Shown here in pieces: positions 1 to 64,000 of a stretch of 64,000 nucleotides of DNA (position 1 is the stretch's first letter; every line of letters begins with the position of its first letter). The DNA is taken from assembly GCF_001750145.1 (NCBI RefSeq), contig NZ_CP015732.1, positions 4,154,001 through 4,218,000 on the forward strand, given 5' to 3'. This stretch comes from Arthrobacter sp. U41. GTDB lineage: Bacteria; Actinomycetota; Actinomycetes; Actinomycetales; Micrococcaceae. Both the position numbers and the translations under genes were made by a program. The notes below the pieces were generated by a model. That model was not told the origin of the DNA. It saw only the letters and a list, made by a program, of their open reading frames with translations, and made no database searches.

Positions 1-536
1 TTGAGGTGCACGTCCGTGGCCCGGTGCAGCGGAGGAGAGAGCAGGATCGCTCCCTCGACCTCGGAGGCCACGGGTTCCGCCGCCCCGTACATCAGCGCGA
101 GCTCGGTGCCGAAGGACCAGCCCACGAGCCAGCGGTTCGGCAGGCCGCGGTCGACGGCGAACCGCACGGCCGCCTCGACGTCGAGGCGTTCGCCGATGCC
201 CTCCTCGAACGCCCCGTCACTGGTTCCCCTGGGGGATCCGGTGCCGCGCGTGTTGAAACGGAGCACGGCGATTCCGGCCAGGGCGGGAAGCCGGTAGGAG
301 GCCTTGCGGTAGACGTGCGAGTCCATAAAACCGCCGTGGGTCGGGAGCGGATGCAGGGTGATGAGGGTGGCCTTCACCGCGCCGGACTCAGGGAGCGCCA
401 GCTCGCCGACGAGCCGGTGTCCGTCGCTGGTGCGGAGCTCCACGTTCTCCCGGCGGGCCGGGAGAACGGTGGACGCACGGATCGCGGTCGGTGCGGAAGG
501 CTGGCTGAAGACGTACGACGCCGGGTCAAAACTCAT
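1..536 (-). CDS. alpha/beta hydrolase (partial, 3' end beyond window)
   Basis: The minus-strand frame starts at ATG (534-536) and is still open at the window edge, so about 178 N-terminal residues are visible. It shows an alpha/beta-hydrolase core: a strand-and-loop [13 protein letters not shown], then LRFNTRGTG, and the nucleophile elbow GWSFG with its Ser, followed by an ILLSPPL strand. This resembles the dienelactone hydrolase or YheT-like group of small hydrolases; the substrate is unknown. The catalytic Asp and His would lie beyond base 1. It is transcribed away from nucS and separated by 34 bp from the small Cys/His protein gene, which lies upstream in the same orientation, so they may be co-transcribed. 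Confidence 0.8.
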
Positions 537-570
537 GCGTCCAGCTTAGCGAAAGCATCCGGCCCCCCGG

Positions 571-924
571 TCAGCGGTAGCGGTAGCTGCGTGAGGTCCA
601 GCAGTTGCTATGCCAGTGCCGCCGCTCCGCAAGGCCCGCGGCGGCCCCGAAAAGATGGTCCTCGGACCACACGACGAGGTGCGCCACGCCGGGCAGCACC
701 GCCGTCGAGCAGCCCGGGCAGATGTAGGTCTTCTCCGCCCGGCCGGCGGTCACGGGCCGGACCGACCACTCGCCGTCAGGCGCAGTCTCCCGGCGCGCGA
801 AGCCCGAACGGGCGCGCTCCAGATCCAGCTCCGGCACCGGGCCGCCCTTCGCGCCGGGCTTCGGGACCTTGCCGGAGGCTGCCCTGCCTGGGACGGCTCG
901 GCGGGGGCGGTTGGAACGTGGCAT
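571..924 (-). CDS. small Cys/His-rich actinobacterial protein, function unknown
   Basis: A 117-residue protein with a basic, Pro/Ala/Gly-rich N-terminal half and a C-terminal half carrying a CPGC pair, a HLVVW strand and an RRHWHSNCW motif. The two Cys of CPGC plus the later His and Cys could form a single zinc site; this is inferred from spacing only. Similar proteins in actinobacteria are usually listed as hypothetical or, without good reason, as ATP/GTP-binding. It is divergent from nucS with about 59 bp between starts, so the two share a promoter region. I do not recognise a specific function. Confidence 0.7.
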
Positions 925-983
925 GGTTCCATTCTGCCCCAGACCGGGTGCCCCTTCTCCCGGCAGACGGTAGTGTGGACCGG

Positions 984-1679
984 GTGCGTTTAGTCATAGC
1001 CCGTTGCTCCGTTGATTATGTCGGCCGGCTCAAGGCCCATCTCCCGCTGGCCACCCGGCTCCTGTTGGTCAAGGCCGACGGTTCCGTTTTGGTCCATTCG
1101 GACGGCGGTTCCTACAAGCCGTTGAACTGGATGAGCCCCCCGGCGTCCCTGCGGGTCTCCACCCCGGACGAGGTCGATGTCGAAATCGGCGTGGTGGAGC
1201 AGTGGACGGTGCAGTCCGCCAAAACCGACGACCGGCTCATCATCAACATCCATGAGCAGCTCCATGACACCTCCCATGAGCTCGGCCAGGACCCCGGGCT
1301 GATCAAGGACGGTGTGGAGGCGGACCTGCAGCGGCTGCTGGCCGACCAGATCGAGCTCCTCGGCACCGGTTTCTCCCTCATCCGCCGCGAGTACTTCACG
1401 GCCATCGGGCCGGTGGACATCCTGGCCAGGGACGCCAAGGGCGGCACCGTGGCCATCGAGCTCAAGCGCCGCGGTGACATCGACGGCGTCGAACAGCTCA
1501 CGCGTTACCTCGAACTGCTCAACCGCGACCCCCGCCTGGCTCCGGTCCGCGGAATCTTCGCTGCCCAGCAGATCAAGCCGCAGGCCAGGGTGCTGGCAAA
1601 CGACCGTGGCATCGACTGCGTCACCCTCGACTATGACGCCATGCGCGGCGTCGACGACGTCGAATCCCGGCTTTTCTAA
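984..1679 (+). CDS. nucS: mismatch-specific endonuclease NucS/EndoMS
   Basis: NucS cuts both strands at mismatched bases and carries non-canonical mismatch repair in actinobacteria, which lack MutS/MutL. The 231-residue product has an N-terminal beta-rich domain opening [15 protein letters not shown] and a C-terminal RecB-like nuclease domain with the expected acidic/lysine triad in GPVDIL (Asp145) and AIELKRR (Glu159, Lys161). It ends in SRLF, which fits the C-terminal clamp-binding tail known for this family. Start choice: GTG at 984; an in-frame GTG at 975 would add three residues (VDR), and mycobacterial NucS starts similarly (MSRVRL), so 975 is a real alternative. The open frame continues far upstream but is antisense to other genes there. 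Its position near the atp operon and a DUF2550 gene agrees with mycobacterial gene order. Confidence 0.93.
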
Positions 1680-1856
1680 AGAGTCCTTTCCAAAAAGGCG
1701 GGAGTGTTTGCCCGGGCCTGCAACGCGGGATGCGCCGGGGAAGCCCGCCTGTGCCGGGGAGGGACTGCGGCACCGTCTGCGTTCATCGATTCTTTGGACA
1801 TAATTTATGGAATTGTGCGCCGCGACCGTTGACCTGCGGCGACGGTCATGAAATTC

Positions 1857-2031
1857 TTATACGAGTCTTTGTGTAGGTGTTTTTCATGCTCGCAAGACAT
1901 GTTGCGAGCGTGAAGCGCCTGCCGCCGAAGCCCGGTAATTCCGGTCCCACAGCCAGGGTTCTTCTCGCGGAGTGACCAAGTCCGGCACGAAGTGTGCCGG
2001 ACTAAATCAAGACCATAATGAGGAGAAATAC
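1857..2031 (+). promoter_or_regulatory. structured leader of the cold-shock gene
   Basis: The 352 bp between nucS and the cold-shock gene contain no gene. A possible -10 box TTATAC lies at 1857-1862, which would give a leader of about 160 nt, close to the leader length known for cspA mRNAs. Two perfect hairpins are visible: GCTCGCAA (1888-1895) pairing with TTGCGAGC (1902-1909), loop 6 nt; and AGTCCGGCAC (1979-1988) pairing with GTGCCGGACT (1994-2003), loop 5 nt. The second stem ends 17 nt before the AGGAG ribosome-binding site (2021-2025). The promoter assignment is weak; the hairpins are directly seen. Confidence 0.45.
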
Positions 2032-2235
2032 ATGGCACAGGGAACTGTCAAATGGTTCAACGCTGAAAAGGGCTTCGGCTTCATCACCCCGGATGACGCC
2101 GATGGCGATGTCTTCGTTCACTACTCGGAGATCCAGACCGGTGGCTTCAAGACCCTCGACGAGAACGCCCGCGTTCAGTTCGAAATCGGCCAGGGCGCCA
2201 AGGGCCCCCAGGCCACCGGCGTGACGCTGGTCTAG
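2032..2235 (+). CDS. cspA: cold-shock protein, CspA family
   Basis: A 67-residue single cold-shock domain (OB fold), the full length of the family. It has RNP1 (KGFGFI) and RNP2 (VFVHYS) with the aromatic residues that stack on single-stranded nucleic acid. Such proteins bind RNA or ssDNA as chaperones and antiterminators in the cytoplasm. The ATG at 2032 follows AGGAG with 6 nt spacing, a strong site. The gene stands alone between a long structured leader and a strong terminator, typical for cold-inducible csp genes. Actinobacteria have several csp paralogs, so the symbol is generic. Confidence 0.95.
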
Positions 2236-2271
2236 TACGCCGCAGCGGACCTGCCTGCGGCAGTCTGCGCG

Positions 2272-2312
2272 AAAAAAATGATCCCCGGCTTCCGAGCCGG
2301 GGATCATTTTTT
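2272..2312. terminator. bidirectional intrinsic terminator
   Basis: A perfect inverted repeat: an A-run plus TGATCCCCGGCT (to 2290), loop TCCG (2291-2294), then AGCCGGGGATCA followed by six T. It has a T-run in both orientations, so it can end the cold-shock transcript from the left and the mprF-like/esterase/atp transcript from the right, whose last stop is at 2316. Confidence 0.92.
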
Positions 2313-2315
2313 GCT

Positions 2316-4871
2316 TCAGCGTACGAGAGTCCTGAGCAGCCGCGCACTTTGTCGCACGGACAGGCCGGGGAGATAGGCCCGGCTCAGTGCCCTGCCCATG
2401 GCGGGCAGCTGCAGCGGGTCCTGGTAATAGAGGTACAGGGTCCGGTAATCGGGCTTGAAACGGGACTTGAAGGTGGCCAGCGAGCGGAACCCGTACACGG
2501 GCTCCAGCGCTTTGCCGACGACGTCGAGGATTCCGGCCAGCCCCTCGGATCCGGCCTCACCGCCGGCAACGCCAGCCGCGTTCGCGGTATCTTTCGCCAG
2601 CGGCGATCCGGAAAGGGAGATGACTTCCACCGAGTTGCGTAGCTCCTTCACCGCGGAGGCGATCAGGAATTCCATCACGCCGGGGAAGGCGTCGCCGCGC
2701 CTGCGCATGAAGTCCAGCGTCCAGCTCACGAGACGCCCGTCCGCATACACCGGCAGCCAGCTGGTGACACCCTGGACCTGTCCCTCGGCATCCACCGCCA
2801 GGCAGCAGAGCACCTCCTCGTCCTCAAGCTCATCGATGCCACCGAGGGTGAAGCCCATCTCCGGGACGGACTTTTGGGCGGCCCATTCCTCCGAAACCTC
2901 GCTCAGCTGGGCGCGCAGCGCAGGCGCGAAGTCGGCGTACCGTCCCCACACCGCGCGCACCCCGGTCTTCTCGGCCCGGTTCAGGGCTGTCCGGACGTTC
3001 TGCCAGTCCTTGCCCTTGAACTCCAGTGAGCGCACAGCCAGCCGGGTCTCCTGGGCCACCGCCACCCGCCGGAAGCCGCGGGCTGCCAGCATCGGCCACA
3101 GCTCGTCGGTGCAGGAGTAGAAGCTCGGAATGAGGGCGTGTTCGGCGCAGTACCGGATGAAGCCTGCCGCGGTCTCCTCGCGGAACGCCGCCGGGCCGAA
3201 GGGCCCGGCCAGCGTCAGCGCGACGTTGCCATGCTGCTGGTAGGCCACTCCCCCGCGGCGCTCCGGCGCGAACCAGTACTTGTTGGGTTCCCACAGCGCC
3301 ATCCAGGACAGCGAGTCCCCGCCCTGGCGGATCAGGCCGCGGGCCACGTCACGGTCCCCCGCTCCCGCATCCGTACGGTGCAGCCTGCGCTGCAGGACCA
3401 GCCAGACTGCGGCCAGGGCGACCGTCCAGAAGATGATGCCGGAGCTGGCGAAGAGGAAGGACTCGACCGCGTCGCGGCCCTGGAAGATGCGGCTGTAGAT
3501 TCCGGGGATGGGGAGCGGCAGGTACTGACGGGAGAGTTCCGCGGCCAGGCCCAGCAGGCCGCCGTCGCGGTCCATGCCGCCGGCGGCGAGCCAGACGCCG
3601 GTGTAGCCGGAGGCGAGCACGAGCCAGGTGCCGCCGACGACGGCGGCAAGACTCCGGCGGGCCCTGGGACTTGTTTCAACGCGGAACTGCCGGCGGTTGG
3701 CAGCGAGCAGGACCACGAGCACGAGCGGAACCACCACCAGGGGAAGCACATGGACAAAACCTGACCCCATCACGCCGGTACGCGGCCGGTCGGGGTACTG
3801 CGGAATCCTGGCGATCAGGGACAGGTAGACGGCCGCCATGGCCGTCACGGCGAGCTGGAGGGTGATCGCGATCCGCAGGGCAAGCCGGCGGCCGTGCCGC
3901 ATGCCGTCCGCACAGATGAGCAGGAGCACCACAGGCACAACCGCCAGCGCGAAACCCAGCGGCCCTGCGAAACCGGCGCGGCCGGCCTCCAGGCAGCTGA
4001 CGTCGATCGTGCCGCCGCAGTTCTGTTCCAGTTGGCTCAGTGTGGGCAGCGGATTCAGGACGACATCCCGCAGCAGGGCCAGCGGCCCGGTGGGGGTCCG
4101 GACTGTGGCCGTCAGGATGGGGCCGACGGCAAAAATCGCCACGGTGAGGGCGAGCAGGTTGCGGGTTTCGCGCCCGGTGGAGCGGTGCCGGTGCAGGGTT
4201 CCCTTGTCGCCCTGGATCCACCAGCCGGCCGACAGCCCGGCCAGCGCACCGGCGAATCCGACGATGGTCCCCGGGTGCCCCACGTACAGCACGAGCATCA
4301 GGGAGATGGAGATCACGGCGGTGCGCAGCCTCCGCTGCCACAGCGTGGGCAGCAGCCCGCTGGACGCCAGCGAGACGGCGAGGACCGCGGCGTACGGGCC
4401 CATCAGCGCAGCGTCCCCCATCCGGCTCAGCCAGCCGTCGTCGACATGGCGGGCGATCTGGGTCAGCAGCAGGAACAGCGTGACCGCGGCGAACTGGGCG
4501 GCGAAGTAGAACACGGCCGTGCGCCGCGTGCCCAGCTTCCGCTCGGCGAGGCCCAGCAGGACCAGGATCATCAGCGCGGCCGCGGCGTAGGCCAGCAGGT
4601 TCGTGGCGAAGAACATGGAGGTGAACAGCGACCACCAGCGGCCGGACTTCAGGCCCGGGGCACTGACGGACGCCACGTCCAGCAGGGATTCCGGCGGTCC
4701 CGCGAGGAAGCTTCCGGTGGCTGCCCCGGTGACCAGGAAGACCGCGAGGACCGTGAGGGTGAAAGGGATGGCGCGCAGATGGCCCAGCGCCTGCCGCAGG
4801 CCCTCACGGCCGAGGCCCCGGAGCGAGGCAGCCCCGGTCCCCCGCTGCCGTGCCGTTACTCCCGGGCTCAC
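2316..4871 (-). CDS. MprF-like aminoacyl-phosphatidylglycerol synthase with rhomboid-like membrane domain
   Basis: An 851-residue membrane protein. The N-terminal part (about 35-215) is a multi-span domain resembling a rhomboid fold (GRWWSLFTSMFF, then later GFAGALAGLSAG) but without a GxSG serine motif, so it is unlikely to be a protease. More membrane segments follow to about residue 500. The C-terminal 320 residues are a DUF2156/MprF catalytic-type domain of the GNAT fold (EPNKYWFAPERRGGVAY, FIRYCAEHALIPSFYS, VTSWLPVY). Family members move an amino acid (Lys or Ala) from charged tRNA to phosphatidylglycerol at the membrane. GTG start at 4871, overlapping by 4 nt the stop of the upstream esterase gene, so translation is probably coupled. 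Which amino acid is used cannot be told from sequence. It is the last gene before the 2272-2312 terminator. Confidence 0.78.
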   Translation of the reverse strand: MSPGVTARQRGTGAASLRGLGREGLRQALGHLRAIPFTLTVLAVFLVTGAATGSFLAGPPESLLDVASVSAPGLKSGRWWSLFTSMFFATNLLAYAAAALMILVLLGLAERKLGTRRTAVFYFAAQFAAVTLFLLLTQIARHVDDGWLSRMGDAALMGPYAAVLAVSLASSGLLPTLWQRRLRTAVISISLMLVLYVGHPGTIVGFAGALAGLSAGWWIQGDKGTLHRHRSTGRETRNLLALTVAIFAVGPILTATVRTPTGPLALLRDVVLNPLPTLSQLEQNCGGTIDVSCLEAGRAGFAGPLGFALAVVPVVLLLICADGMRHGRRLALRIAITLQLAVTAMAAVYLSLIARIPQYPDRPRTGVMGSGFVHVLPLVVVPLVLVVLLAANRRQFRVETSPRARRSLAAVVGGTWLVLASGYTGVWLAAGGMDRDGGLLGLAAELSRQYLPLPIPGIYSRIFQGRDAVESFLFASSGIIFWTVALAAVWLVLQRRLHRTDAGAGDRDVARGLIRQGGDSLSWMALWEPNKYWFAPERRGGVAYQQHGNVALTLAGPFGPAAFREETAAGFIRYCAEHALIPSFYSCTDELWPMLAARGFRRVAVAQETRLAVRSLEFKGKDWQNVRTALNRAEKTGVRAVWGRYADFAPALRAQLSEVSEEWAAQKSVPEMGFTLGGIDELEDEEVLCCLAVDAEGQVQGVTSWLPVYADGRLVSWTLDFMRRRGDAFPGVMEFLIASAVKELRNSVEVISLSGSPLAKDTANAAGVAGGEAGSEGLAGILDVVGKALEPVYGFRSLATFKSRFKPDYRTLYLYYQDPLQLPAMGRALSRAYLPGLSVRQSARLLRTLVR

Positions 4872-6277
4872 TGCGGGACGCCCCAGCGGGACGCCAGGAA
4901 GTCGAGCCCGGCGGGCAGCCCCTTGGATCCGGTCTCCCAGGAGTGCCCGGCACCAGGGATCTGGCGGGCCTCCACGGTGAACCCGGCGGCGCGCGCGGCC
5001 CCGGACAGGAGCTCCATATAACCAACGAACTCAGGGTCCCGCTCACCGGCGCCAAAGTAGATGCCATGCCCCTCGTAGCGGCGCTCCTTCATGAGCCGCA
5101 ACGGTGTCTGGCGGTCGAAGGCTTCGGTGTCCCCGCCGAAGGCGGCCAGGATGGTCTTTTCCCGCTCCTTGGCGAGGGCAGGTTCCTTCTCGCTCGAGAA
5201 GGCCAGTGCGGAGCTGTAGATCTCCGGATGCCGGGTCACCATCTGCATCGCGCAGGTCGCGCCAAAGGAGAAGCCGCCGGCCGCCCACTGCGCGGGGTCC
5301 GGATCCACGTCCAGGGTCCGGTTGATCCAGGCCGGCACGTCCACGGCGAGGAAGGTGTCCGCCCGGGCAATCCTGCTGTCCATGCAGAGGGTGTTGCCCG
5401 AGGCTGAGGCGTTCGGGTCAACGACGACCACCACCGGTGCCACGCCGTGGTGCGCTGCCGCGAACCGGTCCATCCGGCTCCGCAGCGCCCCGCCGGTCAG
5501 CCAGTCTGCCGGACCACCCGGCTGGCCGGAGAAGAGGACCAAAACCGGAAGGGCCGGCCGGGGTGTGCTCCGGTAGGCCGGCGGGAGATAAATGTAGGCC
5601 TCGCGGCTTTCGAACCCCGAGCTGGAGCCGGGGATCCCGGCGCGGCGCAGCACCCCGCTTTCGGGCAGGCCGGCCGGCGGCTGCCAGGCGGACAGGCTGG
5701 TGGCTGCGGCTCCCGGGGTGCGCTTCAGCGCGTCTTCCAGCGGCTGGATCCGCGCCACGGCCGTGCCCATCAGGTCGCTCACCGTGTGGTTGAGGCCGAA
5801 GTAGCCGTTGATCTGGACGGCGGAGAGCAGGACGACGCCGAGCAGGGCGCCCGTTGATGCCACGGTCGTCCGGGCAGGACGCCGTGCGGGGTTCAGGCCG
5901 TGATCGGGTCCGGAGCCGGCGTCGGGTCCGGGCGCCGCGGGGCCGGCGCTTCGCCAGGTCCGCCACAAGTGCAGAATCCAGAGCAGCAGCGCCGCGACCG
6001 AGGCAAGCAGCCAGGCAAGCACCTCCCGCGGCAGTTCGCCGGGGAAGACGGGGAAGACGTAGATCATCAGCCAGTGCGCGGCGGCTAGCAGCGCGGAGGC
6101 GGCCAGCACGACGGCGGCGACTGGAAGCAGGAAAACCATCACGCGGGGGGCGTCTGTGTCGCGGGGGCGGTAGCGCCCGCACTGCCGCAGGAAGTAGGCC
6201 ATGCCCGCCGCGCCGGCAGCCCAGGCAATCCAGAGCACCGGCCCGTCGACCAGGCGGATGCCGTCTAACAGGTCCAC
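4868..6277 (-). CDS. membrane-anchored esterase (esterase D-like), candidate aminoacyl-PG hydrolase
   Basis: A 469-residue protein. The first about 160 residues hold several hydrophobic segments (WIAWAAGAAGMAYFL, VMVFLLPVAAVVL, a third and fourth pair), followed by an alpha/beta-hydrolase domain of the putative esterase/mycolyltransferase type: AYIYLPPAYR, PVLVLFSGQPGG, nucleophile elbow GGFSFGA (Ser337) and a C-terminal GAGHSWETG with the likely catalytic His. The catalytic part is predicted to face outside. Start GTG at 6277, chosen because it lies 4 nt after the DUF2550 stop; the frame is open further upstream. Overlap with the MprF-like gene (GTGA) suggests a joint task. In Corynebacterium glutamicum an alanyl-PG synthase is paired with an alanyl-PG hydrolase of similar design, which is the model used here. 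Confidence 0.72.
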   Translation of the reverse strand: MDLLDGIRLVDGPVLWIAWAAGAAGMAYFLRQCGRYRPRDTDAPRVMVFLLPVAAVVLAASALLAAAHWLMIYVFPVFPGELPREVLAWLLASVAALLLWILHLWRTWRSAGPAAPGPDAGSGPDHGLNPARRPARTTVASTGALLGVVLLSAVQINGYFGLNHTVSDLMGTAVARIQPLEDALKRTPGAAATSLSAWQPPAGLPESGVLRRAGIPGSSSGFESREAYIYLPPAYRSTPRPALPVLVLFSGQPGGPADWLTGGALRSRMDRFAAAHHGVAPVVVVVDPNASASGNTLCMDSRIARADTFLAVDVPAWINRTLDVDPDPAQWAAGGFSFGATCAMQMVTRHPEIYSSALAFSSEKEPALAKEREKTILAAFGGDTEAFDRQTPLRLMKERRYEGHGIYFGAGERDPEFVGYMELLSGAARAAGFTVEARQIPGAGHSWETGSKGLPAGLDFLASRWGVPQ

Positions 6278-6281
6278 CAGG

Positions 6282-6713
6282 CTAGCGCCAGGTGCCGACG
6301 CCAATGACCGGCCCGGCCTCAAGCCAGGAGGACAACCCGGTGTAGGCGTCGAACCGCATCGCGAGCAGGACGTCCCGGCCCTCGTAGCGGAGTTCGACAA
6401 TCACGGCGTCGGGCTGGACCTTCACGAGTTCGGATTCAGTGGGCTTGCGCCGGCCGATCAGCTCGAGCGAGCTCCGCCGGAAGGTGTGTTTGGGCCGCAT
6501 GCTTAACGAGGCAAGGCGGAACCACTCCAGGTCGTTGTCCTGATAACGACAAACCCCCATCTGCCAGCTGTTCCCAGCCGTGCAAATGGAGGCGTCCACC
6601 GTGCCCAGGGCGCGCCGCAGATTGAAGCGGCGCACCCCGGAAAGGCACAGTGCAGATACCAGCAACGCAAAGACCGTTGCCAAGGCGATGAACGGAAAAA
6701 CTGTATCGTTCAT
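6282..6713 (-). CDS. DUF2550 family membrane protein
   Basis: A 143-residue protein with one N-terminal membrane segment (about 8-28, FIALATVFALLVSALCLSG) and a soluble domain with TFRRSSLELIGRRKPTESE and a C-terminal GVGTW. This is the actinobacterial DUF2550 family, found directly after atpC in many genomes, including Mycobacterium. Function is unknown. The start ATG at 6713 is 10 nt after the atpC stop, and the stop is 4 nt before the next start, so it belongs to the ATP synthase transcript. Confidence 0.85.
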   Translation of the reverse strand: MNDTVFPFIALATVFALLVSALCLSGVRRFNLRRALGTVDASICTAGNSWQMGVCRYQDNDLEWFRLASLSMRPKHTFRRSSLELIGRRKPTESELVKVQPDAVIVELRYEGRDVLLAMRFDAYTGLSSWLEAGPVIGVGTWR

Positions 6714-6723
6714 CAAGGTCGTG

Positions 6724-7008
6724 CTAGCGGATCCCCGCAGTAGCCGCGTCGCCCATTTGGGCGTTGTCAGCGACAATGACGACCCGGTTGTTGTCGACGG
6801 AGAAAAACCCGCCGTCGACAACTACGGCAATACGGTCACCGGAGACCGGCTGGATTGCCAGCTCACCTTCGGCCAGAATCGCCAGCAGGGGCGAGTGGCC
6901 GGGCAGGATTCCGATTTCACCATCGCTGGTGCGGGCCTTGACCATCTTGGCCGCTCCGGACCACACGAAGTGGTCCGCTGCGACAATCTCAACCTCAAGC
7001 TCAGCCAT
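6724..7008 (-). CDS. atpC: ATP synthase F1 subunit epsilon
   Basis: A 94-residue epsilon subunit of the central stalk, which links gamma to the c-ring and inhibits ATP hydrolysis. It has the N-terminal beta-sandwich motifs (VEIVAADHFVWSG, GEIGILPGHSPLLAIL, VDGGFFSV). It is shorter than the about 130-140 residue E. coli form because the C-terminal helical hairpin is reduced, as is usual in actinobacteria, so the inhibitory role may be weaker. The ATG lies 1 bp after the atpD stop. The frame is open upstream inside atpD but that part is not family-like. Confidence 0.95.
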   Translation of the reverse strand: MAELEVEIVAADHFVWSGAAKMVKARTSDGEIGILPGHSPLLAILAEGELAIQPVSGDRIAVVVDGGFFSVDNNRVVIVADNAQMGDAATAGIR

Positions 7009-7009
7009 A

Positions 7010-8497
<1,488 letters not shown>

Positions 8498-8544
8498 TTA
8501 AGTTTACTTTGGTGCAGGTACAGCAGGATCCGGGCTCGTGGAGG

Positions 8545-9438
8545 CTAGGACGCGTTCAACGCGTCGGCACCGGCCACGATTTCGGAAAGCTCCTGCGTAA
8601 TTTCAGCCTGGCGGGCAGTGTTGCGCAGACGCGTGAACTTCTTGATGAGGTCCGTGGCATTGTCGCCGGCGGACTTCATTGCCCGCTGGCGGGCAGCAAG
8701 CTCCGAAGCCGCTGCCTGCAGCATCGCGGCGAAGATACGTGATTCGATGTAGCGCGGCAGCAGAGCATCAAGAACCTGCTCCGTTTCCGGCTCGAATTCG
8801 TAGAGCGGCAGGAGGTCCGATTCGGACGCCGCCTGCTCTTCGACAACCTCAAGCGGGAGAAGACGGACTACCGTCGGCTCCTGCGTGACCATGGACTTGA
8901 AGCGGGTGTAGACGACATGGATCTCGTCGACGCCGCCCTCTGCGTAGTCTGTCGCAAAGTCAGTCAGCAGTGCGTCGCCGATTTCCTGTGCGGTGGCAAA
9001 CTCCGGTGCGTCCGTGCCGCCGGTCCAGACACGCCCGTAAGGACGGTTCCGGAAGTCGAAGTATGCCTGAGCCTTGCGGCCGACCAGGTACATCTTGACT
9101 TCCTTGCCCTCCTCGACGAGCAGCTCGTTGAGGCCTTCCGCCTGCTTGAGCACGCTCGCGGAGTACGAACCTGCGAGGCCACGGTCCGAGGTGATTACCA
9201 GGACGGCGGCCCGGCGGATCTGCTCCGGCTCGGTGGTCAGCGGATGGTCGATCTCGCTCTGGCTTGCGACAGCAGAAACGGCACGCGTGATGGCGTTTGC
9301 GTAAGGCAGTGAAGCTGCTACGCGTGCTCGGGCCTTGCCGATGCGCGAGGTAGCGATCAGTTCCATCGCCTTGAAGATCTTGCGCATCGACGTCGTCGAG
9401 CTGATCTTCTGGCGGTAGACCCGAATCTGGGCTCCCAT
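8545..9438 (-). CDS. atpG: ATP synthase F1 subunit gamma
   Basis: A 297-residue rotor shaft subunit. The N-terminal helix ([20 protein letters not shown], then [11 protein letters not shown]) and the conserved C-terminal helix ([32 protein letters not shown] region) form the coiled coil turning inside alpha3beta3. The central [11 protein letters not shown] segment is canonical. Its length agrees with actinobacterial gamma subunits. It is located between atpA and atpD as expected. Confidence 0.97.
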
Positions 9439-9514
9439 ACTTATCCTTTCCTAAGATCCCGATGGCCGGGGCTGCCGGAACCCGGTGGGGTCCCGACAGT
9501 CCCTGCCAGCGAAA

Positions 9515-11152
9515 CTAGCGCTTCTGCTTGACGATTTTTTCCTGGTCGACCTGTGCCTCGTCGATGGGGGCGTATTCTTCGTGCCCCGCACCAACCAGCA
9601 GGTTGTCTCCCTCGCCGAAGAAGCCCTTCTTGAAGTCCACGATCGCGGTCTTCAGTGCTTCTGCAGTGTCATCGCTCATGACGTTGGTCTGGGCCAGCGT
9701 CGTCAGGATGGAGGACTTGTGCTTGAGGTGCTCCAGGAACTCGGTCTCGAAGCGGTTGATGTCCTCAACCGGAACTTCGTCGAGGTGCCCGTTGGTACCG
9801 GCCCAAATGGAGACGACCTGGTTCTCAACCGGGAACGGCGAGTACTGGCCCTGCTTAAGCAGTTCCATCAGTCGTGCACCACGGGTCAGCTGCTGGCGCG
9901 ATGCCGCGTCGAGGTCCGACGCGAACATGGCGAATGCCTGCATGTCGCGGTACTGAGCCAGTTCCAGCTTCAAGGTACCGGAGACCTTCTTCATGGACTT
10001 GACCTGGGCTGCGCCACCCACGCGGGAAACGGAGACACCCACGTCGACGGCCGGACGCTGGTTGGCGTTGAAGAGATCCGACTGCAGGAAGATCTGGCCA
10101 TCGGTAATGGAGATCACGTTGGTCGGGATGTAGGCGGAGACGTCGTTTGCCTTGGTCTCGATGAGCGGCAGGCCGGTCATCGAACCTGCACCGAGCTCGT
10201 CGGAGAGCTTGGCACAACGCTCCAGCAGACGGGAGTGCAAGTAGAAAACGTCGCCCGGGTAGGCTTCGCGTCCCGGCGGGCGGCGGAGCAGCAGCGATAC
10301 TGCCCGGTAGGCCTCAGCCTGCTTGGAGAGGTCATCAAACACGATGAGCACGTGCTTGCCGCCGTACATCCAGTGCTGGCCGATGGCCGAACCGGCGTAC
10401 GGTGCCAGGTACTTGAAGCCTGCGGGGTCGGACGCGGGGGAAGCCACGATGGTCGTGTACTCCAGTGCGCCGTTGTCCTCGAGCGTCTGACGGACAGCCG
10501 CGATGGTGGATGCCTTCTGGCCAATGGCTACATAGATGCAGCGCACCTGCTTGTTGACATCGCCGGAGGCCCAGTTGGCCTTCTGGTTGATGATCGTGTC
10601 GATCGCGATGGCCGACTTGCCGGTCTGACGGTCACCGATGATCAGCTGACGCTGGCCGCGGCCGATCGGGATCATGGCGTCAATAGCCTTGAGTCCGGTC
10701 TGCATCGGTTCGTGAACCGACTTGCGCTGGGTCACGCCGGGCGCCTGGAGTTCCAGGGCACGGGTGGTCTCGGCCTTGATCTCGCCAAGGTCATCGATGG
10801 GCTCGCCCAACGGGTCGACAACTCGTCCGAGGAAGGCGTCGCCCACCGGTACGGACAGAACCTGTCCGGTGCGGTGAACTTCCTGGCCCTCTTCGATTCC
10901 GGTGAAGTCACCGAGGATGATGACGCCGATTTCGCGGACGTCGAGGTTCTGGGCCAGGCCCAGCGTGCCGTCTTCGAAGCGAAGCAGCTCGTTCGCCATG
11001 ACCGAGGGAAGGCCCTCAACACGGGCGATGCCGTCACCTGCGGTTGTTACACGGCCGACCTCTACGCGCTCTGCGTTTCCGGGTTCGTAGGACGCCGCGA
11101 ACTCGTTCAACGCATTACGGACGTCGTCGGCGTTGATGGTCAATTCGGCCAT
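9515..11152 (-). CDS. atpA: ATP synthase F1 subunit alpha
   Basis: The non-catalytic nucleotide-binding subunit, 545 residues from ATG 11152 ([11 protein letters not shown]). The P-loop is GDRQTGKS (173-180); most alpha subunits read GDRQTGKT, and the Ser replacement keeps the Mg-ligating hydroxyl. Downstream, [14 protein letters not shown] and the arginine-finger region [21 protein letters not shown] are intact. The C-terminal tail of about 30 residues is acidic and extended ([15 protein letters not shown]), as seen in actinobacteria. An ATG 11 codons upstream is in frame but its residues look non-conserved. Confidence 0.96.
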
Positions 11153-11235
11153 CTGCAGTCCCTGCTCTCCTGTTTTCGTGATCATCGTTGCTCACGATGA
11201 CCGGGGTTTCGTTTCGTTAAGTTGTGCTTGTCCGG

Positions 11236-12062
11236 CTACCCGGCAAGCTGACGGTGAAGCTGGCCCAGGCGGGCGAGGACCGAAGCGTCAACCACTTCGT
11301 CACCTACCTGGATCCGGATGCCACCGATCAGTGCCGGGTCAACGTTCATGTTGATCTTGAGCTCGCGCCCGTAGAGGGCATTCAGCCCCGCCTGCAGACG
11401 GCTGGTCTGGGTCTCGGTCAGCGCACGGGTGACGCTGACCGTTGCAATCCAGCGCTGCTGGCGCTTGGCTGCAAGCTCGGCGAAACGACGGACGAGCTTG
11501 GTCGCCTTGAGACCCCGGGGATGCGAAACTGCCTGTCCGATGAGGACTTTCGCTTCCTCGCTTGCACTGGGTACAAGCTTTTCGGCCAGGGCAACCTTGG
11601 CAGCCGGGCTCGCCTGCGGTTCGGACACAGCACGCTGTACCTCGTGGTTGGACTCGACGACCTGGTTGAAGGAGAACAGATCGTTCTCCAGCGCTTCCAG
11701 CCCGCTGATTCCTGAGGCAGAGACGGCAGACTTGTTCTCGGCAACGGCGATTACCACCGAAGCGGCAAGAGTCTCGAGGGCATCGCCGATATCCCGAGCC
11801 GATGCCCAGCGTGAGCCGGCCAGTCCGCTCGCGATTTCCACAGCATCCGCGGAGACTTTCCCGCCGAAGAGCTGCTTGATAAGCGCCGACTTTTCGTCAC
11901 CGCTGCGGGACGGATCGGTCAGGGCGCGGCGCAAGCCAGCCGAGCTGTCCACCGTTCCCAGGATTCCGAAGAGTTCCTGAGCCAACTGCAGCGAGGCGAA
12001 GGGAAGCTTGGCTTCCAGCGCCACGAGGGCCGCGGTCAGCGATTCGCTCGATACACCTGCCA

Positions 12063-12063
<1 letters not shown>
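11236..12063 (-). CDS. atpH: ATP synthase F1 subunit delta
   Basis: A 275-residue peripheral-stalk subunit (OSCP). It is longer than the about 177-residue E. coli delta, because it carries the extra N-terminal helical segment typical of actinobacteria, though here it is a separate gene and not the b-delta fusion of mycobacteria. The C-terminal GGIRIQVGDEVVDASVLARLGQL is the diagnostic delta signature. The start ATG shares one base with the atpF stop, so the two are translationally coupled. Confidence 0.95.
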
Positions 12064-12614
<551 letters not shown>

Positions 12615-12669
12615 TCACCCGTCCTTATCTACTCGGTTCTGGATGTTCGCTTAGTTCTGAAAATTCAGA

Positions 12670-12873
12670 CTAGAGAACGAACGCGAAGACCAGGCCGAGG
12701 ATGGCGAGGGCTTCAGTCAGCGCGAGGCCGAGGAATGCGATCGGCTGGAGCACACGCTGTGCCTCCGGCTGACGTGCGACGCCGTTGATGTAAGCGGCGA
12801 ACACGAGACCAACACCGATACCACCGCCGATTGCGGACAGACCGTAACCTACGAGGTTGAGATTGCCTTCCAT
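12670..12873 (-). CDS. atpE: ATP synthase Fo subunit c
   Basis: A 67-residue proteolipid hairpin: glycine-rich helix 1 ([16 protein letters not shown]), polar loop ARQPEAQ (RQPE at 34-37), and helix 2 with the proton-carrying Glu54 in ALTEALAI. There are no sodium-type extra ligands beside Glu54, so a proton-driven ring is expected. Full family length; it precedes atpF in transcription. Confidence 0.96.
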
Positions 12874-12954
12874 TTTTTTCCTTTCAAGATGCCATCTATG
12901 TGGCAGGTTGTTTGGTGTGCTTTCATCCCCCGTAAGGGGAAGTTTTTTGGGTGC

Positions 12955-13755
12955 CTAGTGGCTATCCGCGTGCAGGGCGCCTTCGATGTAGATGGCGGCC
13001 AGCAGGGTGAACACGTAGGCCTGCAGCGCCATGATCAGCGCTTCCAGCATGTACATGGCAATCGCACCGCCGAGCACCAGGACCGAGGTTCCCTTGAGCA
13101 GGATGTTCTCCTGCATAACGAGGAACTCGATGCCCGAGCCGGCGATCATCACGATCAGGTGGCCGGCCAGCATGGTCGCGAACAGACGGAGGCTGTGCGT
13201 GACGGGGCGGACCAGGAAGTTCGAGATGATTTCGATCGGGATGATCAGCGGAAGAATGTAGATCGGCACTCCGGAAGGCACGGTGGCCAGCTTGAAGTAC
13301 TTCAGTCCGTTCTTCTTGACGCCGATGGCGATCCAGGTGATGTACACGATTCCGGCGAGCACGTAGGCGCCGCCGACGTGCGAGAAGCTCGGGAGCTGGA
13401 GCACCGGAATGGCGCCGTAGATGTTGTTCACCAGGATGAAGAAGAACAGGCTGAACAGCAGCGGAACATACTTCATGAAATCTTTGCCGCCGATGATGTC
13501 CTTGGCGATGCCGTTGCGGACGAAGCCATAGGCGGCTTCGCCGGCGAACTGCAGTTTGCCGGGAACAAGCTGGCCCTTTCGGGCAGCTAGCAGAAAGAAT
13601 GTGGCGATAATAACGACCGAAAGGATTACCAGCAGCATCTGCTTGGAGAATCCGTCGGCCGCCCCCCACGGCAGGATTGCCGGCAGGTGCATTTCTTCAA
13701 TTCCAGGAGGCGTAAAAGTTCCTGAATCTTGGGCCGGGAGCGCAAGCGCGATCAA
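12955..13755 (-). CDS. atpB: ATP synthase Fo subunit a
   Basis: A 266-residue multi-span subunit a that forms the proton half-channels with the c-ring. The essential Arg is in VTHSLRLFATMLAGH (Arg190). The following helix (YMLEALIMALQAYVFTLLAAIYI) carries the conserved Glu and Gln of the channel. The start (ATG 13755) lies 91 bp after the small AtpZ/I-like gene. Confidence 0.96.
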   Translation of the reverse strand: MIALALPAQDSGTFTPPGIEEMHLPAILPWGAADGFSKQMLLVILSVVIIATFFLLAARKGQLVPGKLQFAGEAAYGFVRNGIAKDIIGGKDFMKYVPLLFSLFFFILVNNIYGAIPVLQLPSFSHVGGAYVLAGIVYITWIAIGVKKNGLKYFKLATVPSGVPIYILPLIIPIEIISNFLVRPVTHSLRLFATMLAGHLIVMIAGSGIEFLVMQENILLKGTSVLVLGGAIAMYMLEALIMALQAYVFTLLAAIYIEGALHADSH

Positions 13756-13846
13756 CGCGTTTCCTCTCTGCAGTGTCCATCATTGGGCGTTGGTAGGGGA
13801 AAGTCGACGTTGCGGTCAGACTCTCCCCCTGTGAAATTATTTGGCA

Positions 13847-14176
13847 TTACTGATCCTCGTCCTTGGACGGGCCACGTGCAGCATTGTCCCCGCCAGTCGA
13901 ATTACGCGAACTGGTGAGGCCGTGCATATGAGAAAGATAGAACCCTCCCGCGGCTCCAAGCAGAGCGCCTGCGAGCACAATCCAGCGGGTTCCCCACAGA
14001 TTATCCAGACCCCACCCTATCAAACTCCAGACCATGATTCCGCCAACAATGTAGCTGAAGACGGCGATCCCGGCGTTGTATCCGCCGTCGCGTCCGTTGT
14101 CCGAAACACCGGGGGCGCCGGACGTCCTTCTGGGGGTGCTGGGCTTGCTGTTGTGTCGGTCCTTGCGGCTAAACAT
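13847..14176 (-). CDS. AtpZ/AtpI family small membrane protein of the ATP synthase operon
   Basis: A 109-residue protein with a polar N-terminus (about 35 residues), two membrane segments (AGIAVFSYIVGGIMVWSLIGWGLD; WIVLAGALLGAAGGFYLSHMHG) and a charged tail. This resembles the AtpZ/putative F0F1-ATPase subunit family (GWxLDxxxGT motif), proposed to help assembly or Mg/Ca handling. It overlaps the preceding gene by 8 nt. Confidence 0.8.
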   Translation of the reverse strand: MFSRKDRHNSKPSTPRRTSGAPGVSDNGRDGGYNAGIAVFSYIVGGIMVWSLIGWGLDNLWGTRWIVLAGALLGAAGGFYLSHMHGLTSSRNSTGGDNAARGPSKDEDQ

Positions 14177-14654
14177 CAGTGCCGCCTTCCGGGGTGTCGG
14201 GGTCGTTGTAGAGCTGGAGCCGCGCCTTGCTGAAGCCGTAAATCTCGGCGGCCTGCCACAACACCACAGTCACAACGGCGCCGGCCAGGAACCAGCGCCC
14301 GTTCAGCCAGTCGGGGCTGCCGATGGCGAACAGCACCACGGCGAAGCCGACGACCTTGACGAAGTAGGTGGCCGCAAACAGGCCGATGGCTCCGGACGAG
14401 TGATTGCGGCCGCCGAAATGGCCGACCAGGAGGCTGATGGCGAAGAAGGCGATCACGAGCGCCCCGCCGAAGAGGGACGACAGCGCGGCCGCCGTGCCGT
14501 CAAGCAGGAGCGCTGCCAGGCTGGTGAGCAGCAGGGCGCCGCCGCCAGCAGCCGAGCTGATGGCCAGCAGGCGCAGCCACAATGATTTTGTGGGACCCGA
14601 GACACCAACTTCTCCGGCGCCGGACTTTCGTCCGGGTTCGGCGTTGGAGGTCAT
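14169..14654 (-). CDS. atpI: AtpI-like ATP synthase-associated membrane protein
   Basis: A 161-residue protein with four predicted membrane helices (LLAISSAAGGGALLLTSLAALLL; SSLFGGALVIAFFAISLLVG; GLFAATYFVKVVGFAVVLFAI; FLAGAVVTVVLWQAAEIYGF), first in the atp operon before the AtpZ-like gene. Family AtpI proteins aid c-ring assembly; the sequence itself is poorly conserved, so the name rests on topology and position. The ATG is at 14654. The 119 bp upstream, up to the glycan cluster, is the likely place of the atp promoter. Confidence 0.75.
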   Translation of the reverse strand: MTSNAEPGRKSGAGEVGVSGPTKSLWLRLLAISSAAGGGALLLTSLAALLLDGTAAALSSLFGGALVIAFFAISLLVGHFGGRNHSSGAIGLFAATYFVKVVGFAVVLFAIGSPDWLNGRWFLAGAVVTVVLWQAAEIYGFSKARLQLYNDPDTPEGGTDV

Positions 14655-14773
14655 AGGATCCCAATCGTCGAGGGTGTTTGCTGGTCGCAGTGGCGCGGCG
14701 AAGGACCGCACATGAATTCTACATGAGATAGAACATGACGGCGCCCGGGGCCGGGGTGAGGCCGCCGTGCGGC

Positions 14774-15799
14774 CTAGGACACCGGTACCCGGGTGACCTT
14801 CTGCCGCCGCCGGAAGTGCCGGATGAGGTCCGGCGAGGCGAGGTAGAGCGCCAGCACGGCCAGACTTCCGGCGACACAAAGCACCACCATGGGCAGCGGT
14901 GCGGTGGCGGCGATGAAGCTGAGCACGATGACTGCCATGGTGCAGGCTGCGACGGTGCCGGCCGACTGCAGGTGTGAGAAGCCGACGTCGGTGAGCCGCT
15001 GGTATACATGCTCGCGGTGGGACGCGTACCACCGTTCGCCCGCCTTGATCCTGCGCAGCAGGGTATAGCCGGTGTCGGCCACGTAGACCAGGATCGGCGC
15101 CAGGACGTATTCCACATAGACGCCGCTGAGGAACCCTGCCACCGCGAGTGCCGACACTGAGGCTCCGAGCAGGTAGCTGCCGACGTCGCCCAGGAACACG
15201 GAGCCCCGGGCGAGGTTCCACGGCAGGAATCCCAGGAAGGCCATGGCCAGCACCGCGCCGCCGGCGGTGAGCCACGGCTGTCCGGCCAGTTGCCCGGCCA
15301 CCGCGTACGCGGTGCCCGCGAGGATTCCGTGGAAACTGGAAATCCCGTTGACGCCGTCCATGAAGTTGGCAATGTTGATATAGGCGGCAATGGCCAGCGC
15401 AGCCAGCGGCAGCCACCAGAAGGACTGGCCGGTGAGGAGGAGCAGGGCCGTTGAACCGGCGGCACCGATTCCCAGCTGCGCGGCGGCGCGGCCACGGATG
15501 GAGAGACCGCGGAGGTCTTCGATCCAGCCAACCACCGCGCTTGCCACGATGACCGCCAGGACCACGAGGAAGACTGACCGGTCCACCGTCACCGCCCCCA
15601 GGAGGACGGCGGCCGCGTAGCCGATGGCGGTGGCCAGGGAAACGGCAACGCCCATGCCACGGATGGTGGTCCGGCCGTGGGATGACCTGGCCGACGGCAC
15701 GTCCACAACGCCCATCCTGACCAGCCACGGCTTGACCACAAAAGGAAGCAGGACGCTTGCCAGCAGGGTGGCGCCGGCAGCAAGGAGCACAGGCATCAT
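14774..15799 (-). CDS. polyprenyl-phosphate GlcNAc/HexNAc-1-phosphate transferase (WecA/TagO/WbpL-like)
   Basis: A 341-residue membrane enzyme with about ten helices that joins a sugar phosphate from a UDP-sugar to undecaprenyl/decaprenyl phosphate, the first step of envelope glycan assembly. Visible motifs of the superfamily: IEDLRGL (93-99), NFMDGVNG (145-152), FLGDVGSY with the catalytic Asp region (203-210) and a cytoplasmic HREHVYQRL (262-270), the form seen in WbpL-like enzymes. It overlaps the upstream dehydratase gene by 4 nt (ATGA). In Mycobacterium the equivalent place between sua5 and atp holds wecA (rfe). Substrate sugar unknown. Confidence 0.88.
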   Translation of the reverse strand: MMPVLLAAGATLLASVLLPFVVKPWLVRMGVVDVPSARSSHGRTTIRGMGVAVSLATAIGYAAAVLLGAVTVDRSVFLVVLAVIVASAVVGWIEDLRGLSIRGRAAAQLGIGAAGSTALLLLTGQSFWWLPLAALAIAAYINIANFMDGVNGISSFHGILAGTAYAVAGQLAGQPWLTAGGAVLAMAFLGFLPWNLARGSVFLGDVGSYLLGASVSALAVAGFLSGVYVEYVLAPILVYVADTGYTLLRRIKAGERWYASHREHVYQRLTDVGFSHLQSAGTVAACTMAVIVLSFIAATAPLPMVVLCVAGSLAVLALYLASPDLIRHFRRRQKVTRVPVS

Positions 15800-17721
15800 G
15801 ACGCCGCCCTCATGCTCTCGCCCGGCTCATCGGCTTCCTCGTCGGGGAGGGACTCGATGTCGATCCCCTGCTCGGCCTCGCAGCGGGCCAGCCAGACATC
15901 GAGGTCCAGCGCGGCCGGGTCCTGTTCGTGGGCCCTGGTGTGCGAAATTTTGGGATGCAGGGGGCGTTCGTCCAGCTCGCCGGTGCCGACGAGTTCCTCG
16001 TGGAGCTTCTCGCCGGGCCGAAGTCCGGTGTAGACGATCTCCACCTTTTTGCCGGACATCGCGATCATGCGCTGGGCGACATCCAGGATCCTGACCGGCT
16101 CCCCCATGTCAAGGATCATGACTTCGCCGCCGCGTCCGATTGCGCCGGCCTGGATGACCAGCTGGCAGGCTTCCGGGATCGTCATGAAGAAGCGCGTGAC
16201 TTCGGGGTCTGTGACGGTCACGGGCCCGCCGACCCGGATCTGTTCCGTGAAGAGCGGCAGCATCGAGCCGCGGCTGCCCATCACATTGCCGAACCGGACG
16301 GAGACGAATTTGCGGCCGGTCTGGCCGGCCATCCAGGCGGCCAGCTTTTCGGCGACGCGTTTGGAGTGGCCAAGCGCCGTCGTCGGGTTCGCTGCCTTGT
16401 CCGTGGAGATATTCACGAAGTGTGAAACGCCGGAACGCTCGGCCGCTCGCAGCACGTTGAGGGTGCCCAGAACGTTGGTTTTCCAGGCTTCGATCGGATA
16501 CTGCTGCAGCAGCGGCGCGTGTTTGAGGGCGGCAGCGTGGAACACCACCTCGGGGCGGCGGTCCTGGAAGATCTCCTGGAGTGCGGCGCCGTCCCGGATG
16601 CTGGCCAGGACCGTGTCGCGGCCGGCGAGCAGTCCGCGGCCGGTGATGGAGATCTGGGTGTGCTGCAGCCCTGTTTCGTCATGGTCCAGCATGATCAGTT
16701 CCGCGGGTGAGAACTGGACGATCTGCCGGCACAGTTCGGAGCCGATGGAGCCGCCGGCACCGGTGACCAGAACGCGTTTGCCCTTGATGTAGCCCGCAAT
16801 CTCGTCGACCTTGATATCGACCGGCCGCCGCCCGATCAGGTCCTCGACCGCCACATCGCGGAAATCGGAGAAACCTTCGGGTGCCCCGCGGCCGAGCATG
16901 TCCCTCAACGGGGGTAGGACCAGCACCCTGATGTTCATTCCGGCGACGGCGTCTGAAATCCGCCGGACGACGGAGGCCTCGACATTGGCGAAAGCCAGCA
17001 CCAGGACGGTGGCGCGGGTGCGCCGGATGATGGCCGGCAGGTCGTCGCCGCGGCCAAGGACCTGGACTCCGGAGAGCCGCAGGTGCTTCTTGGTGGGATC
17101 GTCGTCGATCAGCCCGACCGGGAAATACGGCGAATCGGCGTCCTGCAGCATGCGCGTCAGCAGCGAGTTTCCGAGGAAGCCCGCACCGTAGATCAGGGTG
17201 TTCTGGGCGCCGTCGCCGGGCCGGTTCTTGCCCTCGACGTAGAGCCGTTTGGCGTAGCGGGCAGCTCCCATGAAGAGGCAGGCGAACGGGAAGGCGATGA
17301 GCCCGACACTGCGGCCGATCCCGATGGCCTCATAAAGCACCAGCAGGCTCAGCGTGATGGAGGCGGCCACAATGACGGTGACGAAGACGAGGGCCTTGGC
17401 TTCCTGGAAGCTGCCGAAGGGATACCTGCCGCGGTAGAGTGCCAGCGCGTAGCCGGCCAGGGCCTGCACCACAACGGCGATGGCCATGATGATCATGGCA
17501 CTGACGAGCTGTTCTTCCCGGATGCCCATTTCGTAGCGCAGCAGCAGCGCCAGGACGATCGCCACGACCCACGACATCGAATCGAGGAAGAGCTGGACCC
17601 AGATCCAGAGCGGGGGCTTCTTCTCGTCAAGTGCTGCGGCAGGTTCGCGCGCTTCAGATTTTGTAGTCAACAGAGATTGCAACCGACTTCCAATACCACG
17701 GCGGCCATGCGCCTGTTTCAA
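15796..17721 (-). CDS. membrane NDP-sugar 4,6-dehydratase/epimerase (FlaA1/CapD/WbpM family)
   Basis: A 641-residue polysaccharide biosynthesis protein. Four N-terminal membrane helices (about 37-160) are followed by a CoA-binding-like Rossmann domain (TLIYGAGFLGNSLL) and a second short-chain dehydrogenase domain with VTGAGGSIGSE (near 315-325), DHDETGLQ, STDKAANPTTALGHSKR and RFGNVMGSRGSMLPLF. This is the long-form WbpM/PglF-type architecture, which makes UDP-4-keto-6-deoxy-HexNAc. The lysine in GHSKR is present. The product probably feeds the adjacent HexNAc-1-P transferase, with which it overlaps by 4 nt. The C-terminus is Glu-rich. Confidence 0.88.
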   Translation of the reverse strand: MKQAHGRRGIGSRLQSLLTTKSEAREPAAALDEKKPPLWIWVQLFLDSMSWVVAIVLALLLRYEMGIREEQLVSAMIIMAIAVVVQALAGYALALYRGRYPFGSFQEAKALVFVTVIVAASITLSLLVLYEAIGIGRSVGLIAFPFACLFMGAARYAKRLYVEGKNRPGDGAQNTLIYGAGFLGNSLLTRMLQDADSPYFPVGLIDDDPTKKHLRLSGVQVLGRGDDLPAIIRRTRATVLVLAFANVEASVVRRISDAVAGMNIRVLVLPPLRDMLGRGAPEGFSDFRDVAVEDLIGRRPVDIKVDEIAGYIKGKRVLVTGAGGSIGSELCRQIVQFSPAELIMLDHDETGLQHTQISITGRGLLAGRDTVLASIRDGAALQEIFQDRRPEVVFHAAALKHAPLLQQYPIEAWKTNVLGTLNVLRAAERSGVSHFVNISTDKAANPTTALGHSKRVAEKLAAWMAGQTGRKFVSVRFGNVMGSRGSMLPLFTEQIRVGGPVTVTDPEVTRFFMTIPEACQLVIQAGAIGRGGEVMILDMGEPVRILDVAQRMIAMSGKKVEIVYTGLRPGEKLHEELVGTGELDERPLHPKISHTRAHEQDPAALDLDVWLARCEAEQGIDIESLPDEEADEPGESMRAAS

Positions 17722-17846
17722 AAAATTACCCAGCCGTGCAACTGCCGGACTGCAGCCGGGTCTAGGACGATACTAATCGCTGTCGGGCCGGAATCCCGGG
17801 TCCGTAACGCCCGTACGGGGCCGGTTCACCCGGATCCGGGCTTGAT

Positions 17847-18803
17847 TCAGGCCGGTTCCGGACCCGCCGCAGCGGGCACCGGCGGCATCGGCTGCCAGCT
17901 CCGGTCGGCGAGGATGCCGCGCGATTCGCGCCACCCCTGCCACAGGGCGCCGGCCCCCTTCAGGCTGCGTTCGACCAGCACCAGGCGCACAATTTCCTTC
18001 AAATAGGTCAGGGCCGTCCCGGCACCGAATCCGAGCCGGTGGTACTTGCCGTGCGCGCGCAGGTACTGCGCCACGTGGCCGCGGTTCCGCATCACGTAGC
18101 GCCGGCTCAGGTCGGAAGAATCGTTGAGGTGGCGCACACCCAGGTCCACCTGGCGCTGGGCCCGGACCTTCTTGATGACAAAGGCGTTCACGTAGACCAC
18201 CGGCGTCTGCTGCGCCGCCAGCCACCCGTAGATAAGGTCATCCCAGGTGATGAAGAAACGCGGGTCCGGCAGCCCGATGTCCCGGGCCAGAGACGCCTTG
18301 ATCAGCATGCCCTCGAAATTTCCCACATTGGTGCGGAAAACCTCGGATTTGCGGAAGACATCGCCCGAGACAGGCAGGAAGACGCCGAGTGCCTCGACGA
18401 AATGGTGCTGCCAGAAGAACGGCTTGCCCGCGGCGTCGTAGCGGCGCCCGATCATGCAGGAGTAGTCGGTCGTGAACCGGTCCAGCGCCTCGACCGCCCC
18501 CGGGAGCACCTCGACGTCGTCATCCATCAGCCACAGCCAGTCGGCACCGGCCGCCAGGGCAATTTCAACGCCGCGGGAGAAGCCGCCAGAACCGCCGACG
18601 TTCGCCGCAAGCCGTTCGTACTGGATCGGCAGCCCCCCGGCGGCCACGGCGCGGGAGACAACCTCCGCGGTGTGGTCGCTGCTGGCGTTGTCCACCACCA
18701 CGATCCGGTCGGGCCCGGTGGTCAGGCGGCTGAAGGAGTCGAGCAGGTTCTGCAGGAAGTCGGCACGGTTGTAGGTGACGACGACGGCAAAGAGGTTTTT
18801 CAC
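17847..18803 (-). CDS. glycosyltransferase family 2
   Basis: A 318-residue GT-A fold enzyme: N-terminal FAVVVTYNRADFLQ, IVVVDNASSDHT, NVGGSGGFSRG, and the metal-binding triple Asp in LWLMDDDVE (94-96), then an acceptor-side FFITWDDLIYGWL. The NxGGxGGF plus DDD layout resembles rhamnosyl- and galactofuranosyl-transferases. It lies 6 nt after a second glycosyltransferase gene in the same operon. The 125 bp between it and the dehydratase gene could hold an internal promoter. Donor and acceptor are not known. Confidence 0.85.
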   Translation of the reverse strand: MKNLFAVVVTYNRADFLQNLLDSFSRLTTGPDRIVVVDNASSDHTAEVVSRAVAAGGLPIQYERLAANVGGSGGFSRGVEIALAAGADWLWLMDDDVEVLPGAVEALDRFTTDYSCMIGRRYDAAGKPFFWQHHFVEALGVFLPVSGDVFRKSEVFRTNVGNFEGMLIKASLARDIGLPDPRFFITWDDLIYGWLAAQQTPVVYVNAFVIKKVRAQRQVDLGVRHLNDSSDLSRRYVMRNRGHVAQYLRAHGKYHRLGFGAGTALTYLKEIVRLVLVERSLKGAGALWQGWRESRGILADRSWQPMPPVPAAAGPEPA

Positions 18804-18809
18804 GCCGGC

Positions 18810-19718
18810 CTAGCTGTTGGCGGACATCAGTTGGGCGGGCGAGCCGAAGCCCTTTCCGCGGAAGCCCGTGGAGTAGGCCCGGAACCAGTGCGCGAGGCCC
18901 TTAAGGTCGCCGGTCTTCAGGAAGTAGTACGGAAATCCGACAATGTCCGCGCCGAACCAGCGCAGGTTCCGGTACTTCCGGGTAAGGTAGCCGCGGTTGC
19001 GGAAGTAGCAGTACCGCTTGAAGTCGCCCTCAGGAATGACCGGGGTGATGAAGCCTCCGAAGACCGGCTTCATTTCGGTCCAGGTGGCGGGGTGCTGGAC
19101 GGCGACGGTGGCCAGGGTGCCGTATTTAAGGCCGGCCTTCTTGACCCGTGAGAGGAAGTCCACCTCATCGCCGCGGATAAAGAACTTCACGTCGGGGATT
19201 CCGATTTTGTAGAAGACCTCCGTGCGGATCAGGGCGCCGTTGAAGAAGTGCACCATGTCCGGAAGGTACCCCATCGGAGCCAGCCGGGAGCGGTCGTTGG
19301 TCAGCAGGCCGTTGATCCGGAAGTTGAACGAGAGCCGGTTGGGATCGGCCGTGGCGGCGACGAGCGGGCTCACGATATCGAGCTGGTGCTCCTTGGCGGT
19401 CTTGAGCAGCTCGGCCAGGCAGCTCGCATCCTCGGGGTGGCCGTCATCGTCCATCATCCAGATCCACTCCGCGCCGCTGGCCATGGCGGCCAGGATCGCG
19501 TAGGCGAATCCCCCGGCACCGCCGAGGTTCGCCTCCGAGCGCAGGTAGTTGATGTTGTCCCCGCCGGCGTTGACGATCCCGGTCGCCGGGACGGTGCCCG
19601 AGTCCACCAGCGCGATCGAGTGGATCGGGGCGGTCTGTTCGGCCAGCCCCTTGAGCAGGAGGGTGAGTTCCTCAGGGCGGTCAAAGGTTACGGCCGCGAC
19701 GGCGACTTTGGGCTGCAT
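18810..19718 (-). CDS. GlfT1-like galactofuranosyltransferase (glycosyltransferase family 2)
   Basis: A 302-residue enzyme (ATG 19718, one base after the sua5 stop). It shows several features in the same order as mycobacterial GlfT1: VAAVTFDRPEEL, ANLGGAGGFAYAI, EWIWMMDDDGHPED (DDD 90-92), VSPLVA, FFNGALIRTEVF, FFIRGDEVDF (180-188), VQHPATW and YFRNRGYL. The IRGDEV block is a strong mark of this subfamily. That points to UDP-galactofuranose as a possible donor, but no UDP-galactopyranose mutase gene is in the window, so the donor stays an inference. Confidence 0.8.
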   Translation of the reverse strand: MQPKVAVAAVTFDRPEELTLLLKGLAEQTAPIHSIALVDSGTVPATGIVNAGGDNINYLRSEANLGGAGGFAYAILAAMASGAEWIWMMDDDGHPEDASCLAELLKTAKEHQLDIVSPLVAATADPNRLSFNFRINGLLTNDRSRLAPMGYLPDMVHFFNGALIRTEVFYKIGIPDVKFFIRGDEVDFLSRVKKAGLKYGTLATVAVQHPATWTEMKPVFGGFITPVIPEGDFKRYCYFRNRGYLTRKYRNLRWFGADIVGFPYYFLKTGDLKGLAHWFRAYSTGFRGKGFGSPAQLMSANS

Positions 19719-19719
19719 G

Positions 19720-20472
19720 TCAGTTCCTCGGTGAATCGTCGGCGGTGCCTGAAGGGGCGGCGGTGGTTTCGGTGGCTGCGGTCGTTTCGGGGGTCCCGGG
19801 GGCGGACGGCTCCTCGCCGAGGCCCAGCACACCCGGGACGACCTCGCGGAGCCGCTCCAGGCTGATGGCGCCCTGGCGGACCACCCGCAGCGGCACGGCG
19901 GTGGCATCAACAATGGTGGACGGCAGCGCGTCGGCACCCTCGGCCGGGCGCGGCCCGCCTTCAAGGTAGACCTCCACCGACTCTGCCAGCTGGGCTTCGG
20001 CGGCGGCGGCGGTCTGCGCCGCGGCCTGGCCCGTGCGGTTCGCCGAGGAGACGGCCAGCGGCCCGGTCAGCGTCAGCAGGTCCTGGGCGACGTCGTCTGC
20101 CGGGATCCGCAAGGCAACGGTGCCCTTGGTTTCGCCGAGATCCCAGTCAAGGGACGGCTGGGCGTGCAGGATCAGGGTGAGTCCGCCGGGCCAGAACGCC
20201 TCGGCAAGACGCCGCGCCTCGGGCGGAACGTCCGTGGCGAGGCCATCGAGGGCATTGAGCCTGGGGATCAGGACGGGCGGGGGCATCCTGCGGCTGCGGC
20301 CTTTGGACGCCAGCAGCAAGGTCACCGCGAGGGGGGAGAACGCATCGGCGGCGATCCCGTACACGGTGTCCGTGGGGAAGACCACGCACTTGTGCTCCCG
20401 GATGGCCCGCTGGGCGTGTTCGAGTCCTGCAGCGCGTTGCTCAGCTGCCGTGCAATCGTAGCTAGTCGTCAC
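19720..20472 (-). CDS. L-threonylcarbamoyladenylate synthase (Sua5/YrdC family)
   Basis: A 250-residue YrdC-fold enzyme that makes threonylcarbamoyl-AMP from Thr, bicarbonate and ATP for t6A37 tRNA modification. Visible: VVFPTDTVYGIAADAF, LLASKGRSRRMPPPVLI (the usual KxR of the active site), PGGLTLIL, GTVALRIPAD and PLAVSSANRTGQ, then STIVDAT and VRQGAIS. The C-terminal about 35 residues are a low-complexity Thr/Ala/Pro tail. GTG start. It is followed directly by glycosyltransferase genes. Confidence 0.92.
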   Translation of the reverse strand: MTTSYDCTAAEQRAAGLEHAQRAIREHKCVVFPTDTVYGIAADAFSPLAVTLLLASKGRSRRMPPPVLIPRLNALDGLATDVPPEARRLAEAFWPGGLTLILHAQPSLDWDLGETKGTVALRIPADDVAQDLLTLTGPLAVSSANRTGQAAAQTAAAAEAQLAESVEVYLEGGPRPAEGADALPSTIVDATAVPLRVVRQGAISLERLREVVPGVLGLGEEPSAPGTPETTAATETTAAPSGTADDSPRN

Positions 20473-20508
20473 TGGCCTATTCTTTCATCACTTCGTGCGT
20501 TGCCCTGG

Positions 20509-21381
20509 TTACCGAAGGGCAGCCGGGTCGGCGAGGACGGCACTGGTGGCCCGGTCCCTGCCGTTGAGGTCGCGATGGGTGGTCACAGCGGTCCACCGCC
20601 CGGAGCGCTCCAGCATCCCGGCAATCCAGCCGGCCTGGATTTCGGCGTGTTCCATCACGAAGTAGCCGCCGGGCACCAGCAGCCTGGCCGCGGAGGCAGC
20701 AGCCGCCGTCGGAAGTTCCATTCCGTCCGCTCCCCCGCCGTACAGTGCCTCGGGAGGATCGTGCAGTGCCACTTCGGGTTCGTTGGGGACCGCCTCGGCG
20801 GGGATGTACGGCGGGTTGGAGACCACGACGTCGAACGAACCGTTGTGCTCCGGCAGGGCATCGCGCAGATCGCCACGGATCAGGTGCACGCCGAGGGGCA
20901 GCAGGTTCCGGGCGGCCCAGGCGTGGGCAAACTCGCTGAACTCGACGGCGTAGACGTCGGAGCCGGGAACCTCGTGCGCGATTGAGCCGGCGATGGCCCC
21001 GGAACCGGTGCCAAGATCCACGACCTTGGGATGCGCCATGCCCTGCAGCCGGTCGATCACCAACTGGACCACGGATTCAGTTTCCGGGCGGGGAATGAAC
21101 ACCCCCGGCCCGACCGCCAGTTCCAGGTGGCGGAAGTGCGCGACGCCGGTGATGTGCTGCAGCGGTACGCGCCGGGCCCGATCGGCGACGAGGTCCTGGT
21201 AACCGTCCGGGGCCGGGGTGTCGCCGAGCATCAGGGCGCGGAGCCGGCCGAGCCCGACGCCGAGCAGGTGCTCGGCGAGAAGTTCGGCGTCGACCCGCGG
21301 GCTGGGGACGCCGGCGGCGGCCAGGACGGCGGTGGCCTCGCGGACCGCGTCCGCGAGGCTTGGCCCGGTGCCTTCTGTCAT
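20509..21381 (-). CDS. prmC: peptide chain release factor N5-glutamine methyltransferase PrmC
   Basis: A 290-residue SAM-dependent methyltransferase that methylates the Gln of the GGQ motif in release factors. It has an N-terminal helical domain, then the SAM motif VVDLGTGSGAIAGSI (120-134), FIPRPETE before it, and the substrate-binding NPPY at 189-192. The start is ATG 21381; a GTG immediately before it is also in frame. The gene lies 17 bp after its substrate gene prfA, a conserved pairing. Confidence 0.94.
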   Translation of the reverse strand: MTEGTGPSLADAVREATAVLAAAGVPSPRVDAELLAEHLLGVGLGRLRALMLGDTPAPDGYQDLVADRARRVPLQHITGVAHFRHLELAVGPGVFIPRPETESVVQLVIDRLQGMAHPKVVDLGTGSGAIAGSIAHEVPGSDVYAVEFSEFAHAWAARNLLPLGVHLIRGDLRDALPEHNGSFDVVVSNPPYIPAEAVPNEPEVALHDPPEALYGGGADGMELPTAAAASAARLLVPGGYFVMEHAEIQAGWIAGMLERSGRWTAVTTHRDLNGRDRATSAVLADPAALR

Positions 21382-21398
21382 CACGTTGCGGGGCCGGA

Positions 21399-22472
21399 CT
21401 AGTCGCCGATGGCGTCGAGGCGGGCCTGTTCGTCCATCTCGATGGCCGACTGGATCACCGGCTCCAGGTCGCCGTTCATGACCTGGTCCAGGTTGTAGGC
21501 CTTGTACCCGGTGCGGTGGTCAGCGATCCGGTTTTCCGGGTAGTTGTACGTCCGGATGCGCTCCGAGCGGTCCATCGTGCGGATCTGGGACTTGCGCTGG
21601 GCCGAGTTCTCGGCGTCGATCTGCTCCTGCTGGTGCGCCAGGATGCGGGCGCGGAGGACCCGCATGCCGGCTTCACGGTTCTGCAGCTGCGACTTCTCGT
21701 TCTGCATGGCCACCACGATGCCGGTGGGAAGGTGGGTGATCCGGACGGCGGAGTCGGTGGTGTTCACGGACTGGCCGCCCGGTCCGGAGGAACGGTAGAC
21801 GTCAATCTTGAGGTCGTTCTGGTTGATTTCGAGTTCTTCGGGCTCGTCCACTTCCGGAAGCACCAGCACGCCGGCTGCGGAAGTGTGGATGCGGCCCTGG
21901 GATTCCGTCACGGGAACGCGCTGCACGCGGTGCACGCCGCCTTCGAACTTGAGCCGCGCGTAAACGCCCTCGGCCGGATCGTTCGAGTTGCCCTTGATGG
22001 CCACCTGGACATCCTTGTAGCCGCCGAGGTCCGATTCGTTGGCGGAAATCATCTCGGTCTTCCAGCCGCGGGACTCCGCGTACCGGGTGTACATCCGCAG
22101 CAGGTCGGCCGCGAACAGGGCAGCCTCGTCGCCGCCTTCGCCGCCCTTGACCTCGAGGATCACGTTGCGGGCGTCGTCCGGGTCGCGCGGGATCAGGAGC
22201 CGGCGCAGCTTGGCCGCCGCCGTTTCCAGCGCAGCCTCCAGCTCGGGCACCTCAGCGGCAAACTCCGGGTCCTCCCCTGCCATTTCCTTGGCAGCCGCAA
22301 GGTCATCCTGGATGGCGTGCCAGGCGTGGTACGCCTCGACAATGCCGTTCAGCTGGGCCGAGCGCCGCCCCAACTTCCGGGCCAGCTTCTGGTCAGCATA
22401 AACAGCAGGATCCCCAAGCTGTGCCTGGATGGCGTCATGCTCATCCAACAGGCCCTGTACGGACTCAAACAT
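21399..22472 (-). CDS. prfA: peptide chain release factor 1
   Basis: A 357-residue class I release factor for UAA and UAG. The codon-recognition tripeptide is PVT (187-189, in the P(A/V)T form of RF1), and the catalytic GGQ is in [10 protein letters not shown] (232-234). Full family length. ATG at 22472 with [13 protein letters not shown]; the longer open frame upstream is not family-like. First gene of prfA-prmC-sua5, preceded by a palindromic repeat and no rpmE. Confidence 0.95.
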
Positions 22473-22510
22473 TTTCAAAACCTCTTTCGACTCTCTCAAG
22501 TCTAGTAACT

Positions 22511-22575
22511 GCAACGCGGGGTCACTTACCGCCCGTTCCAGGGGCCCTGATGGGCGCTAGGTGACCCCGCGTTGC
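22511..22575. repeat. palindromic intergenic element, copy A
   Basis: Two perfect 15-bp arms, GCAACGCGGGGTCAC (22511-22525) and GTGACCCCGCGTTGC (22561-22575), enclose a GC-rich centre with its own inner pairing (CGCCC with GGGCG). A clearly related element occurs at 45274-45338 with the same outer arm sequence and an inner TGGGCGC. The similarity in both arms and inner box marks them as copies of one dispersed family rather than unrelated hairpins. Here it lies between rho and prfA. Confidence 0.8.
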
Positions 22576-22617
22576 TTCTTGAAGCGGAGGAACCGGTTAA
22601 CGCAACAACCGCCCGTG

Positions 22618-22648
22618 ACATGGGCGGCCCGGGGAGGGCCGCCCATGT
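22618..22648 (-). terminator. hairpin downstream of rho
   Basis: A 13-bp perfect stem ACATGGGCGGCCC (22618-22630) and GGGCCGCCCATGT (22636-22648) with a 5-nt loop, 18 bp after the rho stop. There is no T-run, which is common for actinobacterial terminators; it may instead protect the mRNA 3' end. Confidence 0.65.
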
Positions 22649-22666
22649 CCGAGCGGTTAAGCGTCG

Positions 22667-24892
22667 CTACTTGTCGTTATCGGACTTCGCACCAAGCGTC
22701 GTCTTCTGCACCTGCATAAGGAACTCGACGTTGCTCTGGGTCTCCCGGATCTTGTTGGTCAGCAGCTCAAGGCTCTGCTGCGTTTCGAGTCCGGACAGGA
22801 CGCGGCGCAGCTTCCACATGATCTTGACTTCCTCAGGGGACAGCAGGTTTTCCTCACGGCGCGTACCGGACGCGTTGACGTCCACGGCCGGGAAGATGCG
22901 CTTGTCCGCGAGCTGGCGGGACAGGCGCAGTTCCATGTTGCCGGTTCCCTTGAACTCCTCGAAGATGACCTCATCCATCTTGGAGCCGGTCTCGACGAGA
23001 GCCGTTGCCAGGATGGTCAGTGAGCCACCGTTTTCGATGTTGCGGGCTGCACCGAAGAAGCGCTTCGGCGGGTACAGCGCTGCCGAGTCGACACCACCGG
23101 AGAGGATGCGGCCGGAAGCCGGTGCCGCCAGGTTGTAGGCGCGGCCCAGGCGGGTCATCGAGTCGAGGAGAACCACAACGTCCATGCCCATTTCCACGAG
23201 GCGCTTCGCACGCTCGATGGACAGTTCGGCCACGGTCGTGTGGTCGTCGGCGGGACGGTCGAAGGTGGAGGCGATGACCTCGCCCTTGACGGTGCGCTGC
23301 ATGTCCGTGACTTCTTCAGGGCGTTCGTCAACGAGCACCATCATGAGGTGGACCTCAGGATTGTTAATGGTGATGGCGTTGGCGATGGACTGCAGGATGA
23401 GCGTCTTGCCGGCCTTCGGCGGCGAAACGATCAGGCCGCGCTGGCCCTTGCCGATCGGGGCAACCAGGTCGATGACGCGGGGACCGATCTTCTTGGGGTC
23501 CGTCTCAAGGCGCAGGCGCTCGGAGGGATACAGCGGGACGAGCTTCGCGAATTCGACGCGGTCCTTGAGTTCCTCGGGGGTTTTGCCGTTGACGGAGGTG
23601 ACCCGGACCAGGGCGTTGAACTTCTGGCGGGCGGTCAGCTGGCTGCGGTCTTCGCCTTCACGCGGTGCGCGGATGGCTCCGACGACGGCGTCGCCCTTGC
23701 GCAGGTTGTACTTCTTGACCTGGGCGAGGGACACGTAGACGTCGTTCGGGCCCGGCAGGTAGCCGGAGGTGCGGATGAACGCGTAGTTCTCCAGCACGTC
23801 CAGGATGCCGGCGACAGGCAGCAGGACGTCGTCCTCGGTGACCTCGACGTCGTCGACGTCCGGTCCCTGGACGCGTCCCCGACGGCGGTCGTTGCGGTCG
23901 CGGAAGCGGTCGTTGCGCGAGGTGTTGTCGCGGCTGTCCTGCCCCCCGGAGCGTTCGGGACGGTCGTTGCGGTCGTTGCGGTCACGCCGGTTGCGGCGGT
24001 TCCGGCGGCTGCCGCCGTCACTGTCGTCGTTGTCGCGGTTGCTCTCGCGGGTGGCGGTGCTCTCGCGGGCCCCTGCAGACTCGTCGCGGCCGCCGCGGGT
24101 GCGGGTGCTCTCACGGCGCTGGCCGTCTTCGCTGCCCTGTTCGGCCTGGCGCTGTTCGGAACGCTGTTCCGTACGCTGTTCGGTGCGGTCGGCCTGGCGC
24201 TGTTCGGAACGCTGTTCCGTACGCTGTTCGGTGCGGTCGGCCTGGCGCTGCTCGCCGGAAGGCTGCTCGGCCGGGGCCTCGACAACTGCTGCGGCCTGGG
24301 CTGCACCCTGGCCCGAAGTCTGCACTGAGCCCTGTCCTCCGGACTGCTCGGCAGCTTCGCCGCGGCGGCGGTTGCGGGTGCGGGGCTGGCGGGTGCGTTC
24401 GCCGGCGTCCGTCCCGGACTGCACTGCGCCGGCCTCGGCGGGAGCAACAGGAGCCTCCGCTGCAGGAGCGGCTGCGGCCGGGGCCTCGGCTGCGGGGGTT
24501 GTGATGACCCCGTCGCTGCCGGCGCGGCGGCTGCGGCCACGGCCACGGGCACGCGGGTTTTCCTGTGCCGGGGCTTCGGCCTCGGTGGCGGCAGCGGGTG
24601 CGGCGGCCGGAGCCGCGGCCCGGGAGACGGAACCGTTGTCGGTCGCCTTTTCAGCGGCGCGGGCCGGAGCCTTGCTCACGGGAGTGCCGGCGCGGTGGGC
24701 GGAAATGGCCGACACGAGATCGCCCTTCCGCATCCGGGAACCGCCGGAAATCCCCAGCTGGCTGGCAAGAGCCTGGAGCTGTGCGAGCTTGAGGCCGGCA
24801 AGGCCGCTGCTCTTGGCGGGTGCTGCCGTTGACGATCCGGCAGCAGAAGATGATGTTTCCACAGCTGAAGACAGCTCAGTGGTTTCGGTCAC
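22667..24892 (-). CDS. rho: transcription termination factor Rho
   Basis: A 741-residue Rho hexamer subunit. Residues about 30-75 form the Rho N-terminal SAP-like domain (LAQLQALASQLGISGGSRMRK), then an Ala/Gln/Arg/Asp-rich insert of about 270 residues, the cold-shock-like RNA-binding domain (GILDVLENYAFIRTSGYLPGPNDVYVS) and the ATPase core with a P-loop PPKAGKT near residue 490, VLLDSMTRLGRAYN and GGVDSAALYPPKRFFG. Long Arg-rich inserts are typical of actinobacterial Rho and widen RNA binding. The insert contains a 16-residue exact tandem duplication (see 24141-24236). The SPPKAGKT and GGVDS segments look normal. Confidence 0.95.
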   Translation of the reverse strand: MTETTELSSAVETSSSAAGSSTAAPAKSSGLAGLKLAQLQALASQLGISGGSRMRKGDLVSAISAHRAGTPVSKAPARAAEKATDNGSVSRAAAPAAAPAAATEAEAPAQENPRARGRGRSRRAGSDGVITTPAAEAPAAAAPAAEAPVAPAEAGAVQSGTDAGERTRQPRTRNRRRGEAAEQSGGQGSVQTSGQGAAQAAAVVEAPAEQPSGEQRQADRTEQRTEQRSEQRQADRTEQRTEQRSEQRQAEQGSEDGQRRESTRTRGGRDESAGARESTATRESNRDNDDSDGGSRRNRRNRRDRNDRNDRPERSGGQDSRDNTSRNDRFRDRNDRRRGRVQGPDVDDVEVTEDDVLLPVAGILDVLENYAFIRTSGYLPGPNDVYVSLAQVKKYNLRKGDAVVGAIRAPREGEDRSQLTARQKFNALVRVTSVNGKTPEELKDRVEFAKLVPLYPSERLRLETDPKKIGPRVIDLVAPIGKGQRGLIVSPPKAGKTLILQSIANAITINNPEVHLMMVLVDERPEEVTDMQRTVKGEVIASTFDRPADDHTTVAELSIERAKRLVEMGMDVVVLLDSMTRLGRAYNLAAPASGRILSGGVDSAALYPPKRFFGAARNIENGGSLTILATALVETGSKMDEVIFEEFKGTGNMELRLSRQLADKRIFPAVDVNASGTRREENLLSPEEVKIMWKLRRVLSGLETQQSLELLTNKIRETQSNVEFLMQVQKTTLGAKSDNDK
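24141..24250 (-). repeat. 48-bp exact tandem repeat inside rho
   Basis: Two exact 48-bp copies (24141-24188 and 24189-24236) plus the first 14 bp of a third (24237-24250). They encode the 16-residue unit QADRTEQRTEQRSEQR twice in the low-complexity RNA-binding insert. The reading frame is kept because 48 is a multiple of three. Confidence 0.95.
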
Positions 24893-25216
24893 GAAGGATC
24901 CTTCCCCCTCGACGGCGTCCAGACTAGGAGCTGGACGCGATGATTTGATCTGGGCTGCAGTTCAGATCTGCAGCCGGGATTTCGGCCTTGCCGGATGGAT
25001 ATTGGCCAGCACGGCCGGATATTGCTTCACCTGGCGCGTTCCGGAAGAAATGGAACGGCGGGCTGACTTTTCAGGGGTGCAGAGATTAATTCTGCGGATT
25101 CCTGCGACAGACCAAAAGCAGGTGGCACCGGAAAATATTGCGCAGTGAAAGATGAGAGAGGCAACTGGGCCAACATCGCGGTCTTTTGAACAGTAACTAA
25201 ATTACCGCCTGCGTGA
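24893..25216 (-). promoter_or_regulatory. rho leader and promoter region with two hairpins
   Basis: This 324-bp gap between thrB and rho has no gene. Close to rho lie two perfect stems: GCGTCCAG (24915-24922) with CTGGACGC (24931-24938), loop 8 nt, and GGCTGCAG (24953-24960) with CTGCAGCC (24968-24975), loop 7 nt. They would sit in the rho 5' leader, where autoregulation of rho is known in other bacteria. The half near thrB is AT-richer (25120-25210) and could hold the promoter, but I cannot assign boxes. Confidence 0.4.
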
Positions 25217-26203
25217 TTACCGCCGGTGCACTTCCACTTTAGCACCTTCAACGTCCACGGCCAGCTTCATCACACGCCAGCCCACGTCCGGCGTGTTGCC
25301 CGAGGTGAAGGCGCCGATGAACTCGACGGCGGCCCCGGCCTGCGCTTCCCCATTGGCAAGGACCAGCACGGTGGGGCCGGCCCCCGAGACGACGGCGGCA
25401 AAGCCTGCCCGCCGCAGGGCGGCGATGAGGTCCGCGCTGGGCCGCATCGCTTCGGCGCGGTAGCTCTGATGCAGGTAATCCTCGGTGCCGGCAAGCAGCA
25501 GTTCCGGCTTCTGCGTCATGGCGAGGATCAGCAGGGCCGCACGCCCCGAATTCATCGCCGCGGCGTGGTGGCCCACCGAGGCGGGCAGCAACGCCCGCGC
25601 GACTTCGGTGGACAGCTCAAAGTCCGGCACGGCAACCACGGGGATAACCGCGGAGGCAACCGCGGCGCAGGTGCTGCTGTACTGGTCACTGTCCTGCCAG
25701 GACAGCGCCAGTCCGCCGAAAATCGCCGGTGCGACGTTGTCGGGGTGGCCTTCCATCTCGCTCGTGAGCTGCAGGACCCAGTCCTTGCCCCGGCGGGACG
25801 CTTCCGGTACCAGGGCATTGGCGGCGGTCACGGCGGCAACCACGGCGCAGGCCGAGGAGCCCAGGCCGCGGCCGTGCGGATTGACGTTGTCTGCCGTGAT
25901 TCTCAGGCCCGCGTGCCGGAAGCCGAGGCGGTGCAGGGCCTCAGTGATGGCTTTGACGACCAGGTGGCTGGCGTCGCGGGGCAGGGATTCGGCCCCTTCA
26001 CCGCTGAGCTCAAATTCCAGCGCCCCGCTGTCCAGGGTTTCCACCGTCAGGGTGTCGAACAGCGTCAGCGCCAGGCCGAGGCTGTCATACCCGGGGCCGA
26101 GGTTCGCGCTCGTGGCCGGTACACGGACCGTCACGAGCTGCCCGGCCGGAACCGCCGGCGTGTCGGCGGCGGACTCGGCCGGGATGGTGAGGGTGGTTTC
26201 CAC
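25217..26203 (-). CDS. thrB: homoserine kinase
   Basis: A 328-residue GHMP kinase that phosphorylates homoserine with ATP in threonine synthesis. Motif 1 PATSANLGPGYDSLGLAL, motif 2 PHGRGLGSSACAVV (ATP loop) and motif 3 AVVSGAGPTVLVL are all present. GTG start at 26203, 2 nt after the thrC stop; the frame is open upstream inside thrC but is not family-like. Last gene of the argS-lysA-hom-thrC-thrB run. Confidence 0.94.
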   Translation of the reverse strand: METTLTIPAESAADTPAVPAGQLVTVRVPATSANLGPGYDSLGLALTLFDTLTVETLDSGALEFELSGEGAESLPRDASHLVVKAITEALHRLGFRHAGLRITADNVNPHGRGLGSSACAVVAAVTAANALVPEASRRGKDWVLQLTSEMEGHPDNVAPAIFGGLALSWQDSDQYSSTCAAVASAVIPVVAVPDFELSTEVARALLPASVGHHAAAMNSGRAALLILAMTQKPELLLAGTEDYLHQSYRAEAMRPSADLIAALRRAGFAAVVSGAGPTVLVLANGEAQAGAAVEFIGAFTSGNTPDVGWRVMKLAVDVEGAKVEVHRR

Positions 26204-26205
26204 GG

Positions 26206-27312
26206 TTATTTTTCTTCCAGTCCCAGGGCTGTGGCCACGGTGACCACGTCGTTCGAGACCTTCACGGGCTCCACTTCGCTGCCATCCTCGGTGCGGAGCG
26301 CCCACTGCGGGTCCTTGAGGCCATGGCCGGTGACGGTGATGACGATGGTCTTGCCGGCCGGCACTTCGCCTGCCGCGTGCTTCTTGATCAGGCCGGCGAC
26401 ACCGGCAGCGGAGCCCGGTTCGACGAAGACGCCTTCGCGGGCGGACAGCCAGCGGTGGGCGGACAGGATTTCCTCGTCGGTCACGGCCTCAATCAGGCCG
26501 CCTGATTCATCCCGCGCGGCGATGGCGCTGTCCCAGGACGCGGGGTTGCCGATCCGGATGGCGGTCGCGATCGTGTCGGGCTCCATGATCGGGTGGCCTG
26601 CGACGAACGGTGCCGCGCCGGCTGCCTGGAAGCCCCACATGACCGGGGTCCTGGTGGAGACTGCGGCCAGTGTGCCGGCCGTGGCGGACTCGAACGGCGC
26701 GCAGTATTCCTTGTAGCCCTTCCAGTACGCGGTGATGTTACCGGCGTTGCCGACCGGGAGCACGTGGAAGTCGGGTGCGTCTCCGAGCCAGTCGACCACT
26801 TCGAAGGCGCCGGTCTTCTGGCCCTCGATCCGGGCCGGGTTGACCGAGTTGACCAGGAACACCGGGTAGGACTCCCCCAGCTTGCGGGCAATGTCGAGGC
26901 AGTCATCGAAGTTGCCGTCGACCTGCAGCAGGGTTGCGCCGTGCGCGATCGCCTGGCTGAGCTTGCCCATCGAGATCTTTCCCTCGGGCACGAGGACCAC
27001 GCACTTCAGCCCGGCCGCCGTGGCGTACGCGGCGGCGGACGCTGAGGTGTTGCCGGTGGAGGCACACACCACGGCCTTGGCGCCGGCGGCCACCGCGGCC
27101 GTCATGGCCATGGTCATGCCGCGGTCCTTGAAGGAGCCCGTCGGGTTCATGCCCTCGACCTTGAGGTAGACATCGCTGCCGGTGAGCGCGGAGAGCTGCT
27201 GCGCGTGAACGAGCGGGGTGCCGCCCTCCCCGAGGGTGATTACCTGCGTCGCCTCGGTGACGGGCAGGCGTTCGGCGTATTCGCGGATAACGCCGCGCCA
27301 TTGGTGAGCCAC
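26206..27312 (-). CDS. thrC: threonine synthase
   Basis: A 368-residue PLP enzyme that converts O-phosphohomoserine to threonine. The PLP lysine is in GSFKDRG (Lys62), the phosphate-binding loop is [14 protein letters not shown], and [15 protein letters not shown] is the Asn-containing loop. Shorter class, as in Mycobacterium, without an N-terminal regulatory domain. It is directly adjacent to hom (0 bp gap). Confidence 0.95.
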
Positions 27313-28695
27313 TTAGACTCCTTCTACCCGCAGTACGGATGTAACGGAATTGATGACGTCCAGGCCCTTGACGGCCTCGACGGTGGCCGCAAGTGCAGCC
27401 TCGCTTGCGCGGTGGGTAACGATCCGGAGCTCTGCAGATTCGATGTTGGAATCCGCATCGCGGTGGATGGTCTGCCGCATGATTTCAATGGAGACGCCGT
27501 GCTCGGCGAAGAGCTGGGCAATCTTTGCCAGCACACCGGGCTGGTCCGCGACGTCGAGGCCGATGTAGTAGCTGGTCACCGCGGCGGTGATGGGCAGCGC
27601 AACGACCTGTCCCGTTGTGGTCTCGGCGCGGCCCGGGCCGCCGAGGACGATGCTGCGGGCGGCGGAGACGAGGTCGCCCATCACGGCGGACGCGGTCGGC
27701 TTTCCGCCGGCGCCCTGGCCGTAGAACATCAGTTCGCCGGCGTTTTCGGCTTCGATAAAGACGGCGTTGAACGCGCCGTGGACAGCGGCCAGCGGGTGTT
27801 CGCGCGGCAGCAGCGTGGGGTGCACGCGGACGGAGACCCCGATATCCCCGTTGGCGTCCGTATCCGTGCCTGTTTTTGTGCCTGTTTCCATGCCTGTTTT
27901 TGTGCCTGTTTCCATGCCTGCGGCAGTCAGCTTCTCGGCGATTGCCAGCAGCTTGATGACAAATCCGGCGTCCTTTGCCGCTGCGATGTCCGCGGCGGTG
28001 ACGGAGCTGATGCCTTCGCAGTACACGTCATCGAGGGAGAAACGGGTGTGGAAGGAGAGCGAGGCAAGGATCGCGGCCTTGGAGGCGGCGTCGTAGCCCT
28101 CGACGTCGGCGGTGGGGTCGGCTTCCGCGTAGCCCAGGCGCTGCGCCTGGGCCAGCGCGTCGGAGAACTGCGCGCCGGTGGAATCCATCTGGTCCAGGAT
28201 GAAGTTGGTGGTTCCGTTGACGATGCCGAGCACCCGGGTGATCCGGTCACCGGAGAGGCTGTCACGGATGGGCCGCAGAATGGGGATGGCACCGGCGACC
28301 GCGGCTTCGTAGGAGAGCTGCACACCGGCTTTGTCCGCTTCCTCATGGAGAGTCGGGCCGTCCTTGGCAACGAGTGCCTTGTTGCCGGTGACAACACAGG
28401 CGCCGTTCTGCATCGCGGTCAGGATCAGGGTCCGGGCCGGTTCGATCCCGCCCATCAGTTCGATCACCAGGTCGGCGTCCTTGACCAGGGTCTCGGCGTC
28501 GGTGGTGAACAGCCCGCGGGGCAGTTCGACCTCCCGGGGGGCGTCGAGATTGCGCACTGCGATGCCGACCAGCTTCAGGCGGGCACCGGCGCGCGATGCC
28601 AGCATGTCGGCGTCGTCAAGGAGAATCCGCGCAACCTGGGCCCCAACGTTGCCACAGCCCAGCAGGGCTACTTTCAGGGTTCGCAATTCGGTCAT
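27313..28695 (-). CDS. hom: homoserine dehydrogenase with C-terminal ACT domain
   Basis: A 460-residue enzyme reducing aspartate semialdehyde to homoserine. The NAD(P) motif LLGCGNVGAQV is near residue 12, followed by TGNKALVA (catalytic Lys), GIVNGTTNFIL and AEADPTADVEGYDAASK. The C-terminal ACT domain (DVADQPGVLAKIAQLF) indicates feedback control by threonine. Between the catalytic part and the segment VRVHPTLLP there is a low-complexity insert (about 260-284, METGTKTG repeated) coded by tandem repeats, not expected in the family. ATG 28695 directly follows the lysA stop. Confidence 0.95.
   Translation of the reverse strand: MTELRTLKVALLGCGNVGAQVARILLDDADMLASRAGARLKLVGIAVRNLDAPREVELPRGLFTTDAETLVKDADLVIELMGGIEPARTLILTAMQNGACVVTGNKALVAKDGPTLHEEADKAGVQLSYEAAVAGAIPILRPIRDSLSGDRITRVLGIVNGTTNFILDQMDSTGAQFSDALAQAQRLGYAEADPTADVEGYDAASKAAILASLSFHTRFSLDDVYCEGISSVTAADIAAAKDAGFVIKLLAIAEKLTAAGMETGTKTGMETGTKTGTDTDANGDIGVSVRVHPTLLPREHPLAAVHGAFNAVFIEAENAGELMFYGQGAGGKPTASAVMGDLVSAARSIVLGGPGRAETTTGQVVALPITAAVTSYYIGLDVADQPGVLAKIAQLFAEHGVSIEIMRQTIHRDADSNIESAELRIVTHRASEAALAATVEAVKGLDVINSVTSVLRVEGV
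27867..27914 (-). repeat. 24-bp tandem repeat inside hom
   Basis: Two exact copies of a 24-bp unit (27867-27890, 27891-27914), each itself made of two similar 12-bp units beginning TGCCTGTTT, followed by a further TGCCTG. It codes METGTKTG twice in the hom protein. Base composition (T-rich on the plus strand) differs from the surrounding gene. Confidence 0.93.
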
Positions 28696-30195
28696 TCAGA
28701 CTCCCATGTCGCGGTTGAGCAGATCTTCTTCGGTTTCCCCGCGGACAATGAGCCGGGCAGATCCGTCGCGCACAGCGACAACGCCCGGCCGGGCCAGATA
28801 GTTGTAGTTGCTAGACAGGGCCCAGCAGTAGGCGCCGGTCCCCGGTACAGCGAGCAGATCACCGGCTGCCACGTCCTCGGGCAGATATACATCTCTAACA
28901 ACTATGTCGCCGCTCTCGCAATGTTTGCCCACGACGCGGGACAGCTGCGGGGCCGCGTCCGACGTCCGTGAGGCCAGAATGGCCGAGTAATCCGCGTCGT
29001 ACAGCACCGGGCGCGGGTTGTCGCTCATCCCGCCGTCCACCGACACATACCGGCGCGGGTACGTAACGTTCCCGCCGGGTCCGGCAGGGCCGGCGGGAAC
29101 GCCGGAAACTCCGCCGCCGGCAGCCGGGGCATCGACCCGGACCGTCTTCAGGGTGCCCACTTCGTAGAGCGTGAAGGTGGTGCTTCCGACGATCGCGCGG
29201 CCCGGTTCGATCGAAATCCGCGGGGCGGAGATCCCCAGCTCGGCGCATTTGGTCCGGACGACGGCGGCCATCGCCTGGGCGATCTCGGCAGCGGGGCGCG
29301 GGGTGTCCACGGGCGTGTACGCGATGCCGTAGCCGCCGCCGAGGTCGAGTTCCGGGAGCACGATCGAGTACTTGGACTGCATCGCGGCGAGGAAGTCCAG
29401 CAGCTTCTGCGCCGCGAGGGCGAAGCCGTCCGGTTCGAAAATCTGCGAGCCGATGTGGCAGTGCAGGCCCAGCAGTTCGATGCCGGGGTGGCCCGCAGCC
29501 GCGGCCACGGCCTCTTCGGCCGCGGAGAGTCCGGCCTGCTCGGTGGAATCCCCGGCCATGGAGAGCCCGAACTTCTGGTCCTCGTGGGCCGTGGCGATGA
29601 ATTCGTGGGTGTGGGCGTGCACCCCCGGGGTCAGCCGAAGCATGACCTTGGCGGTTTCCCCGCGGTACTCGGCGATCTTGGCGACGCGTTCGAGCTCGGC
29701 GAGGCTGTCCACCACGATCCGCCCGAGCTTCATGTCCAGCGCACGGTGGATCTCGCCGTCGGACTTGTTATTGCCGTGAAGCGCGACGTCGGCGCCGGGG
29801 ATCCCGGCGCGGGCGGCGACGGCGAGTTCCCCGCCGGAGGCCGTGTCCAGGCGCAGTCCCTCTTCCTCGACCCAGCGGACCACTGCGGTGCACAGGAATG
29901 ACTTCCCGGCGTAGTACACATCGACTCCCCCGCAGATGTCGGCGAAGGCGTCGTTGAAGGCGTCGGAAAAGGCACGGGCCCGGGCCCGGAAGTCGTTCTC
30001 GCTCATCACGAACAGGGGTGTGCCGAACTGGCGCTGGAGCTCGCTGACGGGGATGCCGTCAATGGCGAGTTCACCGGCGTCGTTCCTGGCGACCCCGCCG
30101 GCCCACAACGGCTCGTGCAGGGCGTTGAGGTCCGCGGGGACCTGGAGCCACTCGGGCGCGAGCGGGGAGGCGGCGGTGGACGGGTTGGTGGTCAT
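28696..30195 (-). CDS. lysA: diaminopimelate decarboxylase
   Basis: A 499-residue PLP enzyme of fold type III making lysine from meso-DAP. The PLP lysine is in VYYAGKSFL (Lys98); the HGNNKSDGEI, LLGLHCHIGSQIFE, GGGYGIAY, EPGRAIVGST and CESGD (active-site Cys) blocks are all seen. An Ala/Gly/Pro insert near 370-385 (PAAGGGVSGVPAGPAGPGG) is extra. ATG 30195; the stop abuts hom. Confidence 0.95.
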   Translation of the reverse strand: MTTNPSTAASPLAPEWLQVPADLNALHEPLWAGGVARNDAGELAIDGIPVSELQRQFGTPLFVMSENDFRARARAFSDAFNDAFADICGGVDVYYAGKSFLCTAVVRWVEEEGLRLDTASGGELAVAARAGIPGADVALHGNNKSDGEIHRALDMKLGRIVVDSLAELERVAKIAEYRGETAKVMLRLTPGVHAHTHEFIATAHEDQKFGLSMAGDSTEQAGLSAAEEAVAAAAGHPGIELLGLHCHIGSQIFEPDGFALAAQKLLDFLAAMQSKYSIVLPELDLGGGYGIAYTPVDTPRPAAEIAQAMAAVVRTKCAELGISAPRISIEPGRAIVGSTTFTLYEVGTLKTVRVDAPAAGGGVSGVPAGPAGPGGNVTYPRRYVSVDGGMSDNPRPVLYDADYSAILASRTSDAAPQLSRVVGKHCESGDIVVRDVYLPEDVAAGDLLAVPGTGAYCWALSSNYNYLARPGVVAVRDGSARLIVRGETEEDLLNRDMGV

Positions 30196-30200
30196 GGCGG

Positions 30201-31865
30201 TTACATCCGTTCCGGCGCCGAGACGCCCAGCAGTTCCAGTCCGTTGGCCAGCACCTGGCTGGTGGCGTCGTTGAGCCACAGCCGGGTGCGGTTGAGATCG
30301 GTAATCGGCTCCTCGCCCTGCGGTGCAACGCGGCAGGAGTCATACCAGCGGTGGTAGGCGCCGGCGATGAGTTCGAGGTGGCGGGCCACGCGGTGCGGCT
30401 CCCGCAGTTCGGCTGCCCGGGCCACGACCGAGGGGTAGCTGCCAAGGTGGGAGAGCAGCTCATTCTCGGTCGCGTGCTCCAGCAGGGAGGCCTCGAAGAT
30501 GTCTTTGCCGTCCACGTGGCGCTCCACCCCGGCGGCGACGGCATTGCGGGCGGTGCCGCGGGACCGGGCGTGCGCGTACTGGACGTAGAACACCGGGTTT
30601 TCGTTGCTGTGCTTTTTCAGCAGCTCCGGGTCAAGGGTCAGCGGCGAATCGGCCGGGAACCGCGCCAGCGAGTAGCGGACGGCGTCCTTGCCCAGCCAGG
30701 AGATGAGGTCCTTGAGCTCGATGATGTTGCCGGCGCGTTTGGAAAGCTTCGCGCCGTTGACGGAGACCAGCTGGCCGATCAGGACCTCGATGTTGACCTC
30801 GGGGTCGTCCCCGGCGGCGGCGGCGATGGCCTTGAGCCGGTTGATGTAGCCGTGATGGTCGGCGCCGAGCAGGTAGATCTTCTCGGTGTAGCCACGGTCT
30901 TTTTTGGACAGGTAGTAGGCCGCATCGGCGGCGAAGTAGGTCGGCTCGCCGTTGGCGCGGATCATCACGCGGTCCTTGTCGTCGCCGAAGTCCGTGGTGC
31001 GCAGCCAGACCGCGCCGCCGTCGTCGTAAACGTGGCCCTGTTCCCGGAGCCGCGCGACAGCGTCCTCGATCGCGCCGGCATCGTGGAGCTCCTGCTCGGA
31101 GAAGTAGACATCGAATTCGACGCCGAACTCGGCGAGGGTGCGCTTGATGTCGTGGAGCTGGGCCTTGTACGCCGCGCCGCGGATCACCGGCAAGGCGGCG
31201 ACATCGGTCAGTTCGCGAATGTCCGGGTGCTGGGTCAGCACCTCGTGGCCCAGATCGGCGATGTATTCGCCCGGGTACCCGCCCTCGGGCACACCGCGGC
31301 CGTGCAGCCGGGAGAGCACGGAGTGGGCAAAGACGTTCATCTGCGACCCGGCGTCGTTGATGTAGTACTCGGCGGTGACGTCCGCGCCGGAGGCCCGCAG
31401 GACCCGGGCGATTGCGTCACCCAGGGCGGCCCAGCGGGTGTGGCCGATATGCAGCGGACCGGTGGGATTCGCGGAGACGAACTCCATGTTGACGGTGTGG
31501 CCTGCGAGCGCAGTGTTGGTGCCGTATCCGGACCCCGCTTCGACGATGGCCTTGGCTAGGGCGCCGGCGGCGGCAGCATCAACGGTGATATTCAGGAACC
31601 CCGGTCCGGCGATGTCGACGGCGGACACCCCGTCGATGGACTTCAGCCGGGCGCTCAGGACCGAGGCGAACTCCCGGGGGTTGGTGCCCGCTTTCTTGGC
31701 AAGCTGCAGGGCGATGCTGGTGGCCCAGTCGCCGTGGTCCCGGTTCTTCGGACGCTCAACACGCACCTCACCCGGGACGTCGGATGCGGTAAGCCCGATT
31801 TCACCGGCGGCGACGGCGTCCTGCAGGCAGGCGGATATGGCGAGGGAGAGTTCTTCAGGGGTCAC
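30201..31865 (-). CDS. argS: arginyl-tRNA synthetase
   Basis: A 554-residue class I synthetase. The HIGH motif is PTGPLHIGHTRW (139-142); the KMSKS equivalent is the degenerate AKLSKRAGN usual for ArgRS. The N-terminal Add-1 domain and the C-terminal DALR anticodon-binding domain (YVQYAHARSRGTARNA, LELIAGAYHRWYDSCRV) are complete. GTG start at 31865. It leads the lysA-hom-thrC-thrB group, as in other actinobacteria. The 186-bp gap to the divergent lipoprotein gene holds the promoter. Confidence 0.96.
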   Translation of the reverse strand: MTPEELSLAISACLQDAVAAGEIGLTASDVPGEVRVERPKNRDHGDWATSIALQLAKKAGTNPREFASVLSARLKSIDGVSAVDIAGPGFLNITVDAAAAGALAKAIVEAGSGYGTNTALAGHTVNMEFVSANPTGPLHIGHTRWAALGDAIARVLRASGADVTAEYYINDAGSQMNVFAHSVLSRLHGRGVPEGGYPGEYIADLGHEVLTQHPDIRELTDVAALPVIRGAAYKAQLHDIKRTLAEFGVEFDVYFSEQELHDAGAIEDAVARLREQGHVYDDGGAVWLRTTDFGDDKDRVMIRANGEPTYFAADAAYYLSKKDRGYTEKIYLLGADHHGYINRLKAIAAAAGDDPEVNIEVLIGQLVSVNGAKLSKRAGNIIELKDLISWLGKDAVRYSLARFPADSPLTLDPELLKKHSNENPVFYVQYAHARSRGTARNAVAAGVERHVDGKDIFEASLLEHATENELLSHLGSYPSVVARAAELREPHRVARHLELIAGAYHRWYDSCRVAPQGEEPITDLNRTRLWLNDATSQVLANGLELLGVSAPERM

Positions 31866-32051
31866 AGTTCCAGCCTACCGGTGGCCCGCAGTGTGGCGGA
31901 ATTTGGCGCCCGTCGTGACAGCCGGCTCACAGCGTGAACCATTACGCTGATTTCAACGTCGTGATCGGAGTATGCACTGCGGGCCGCCAGTGCCGGCCCG
32001 CAGCCTCCCGCCACTGCCCATCCCATCGTCGCCAGAGAATGGAGCCGCTGC

Positions 32052-32471
32052 ATGAACACCACCTTCCGGAAAAGCGTCGTCGTCGGCATCGCCGGCCTGT
32101 CCCTGGCCGGCTGCGCGCCTCAGGCTTCGGGCAGCCAGGGAACCGGCAGCGCACCGTCAGCCGCAGGCAGCGCCACCTATCAGGACGGCACCTTCAGCGC
32201 CGACGGCAACTATGTCTCGCCCAACGGCAACGAGACGGTGGGCGTGACCCTGACGCTCACCGGGGGCGCCGTGTCGGATGTCCAGATCACCCCGCACCCC
32301 TCCAACCCCAACACCAAGAAGTTCCAGGGGGAATTTGCCGGCGGCATCAAGGCCCAGATCGCCGGAAAGAAGCTCGATGAGATCAAAGTCTCAAAGGTAG
32401 CCGGCTCTTCGCTGACCAGCGGCGGCTTCAACCAGGCCGTGGAAAAGATCAAGTCCGAGGCACGGGCATAA
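32052..32471 (+). CDS. FMN-binding domain lipoprotein (candidate flavinylated protein)
   Basis: A 139-residue secreted lipoprotein. The signal peptide ends in a lipobox LAGC (Cys21), then a Ser/Gly/Ala linker, then a small FMN-bind domain (GTFSADGNY, VGVTLTLTGGAVSDVQITPHPSN, KLDEIKVSKVAGSSLTSGGFNQAVEKIKSEA as separated blocks). In RnfG-type FMN_bind domains the block SGATxTS carries the covalent FMN on Thr; here it reads AGSSLTS, so a Ser would stand at the attachment point. GGAG at 32041-32044 with 7 nt spacing fixes the start. It is followed by the flavin transferase gene, which supports the role. Confidence 0.82.
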   Translation: MNTTFRKSVVVGIAGLSLAGCAPQASGSQGTGSAPSAAGSATYQDGTFSADGNYVSPNGNETVGVTLTLTGGAVSDVQITPHPSNPNTKKFQGEFAGGIKAQIAGKKLDEIKVSKVAGSSLTSGGFNQAVEKIKSEARA

Positions 32472-32510
32472 CAGCACGTCATAACCGGCTAGTAGCCAGC
32501 AGGAGGAACC

Positions 32511-33383
32511 GTGCCGCATCCGGGCTGGACGGATTTCAGCTTCGACGGAATCGGTACCCGTTGGGAGATCTCAACCCCGTCCCCGCTGTCCGGCGCGCTC
32601 CGCAGCGGGCTGCTCGCAACCGTGGCGGACTATGACGCCGCCTGGTCCCGGTTCCGGTCCGACTCCCTGGTCGCAGAAGCCGCGCGGCGCCCTGGACGCT
32701 ACGTGTTCCCGGCCGGGGCCTCCACCCTCGGCCCGCTCTACAAGACCCTGTACCGGCTCAGCGGCGGAGCCATGACTCCGCTGATCGGCGGCAGCCTGGA
32801 ACAACTCGGCTATGACGCAAGCTACTCCCTGCGTCCGGGCGGCCCGCCGCTGCCAGCTCCGCCCTGGGAGGAGGTGCTGGACTGGCAGGGCACGGTGCTC
32901 ACCACCCGGGCCCCCGTCGTGATCGACGTCGGGGCTGCCGGAAAGGGACAGCTGGCCGACCTGTTGTCCGCCGGACTGCGCGCCGGCGGCGTCGGAGAGC
33001 ACTTCATCGACGCGAGCGGCGACCTGGTCAACGCCGGACCCACTCCGGTGGACGTGGGCCTGGAGCATCCCTATGATCCCGCCCGGGCCATTGGAATCGT
33101 CAGCCTCGGCGCCGGGGCACTCTGCGCTTCCGCCGCCAACCGGCGCGCCTGGGGCGACGGGCTGCACCACGTGCTGGACGGCACCACGGGCGCACCCGTC
33201 CGCACCGTCGTCGCCGGCTGGGCGATGGCACCGACGGCCGTGGTGGCCGACGCGCTGGCAACTGCCCTGTTCTTCGTCGAGGGACCCCGCCTGCGGGAAG
33301 AGTTCGATTGTTCGTGGCTCGCCGTCCACTCGGACGGCCACGCGGAGTATTCAGCTGATTTTGAAGGGGTGCTTTTCTCATGA
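32511..33383 (+). CDS. apbE: FAD:protein FMN transferase (ApbE)
   Basis: A 290-residue ApbE-family enzyme that attaches FMN from FAD to Ser/Thr of target proteins. Motifs: FDGIGTRWEI near the N-terminus, RFRSDSLV, a VIDVGAAGKGQLADLL block (KG motif of the FAD site), FIDASGDLVNAG and HHVLDGTTGAPV, and a C-terminal AMAPTAVVADALATALF with the metal-binding region. No clear signal peptide, so it may work in the cytoplasm or need another route. GTG start behind a strong AGGAGG (32501-32506). Its stop overlaps the next start by 4 nt. Confidence 0.9.
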   Translation: MPHPGWTDFSFDGIGTRWEISTPSPLSGALRSGLLATVADYDAAWSRFRSDSLVAEAARRPGRYVFPAGASTLGPLYKTLYRLSGGAMTPLIGGSLEQLGYDASYSLRPGGPPLPAPPWEEVLDWQGTVLTTRAPVVIDVGAAGKGQLADLLSAGLRAGGVGEHFIDASGDLVNAGPTPVDVGLEHPYDPARAIGIVSLGAGALCASAANRRAWGDGLHHVLDGTTGAPVRTVVAGWAMAPTAVVADALATALFFVEGPRLREEFDCSWLAVHSDGHAEYSADFEGVLFS

Positions 33384-34918
33384 CCGCCACCATCTCCACT
33401 CCGTTCAGTTCGCGGCTGGACACGATACTGGGCCGGTTCACGATGTACCGGCTGGTCCTCTGGGTACTGACCGTGCTGGCCGGCTACAGCCTGTTGCTGA
33501 ACATGCTGGGCTGGCTGACGTTCGGGGGCCCGGAGATGATCGCCCACCTGGCACTCTGCCTCGGCCTGACCTACGGCTCCAACCGGGCGCTCGCGGCCGC
33601 GTTCCACGTGCCTGCGCATTCTGAGTCGTCCCTGATCACCGGCCTGCTGCTCTACTTCCTCTTCTGGCCGACGCAATTCTCGGCCACCGGACTGCAGTAT
33701 CTGGACCTGGCCGGCGTCGCCCTCGCCTGCGTCCTCGCATCGGCGTCCAAGTACGCCCTGGCCTGGCGCGGTCGCCACATTTTCAATCCGGCGGCGGCTG
33801 GCGCTTTCATCACCGGGCTGACCGGCCTCAACATCGCCACCTGGTGGGCTGCCACCCCCGCCATGCTCTGGCTGGTGCTGCCCGGGGTCCTGCTGGTGCT
33901 CTACCGGCTGCGGAAGCTGCTGATGGCGGCCGTGTTCACGGTGGTGGCGGTGTCCCTGGTGGCCGTGGAGCTGCTGCGCACCGGCATGGGAGCGGGCGGG
34001 GCGCTGTGGCAGGCCCTCGCCCAGCGCCCCGTGCTGTTCTTCGTCGGCTTTATGCTGACCGAGCCGCTCACCCTCCCGCCGCGCCGGTGGCAGCAGCTGG
34101 CGCTGGCCGCCGTCGTCGGACTGCTGTTCGCCCTCCCCTACAACCTGGGCTTTCTCGCCAACTCCCCAGAACTGGCACTGCTGGTGGGAAACGCGCTCGC
34201 CTTTCTCACCGGTCAGCGCGGCCGCATTCAGCTCCGCTTCCGGGGCTCCCGCCCCTTGACCCCGACGACGACGGAGTTCAGCTTCCAGCCGGAACGCCCG
34301 CTCCGCTTCACCCCGGGCCAGTACATCGAACTGAACCTGCCGCATGCGAAGGCGGACCGCAAAGGCCGCAGGCGGGTGTTCAGCCTGACCAGCCCCCCGG
34401 ACTCGACGGAGCTCACGGTCGGGGTGGGTACGGCCGAGCCGTTGTCCACGGCAAAGCGGTCGCTCCTGGCCCTGGAGCCCGGCGACGAACTGACGGCCAC
34501 CACCGTGGGCGGGGATTTTGTCCTGCCGCGGAAACCGGAGGTCCCGCTGCTGCTGATAGCGGCCGGCATCGGCATTACCCCGTATCTGGCCCAGCTGTCC
34601 GGCGGCTCCGCCGGGGAGCGGGACGTGGTCCTGCTGTACCTGGCCAGGAACGCCAGCGAACTCGCCTACACCGGGGAACTCGAACGCTCCGGCGCCCGGG
34701 TCATCGCCCGGCTTGCCGACGGCTCCGCGCCGCCGGCGTTTATGCGCGATGCGGGCGCCGCCCGGATCGACGGCGCCTCGCTGAGGGAGCTCGTCCCCGA
34801 CATCGCGGGCAGGGTTGTCTATGTCTCGGGCTCCCCCGCGAGTGTCCGTTCCCTCCGCGCCGCCGCCCGCCGGGCCGGGGCCCGGAGGATCCTCGTGGAC
34901 TCCTTTGCGGGCTACTGA
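33380..34918 (+). CDS. fused NqrB/RnfD-like membrane domain and ferredoxin-NADP reductase-like domain
   Basis: A 512-residue fusion. The first about 285 residues hold 8-10 membrane helices with NqrB/RnfD marks (SESSLITGLLLYF, HIFNPAAAGAFITG, FFVGFMLTEPLTLP). The rest is an FAD/NAD(P) reductase: FTPGQYIELNLP, the FAD-binding RRVFSLTS (about 330), GDFVLP, NAD(P)-binding LLLIAAGIGITPY (about 390-402) and YVSGSPASVRSL near the C-terminus. The expected reaction is NAD(P)H to FAD to membrane flavin to outside acceptor, probably the lipoprotein two genes upstream. I do not see an obvious SGAT flavinylation motif in the membrane half. It overlaps apbE by 4 nt (ATGA). Confidence 0.85.
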   Translation: MTATISTPFSSRLDTILGRFTMYRLVLWVLTVLAGYSLLLNMLGWLTFGGPEMIAHLALCLGLTYGSNRALAAAFHVPAHSESSLITGLLLYFLFWPTQFSATGLQYLDLAGVALACVLASASKYALAWRGRHIFNPAAAGAFITGLTGLNIATWWAATPAMLWLVLPGVLLVLYRLRKLLMAAVFTVVAVSLVAVELLRTGMGAGGALWQALAQRPVLFFVGFMLTEPLTLPPRRWQQLALAAVVGLLFALPYNLGFLANSPELALLVGNALAFLTGQRGRIQLRFRGSRPLTPTTTEFSFQPERPLRFTPGQYIELNLPHAKADRKGRRRVFSLTSPPDSTELTVGVGTAEPLSTAKRSLLALEPGDELTATTVGGDFVLPRKPEVPLLLIAAGIGITPYLAQLSGGSAGERDVVLLYLARNASELAYTGELERSGARVIARLADGSAPPAFMRDAGAARIDGASLRELVPDIAGRVVYVSGSPASVRSLRAAARRAGARRILVDSFAGY

Positions 34919-34996
34919 GCGCGCCGATTTTCCCTTCGAGCCCACCTTCCTGCTAAGCTCTAGGACGTCCCGCCGGTAACGGCAGGAACCCTGACT

Positions 34997-35069
34997 GCCC
35001 TCGTAGCTCAGGGGATAGAGCGTCTGCCTCCGGAGCAGAAGGTCGTTGGTTCGATTCCAATCGAGGGCA
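34997..35069 (+). tRNA. tRNA-Arg (anticodon CCG)
   Basis: A 73-nt cloverleaf can be folded fully: acceptor GCCCTCG with CGAGGGC plus discriminator A, D stem GCTC/GAGC, anticodon stem TCTGC/GCAGA with loop CTCCGGA (anticodon CCG, reading CGG), a 5-nt variable loop and T stem GTTGG/CCAAT with loop TTCGATT. CCA is not encoded. Confidence 0.97.
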
Positions 35070-35072
35070 CAG

Positions 35073-35119
35073 ACACAAGAACCCCTAGGATCCACTGGAT
35101 TCTGGGGGTTCTTTCGTGT
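35073..35119 (+). terminator. terminator of the tRNA-Arg transcript
   Basis: A long imperfect hairpin starts 4 nt after the tRNA: core stem AAGAACCCC (35077-35085) with GGGGTTCTT (35105-35113), extended outward by ACAC/GTGT and inward by TCCA/TGGA. A short T-rich run follows the core. Confidence 0.8.
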
Positions 35120-35177
35120 TGGCTGACAGGGTGCAGGGTTAACGGCCGCGCCGCGGCCGTTCGAATGGGGGCAACGC

Positions 35178-35978
35178 ATGGACTTCGGTGCAGCGCTGCT
35201 GTTTCCGTTCCAGTGGCTGGTGTCGGCCGTCATGGTGGGACTCCATGACGGCCTGAGCGCCCTCGGTATGCCGGCGGCCAGCGGCTGGACGTGGACCCTG
35301 TCCATCATCGGGCTCGTCCTGGTCATCCGCGCCGCCTTGATCCCGGTATCCCTGAAGCAAATCAAGGCCCAGCGCCGCATGCGGCTGTTGCAGCCGGAGT
35401 TGAAGAAGCTGGAGGACAAGTACAGGGGCAATACGGACCCGCTCTCACGGCAGGCCATGGCACAGGAGCAGATGGCCCTCTACAAGAAGCACGGCACCAA
35501 CCCGTTCTCAGCCTGCCTTCCGATGCTGATCCAAGTGCCGTTCTTCCTGGCGCTCTTCACCGTGCTGTCCGGCATTACGACGGCGGCCACCAGCGGTACG
35601 GGCATCGGCGCCATGAGCCACGAACAGGTGGTCCAGTTCGAGAAGTCGAGCATCTTTGGCGCCGCGCTGTCCGCCTCGCTGCTTCACGGCACCCCGGGCA
35701 GCGGCAACGCGGTCGCGGTGTGGCTGCTCTCGATCGTGATGATCCTTGCCATGACGGCGGCACAGTTCATCACCCAGAAGCACATCATGGCCACGAGTGC
35801 ATCCGCGGAGTCCATGGCGGGCCCGTTTCTGCGGCAGCAGAAAGCGGTGCTCTACGCCTTGCCCATCGTCTTCGGCATTGGTGGCATCATCTTCCCCATC
35901 GGCGTCCTGATCTACTGGACCACGACGAATTGGTGGACCATGATGCAGCAGTTCGTCCTTGACCCGCGCTCCCGGTGA
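35178..35978 (+). CDS. YidC/Oxa1 family membrane insertase (paralog)
   Basis: A 266-residue insertase with five membrane helices: start near LLFPFQWLVSAVMVGLHDG, the Oxa1 core WTLSIIGLVLVIRAALIPVSLKQIKAQ, cytosolic KLEDKYRGNTDP and KKHGTNPFSACLPMLIQVPFFLALF, and the last helices ending YWTTTNWWTMMQQFVL. It inserts proteins into the membrane. The main actinobacterial yidC usually sits near rpmH and rnpA; this solitary gene by a tRNA is more likely a second paralog. ATG at 35178. Confidence 0.88.
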   Translation: MDFGAALLFPFQWLVSAVMVGLHDGLSALGMPAASGWTWTLSIIGLVLVIRAALIPVSLKQIKAQRRMRLLQPELKKLEDKYRGNTDPLSRQAMAQEQMALYKKHGTNPFSACLPMLIQVPFFLALFTVLSGITTAATSGTGIGAMSHEQVVQFEKSSIFGAALSASLLHGTPGSGNAVAVWLLSIVMILAMTAAQFITQKHIMATSASAESMAGPFLRQQKAVLYALPIVFGIGGIIFPIGVLIYWTTTNWWTMMQQFVLDPRSR

Positions 35979-36005
35979 GAGACCGGGAAGGATCTTCCGG
36001 CCGGC

Positions 36006-36460
36006 TCAGCTCCGGGCCTCCACGATCTCCTTGAGCTTCGCCAGCGCCAGCGCCACGCTTCGTCGAACATGGCGACGAATTCCTCCTCACTGTCGAGCTC
36101 CACGTCCACTGTCGTCACCCCGCCGGCGGCGCTGAAGGCGTACTTCTCATGGGCGCCCATAAAGGCCTTCGCGGCCTCGCTCGTGGTGTCGTCCTCGCCG
36201 TTAACGACCTGCCCGATATAGCGCAGGGAAATCAACTCGTGCGGTCTGTTCTCCTCGACCGTGGCGATCATCCCGGCCACGGAACCGTCGCCGTCGGGCC
36301 CGAGGAACCGGATTTCGCTGCCCTGGCTCCAGTTGCCCTCGTAGTAGGAATCGCTGTTGAACACGCTGGTCCACTCCCGGTACGTGGCATCGTTCAGCAT
36401 GGTGGTCCACACGTCCCGCACGGGGGCGTCGATCGTCACCGAATACCTTAACTTTTCCAT
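36006..36460 (-). CDS. SRPBCC (AHSA1-like) family protein with apparent frameshift
   Basis: The first about 138 codons give a START/SRPBCC lipid-binding-type fold (KLRYSVTIDAPVRDVWTTMLN, REWTSVFNSDSYYEGNW, GMIATVEENRPHELISLRY, TTVDVELDSEEEFVAMFDEAW). After EAW (near 36058) the frame turns to RWRWRSSRRSW, but one frame over the DNA reads LALAKLKEIVEARS followed by a stop at 36006. A single missing base in a GCTGGCGCTGGCG stretch explains both; 455 nt is one short of a codon multiple. Without correction the frame would run on to 35912 into the 3' end of the convergent yidC gene. Ligand unknown; 152 residues would be normal length. Confidence 0.8.
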
Positions 36461-36652
36461 GCCTGATTTTAAGTCCGGGCCGGAACTGCGGACCACACCG
36501 GAAAGTGGGAGGCGCGCCACCCTGCCAATTGTCGGTGCCCGCTCGTAGGCTGTCTGCATCGGCAGCGGGGTTCCGGCGGCCGGGTGGCTGGACTGGGTGC
36601 CGGCTGCCGCACCGCCACCACGGGATCCCGCCGAAGTACTAAGGGGTCTCAC

Positions 36653-37711
36653 ATGCACTGTTCCATCATTCCTCCGTACATGCTCCGCCGCCTGGCGGCC
36701 CAGCGCGAACCGGAGCTCTCCGACGCCGCCCGCGCGGCGAAGGAAGCCCTGCACCACGTCCCGAGCTTCCAGGCGTCCCGCGCCGTGCCCGGGCCCGGCA
36801 GCCATCCGGGAATGCGGGAGCCCCGGCCGGCCCCGCCGGAACGGACGGTCTACGACGCCAAATTCGCCGAGCAGCTCCCCGGCAGCGTGGTCCGCAAAGA
36901 AGGGGAACCGCCCACCGGCGATCCCGCCGCCGACGAAGCCTATGACGGGCTGGGACACACCCACCGCCTCTACGCCGACGCCTTCGACCGGAACTCGATC
37001 GACGGCAACGGCCTCCACCTCGAGGCCACGGTCCACTACGGCCGCCTGTACGACAACGCATTCTGGGACGGCCGGCAGATGGTTTTCGGCGACGGCGACG
37101 GCCAGGTGTTCCAGCGGTTCACGAAGTCGTTGAGCGTCATCGGCCACGAACTCGCCCACGGCGTCACCCAGTACTCCGCAGGGCTGGTCTACCGCAACCA
37201 GGCCGGGGCGCTGAACGAATCGATGTCCGATGTCTTTGGGGCGCTCGTTGAACAGTATGTCCGGCAGCAGTCGGCGGCGGAGGCCAGCTGGCTGATCGGC
37301 GAGGGCCTCTTCACGGATCAGGTCCAGGGGACCGCGTTGCGCTCCCTGCAGGCTCCGGGGACCGCGTACGACGACGACGTGCTCGGCAAGGACCCGCAGC
37401 CGGACTCCATGGACAGCTACGTGCACACGAGCGCGGACAACGGTGGGGTGCACATCAACTCCGGGATCCCCAACCGGGCGTTCTTCCTGGTTGCCACCGA
37501 GCTCGGCGGCAACGCGTGGGACGCTCCGGGCCGGATCTGGTACGAGACGCTGACGGGCGGCACGCTGGTCCCGACGGCCACGTTCGGGGCATTCGCCAAG
37601 GCCACTGCCGCCTCCGCCAGGGAGCTTTTCGGGGCGGATTCCCCAGAGCATGACGCCGTGCGGTCCGCGTGGGAAACTGTGAAGGTAAAGTTCCCTGGAG
37701 CCAGACGATAA
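36653..37711 (+). CDS. protealysin-like neutral zinc metalloprotease (M4 family)
   Basis: A 352-residue M4 peptidase. The zinc motif is VIGHELAHG (His165, Glu166, His169), third ligand Glu189 in GALNESMSD, and the catalytic His267 in DNGGVHINSGIPN. There is no signal peptide; the short N-terminal part starts with HCSIIPPYML, the short propeptide hallmark of protealysin-like enzymes, which differ from secreted thermolysin with its long propeptide. Start ATG 36653. It is followed 59 bp later by an emfourin-type inhibitor gene, a typical pairing. Confidence 0.93.
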   Translation: MHCSIIPPYMLRRLAAQREPELSDAARAAKEALHHVPSFQASRAVPGPGSHPGMREPRPAPPERTVYDAKFAEQLPGSVVRKEGEPPTGDPAADEAYDGLGHTHRLYADAFDRNSIDGNGLHLEATVHYGRLYDNAFWDGRQMVFGDGDGQVFQRFTKSLSVIGHELAHGVTQYSAGLVYRNQAGALNESMSDVFGALVEQYVRQQSAAEASWLIGEGLFTDQVQGTALRSLQAPGTAYDDDVLGKDPQPDSMDSYVHTSADNGGVHINSGIPNRAFFLVATELGGNAWDAPGRIWYETLTGGTLVPTATFGAFAKATAASARELFGADSPEHDAVRSAWETVKVKFPGARR

Positions 37712-37770
37712 CCAAGCTCATGGCGATCCGAGACCCATGATCCTTACCGTCTCCTGACGATGCGAGACCG

Positions 37771-38079
37771 ATGAAAATCACTGTCCAGCGCAGCGGCGGC
37801 ATTGCCGGCATGAAGCGGACGTGGACCGTGCAGCCCACGCCGCCGGAGGACACGGAGGTGTGGCAGCCCCTCATTGAGGCCTGCCCCTGGGACACCGTCC
37901 CCGAGTCCGGCCGGAGTGCCGCCGGCCAGCCGGACCGGTTCCTGTACAGCATCCGGGCCGGACAGCACCGCGTCACCCTGCCTGAACAGGCCGTCACCGG
38001 ACCCTGGCGGGATCTTGTCGAGACGGCCAAAGCGGCGGCCGAGCCCCCGCCGCCGTCGGACGGGCTGCCGCTCCGCTGA
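37771..38079 (+). CDS. emfourin-like inhibitor of protealysin-type proteases
   Basis: A 102-residue cytosolic protein opening MKITVQRSGGIAGMKRTW, the RSGGxAG block typical of emfourin, the inhibitor described for Serratia protealysin. Then WQPLIEACPWDTVPES, a RFLYSIRAGQHRVTLPEQAV strand pair and PWRDLVETAK, with a Pro-rich C-terminus. It lies in the same direction just after the M4 protease gene, probably in one transcript. Assignment is from short motifs and context. Confidence 0.8.
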   Translation: MKITVQRSGGIAGMKRTWTVQPTPPEDTEVWQPLIEACPWDTVPESGRSAAGQPDRFLYSIRAGQHRVTLPEQAVTGPWRDLVETAKAAAEPPPPSDGLPLR

Positions 38080-38130
38080 CTTCAGCGCGACTGGTCTCCG
38101 CGCTACTGGCTTACCCTGAATGGCCGCCAT

Positions 38131-39099
38131 CTACACCGCGGCGGCCAGGTGTCCCCGGAAGGTCCGGCGGTAGGACTGCGGGCTGGTATCCAGGACCTTG
38201 GCGAAGTGGTGCCGCAACAGCACCGAGTGGCCGAACCCGGACTCGCGGGCGATTTCGTCGATGTTCAGGTCCGTGGTCTCGAGCAGTTCCTGGGCCCGCA
38301 GCACCCGCTGGGAGTTGAGCCAGGCCGCGGGGGTCGCACCCGTCTCGGAGCGGAAGCGCCGGGCAAACGTCCGGGGCGACATGTGGACGCGCGCGGCGAG
38401 CTCATTGACGGGATGGTCCTCCGCCAGATGCAGCACCATCCACTGCAGCAGTTCCTCCATGGGTTCGGAGCCGCAGGGCGGGATCGGCCGGTCGATGAAC
38501 TGGGCCTGGCCGCCGTCCCGGTGCGGCGGAACCACCATGTCACGGGCGATGGCAGCCGCCACGGCGGCGCCGAATTCCACCCGGACCAGGTGGAGGCAGG
38601 CGTCGACGCCGGCGGCCGTTCCCGCGCTCGTGATGATCCGGCTGTCCTCGACGTAGAGGACGTTTTCATCCACGCGGGCCGCGGGATACCGGCCGGCGAG
38701 CTCCCGGGAGAAGTGCCAGTGTGTCGTGCAGCGGCGGCCGTCGAGCAGCCCGGCCCGGGCCAGGGCGAAGGCTCCGGAACAGATGGACATAACCCAGGCA
38801 CCGCGGGCATGCGCGGCCCGCAGTGCCGCAAGGACGGATTCGGGCACGTCCTCGTCCCGGCCGTACGGAATCATGATAACGAGGTCCGCGTCCGCTGCTG
38901 CGTCGAGTCCGAGCCCCACGTGCAGGGACAGCCCGGACGTCATCGGAACGTCGCCCGGAACCGGGGTGCAGACGCGGAAATCGAAGGCCGGCACTCCGGT
39001 ACCCCGGTCCGACCGGTCCACCCCAAAGACCTCAAACGCGGTCCCGAACTCGAAGATCGAAAAGTTGGGCACCACGATCATCGCCACTGATTTGATCAT
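38131..39099 (-). CDS. GlxA/AdpA-type AraC family transcriptional regulator
   Basis: A 322-residue regulator: N-terminal DJ-1/PfpI (class I amidotransferase-like) domain (SVAMIVVPNFSIFEFGTAFEVFGVDR, SICSGAFALARAGLLDGRRCTTHWH) with a Cys at the usual nucleophile elbow, and a C-terminal AraC HTH pair (HPVNELAARVHMSPRTFARRFRSETG; NIDEIARESGFGHSVLLRHHF). Members such as GlxA, AdpA and CdhR control catabolic or developmental genes. ATG 39099. The inverted repeat at 39118-39160 lies directly upstream and may be its own operator. Target genes unknown. Confidence 0.9.
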   Translation of the reverse strand: MIKSVAMIVVPNFSIFEFGTAFEVFGVDRSDRGTGVPAFDFRVCTPVPGDVPMTSGLSLHVGLGLDAAADADLVIMIPYGRDEDVPESVLAALRAAHARGAWVMSICSGAFALARAGLLDGRRCTTHWHFSRELAGRYPAARVDENVLYVEDSRIITSAGTAAGVDACLHLVRVEFGAAVAAAIARDMVVPPHRDGGQAQFIDRPIPPCGSEPMEELLQWMVLHLAEDHPVNELAARVHMSPRTFARRFRSETGATPAAWLNSQRVLRAQELLETTDLNIDEIARESGFGHSVLLRHHFAKVLDTSPQSYRRTFRGHLAAAV

Positions 39100-39117
39100 G
39101 ACTCTATTCTGACAGAC

Positions 39118-39160
39118 AAAGTGGCAGAAATTTGTCCTTTTTGGGCATTTCTGCCACTTT
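39118..39160. promoter_or_regulatory. perfect 14-bp inverted repeat upstream of the AraC-type regulator
   Basis: AAAGTGGCAGAAAT (39118-39131) and ATTTCTGCCACTTT (39147-39160) with a 15-nt spacer, starting 19 bp upstream of the regulator start codon. TGGCAGAAAT resembles the AdpA half-site type TGGC-N-rich. Read rightward the second arm runs into a T-run, so it could also be a terminator against antisense or leftover transcription toward the small membrane gene. Confidence 0.55.
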
Positions 39161-39192
39161 TTTTGGTGCCGCCACCGGAGAACCATGGAGGT

Positions 39193-39360
39193 ATGGAACT
39201 CCTCGGAATCGCCCTCATTGTCCTCATCGTCGTCGGCCTCGCCGCCACCATCGCCGCCCTCCGCAAGGACGGGCTTGGCCACAACCCGCCCGTCCGGTCG
39301 GAAGACTACTGGTCCGCCCTGGACCTGCCCAGCACCAACTACACCTTCCGGATCTTCTGA
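39193..39360 (+). CDS. small single-span membrane protein, unknown function
   Basis: A 55-residue protein: an N-terminal membrane helix (ELLGIALIVLIVVGLAATIAAL), KDGLGHNPPVRSEDYWSALDLPS in two conserved-looking blocks and a C-terminal TFRIF. The start is uncertain: GGAGG stands only 1-2 nt before ATG 39193, too near for a normal site, and an in-frame GTG at 39121 lies inside the inverted repeat. Small proteins with the RSEDYW block occur in related actinobacteria, but I know no function. It precedes hrpA by 119 bp. Confidence 0.6.
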   Translation: MELLGIALIVLIVVGLAATIAALRKDGLGHNPPVRSEDYWSALDLPSTNYTFRIF

Positions 39361-39479
39361 GTCCCGGCGGAGACAGGATCCCGCCGCACCACCACCCGCT
39401 GCCCGGCCCCGACAGGGACCGGGCACTGCTTTGTCCCGGAACCGCCGAGCGGACGGTTCCCAGTAGACTGAGTGCAGCC

Positions 39480-43529
<4,050 letters not shown>

Positions 43530-43534
43530 CAAGG

Positions 43535-43584
43535 CGCTGGCGCCGGCCTGACGTCCCAAGGGGACAGCCGGGCCGGTGCCAGCG
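43535..43584. terminator. hairpin between convergent hrpA and HIT genes
   Basis: CGCTGGCGCCGGCC (43535-43548) pairs with GGCCGGTGCCAGCG (43571-43584) with one G-T wobble; an inner GTCCC/GGGAC pair extends it. No T-run. It lies between the two converging stops (43529 and 43600) and can end transcription from both sides. Confidence 0.6.
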
Positions 43585-43599
43585 GATGGTGACAGCCGT

Positions 43600-44028
43600 C
43601 TATTCTCCCGGGACGTGCGCCGCGTGCCCGGCGTTCCGGAGCCCGTCGCGGAGTTTCTCGGCGTTGGCATCCAGCCGCGCGGGATCGGGGTGCTGGTCCA
43701 CCGAACCGAAGTCGAAGTCCGCCATGGTGTTGGACGGCCACACGTGGACGTGCAGGTGGTTGATTTCGTAGCCGGCCACGATGAGTCCGGCGCGTGCCGC
43801 GTCGAACACCTCGACCTGGACGGCGCCGATCTTCTGGGCCACCTGCATCACCCGGCCCAGCAACTCGGGCGACGCATCGGTCCAGCGGTCCACTTCCTCG
43901 GTCGGCACCACGAGGGTGTGGCCGTCGGCGAGCGGGCCCACGGTCAGGAACGCCACGACGTCGTCCTCGCGCCAGACGAAACGGCCGGGGATCTCGCCGT
44001 TGATGATCCTGGTGAAGAGAGTGCTCAT
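43600..44028 (-). CDS. HIT family nucleotide hydrolase
   Basis: A 142-residue histidine-triad protein: FTRIINGEIPGRFVWREDDVVAFL, GHTLVVPTEEVDRW, and the active site HLHVHVW (91-97). Members cleave nucleoside phosphoramidates or dinucleotides. Its start overlaps the upstream alcohol dehydrogenase stop by 4 nt, so both are translated from one mRNA. Specific substrate unknown. Confidence 0.92.
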   Translation of the reverse strand: MSTLFTRIINGEIPGRFVWREDDVVAFLTVGPLADGHTLVVPTEEVDRWTDASPELLGRVMQVAQKIGAVQVEVFDAARAGLIVAGYEINHLHVHVWPSNTMADFDFGSVDQHPDPARLDANAEKLRDGLRNAGHAAHVPGE

Positions 44029-45197
44029 GCGTCTGCCCTTTCCGAGGGTGTTCCGAGGGTACTGGTGTCCAGGACAAAACGGTACTTCACGTCGCCGGCC
44101 ACCATGCGGTCGTAGGCCTCGTTGAGCTGGTCGGCGCGGACCACCTCGACATCGGAGGTGACGCCGTGCTCGGCGCAGAAGTCCAGCATCTCCTGGGTCT
44201 CGGCAATGCCGCCGATCAGGGACCCGGCGTACGCGATCCGGCGCCGGATCAGCGCGCCCGGGTTCACCGGCGGCATGTCCTCCGAGGGCAGACCCAGCTG
44301 GAAGAGCGCCCCGTCCACGCGCAGGGTGCGGAAATACGGGTTCAGGTCGTGGGGCGCGGCGACGGTGTCGATGATGACGTCGATGCTGCGGTTCGCGGCG
44401 TCCATCGCGGCCTCGTCGCGGGACAGGATGACGTCATCGGCGCCCAGTTCGCGGGCGGCGGCGATCTTGGATTCCGAGGTCGTGAAGACCTTCACTTCGG
44501 CACCCATGGCCTTGGCGAGCTTCACGGCCATGTGGCCCAGCCCGCCCAGGCCCACGACGCCGACAACGTCCCCCTCCTCGACGTCGAAGTGGCGCAGCGG
44601 GGAGTAGGTGGTGACGCCGGCGCACAGCAGCGGCGCGGCCGCGGCAGGGTCGAGGCTTTCCGGGACGTGCAGGACGTAGCGGCGGTCCACGACGATGGAA
44701 CTGGCGTAGCCGCCCTGGGTGGTGGTGTCCTCGTTCCGGCGGTCCTTCGAGCCGTAGGTTCCGGTCATGCCGTTCTCGCAGTACTGTTCCAGGCCGTCCA
44801 GGCAGCTCTCGCATTCCCGGCAGGAATCGACCAGGCAGCCGACGCCGACACGCTCGCCGGGGGTGAAATCGTCGACGGCGGAACCGACGCGGCTGACCCG
44901 GCCCACGATTTCGTGGCCGGGGATGAGCGGGTAGTTCTGGTTTCCCCATTCGCCGCGGGTGGCGTGGACATCCGAGTGGCAGAGCCCGCAGAATTCGATG
45001 GCGATCTCGACGTCGTCTTCCTTCGGCGCGCGGCGGGCCACCGTCAGGGGAACCAGGCCGCTGTCGCTGGCTGTCGCACCGTAGGCGGCGGAAAGGCGGG
45101 GGTCCGGCGTCGAGTTTTCCGGGGCGTCCCTGCTGTCCGTGGTCAGATCGGGAAGCGGCTTGGCGAGGGGCGGCGGTACGGGGCGTCCAGGAGTCAT
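44025..45197 (-). CDS. zinc-dependent NAD(P) alcohol dehydrogenase (YahK/CAD-like)
   Basis: A 390-residue MDR-family enzyme. Catalytic zinc: CGLCHSDVH and GHEIVGRV; structural zinc: four Cys in DSCRECESCLDGLEQYC; cofactor loop GVVGLGGLGHMAVKLA. After the Rossmann loop FTTSESK suggests NADP(H) preference as in YahK/AdhC. It reduces aldehydes such as cinnamaldehyde or benzaldehyde types in known members. N-terminal about 35 residues (Pro/Asp-rich) are extra, so an internal start around LSAAYGATA is possible. Confidence 0.9.
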   Translation of the reverse strand: MTPGRPVPPPLAKPLPDLTTDSRDAPENSTPDPRLSAAYGATASDSGLVPLTVARRAPKEDDVEIAIEFCGLCHSDVHATRGEWGNQNYPLIPGHEIVGRVSRVGSAVDDFTPGERVGVGCLVDSCRECESCLDGLEQYCENGMTGTYGSKDRRNEDTTTQGGYASSIVVDRRYVLHVPESLDPAAAAPLLCAGVTTYSPLRHFDVEEGDVVGVVGLGGLGHMAVKLAKAMGAEVKVFTTSESKIAAARELGADDVILSRDEAAMDAANRSIDVIIDTVAAPHDLNPYFRTLRVDGALFQLGLPSEDMPPVNPGALIRRRIAYAGSLIGGIAETQEMLDFCAEHGVTSDVEVVRADQLNEAYDRMVAGDVKYRFVLDTSTLGTPSERADA

Positions 45198-45273
45198 GGT
45201 TCGACGCTACCCCCGGGTGACGGGTCTTATCCAATCAGAAGAGGGAGCAGCCTGACCATCCGCCGAACGAAGA

Positions 45274-45338
45274 GCAACGCGGGGTCAGTTCCGGCCCATC
45301 CGGCGGCCGATTATGGGCGCGATCTGACCCCTCGTTGG
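45274..45338. repeat. palindromic intergenic element, copy B
   Basis: The left arm CAACGCGGGGTCA (45275-45287) pairs with TGACCCCTCGTTG (45325-45337) with one mismatch; the inside has GGCCCAT pairing near ATGGGCGC. It matches copy A at 22511-22575 in both arms and in the inner TGGGCGC. It sits in the 256-bp gap between the dehydrogenase and sulfurtransferase genes, which shows nothing else I can name. Confidence 0.75.
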
Positions 45339-45453
45339 TGTAGTGGGAGGCCTGGGGGGTGCTGTCGCCCGCGTCCCGGAGGTGCTGCATGGGCGCCCTT
45401 GCGGTGGCATCCGGACGCGGCCGCCTGAACAAACAACCGCCGCCGGCCTCCGC

Positions 45454-46326
45454 CTAGTCCGCGGCGGCGCCTTCGGCGTACGGCGCGTCCCCGGTCGCCA
45501 CGGGGTTCGAGGGCTTGTTGGACCACTCGGAGAATGACCCGGGATAGAGCGCCGCCGGGAATCCGGCGATTTCGAGGGCAGCAATTTCGTGGGCCGCCGT
45601 GACGCCGGAGCCGCAGTAAACGGCGGTCGGGACGTCGGCGCGAACCCCGAGGCCCGTGAAGCGATCCCGCAAGGCCGCCGGGGGCAGGAACCTGCCTTCT
45701 GCACCGACGTTGCCGGTGGTGGGGGCGCTCACGGCTCCCGGGATGTGGCCGGCACGCGGGTCCACCGGCTCGAATTCCCCGCGATACCGCTCCCCCGCCC
45801 GGGCGTCCAGCAACAGCCCCTGCCCGGCCCAGGACGCCGCCTGCCCGGCGTCGATCACGGGCATGGCACCGCCCGACAGCACGACGTCACCCGGTTCCGC
45901 CTGCCGTTCGCCACTTTCGAGGTCGAAGCCCGCGCCACGCCACGCGGCCAGGCCGCCGTCGAGCAGGTACACCTCGGGAAAGCCGGCATTCCGCAGCATC
46001 CACCAGAGCCGTGCCGCGGCCAGGTTGCCACTGTCGTCATAAGCCACCAGGACGTCACCGCTGCGGACGCCCCAGGAGCGGACCGACGCCTGGAACTGCT
46101 CCAACGGCGGGAGCGGGTGCCGGCCGCGGCTTGGATCCGCCGGACCGGCCAGTTCACTGGCGAGGTCCACGAAGACGGCGCCCGGGAGGTGCCCCGCGCG
46201 GTACTGCTCCCGGCCGTGCGGGTCGCCGAGCGCCCAGCGCACATCGAGCAACACCGTTCCCGGGCCGGTTGTGTCGGCGCCGTCCAGCCGGTCCTTCAGG
46301 GTGGCCACATCCATGAGCGTCTGCAT
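45454..46326 (-). CDS. rhodanese-type sulfurtransferase (thiosulfate/3-mercaptopyruvate)
   Basis: A 290-residue protein with two rhodanese domains: N-terminal [32 protein letters not shown] and catalytic C-terminal [20 protein letters not shown] and the active loop CGSGVT (Cys238). CGSGVT is the loop usual for mercaptopyruvate sulfurtransferases. ATG 46326; an ATG four codons later is possible. It is divergent from a Cds1-like cysteine desulfhydrase with only 48 bp between starts, so both may serve sulfide/sulfane sulfur handling. Confidence 0.9.
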
Positions 46327-46374
46327 CCGCCCACTCTATCCATGGGAATCTGCCGGCGCGGGTACGCTGGTGCG

Positions 46375-47511
46375 GTGATCAGAGCACAACAGCAGGACAG
46401 GGCCTGGGCCGACGGGGCACTTCGCCGCATCAACGCCGAGAACAACCGGTCCGCAGACACCCACCTGTATTCGGTCCCGCTTCCGGAGCACTGGGGCGTC
46501 CAGCTCTACCTCAAGGACGAGTCAACGCACCGGACCGGCAGCCTGAAGCACCGCCTGGCCCGGTCACTGTTCCTCTTCGGGCTGGTCAACGGCTGGATCC
46601 GCGAAGGCACCACCATCGTTGAAGCCTCCAGCGGCAGCACGGCCGTGTCGGAGGCCTACTTCGCCCAGCTGCTGGGGCTGCCGTTCATTGCGGTGATGGC
46701 CCGGACCACCAGCCGGGAGAAAATCGCGCTGATCGAGCAATTCGGCGGCTCCTGCCTGCTCGTGGACCATGCCTCGGAGGTCTACGGGGCCGCTGCGGAC
46801 CTCGCACGGCGCACCGACGGCCACTACATGGACCAGTTCACGTACGCCGAACGGGCCACGGACTGGCGCGGCAACAACAACATCGCCGAGTCGATTTTTG
46901 GCCAGCTCGCCCTCGAGGAGCACCCGATCCCCCGCTGGATCGTGGTGGGCGCCGGCACCGGCGGCACCAGCGCCACCATCGGCCGGTATCTCCGGTACCA
47001 CCGCCACAACACCGAACTGGCCGTCGTGGATCCGGAGAACTCCGCGTTCTACCCCGGCTGGCTGGAAAGCCGCGGGGCACCCGGCGGCGGCCCCGGCAGC
47101 GGCCCAGCCGCCCCGGACCCCGTCGCCGCAGCGGCCGCCGGGGGGCAGCCCTCGCGGATCGAGGGAATCGGCCGGGCGCGGCTGGAACCCAGCTTTGTCC
47201 CGGCCGTCATCGACCACATGATCCCGGTACCGGACGCGGCTTCGGTGGCCGCGATGCGTCATCTGCTCGACCACGCCGGCCTGCACGCGGGCCCTTCCAC
47301 CGGCACCAACCTGTGGGGGGTCTGGCAGCTCATCGCGGCCATGATCGCCGAGGGCCAGCGCGGCAGTGTCGTGTCGCTGATGTGCGACGGCGGGGACCGC
47401 TATGCCGGGAACTATTACAGCCCGGACTGGCTGCGGTCCCAGGGCCTGGACCCCGAGCCGCATGAAGCGACCCTCCGGGAGTTCTTCGCCAGCGGCACCT
47501 GGCCGCACTAG
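46375..47511 (+). CDS. PLP-dependent cysteine desulfhydrase, Cds1-like (cysteine synthase fold)
   Basis: A 378-residue fold type II PLP enzyme: [16 protein letters not shown] with the PLP Lys59, [15 protein letters not shown] (substrate loop), [15 protein letters not shown] (phosphate loop) and [14 protein letters not shown] at the C-terminus. This motif set fits the Cds1 group of actinobacteria (Mycobacterium Rv3684-like), which release sulfide and pyruvate from cysteine. A Gly/Pro/Ala insert (about 228-255) is extra. GTG 46375; an upstream in-frame ATG at 46342 is the alternative. Confidence 0.85.
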
Positions 47512-47540
47512 GCGTCCGGGTCAGGTGTACCGGTTCTTTC

Positions 47541-48197
47541 CTAGATCTCGACGCTGTCCCCGCTCGAGAGGTGCCGGTATTCGGTGCCGTACCTGGCGCC
47601 GAACCGGCTCACATGCCCTTCCACCAGCCGGCGGCCGTTCTCATTGAGCAGGGCATCGTGGATCGGGAAGGCTTTCGGGGCGCGGACTCCGATCACGAAG
47701 TCGACCACCTCCCCCACCTTGTTCCAGGGTGCGTGGACCGGCACCAGCAGCGTCCGGACCTCCACGCCGTCGGGCACGATGAAGGAATCGCCGGGGTGGT
47801 AGACGTTGGAGTCCACGAAGTAGCCGATATTGGCCACCACCGGAATCTGCGGATGGATCAGCGCGTGCTGCCCCCCGAAGCTCCGGACGGAGAATCCGGC
47901 CGTCTCGAAGTCCTCGCCGGGGGCCACGGCATGGATCCGGGGCCCGGCGTCGGGCGCCTTCTCCCGCAGCTGCGCCGCGACCCCCGCCGGCGCGAACAGC
48001 TGCAGCGAACCGCCGGCCAGCAGGGCTGCGGTGACGGCGTCGACGTCGATGTGGTCGGGATGTTCGTGGGTGATCAGCACGGCGTCGGCGCCGGCGAGGG
48101 CCTGGTCCGTCTCGGAGAAGTTTCCCGGGTCGAACACCAGCACCTTGCCGTCCTTCTCCAACCGGACACAGGCATGCGTATACTTCGTCAGCAACAT
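47541..48197 (-). CDS. MBL-fold metallo-hydrolase
   Basis: A 218-residue metallo-beta-lactamase-fold protein with LITHEHPDHID (HxHxDH, 44-49), FGGQHALIHP, NIGYFVDSNVYHPGDSF (second metal half) and a conserved PVHAPWNK block. This is the UlaG/YfhB-like group often called Zn-dependent hydrolase; substrate unknown. Convergent with the Cds1-like gene and divergent from the zur-type gene. Confidence 0.88.
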   Translation of the reverse strand: MLLTKYTHACVRLEKDGKVLVFDPGNFSETDQALAGADAVLITHEHPDHIDVDAVTAALLAGGSLQLFAPAGVAAQLREKAPDAGPRIHAVAPGEDFETAGFSVRSFGGQHALIHPQIPVVANIGYFVDSNVYHPGDSFIVPDGVEVRTLLVPVHAPWNKVGEVVDFVIGVRAPKAFPIHDALLNENGRRLVEGHVSRFGARYGTEYRHLSSGDSVEI

Positions 48198-48302
48198 CTG
48201 GCCAGCCTAGGGTTCCTCCCCGGCGGTGTCCACGTACCCGGCTGGTAATCTGGGACCTTGCCACCACCCCGTACCGAGACCACCAGCGAAGCGAGTTCCA
48301 CG

Positions 48303-48761
48303 ATGTCCCAGGGCGCCACCGCCGACGGCAGCCGGACAACGCTGCCTGCCCCTGCCGCAGTCAAAGAGCAGCGCGTCACGAAGCAGCGACTCGCGGTGAG
48401 CGCCGTCCTGGACGAGCTGCCGGACTTCGTTAGCACCCAGGAGCTGCACCGCATATTGCAGGACCGAGGCACCTCGGTGTCCCTCGCCACCTCCTACCGG
48501 ATCCTGCAGTCCCTCGCGGATGAGGGCCTGGTGGACGTCCTCCGCAACGCCGACGGCGAGGCCGTCTACCGGCGCTGCGCCGTCACCGGCCATCACCACC
48601 ATCTGCTGTGCCGCAGCTGCGGCAAGGCCGTCGAGGTCGAGGCCCCCGCGGTCGAGGCCTGGGCCGCCCGGACGGCGACCGAGCACGGCTTCACAGCGGT
48701 GGAACACACGGTCGAGATTTTCGGGCTCTGCCCGGACTGTACCGCCCGGGCTGCCGGCTAG
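48303..48761 (+). CDS. zur: Fur family regulator, probably zinc-responsive Zur
   Basis: A 152-residue Fur-family repressor: winged-helix part with VTKQRLAVSAVLDELPDFVSTQELHRIL and VSLATSYRILQSLADEGLV, then GHHHHLLCRSCGKAVEVE and FGLCPDCTA with two CXXC pairs (103/106, 143/146) for structural zinc. The HHHH and Cys pattern plus nearby znuABC genes favour Zur over Fur. The start is uncertain: ATG 48303 is used, a TTG at 48258 is in frame. Its stop overlaps that of the convergent MFS gene by 4 nt. Confidence 0.85.
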   Translation: MSQGATADGSRTTLPAPAAVKEQRVTKQRLAVSAVLDELPDFVSTQELHRILQDRGTSVSLATSYRILQSLADEGLVDVLRNADGEAVYRRCAVTGHHHHLLCRSCGKAVEVEAPAVEAWAARTATEHGFTAVEHTVEIFGLCPDCTARAAG

Positions 48762-50395
48762 TTCCTGGACCCGGAGGCGGGAACGGGAGCCTCGTCCTCG
48801 GCGTCGTCGGCGGTGATCAGGATGTTGCCCTCCGAAATGGATTCGGACAGGACATCATGCTCAATCGCGGTGGCCAGCGGCTTTTGCCTGACGAAGCACA
48901 TCAGCACGGCGGCGACCACCGCCAGCGGTACCATCCAGATGAAGATCGGCGTCAGCGCGTCGTTGTAGGAGGAGATAATCGCCTCCTTGACCGGCGCCGG
49001 AAGCTGGCTGACCACTGCCGGGGTCAGCGAGTTCGCTCCGCCGGGGGTGCCGCCGCCTGTTGCCGCGGCCGGCAGGCGCTCGGCGAGCAGCTCGGCCAGC
49101 CGGCTCGCGAACAGGCTGCCCACCATGGCGGAGCCGAGGGTGGCCCCGATCTGGCGGAAGAAGTTGTTCGACGCCGTTGCGGTGCCGACCTCGCGCAGCG
49201 GGAAGGAGTTCTGCACGATCAGCACCATGATCTGCATGCTCAGGCCCAGTCCCAGTCCCATCACGGCCAGGTAGGCGCAGATTTCCCAGAGGGGCGATCC
49301 CGGCTTGAGCGTGGACAGCAACACCAGGGCGAGGGCGACCAGCACGCCGCCGGCGACAGGCATCCACTTGTAGCGACCGGTCCGGCTGACCAGCTGGCCG
49401 GAGACCACCGAGGCCACCAGCAGGGCGCCCATCATCGGGATCATCAGCAGACCTGATTCGGTGGCGTTCACGCTGAAGGCCATCTGGAGGTAGGTCGGCA
49501 GATAGCCGATGGCGCCGAACATGGCCACGCCGATCAGCAGGCCGGCCACCGTTGCCAGATTGAAGTTGAGGTCCTTGAACAGGTGCAACGGAATGATCGG
49601 CTCGGCCGTCCGGCGTTCCACCAGGACGAAGGCAACCCCGCTGAGAACGGTGCCGGCGATCAGTCCGAGGATGATCGGATCGCTCCATTCATACTTGCTG
49701 CCGCCCCACGTCGCGAACAGCACGAGGCAGGTCGTTGCGATCGCGAGCAGCACCATGCCGCCGAGGTCCAGGCGCGGTTTCCCGCGGTGCTTGGGCAGCT
49801 TCAGGAAGAACACGGCTCCGGCCAGCGCCAGCAGGCCCAGCGGGATGTTGATCCAGAACACCCAGCGCCAGCCGGGTCCCTCGGTGAACCAGCCGCCCAG
49901 CAGCGGACCGGCGACAGAGGCGATGGCGAAGACGCCACCCATCATGCCCATGTACTTGCCGCGTTCGCGGGGCGGCACGACGTCGGCGATGACGGCCTGC
50001 GACAGGATCATCAGACCGCCGCCGCCGAGGCCCTGAACGACGCGGGCGGTGATCAGCACACCCATGTCGTTGGCGAGGCCGCCGATGACGGAACCGATCA
50101 TAAACAGGATAATGGCCGCCATCAGCAGGGCTTTGCGTCCCATCAGGTCGCCGAGTTTGCCGTAGATGGGCATGGTGATGGTGGAGGCGAGAATGAAGGC
50201 CGTGATCACCCAGAGCATGTCGCTGACGCCGTGAAGTTCGCCCACGATGGTGGGCAGTGCCGTGCTGAGCACGGTCTGGTTCAGGGCGGCCAGAAGCATC
50301 GAGAGCATCAGGCCCACGAAGAGCAGCACCATGTGCTGCTTGCCTTTTGCCGGTCCTTCTGCCGGTCCCGCGGCGGGGACAGCATGCTGGGTCAT
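48758..50395 (-). CDS. MFS drug exporter, DHA2 family (EmrB/QacA-like, 14 helices)
   Basis: A 545-residue proton-coupled exporter. The N-terminal MLLAALNQTVLSTALPTIVGEL, motif A GKLGDLMGRKALL, motif C VAGPLLGGWF and RVVQGLGGGGLMIL are diagnostic of the DHA2 14-TMS group. A long last-loop (about 440-475, Gly/Ala-rich with TPGGANSLTP) precedes the last helix; the acidic tail is cytosolic. Directly downstream of and overlapping (ATGA) a tetR gene, so it is likely repressed by it. Substrates unknown. Confidence 0.92.
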   Translation of the reverse strand: MTQHAVPAAGPAEGPAKGKQHMVLLFVGLMLSMLLAALNQTVLSTALPTIVGELHGVSDMLWVITAFILASTITMPIYGKLGDLMGRKALLMAAIILFMIGSVIGGLANDMGVLITARVVQGLGGGGLMILSQAVIADVVPPRERGKYMGMMGGVFAIASVAGPLLGGWFTEGPGWRWVFWINIPLGLLALAGAVFFLKLPKHRGKPRLDLGGMVLLAIATTCLVLFATWGGSKYEWSDPIILGLIAGTVLSGVAFVLVERRTAEPIIPLHLFKDLNFNLATVAGLLIGVAMFGAIGYLPTYLQMAFSVNATESGLLMIPMMGALLVASVVSGQLVSRTGRYKWMPVAGGVLVALALVLLSTLKPGSPLWEICAYLAVMGLGLGLSMQIMVLIVQNSFPLREVGTATASNNFFRQIGATLGSAMVGSLFASRLAELLAERLPAAATGGGTPGGANSLTPAVVSQLPAPVKEAIISSYNDALTPIFIWMVPLAVVAAVLMCFVRQKPLATAIEHDVLSESISEGNILITADDAEDEAPVPASGSRN

Positions 50396-51021
50396 GAAAT
50401 TTTCCTTAGTAAATGGTGGAGAAGGGTCACTGACGGCCCGAGGGTCTCCGCGGAGATTCCCTCGACGGGGTCGAAATCAGCTGAGGTGAGATTGAAGCGG
50501 ATGGGGACGCCGGCGATCATGACCAGCATGCGTGCGGCTTCCTCCGCGCCGAAGCCTTCGGCGCCGGCCGCCCACCCGGGGTCCTGGGCCATCAGGCCGG
50601 AGACCCCCTGGGAGACGAGGCTCTCGGCTTTGACCATGTAGTCCATATGGCGTCGGGCCAGATGGGGGTAGCGGGCAATCAGTTGGCGGCGCCGTGCGCG
50701 GTCGGTGCCTCCGGTCGCAGTCAGGGCAACGGTCATCAGGAGGCGCGAGATCTGCCCCACCAAGTCATCCGCCGTGATGGAGATTCGGGACAGCTGCGCC
50801 GCTTCAAGGACAGGTTCACGCAACCCCAGGATGGCGTCTTCCTTCACGGCGAAATAGTTGAAGAAAGTCCGCGGGGAGACGCCGGCACTGGATGCGATGG
50901 CCTCTACCGTGGTCTGGTCGACGCCGTGCTGCAGCGCAAGCGAAGCGGCCGCCTCATGCAGGGCCAGCCAGGTCTCGGCTTTTTTCCGCTCGCGCAGGGG
51001 CAACGGAGCTGCAGTAGTCAT
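50392..51021 (-). CDS. TetR family transcriptional regulator
   Basis: A 209-residue repressor with an N-terminal HTH (ALHEAAASLALQHGVDQTTVEAIASSAGVSPRTFFNYFAVKEDAIL, in short blocks) and a ligand-binding C-terminal domain. It is coupled to the MFS exporter by a 4-nt overlap. Two palindromic TTGCA sites lie 11-59 bp upstream of the start (51032-51080) and are probably its operators. Confidence 0.92.
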   Translation of the reverse strand: MTTAAPLPLRERKKAETWLALHEAAASLALQHGVDQTTVEAIASSAGVSPRTFFNYFAVKEDAILGLREPVLEAAQLSRISITADDLVGQISRLLMTVALTATGGTDRARRRQLIARYPHLARRHMDYMVKAESLVSQGVSGLMAQDPGWAAGAEGFGAEEAARMLVMIAGVPIRFNLTSADFDPVEGISAETLGPSVTLLHHLLRKIS

Positions 51022-51031
51022 GCCCTAAATA

Positions 51032-51080
51032 ATTGCACGACTGCAATGATTGCGCCAATGCATACTTGCACCGCTGCAAT
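51032..51080. promoter_or_regulatory. twin operator sites for the TetR regulator
   Basis: ATTGCA-CGAC-TGCAAT (51032-51047) and TTGCA-CCGC-TGCAA (51066-51079) are two copies of TTGCA-N4-TGCAA, 33 bp apart, about three helix turns. A looser ATTG-CGC-CAAT (51049-51059) lies between. They cover the likely promoter of tetR-MFS. Confidence 0.75.
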
Positions 51081-51104
51081 AATCCGGCGGGACCGCTCCG
51101 CGGT

Positions 51105-51995
51105 TCAGGCCGCCGGCACCGCGGAAGTGCGCAGCACCCGGCCGTTCAGTCCGCGCCTGGTCCGGGCACCGCCGATAATCCGGCAGACCACGTAGATCAG
51201 GAAGGACAATGTGGTCACATACGGGCTGATCGGGATCCGGCCGCCGAGGGCGAGCAGGATGCCGCCGACCGTAGCCGTCATGGCGAAGACCACACTAAGC
51301 ATCACCACCAGGCGGGGTGATGACGTGACGCGCATGGCCGCCGCCGCGGGAGTGATCAGCAGGGCCAGCACCAGCAGGGCGCCGACAATCTGGATGGAGA
51401 GGGCCACGCTGACACCGAGCAGCAGCATAAACCCGATGGCCAGTGCCCGGACGGGCACCCCGCGGGCCGATGCGACGTCGGGGTCCACGCTGGCGAAGGT
51501 CAGCGGGCGCCAGATGGCCAGAAGGGCAAGCATCACGACAACGGCGGCGCCTGCCAGCACCTGGAGCTGGACGGTGCCGACGGACACGATCTGACCGGTT
51601 AGCAGGCCGAACTTGTTGGCGGCGCGCCCCTCATACAGGGAGAGGAACAGGATCCCCAGTCCCAGCCCGAAAGGCATGATCACGCCGATGATCGAGTTCT
51701 TGTCCCTGGCGCGGACACCCATCAGACCCAGCAACAGCGCCGCCACAACGGATCCGACCAGGGAGCCCAGGACAATGTCCGTGCCGATCAGGAGGGCAAA
51801 GGCCGCGCCGGCAAACGAGAGTTCGGAGATGCCGTGGACGGCAAAAGCCAGGTCCCGCTTCATCACGAACGTACCCATCAGCCCGCCCAGCAGGCCGAGC
51901 ACCGCGCCAGCCCAAAGTGAGTTCTGGACCAGGACGAGCAGTTCGCCGTAGTTTTCGAAGTTGAAGATTGAATTCAGCAGGCTGTCCAGGTCCAT
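51105..51995 (-). CDS. znuB: zinc/manganese ABC transporter permease (ZnuB-like)
   Basis: A 296-residue ABC-3 family permease with about eight membrane helices: VLGLLGGLMGTFVMKRDLAFAVHGISELSFAGAAF, LGLMGVRARDKNSIIGVIMPFGLGLGILFLSLY in blocks, VSVALSIQIVGALLVLALLITPAAAAMRVTSSP. Last gene of znuA-znuC-znuB. The start abuts the znuC stop (51996). Confidence 0.92.
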   Translation of the reverse strand: MDLDSLLNSIFNFENYGELLVLVQNSLWAGAVLGLLGGLMGTFVMKRDLAFAVHGISELSFAGAAFALLIGTDIVLGSLVGSVVAALLLGLMGVRARDKNSIIGVIMPFGLGLGILFLSLYEGRAANKFGLLTGQIVSVGTVQLQVLAGAAVVVMLALLAIWRPLTFASVDPDVASARGVPVRALAIGFMLLLGVSVALSIQIVGALLVLALLITPAAAAMRVTSSPRLVVMLSVVFAMTATVGGILLALGGRIPISPYVTTLSFLIYVVCRIIGGARTRRGLNGRVLRTSAVPAA

Positions 51996-52811
51996 CTAGC
52001 CCACCTCCCCCGCCACCGCGTGGGCGTCCTCGTGGTGGTGGGTCGCGGCATCGGGCAGTCCGACGACGATCAGCCGCCCGTTCGCGTGGATCACTTCGAC
52101 GTGGCTGCCATAGAGATCGGAGAGGACCTCGGTGGTCATGACCTCCTCCGGCGGACCCACCCGGAACCGCCCCCCTGCCAGGTACAGCACCCGGTCCACG
52201 TAGTCCATGATCGGGTTGATCTCGTGCGTCACGAACACCACGGCACTGTCCTGGTCGCGGCACTGCTTGTTGATCAGCGCACTGACTTCCTGCTGGTGAT
52301 GCAGGTCAAGGGAGAGCAGCGGTTCATCGCAAAGCAACACCTTGGGATCCGCGGCCAGCGCCTGCGCGACACGCAGCCGCTGCTGCTCGCCGCCGGAGAG
52401 CTGGCCCACGGGAACCTTCGCGTAATCGGAGGCTCCTACCAGGCCGAGCAGCTCATCGATTCTGCGGTTCGCTTTCGCCGCGCCCAGCCGGAGCCCCCAG
52501 CGGTGGCCGTCGACGCCGAGCCCCACGAGGTCGCGGGCGCGCAGCGGGGTATCGGGGTCGAACGACTTCTGCTGCGGTATGTAGCCGATCCCGGGGTTGC
52601 CGCGCGCCACGGGCCGGCCCGCGAGTGTGGCCGAGCCGGAGCTGAGCTCCTGCAGTCCGAGCAGGACTTTGAGGAAGGTGGTTTTTCCGCTGCCGTTGGG
52701 GCCGAGGACGGCGAAGAATTCACCCGGGTTGATCTCCAGATCCAGGCCCTCCCACAAGGAACGTTCACCGAACGCCAGGGAGGCCCCACGGAGGCTCACT
52801 ACGGGTGTCAA
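51996..52811 (-). CDS. znuC: zinc/manganese ABC transporter ATP-binding protein (ZnuC-like)
   Basis: A 271-residue ATPase with Walker A GPNGSGKT (37-44), Q-loop PQQKSFD, signature LSGGEQQRLRVA, Walker B LLCDEPLLSLD and a switch His in THEIN. A His-rich end (ATHHHEDAHA) may bind zinc. Start: TTG at 52811 has GAGGAAAT upstream at good spacing; an in-frame ATG at 52922 lies inside znuA with no ribosome site and would add 37 weakly structured residues, so I prefer TTG. Confidence 0.88.
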   Translation of the reverse strand: MTPVVSLRGASLAFGERSLWEGLDLEINPGEFFAVLGPNGSGKTTFLKVLLGLQELSSGSATLAGRPVARGNPGIGYIPQQKSFDPDTPLRARDLVGLGVDGHRWGLRLGAAKANRRIDELLGLVGASDYAKVPVGQLSGGEQQRLRVAQALAADPKVLLCDEPLLSLDLHHQQEVSALINKQCRDQDSAVVFVTHEINPIMDYVDRVLYLAGGRFRVGPPEEVMTTEVLSDLYGSHVEVIHANGRLIVVGLPDAATHHHEDAHAVAGEVG

Positions 52812-52890
52812 CTTGGATTTCCTCGAATTCTGCGCGGGCCCTCGGCTCGCGCCCTCTGCCTGGACTGCTGGGCTGGGCTGTCTGCTAATC

Positions 52891-53856
52891 CTAGGCCAGG
52901 GCCTTGCCGATGTTGTCGACATTTTCAGTCATCCACTGGAGGTAGGACACGCCGTCGGGCAAGGTCTCGCTGAAGTTCACCACCGGGACACCGGCGGCTG
53001 CTGCCGCGTCCTTGACTGCGACCGTCTGCGGGCCCTCGGTCTGCTGGTTGTAAGCCAGCAGCCTGATGCTGCCGGACGCCATAAGGTCGGTGGCGGCCTT
53101 GAGTACGGCGGGGGGCACGTCGGTGTCTTCTTCGATCGCAGCGGTGTATTCGGCCGGGGTCTGGTTTACCAGGCCGGCCGCGTCGAGCAGGTACATCGGC
53201 ACCGGTTCCGTCACAGCAACGGACGCCCCGCCGGCCGACGCCCTGATTCCCTCCAGCTTGGCTTCGAGGCCTCCGAGCGAATCCTTGAAGGCCGCGGCAT
53301 TGCTGCGGAATGACTCGGCCGAGGACGGCTCGAGCTCTCCAAGCCTGGCCGCGACGGCGTCAGCCAGCCGGGCCATGGCGGGCAGGCTGTACCAAACGTG
53401 CTCGTTGAAGCCGGCAGGGGTGCGGGCGTGCCCGTCGGCATCGGCGGCGGCGGACTCGCCGGCAGGCTCTGCCGGAACCAGTCCGGAGAGCTCCACGGCA
53501 TTCAGGACGCTGCTGGGCTCCAGCCCCGTGTCTTCTGCGAGCTTGTGAATGAAATCGTCGTAGCCGCCGCCGTTCTCCAGCACCAGCTCGGCCTTCGAAA
53601 CCGCCAGCTTGTCCTGCGTGGTGGCTTCATAGGAGTGCGGGTCCTGGCTGGTGCGCGCGATGATGGAATTGACCCGCACCTTGTCTCCGCCGACGGCGCC
53701 CGCGATGTCCCCGTAAACGCTGGTGGAGGCTACCACGTCGACAATCCCGTCGGCGCTGCTCTCCGGGGAGGTCCCCGACGTCGGCGCGCAGGCCGTCAGG
53801 AGCACGCTCAGGCCGGCAAAAGCGGCAACGATGGCTTGGGCAGCAGGACGACGCAC
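52891..53856 (-). CDS. znuA: zinc/manganese ABC transporter substrate-binding lipoprotein (ZnuA-like)
   Basis: A 321-residue lipoprotein with lipobox LLTAC (Cys23), cluster 9 substrate-binding fold: DVVASTSVYGDIAGAVGGDKVRVNSII, DPHSYEATTQDKLAVSKAELVLENGGGYDDF and a metal-site His in FNEHVWYSLPAMARLADAV. The His-rich loop is short and acidic (DADGHARTPAGFNEH). GTG start at 53856; a 37-bp palindrome lies 55 bp upstream. Zn rather than Mn is favoured by the Zur gene nearby. Confidence 0.92.
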   Translation of the reverse strand: MRRPAAQAIVAAFAGLSVLLTACAPTSGTSPESSADGIVDVVASTSVYGDIAGAVGGDKVRVNSIIARTSQDPHSYEATTQDKLAVSKAELVLENGGGYDDFIHKLAEDTGLEPSSVLNAVELSGLVPAEPAGESAAADADGHARTPAGFNEHVWYSLPAMARLADAVAARLGELEPSSAESFRSNAAAFKDSLGGLEAKLEGIRASAGGASVAVTEPVPMYLLDAAGLVNQTPAEYTAAIEEDTDVPPAVLKAATDLMASGSIRLLAYNQQTEGPQTVAVKDAAAAAGVPVVNFSETLPDGVSYLQWMTENVDNIGKALA

Positions 53857-53910
53857 GGGGGACCTCGGATCTGTTATTGAGAATCAGGAGCAATAGCAAC
53901 TGCTTCGAGT

Positions 53911-53947
53911 GTATCCCTAAATAGGAATGATTCCTATTTAGGGATAC
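53911..53947. promoter_or_regulatory. 37-bp perfect palindrome upstream of znuA, probable Zur operator
   Basis: GTATCCCTAAATAGGAAT (53911-53928), one centre base, then ATTCCTATTTAGGGATAC (53930-53947), a perfect match of 18-bp arms. The centre AATGATT resembles Fur/Zur family sites. A Fur-like half TGAGAATCA lies nearer znuA (53879-53887). It has no T-run and is AT-rich, so it is not a good terminator for the upstream CorC-like gene. Confidence 0.75.
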
Positions 53948-53955
53948 CCCGGGCG

Positions 53956-55023
53956 CTACTGCTGGTCCTGGCCGAGCCTCCGGTAGCCGGTGGCCTGGGT
54001 GGCGTCCCTGATCTCCCCGACGAGCTCCTCAATAACATCCTCGAGGAACAACACACCCTGGGTGAGGCCGTCCGGACCGATGACGCGGGCCAGGTGCGAG
54101 CCGGTCCGCTGCATCACGGACATGGCCTTCTCGATCTCGTCGTCCATGGCAAGGTTCGCCAGGGACCGGATGTGGCTTTCGGCGATCGGCTGGCGGTAAG
54201 CCGCGTCCGGGATGGACAGCACGTCCTTGATGTGGAGGTAGCCGGAGAGCATTCCGTCCTCGTCCAGCATCGGGAAGCGTGAGAACCCGGTGCGGCTCAC
54301 GGCCTTTTCGAATTCCACCGGCGTGGTGGCGGGCTTCAGCATCACCAGCTTGTCCAACGGGACCATGACGCGGGACGCGGTGTGTTCCGAGAACTCCAGC
54401 GCACCGGTGATCAGGCCGGCGTCGTCATCCACGAGCCCGTGGCGGGTCGATTCCTGCACGATCGACTGCACTTCCTCCAAAGTGAAGGAGGACGTGACCT
54501 CATCCTTTGGCTCGATCCGCATCAGTTTCAGGATGTGGTTCGCTGACCAGTTGAGGGCCACGATCACCGGCTTCACCGCACGGGCGATGAACATCAGCGG
54601 CGGCGCCAGCAGCAGTGCTGCCTTGTCCGCAACGGACACCGAGATGTTTTTCGGGACCATCTCGCCGATCGTGACGTGCAGGAACGTGACGACCAGCAGG
54701 GCGACGGCGAACGCCGCAACGTCCGCAATCTCCACCGGGACGCCGACCGCTTCCAGCGGCACCACCATCAGATGATGGATTGCCGGTTCCGCGACCTGCA
54801 GGATCAGCAGGGAACAGACGGTAATCCCCAGCTGCGCGCAAGCCAGCATCAGGGAGACGTTCTCCATCGCGCGCAGGGTGGTCTGCGCGCGCTTGGAGCC
54901 CGCCTCGGCCAAGGGCTCGATCTGGCTCCGGCGCGCGGACATGACCGCGAATTCGGCGGCCACGAAGAAGGCGTTGCCGATCAGCAGGACGACCAGCCAG
55001 AGAATTCCTGCCCAGTCGCTCAT
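53956..55023 (-). CDS. CNNM/CorC (hemolysin C) family membrane protein, short form
   Basis: A 355-residue protein with an N-terminal DUF21 membrane domain (LWLVVLLIGNAFFVAAEFAVMSARRSQI, GEMVPKNISVSVADK) and two CBS domains (SRVMVPLDKLVMLKPATT, FSRFPMLDEDGMLSGYLHIKDVL). It ends shortly after the CBS pair (VLFLEDVIEELVGEI) and lacks the CorC_HlyC end domain, unlike its neighbour. Such proteins relate to Mg/Co efflux. Overlaps the neighbour by 4 nt. Confidence 0.9.
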   Translation of the reverse strand: MSDWAGILWLVVLLIGNAFFVAAEFAVMSARRSQIEPLAEAGSKRAQTTLRAMENVSLMLACAQLGITVCSLLILQVAEPAIHHLMVVPLEAVGVPVEIADVAAFAVALLVVTFLHVTIGEMVPKNISVSVADKAALLLAPPLMFIARAVKPVIVALNWSANHILKLMRIEPKDEVTSSFTLEEVQSIVQESTRHGLVDDDAGLITGALEFSEHTASRVMVPLDKLVMLKPATTPVEFEKAVSRTGFSRFPMLDEDGMLSGYLHIKDVLSIPDAAYRQPIAESHIRSLANLAMDDEIEKAMSVMQRTGSHLARVIGPDGLTQGVLFLEDVIEELVGEIRDATQATGYRRLGQDQQ

Positions 55024-56357
55024 TCGGCACCCACCTCGGTGGTGGAGTGGTTCCCGCGGTGGACACGGCCGGGCTTGAAGCAGATCCGGTCGATCCGGCG
55101 CCCGTCCATGCGGGTAACGCTCAGGGTTCCGCCGCCGACGTCGACGGTGTCCCCTACGGAGGCAATCCGGCCCAGCTGGCTCATCACGTAGCCTCCTACC
55201 GTTTCATAGGCAGACTCGTCGGGAACGGTCAGTCCCGGGATCTGTTCGGAGAGTTCATCGGGGCGCAGCAGGCCCGGGAAGTACCAGTCCCCCGAGGCGC
55301 TCTGCAGCAGCCCCGGCCGGACCTTGTCGTGCTCATCGGCCACTTCTCCGACGATTTCCTCGACCAGATCCTCGAGGGTGGCGATGCCGGCGGTTCCGCC
55401 GTACTCGTCCAGGACCACTGCCAGCTGGAGATTGCCTTCGCGCAGTTCCGCGAGCAGGGCGTCCAGGTGAATGGTTTCCGGAACCCGGAGCACATCGGTC
55501 ATGATGGCACCGGCCTCCAGCTTGGCGCGCCGGTCCGAGGGGACGGCGATGGCCTTCTTGATGTGGACCACGCCGCGGATGTCGTCCGAGGATTCGCCGA
55601 TGACCGGGAAGCGCGAATAGCCGGTGCGGCGTGCCGCCTCCACAATGTCGGACACGGGCTGGTCGGCGTCGATGGTCTCGACCCGGATGCGGGGGGTCAT
55701 GACATCCGCTGCCGTCCGGCCCGAAAACTTGAGCGTCCGGGCGATGAAGTTGGCGGTGCCGGCGTCAAGGGTTCCCATGGCCGCCGAGCGGCGCACGAGG
55801 GAGGCCAGCTCGGCCGGGGTCCGCGCACCGGAAATCTCTTCCTTGGCCTCCAGCCCGAAGATATTGAGTACCTTGTTGGAGAAGCCGTTGAGCACCACAA
55901 TGGCGGGTTTGAAGATCGCCGTGAAAATCAGCTGCGGACCGGCCAGCGCCTTGCCGACCTGGAACGACAGCGCAATCGCCATGTTCTTCGGAACCAGTTC
56001 GCCGATCAGCATGGACAGCAGCGTCGCAAAGGCCATCGCGAGGATCAGCGACACGGAGGCAACTGCGGCCTCCGGCAGCCCCAGGGCGCCCAGCGGGCCT
56101 TCGAGCAGTTTGCCGACCGACGGTTCCATGACATAGCCGGTGAGCAGGGTGGTGATGGTGATGCCCAGCTGGCAGCTCGAGAGCTGCGTGGACAGGGATT
56201 TGAGGCACTTGAGGAGGGGCGCGGCGGCAGTGTCGCCGTCGTCCACGGCCCGCTGGACAGTGGCCTGGTCAAGGGCCACGAGGGAGAATTCAACGGCTAC
56301 GAAGAAGCCGGTTCCCAGGATGAGCAGCAGTCCTGCTCCGAGAAGAAGCCACTCCAT
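55020..56357 (-). CDS. CNNM/CorC (hemolysin C) family membrane protein, long form
   Basis: A 445-residue protein: DUF21 domain (LLLGAGLLLILGTGFFVAVEFSLVALDQ, IGELVPKNMAIALSFQVGKA), CBS pair (AADVMTPRIRVETIDADQ, YSRFPVIGESSDDIRGVVHIKKA, LAVVLDEYGGTAGIATLEDLVEEIVGEV) and a full CorC_HlyC FAD-like C-terminal domain (IPGLTVPDESAYETVGGYVMSQLGRI). Paired with a shorter partner; actinobacteria often have such tandem pairs, which may form heterodimers. Confidence 0.9.
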   Translation of the reverse strand: MEWLLLGAGLLLILGTGFFVAVEFSLVALDQATVQRAVDDGDTAAAPLLKCLKSLSTQLSSCQLGITITTLLTGYVMEPSVGKLLEGPLGALGLPEAAVASVSLILAMAFATLLSMLIGELVPKNMAIALSFQVGKALAGPQLIFTAIFKPAIVVLNGFSNKVLNIFGLEAKEEISGARTPAELASLVRRSAAMGTLDAGTANFIARTLKFSGRTAADVMTPRIRVETIDADQPVSDIVEAARRTGYSRFPVIGESSDDIRGVVHIKKAIAVPSDRRAKLEAGAIMTDVLRVPETIHLDALLAELREGNLQLAVVLDEYGGTAGIATLEDLVEEIVGEVADEHDKVRPGLLQSASGDWYFPGLLRPDELSEQIPGLTVPDESAYETVGGYVMSQLGRIASVGDTVDVGGGTLSVTRMDGRRIDRICFKPGRVHRGNHSTTEVGAE

Positions 56358-56702
56358 TTAGCGGCCCGCTTCCGGGGCAGTGGCGTGCAGCGGAGTCCCG
56401 GCGGAGGAGCAGCGGGTGGCCGGGTGTTGGAGGAGTCCGCCCGGCGGAGGATGGTCGGCCGCGGCCGATCCTGTTTCCTGAAAGGCTCCGGCCTGGTGTG
56501 CCGCCGGAGAATGATGGGCACGTGAACGGGGTTTGCCGGCTCTTCGGGTGGACTGCGCGGTAACGGATTCCGTTTCCCGCTGACAGCCCCCAGGCCGGCA
56601 CCTAGATTTACTGTCCATAAGAAGTTCAGTCTACAGGAGCAGCTGCCGCCGGCTGCTGCCCGGGTGACGCCCGACGGCGGCCCCGCGCCGCAGCGGAGCA
56701 GC
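56358..56702. other. intergenic stretch between guaB1 and the CorC pair
   Basis: 345 bp without a convincing gene; open frames here are short, GC-driven and do not resemble proteins. It should contain the 3' end of the guaB1 transcript near 56640-56702 (GC-rich, several short inverted pairs) and the promoter of the CorC pair around the AT-richer 56605-56635. No clear boxes. Confidence 0.4.
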
Positions 56703-62321
<5,619 letters not shown>

Positions 62322-62328
62322 GGTCAGC

Positions 62329-62379
62329 GCTGCCCGGCCGGAGATTGAAACTCGCAACTCCGGCCGGGCAGCTTTGTTT
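62329..62379 (+). terminator. intrinsic terminator of kgd
   Basis: A 15-bp perfect stem GCTGCCCGGCCGGAG (62329-62343) and CTCCGGCCGGGCAGC (62358-62372) with a 14-nt loop, followed by TTTGTTT. Eight bp after the kgd stop. Confidence 0.93.
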
Positions 62380-62454
62380 AACCGGCACTGTCCCCGACCA
62401 TCGCTGATGGCCGGAAGGACGGTTCACTGGACGCTCTGAAGTAAAGAGGTAGTC

Positions 62455-63054
62455 GTGGAAGATCGAAAGCTGCGGATCGCAGCCGTGGGCGATGAACTGC
62501 TGGCCGGCCTGGGTGATCCCCGCGCGCTGGGCTGGCTGGGGCGGGTGCTCGCGCGCACGCCGCAGGACGGGCTGTCCCTGGAATGCTATTCCCTGGCGTG
62601 CCCGCAGGAAGGCACGGAAGGCCTGGCAGCCCGCTGGTTCGAAGAAGCCGGGCGCCGCTTCAACAGCCAGCACGAGAACCGCCTGGTGATCGGGCTATCC
62701 GGCCGCGATGTCGAGTTTGGACTCTCCACCGCCCGCAGCCGGCTCAACCTCGCCAATATCCTTGACTCCGCCTCGCAAAACAAGATCGAGGTCTTCGTCG
62801 TGGGCCCGCCGCCGACCCTGGACCCGGTGCACAACCGCAGGCTCGGTGAGCTCAACACGGCCTTCGCCGACGTCACCACCCGCCGCAAGCACCTCTACGT
62901 CGACACGTTCTCGCCGCTGCTGAACCACGAGCAGTGGCGCCAGGACCTGGCGGGCAACGGCGGCACCCCCGGCCAGGCAGGTTACGGACTGATGGCATGG
63001 CTCGTGCTGCACCGCGGCTGGTTCCAGTGGCTGCGGATTGACGCCCCGGAGTAA
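62455..63054 (+). CDS. SGNH/GDSL-hydrolase-like protein lacking the usual catalytic residues
   Basis: A 199-residue protein with SGNH layout: block I reads AAVGDELLAGLGD (GDE at 12-14 in place of GDS), a block III-like VIGLSGRDV, VFVVGPPPTLDP, and a C-terminal GTPGQAGYGLMAWLV where a DxxH block would be expected. So both the nucleophile Ser and the catalytic His appear replaced. GTG start 62455 behind AAGAGGT. It may be a binding or regulatory relative rather than an esterase. It sits alone between kgd and a DUF4097 gene. Confidence 0.7.
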   Translation: MEDRKLRIAAVGDELLAGLGDPRALGWLGRVLARTPQDGLSLECYSLACPQEGTEGLAARWFEEAGRRFNSQHENRLVIGLSGRDVEFGLSTARSRLNLANILDSASQNKIEVFVVGPPPTLDPVHNRRLGELNTAFADVTTRRKHLYVDTFSPLLNHEQWRQDLAGNGGTPGQAGYGLMAWLVLHRGWFQWLRIDAPE

Positions 63055-63083
63055 ACGGCACCCGCCGCCCCCGGGTAGATCCG

Positions 63084-63167
63084 CGATATATCTTGACCGT
63101 GCCAAGCCGGCGATATATCGTGACTTCTATAGTCGCGATATATCGCAATCGTTCGCATGACATATCG
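63084..63167 (+). promoter_or_regulatory. cluster of CGATATATCG operator-like sites
   Basis: CGATATATC at 63084-63092, CGATATATCG at 63111-63120 and 63136-63145, and a half ATATCG at 63162-63167. Spacings are 27 and 25 bp. They fill the gap before the DUF4097 gene start (63184). Such DUF4097 genes are often followed by a PadR-type regulator; ATAT-palindromes are typical PadR sites. The expected regulator would lie right of the window. Confidence 0.75.
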
Positions 63168-63183
63168 CCTTCCCGGAGGAACC

Positions 63184-64000
63184 ATGACAGAGAACAACTG
63201 GACCGTCACCGGTCCGCAGACAATCGACGTCGACGGCGTCACCTCGCTCAAGCTCGGCATCGTCCGGGGACGCTTCGATATTGTCGCGCACGATGAACCC
63301 GTCGCCCGGGTCGAAGTCTCCGAGGTCCACGGCGACCCCCTCGCCATCAGCCTGGTCAACGGACGCCTTGAGGTCCGGCACCAGCTGCACGGACCGCAGG
63401 GCTGGTTCAAGAACCTCATGGACACCGTCAACAACAGCAGCAGCAATTCCGTTGTTATCAGCATCGCCCTGCCGGCCGGCGTCGACGTCGAGGCGGGAAC
63501 CGTCAGCGGCGACGGCATGGTTTCCGGGAGCAGCGGTGACACCCGGCTGAACACGGTCTCCGGCTCCGTCCTGGCCGACGGCACGTCGGGGAGCCTGTCG
63601 GTCAAGACCGTCAGCGGCGAGGTGATCGCCCGCAACCACAAGGGCGTCCTGACGGCCAAGAGCGTCTCGGGCGAGATCACCGCATCCGGCGAGTTCACCA
63701 ACATCCGTGCCAACACCGTCAGCGGAGACCTCAGCTTCGACCTGCACAGCTTCACCCAGGACTTCGGCGCCAATTCAGTCTCGGGTGATGTCACCATCCG
63801 CCTCCCGCACGACGTCGGCGTGGACATCATCGCCAAGTCCGCGAGCGGCGCCGTCGTCATTGACGACCTGAAATACAGCCAACCCGGCGGCACCGTGCAA
63901 ACCATTGCCGGACCCGATACCCAACTCATGCTGGTCCGGACCAATTCGGTCTCGGGAAAAACGGCGATCTTCCACGGCCAGCCGATCGCGGACCCCAACA
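63184..64000 (+). CDS. DUF4097 family beta-repeat protein (partial, C-terminus beyond window)
   Basis: 272 residues are visible, starting ATG 63184 behind GGAGGA (63175-63180). No signal peptide or membrane helix. The body is a chain of repeating short beta units with the core TVSG or SVSG (NTVSGSV, KTVSGEV, KSVSGEI, NTVSGDL, NSVSGDV, KSASGAV), roughly every 18-25 residues, as in bactofilin-like/adhesin-like DUF4097 proteins. Function is unknown; in Bacillus a related protein belongs to a cell-envelope stress regulon. Regulation by the upstream palindromes is likely. Confidence 0.85.
   Translation, partial: MTENNWTVTGPQTIDVDGVTSLKLGIVRGRFDIVAHDEPVARVEVSEVHGDPLAISLVNGRLEVRHQLHGPQGWFKNLMDTVNNSSSNSVVISIALPAGVDVEAGTVSGDGMVSGSSGDTRLNTVSGSVLADGTSGSLSVKTVSGEVIARNHKGVLTAKSVSGEITASGEFTNIRANTVSGDLSFDLHSFTQDFGANSVSGDVTIRLPHDVGVDIIAKSASGAVVIDDLKYSQPGGTVQTIAGPDTQLMLVRTNSVSGKTAIFHGQPIADPN

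Follow-up and report, generated by a model that had tools for sequence, protein, structure and literature searches.

The fused membrane-reductase form of the NQR/RNF-like flavinylation systems was described by Meheust 2021 (PMC8238504), with 127 clusters found primarily in Actinobacteria and CPR, and also by Huang 2024 (PMC11334425); in the portions of these papers available to us, both descriptions are based on genome and structure prediction. The preliminary description of the locus analysed here had called this form not characterised, which holds as to experiments only, the form itself having already been reported. The three genes studied here, encoding a lipoprotein, ApbE and a membrane-reductase fusion, are a divergent member of these published systems. 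As far as the available text of PMC8238504 and PMC11334425 goes, no trigger, regulon, proven acceptor, G-S-S variant or ApbE compartment is given for them. A second point of reference is the SigL/RslA pair of Mycobacterium tuberculosis, in which, according to the accessible part of PMC2877774, RslA is redox-sensitive and loses its zinc and its affinity for SigL on oxidation; SigL itself favours G at position -11 (PMC6372665, in part). Parts of PMC10339131 and PMC4821874 were also drawn on. Our comparisons suggest that the novelty relative to this text lies in a predicted SigL/RslA redox control of the trio, rather than in the fused enzyme.

The trio lies on the + strand at 32052-34918 of the window (the whole stretch of 64,000 nucleotides that was analysed), in a genome of 4.79 Mb in four contigs. 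The features are as follows.

31935..31960, + strand: predicted ECF-sigma promoter, TGAACC-N16-CGTC; conserved in relatives and one of three strict matches in the genome
32052..32471, + strand: lipoprotein of 139 aa carrying an export signal (lipobox LAGC, Cys21) and a predicted FMN-binding domain
32400..32420, + strand: AGSSLTS motif of the lipoprotein, residues 117-123; Ser120 (codon 32409-32411) is the predicted FMN attachment site
32511..33383, + strand: ApbE, FAD:protein FMN transferase, assigned by Pfam, without signal peptide; 290 aa, GTG start
33380..34918, + strand: gene of the fusion protein (512 aa)
33380..34219, + strand: RnfD/NqrB-like membrane domain of the fusion (residues 1-280)
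34220..34918, + strand: FAD/NAD(P)H reductase domain of the fusion (residues 281-512), probably cytosolic
34997..35070, + strand: tRNA-Arg (CCG), downstream neighbour of the trio, outside the mechanism

The tight three-gene operon of the preliminary description, with a 39-base gap between the lipoprotein and ApbE genes and an ATGA overlap between the ApbE and fusion genes, was confirmed exactly, and the parts that it had named are borne out by Pfam, relatives and predicted structure. The window ApbE matches Pfam ApbE at E 9.6e-27. The lipoprotein matches FMN_bind at E 8.3e-4, its 20.4 bits falling just under the gathering score of 22, and the sole Pfam match of the fusion is NAD_binding_1 (E 0.015, under the cut-off); these sub-threshold scores are made up for by relatives and by predicted structure. 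FMN_bind is matched at E<=0.01 by 22 of 23 lipoproteins, window included. The window fusion gave no NqrB/RnfD (PF03116) match at E up to 1, and two of 12 fusions (the window among the 12 and not one of the two) matched PF03116, at best with 1.7e-6. The predicted structure of the fusion resembles RnfD and NqrF, so that two folds are seen in the model, while RsxD by itself matched the fusion family weakly in a profile comparison (probability 13%, E 0.0022). The E. coli RsxD loop that carries GISQATPL, the Thr of which we take to be the covalent FMN site, aligns to a gap in the fusion, which thus has no covalent-FMN Thr in its membrane part. For the lipoprotein model, Foldseek returned no match with E below 0.001, and VIA-align placed FMN-binding domains at the top, with IscU and lipoyl-ligase folds close behind. 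The motifs of the fusion do not decide between NAD and NADP. Its nearest named relatives are from Arthrobacter and Pseudarthrobacter, with identities of 90% or less.

That the trio might not be conserved as a unit, the outcome that the preliminary description had named as speaking against it, was checked in 97 loci, namely the window genome, one further genome of the genus, 80 named records (the best 80 of 406) and 15 loci of other lineages. In 94 of them the lipoprotein, ApbE and fusion genes follow one another in this order, near each other and on the same strand, an association beyond chance. Of the three that deviate, L049 is at a contig end, L107 has an insertion of 2.65 kb and L110 a wider gap between the ApbE and fusion genes. 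The same order was seen by eye at locus L124 of genome G381, from a different lineage of the phylum, there with a canonical SGAT motif. Within the genus, the fusion was detected in 52 of the 61 genomes; outside it the distribution is patchy, since 19 of 296 genomes of the class carry it. In a search for a split form of the fusion, the phylum matches (39/296) were mostly reductase-only, and no RnfD-like neighbour was visible in the 1.5 kb beside the stand-alone reductases of one small-genome family. argS lies upstream of the trio in opposite orientation, and tRNA-Arg (CCG) adjoins it in each of the 12 Arthrobacter-group loci, out of the 80, that were scanned for it. The flanks vary by lineage (argS/tRNA-Arg, glmU-prs and others), and the trio therefore looks like a self-contained unit.

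When the argS-lipoprotein spacers of 16 genomes were aligned, TGAACC proved invariant and an AACGT block conserved; together they look like an ECF-type promoter. Of 79 Arthrobacter-group loci, 73 have the predicted site TGAACC-N16-CGT[C/T] ahead of the lipoprotein gene and six are without it; the reversed-pattern control is present in none of the 79. Upstream of the lipoprotein gene in the loci outside the group it was found in 0 of 15, and the proposed control would therefore hold for the Arthrobacter group only. In the window's genome, the loose pattern had 56 matches against 21 for its reversal, most of them inside coding sequence. Two of these matches lie back to back at C1:868.9k, between ECF sigma/anti-sigma genes and a divergent lipoprotein gene. 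The strict form, TGAACCNTT-N13-CGTY, matches three places in this genome (the trio, sigL and divergent lipoprotein units) and none when reversed; it is present at 39 of the 79 trio loci, a share that limits the case for the promoter. Over 21 genomes the strict pattern gave 49 matches. The sigL locus accounts for 29 of them and the trio for 13; the remaining 7 are about as many as the 6 of the control. The trio is present in 17 of these genomes, four of which have no strict site there.

The sigma factor at this second site is SigL-like (E 4.8e-30 to a PDB chain), and its anti-sigma factor has a zf-HC2 domain and matches 3hug_B, a chain that we take to be RslA, at E 2.5e-7. The divergent gene encodes a CxxxC lipoprotein of the Lipoprotein_15 family (PF03640, E 5.8e-28), with which no solved structure matched at E up to 0.1. 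Among 30 loci of the genus (the best 30 of 59 genomes with the sigma factor), the shared site precedes the Lipoprotein_15 gene in 30 and sigL in 21. The anti-sigma gene adjoins sigL and its product keeps HxxxCxxC in all 30, as Lipoprotein_15 keeps both Cys of CxxxC, followed by WPP in 23. What characterises a SigL/RslA regulon is thus found here: a SigL homologue with a zinc anti-sigma factor, and promoters that share a predicted autoregulatory site. sigL occurs without the trio in some genomes (e.g. G582, G608 and G614), so that the trio would be an added member of the regulon; one genome (G604) carries the trio and has no sigL match at 1e-30. Since RslA of M. tuberculosis is redox-sensitive, the trio operon is, by analogy, likely to be oxidation-induced through a SigL-type sigma factor, which suggests that it is part of an envelope stress response. 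The sites carry C or T at -11, unlike the M. tuberculosis SigL consensus (PMC6372665, as far as its available text goes), and CGTT forms the -10 half of 52 of the 73 trio sites, against CGTC in 50 of the 51 sites at the sigL locus. Judged from the promoter sequences, this mismatch and the CGTT form are the main points against SigL itself, and because trio and sigL-locus sites differ in this way a different ECF sigma factor possibly controls the trio.

Taken together, these results make it probable, in our judgement, that the conserved trio exports electrons from NAD(P)H to a surface FMN lipoprotein under a SigL/RslA-type oxidation-responsive switch. It can be read directly from the sequences how the genes are ordered, that the lipoprotein has an export signal and ApbE no hydrophobic one, that G-S-S is invariant and that the promoter site is shared. 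The route from NAD(P)H through FAD and a membrane flavin to the lipoprotein FMN, as put forward in the preliminary description, is supported as a prediction. In this model, NAD(P)H would pass its hydride to FAD in the C-terminal domain of the fusion, on the cytosolic side. The electron would then cross the membrane via a flavin in the RnfD-like domain, probably non-covalent because the covalent-FMN loop of RnfD is missing, and this domain would reduce the lipoprotein FMN at the outer face. That FMN would have been joined to Ser120 by the operon's own ApbE, probably from the cytosolic side and no later than during export. Such a path would represent one half of the RNF/NQR path, as proposed by the earlier authors in the consulted parts of PMC8238504 and PMC11334425. 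By analogy to RslA, the sigma factor would be released once its zinc anti-sigma factor is oxidised, and would then induce the trio together with the CxxxC Lipoprotein_15.

To look for an acceptor, we clustered the neighbours of the 15 trio loci outside the Arthrobacter group and read 18 proteins by eye, the genes having been called by a simple GC-bias script and most left unclassified. Recognised by eye among the recurrent neighbours were the housekeeping genes glmU and prs as well as genes for a histidine kinase, for ClpB, for sugar transferases and for a ferredoxin-NADP reductase-like protein. None recurred across lineages among these 15 loci and 18 proteins, and no dedicated acceptor gene beside the trio is named for that reason. 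The neighbourhood survey proposed in the preliminary description thus upheld the conserved unit (94/97) and yielded no acceptor gene in the 15 loci. The predicted three-member regulon would supply a trigger and points to one candidate acceptor. We suggest, with little confidence, that the acceptor is an envelope target of oxidative damage, the co-induced CxxxC lipoprotein being the first candidate. On a similarly speculative footing, the SigL-type regulon may serve to reduce the outside through two outputs, the flavin lipoprotein re-reducing or metal-loading the CxxxC lipoprotein, with its flavin fixed inside by the cytosolic ApbE.

Flavins reduce Fe(III) readily, and an Fe(III) uptake role has been proposed for some flavinylation clusters. 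The trio could then be a constitutive or iron-linked ferric reductase, its FMN lipoprotein reducing external Fe(III) for uptake and its promoter resemblance being incidental; six NQR/RNF-like clusters are indeed reported with a VIT1 iron transporter (Meheust 2021, PMC8238504, in the part available). We regard this as unlikely, given that no iron transporter was recognised near the 15 trio loci (18 neighbours by eye, most unclassified) and that the conserved upstream block resembles an ECF-type promoter. Somewhat more doubtful is a link to quinones or cytochromes, in which the lipoprotein would feed the respiratory chain or another envelope redox enzyme instead of a stress target. Other flavinylated domains supply respiratory enzymes (PMC8238504), and 7 of the 15 loci, all of one family, have the ferredoxin-NADP reductase-like gene (c3, by eye) close to the trio, but no oxidase or cytochrome was recognised beside the trio among the partly classified neighbours, and the flanks vary between lineages.

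Ser120 of the lipoprotein is predicted as the FMN site from alignment to the canonical motif. G-S-S is present in 96 of 96 lipoproteins, with G-S-S-L-T invariant, and G-S-S also in 23 of 23 sequences found by BLAST. The profile behind the count of 96 was made from 88 GSSLTS-bearing sequences, so that lipoproteins with other motifs could be missed by it, but it found a lipoprotein in 96 of the 97 loci. Relative to D-x-x-[S/T]-G-A-[S/T], the family has S for D in 88, A for S/T in 85 and S for A in all 96. ApbE retains the residues aligned with the His of SH[VI]IDP, the Ser of TSG and the D-x3-T of E. coli Ftp, the roles of which we in part assume by reference to that protein. The preliminary description had regarded the Ser acceptor as the oddity, a view that cannot be kept, Ser acceptors being known for ApbE flavinylation (PMC12052999, in its available part) and G-S-S being invariant in the family. 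By alignment, what is unusual in the motif is Ser for Ala and, at most loci, the absence of the Asp and the Ser/Thr of the canonical form. The lipobox and the adjacent apbE are as in a flavinylation-associated cluster. That the lipoprotein is not flavinylated, its motif having changed and the signal-less ApbE serving another cytosolic target, would fit the departure from the canonical motif at three positions at most loci and the separation of ApbE and substrate into different compartments by sequence, but is quite improbable, as the motif is not drifting, apbE stands between the lipoprotein and fusion genes in 94 of 97 loci and the residues aligned with those of Ftp are kept.

We return to a flavinylated lipoprotein and the compartment in which it would be modified. 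At none of the 95 trio loci that could be assessed does ApbE have a hydrophobic N-terminal stretch or signal; the other two of the 97 were set aside, L049 as a contig end and L102 because its apbE similarity starts late. In-frame stops leave at most 25 residues before the ApbE domain in 48 of the 95, and for the window ApbE (L006) the stop lies 19 residues ahead of the conserved domain. By our own hydrophobicity window, for which E. coli Ftp was the positive control, the highest ApbE value was 1.24 and the lowest among the 96 substrate lipoproteins, measured alike, 1.35, a separation drawn after the fact; at the first threshold of 1.6, just 83 of 96 lipoproteins pass. Of 50 other actinomycete ApbEs (30 returned and 20 hand-picked, among the matches listed), 48 have no such stretch at KD 1.6, the domain start being set by a simple expression that misplaced it in some; start codons are uncertain in the two exceptions (L163 and L194). 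Plasmid ApbEs from outside the actinobacteria (proteobacteria and a lactobacillus; 8 of 30 among the matches listed, of 538) have a signal in four cases and none in four, which weakens the idea that a signal-less ApbE is an actinobacterial peculiarity. The sole other ApbE of the genome at E 0.001 likewise has no signal. It lies in a second flavinylation locus, where this ApbE and an adjacent FMN-binding protein (FMN_bind) were identified by search and an MsrQ-like membrane reductase by eye. The promoter, the SigL/RslA link, the signal-less ApbE and this second locus all go beyond the preliminary description.

The signal-less ApbE raises the question of the flavinylation compartment: as ApbE has no signal and its substrate is exported, the lipoprotein probably receives its FMN in the cytosol, prior to export or in the course of it. 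ApbE can make do with a motif of seven residues in its substrate (PMC12052999, same part). If flavinylation is cytosolic, FAD export would no longer be needed, in contrast to the dedicated flavin transport route of Listeria (PMC9973259, as partly available). The signal n-regions of the 96 lipoproteins contain R-R-x-phi-phi in 8, R-K-x-phi-phi in 72 and neither in 16, and MsrQ-linked FMN-binding proteins of other actinomycetes often have RR ahead of the hydrophobic stretch; on these raw counts, Tat export of the folded, flavinylated lipoprotein is possible.

Finally, the trio can be set beside four known systems. With the NQR/RNF-like flavinylation systems it shares the fusion of an RnfD/NqrB-like domain with an NAD-binding domain, a single extracytosolic partner predicted to bind FMN, a nearby apbE, the lack of a covalent-FMN Thr in the membrane part and a predicted one-way electron flow. 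It differs in its G-S-S motif and in that the window protein has no PF03116 match and falls under the cut-off for PF00175 in current Pfam, so that the published criterion might miss it. SigL/RslA control, if true, would bring such systems closer to envelope redox defence and away from respiration or iron uptake. With Na+-NQR and RNF it shares the predicted folds of RnfD/NqrB and of the NqrF FAD domain and probably that of the NqrC/RnfG FMN domain, whereas the operon searched here has three genes and no other subunits, and the covalent-FMN loop of RnfD is missing. The MsrQ-like system likewise combines an NAD(P)H-linked membrane reductase, an FMN-binding protein and apbE, but occupies a separate locus with a canonical SGAT motif, and its membrane protein family is heme-binding by published description. 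The ECF sigma factor and zinc anti-sigma factor are homologous to SigL-RslA of M. tuberculosis; the predicted -10 element here departs from that system at position -11 (PMC6372665, in part), and the predicted regulon consists of sigL-rslA, one Lipoprotein_15 and the flavin trio.

Two of the trio loci possibly represent decayed copies: at one (L024) the gene for the membrane domain-reductase fusion is interrupted by a single in-frame TAA, and at the other (L102) similarity to apbE starts late. The unit is also found with an inserted gene in one genome outside the Arthrobacter group, where the lipoprotein gene and apbE are separated by one that encodes a long protein rich in Ala and Gly (L107, 5885-7435).

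The surroundings of the trio vary as well. In three genomes of one family (L106, L108 and L109), a phytoene-desaturase-type FAD-dependent oxidoreductase, named by eye from L106, is encoded upstream of it, and in two others (L112 and L113) prs and the trio are separated by a gene whose product, judged by eye from the L113 copy, is a P-type cation ATPase. On the 3' side, the stretch from the tRNA-Arg gene to a gene for an M4-type peptidase (named by eye; window 34997-37711) differs in length among relatives. The YidC-like gene at window 35178 has a BLAST match in only 3 of the 80 relatives (L026, L028 and L029), some of the loci being incomplete. This stretch may be an insertion hot spot.

Besides the trio, the window's genome carries another flavinylation locus at approximately 996,600-999,300 of contig C1 (L005, 3593-6307), which encodes:

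within L005 3593-6307, an MsrQ-like reductase with an NAD domain (assigned by eye)
within L005 3593-6307, an FMN-binding protein with the motif SGATVTS
within L005 3593-6307, an ApbE that, like that of the trio, has no hydrophobic N-terminal stretch

In other actinomycetes (L181-L200), RR-x-phi-phi stands at the start of many FMN-binding proteins linked to MsrQ, ahead of a hydrophobic stretch; judged from these N-terminal sequences, such starts would be compatible with export through the Tat pathway after flavinylation.
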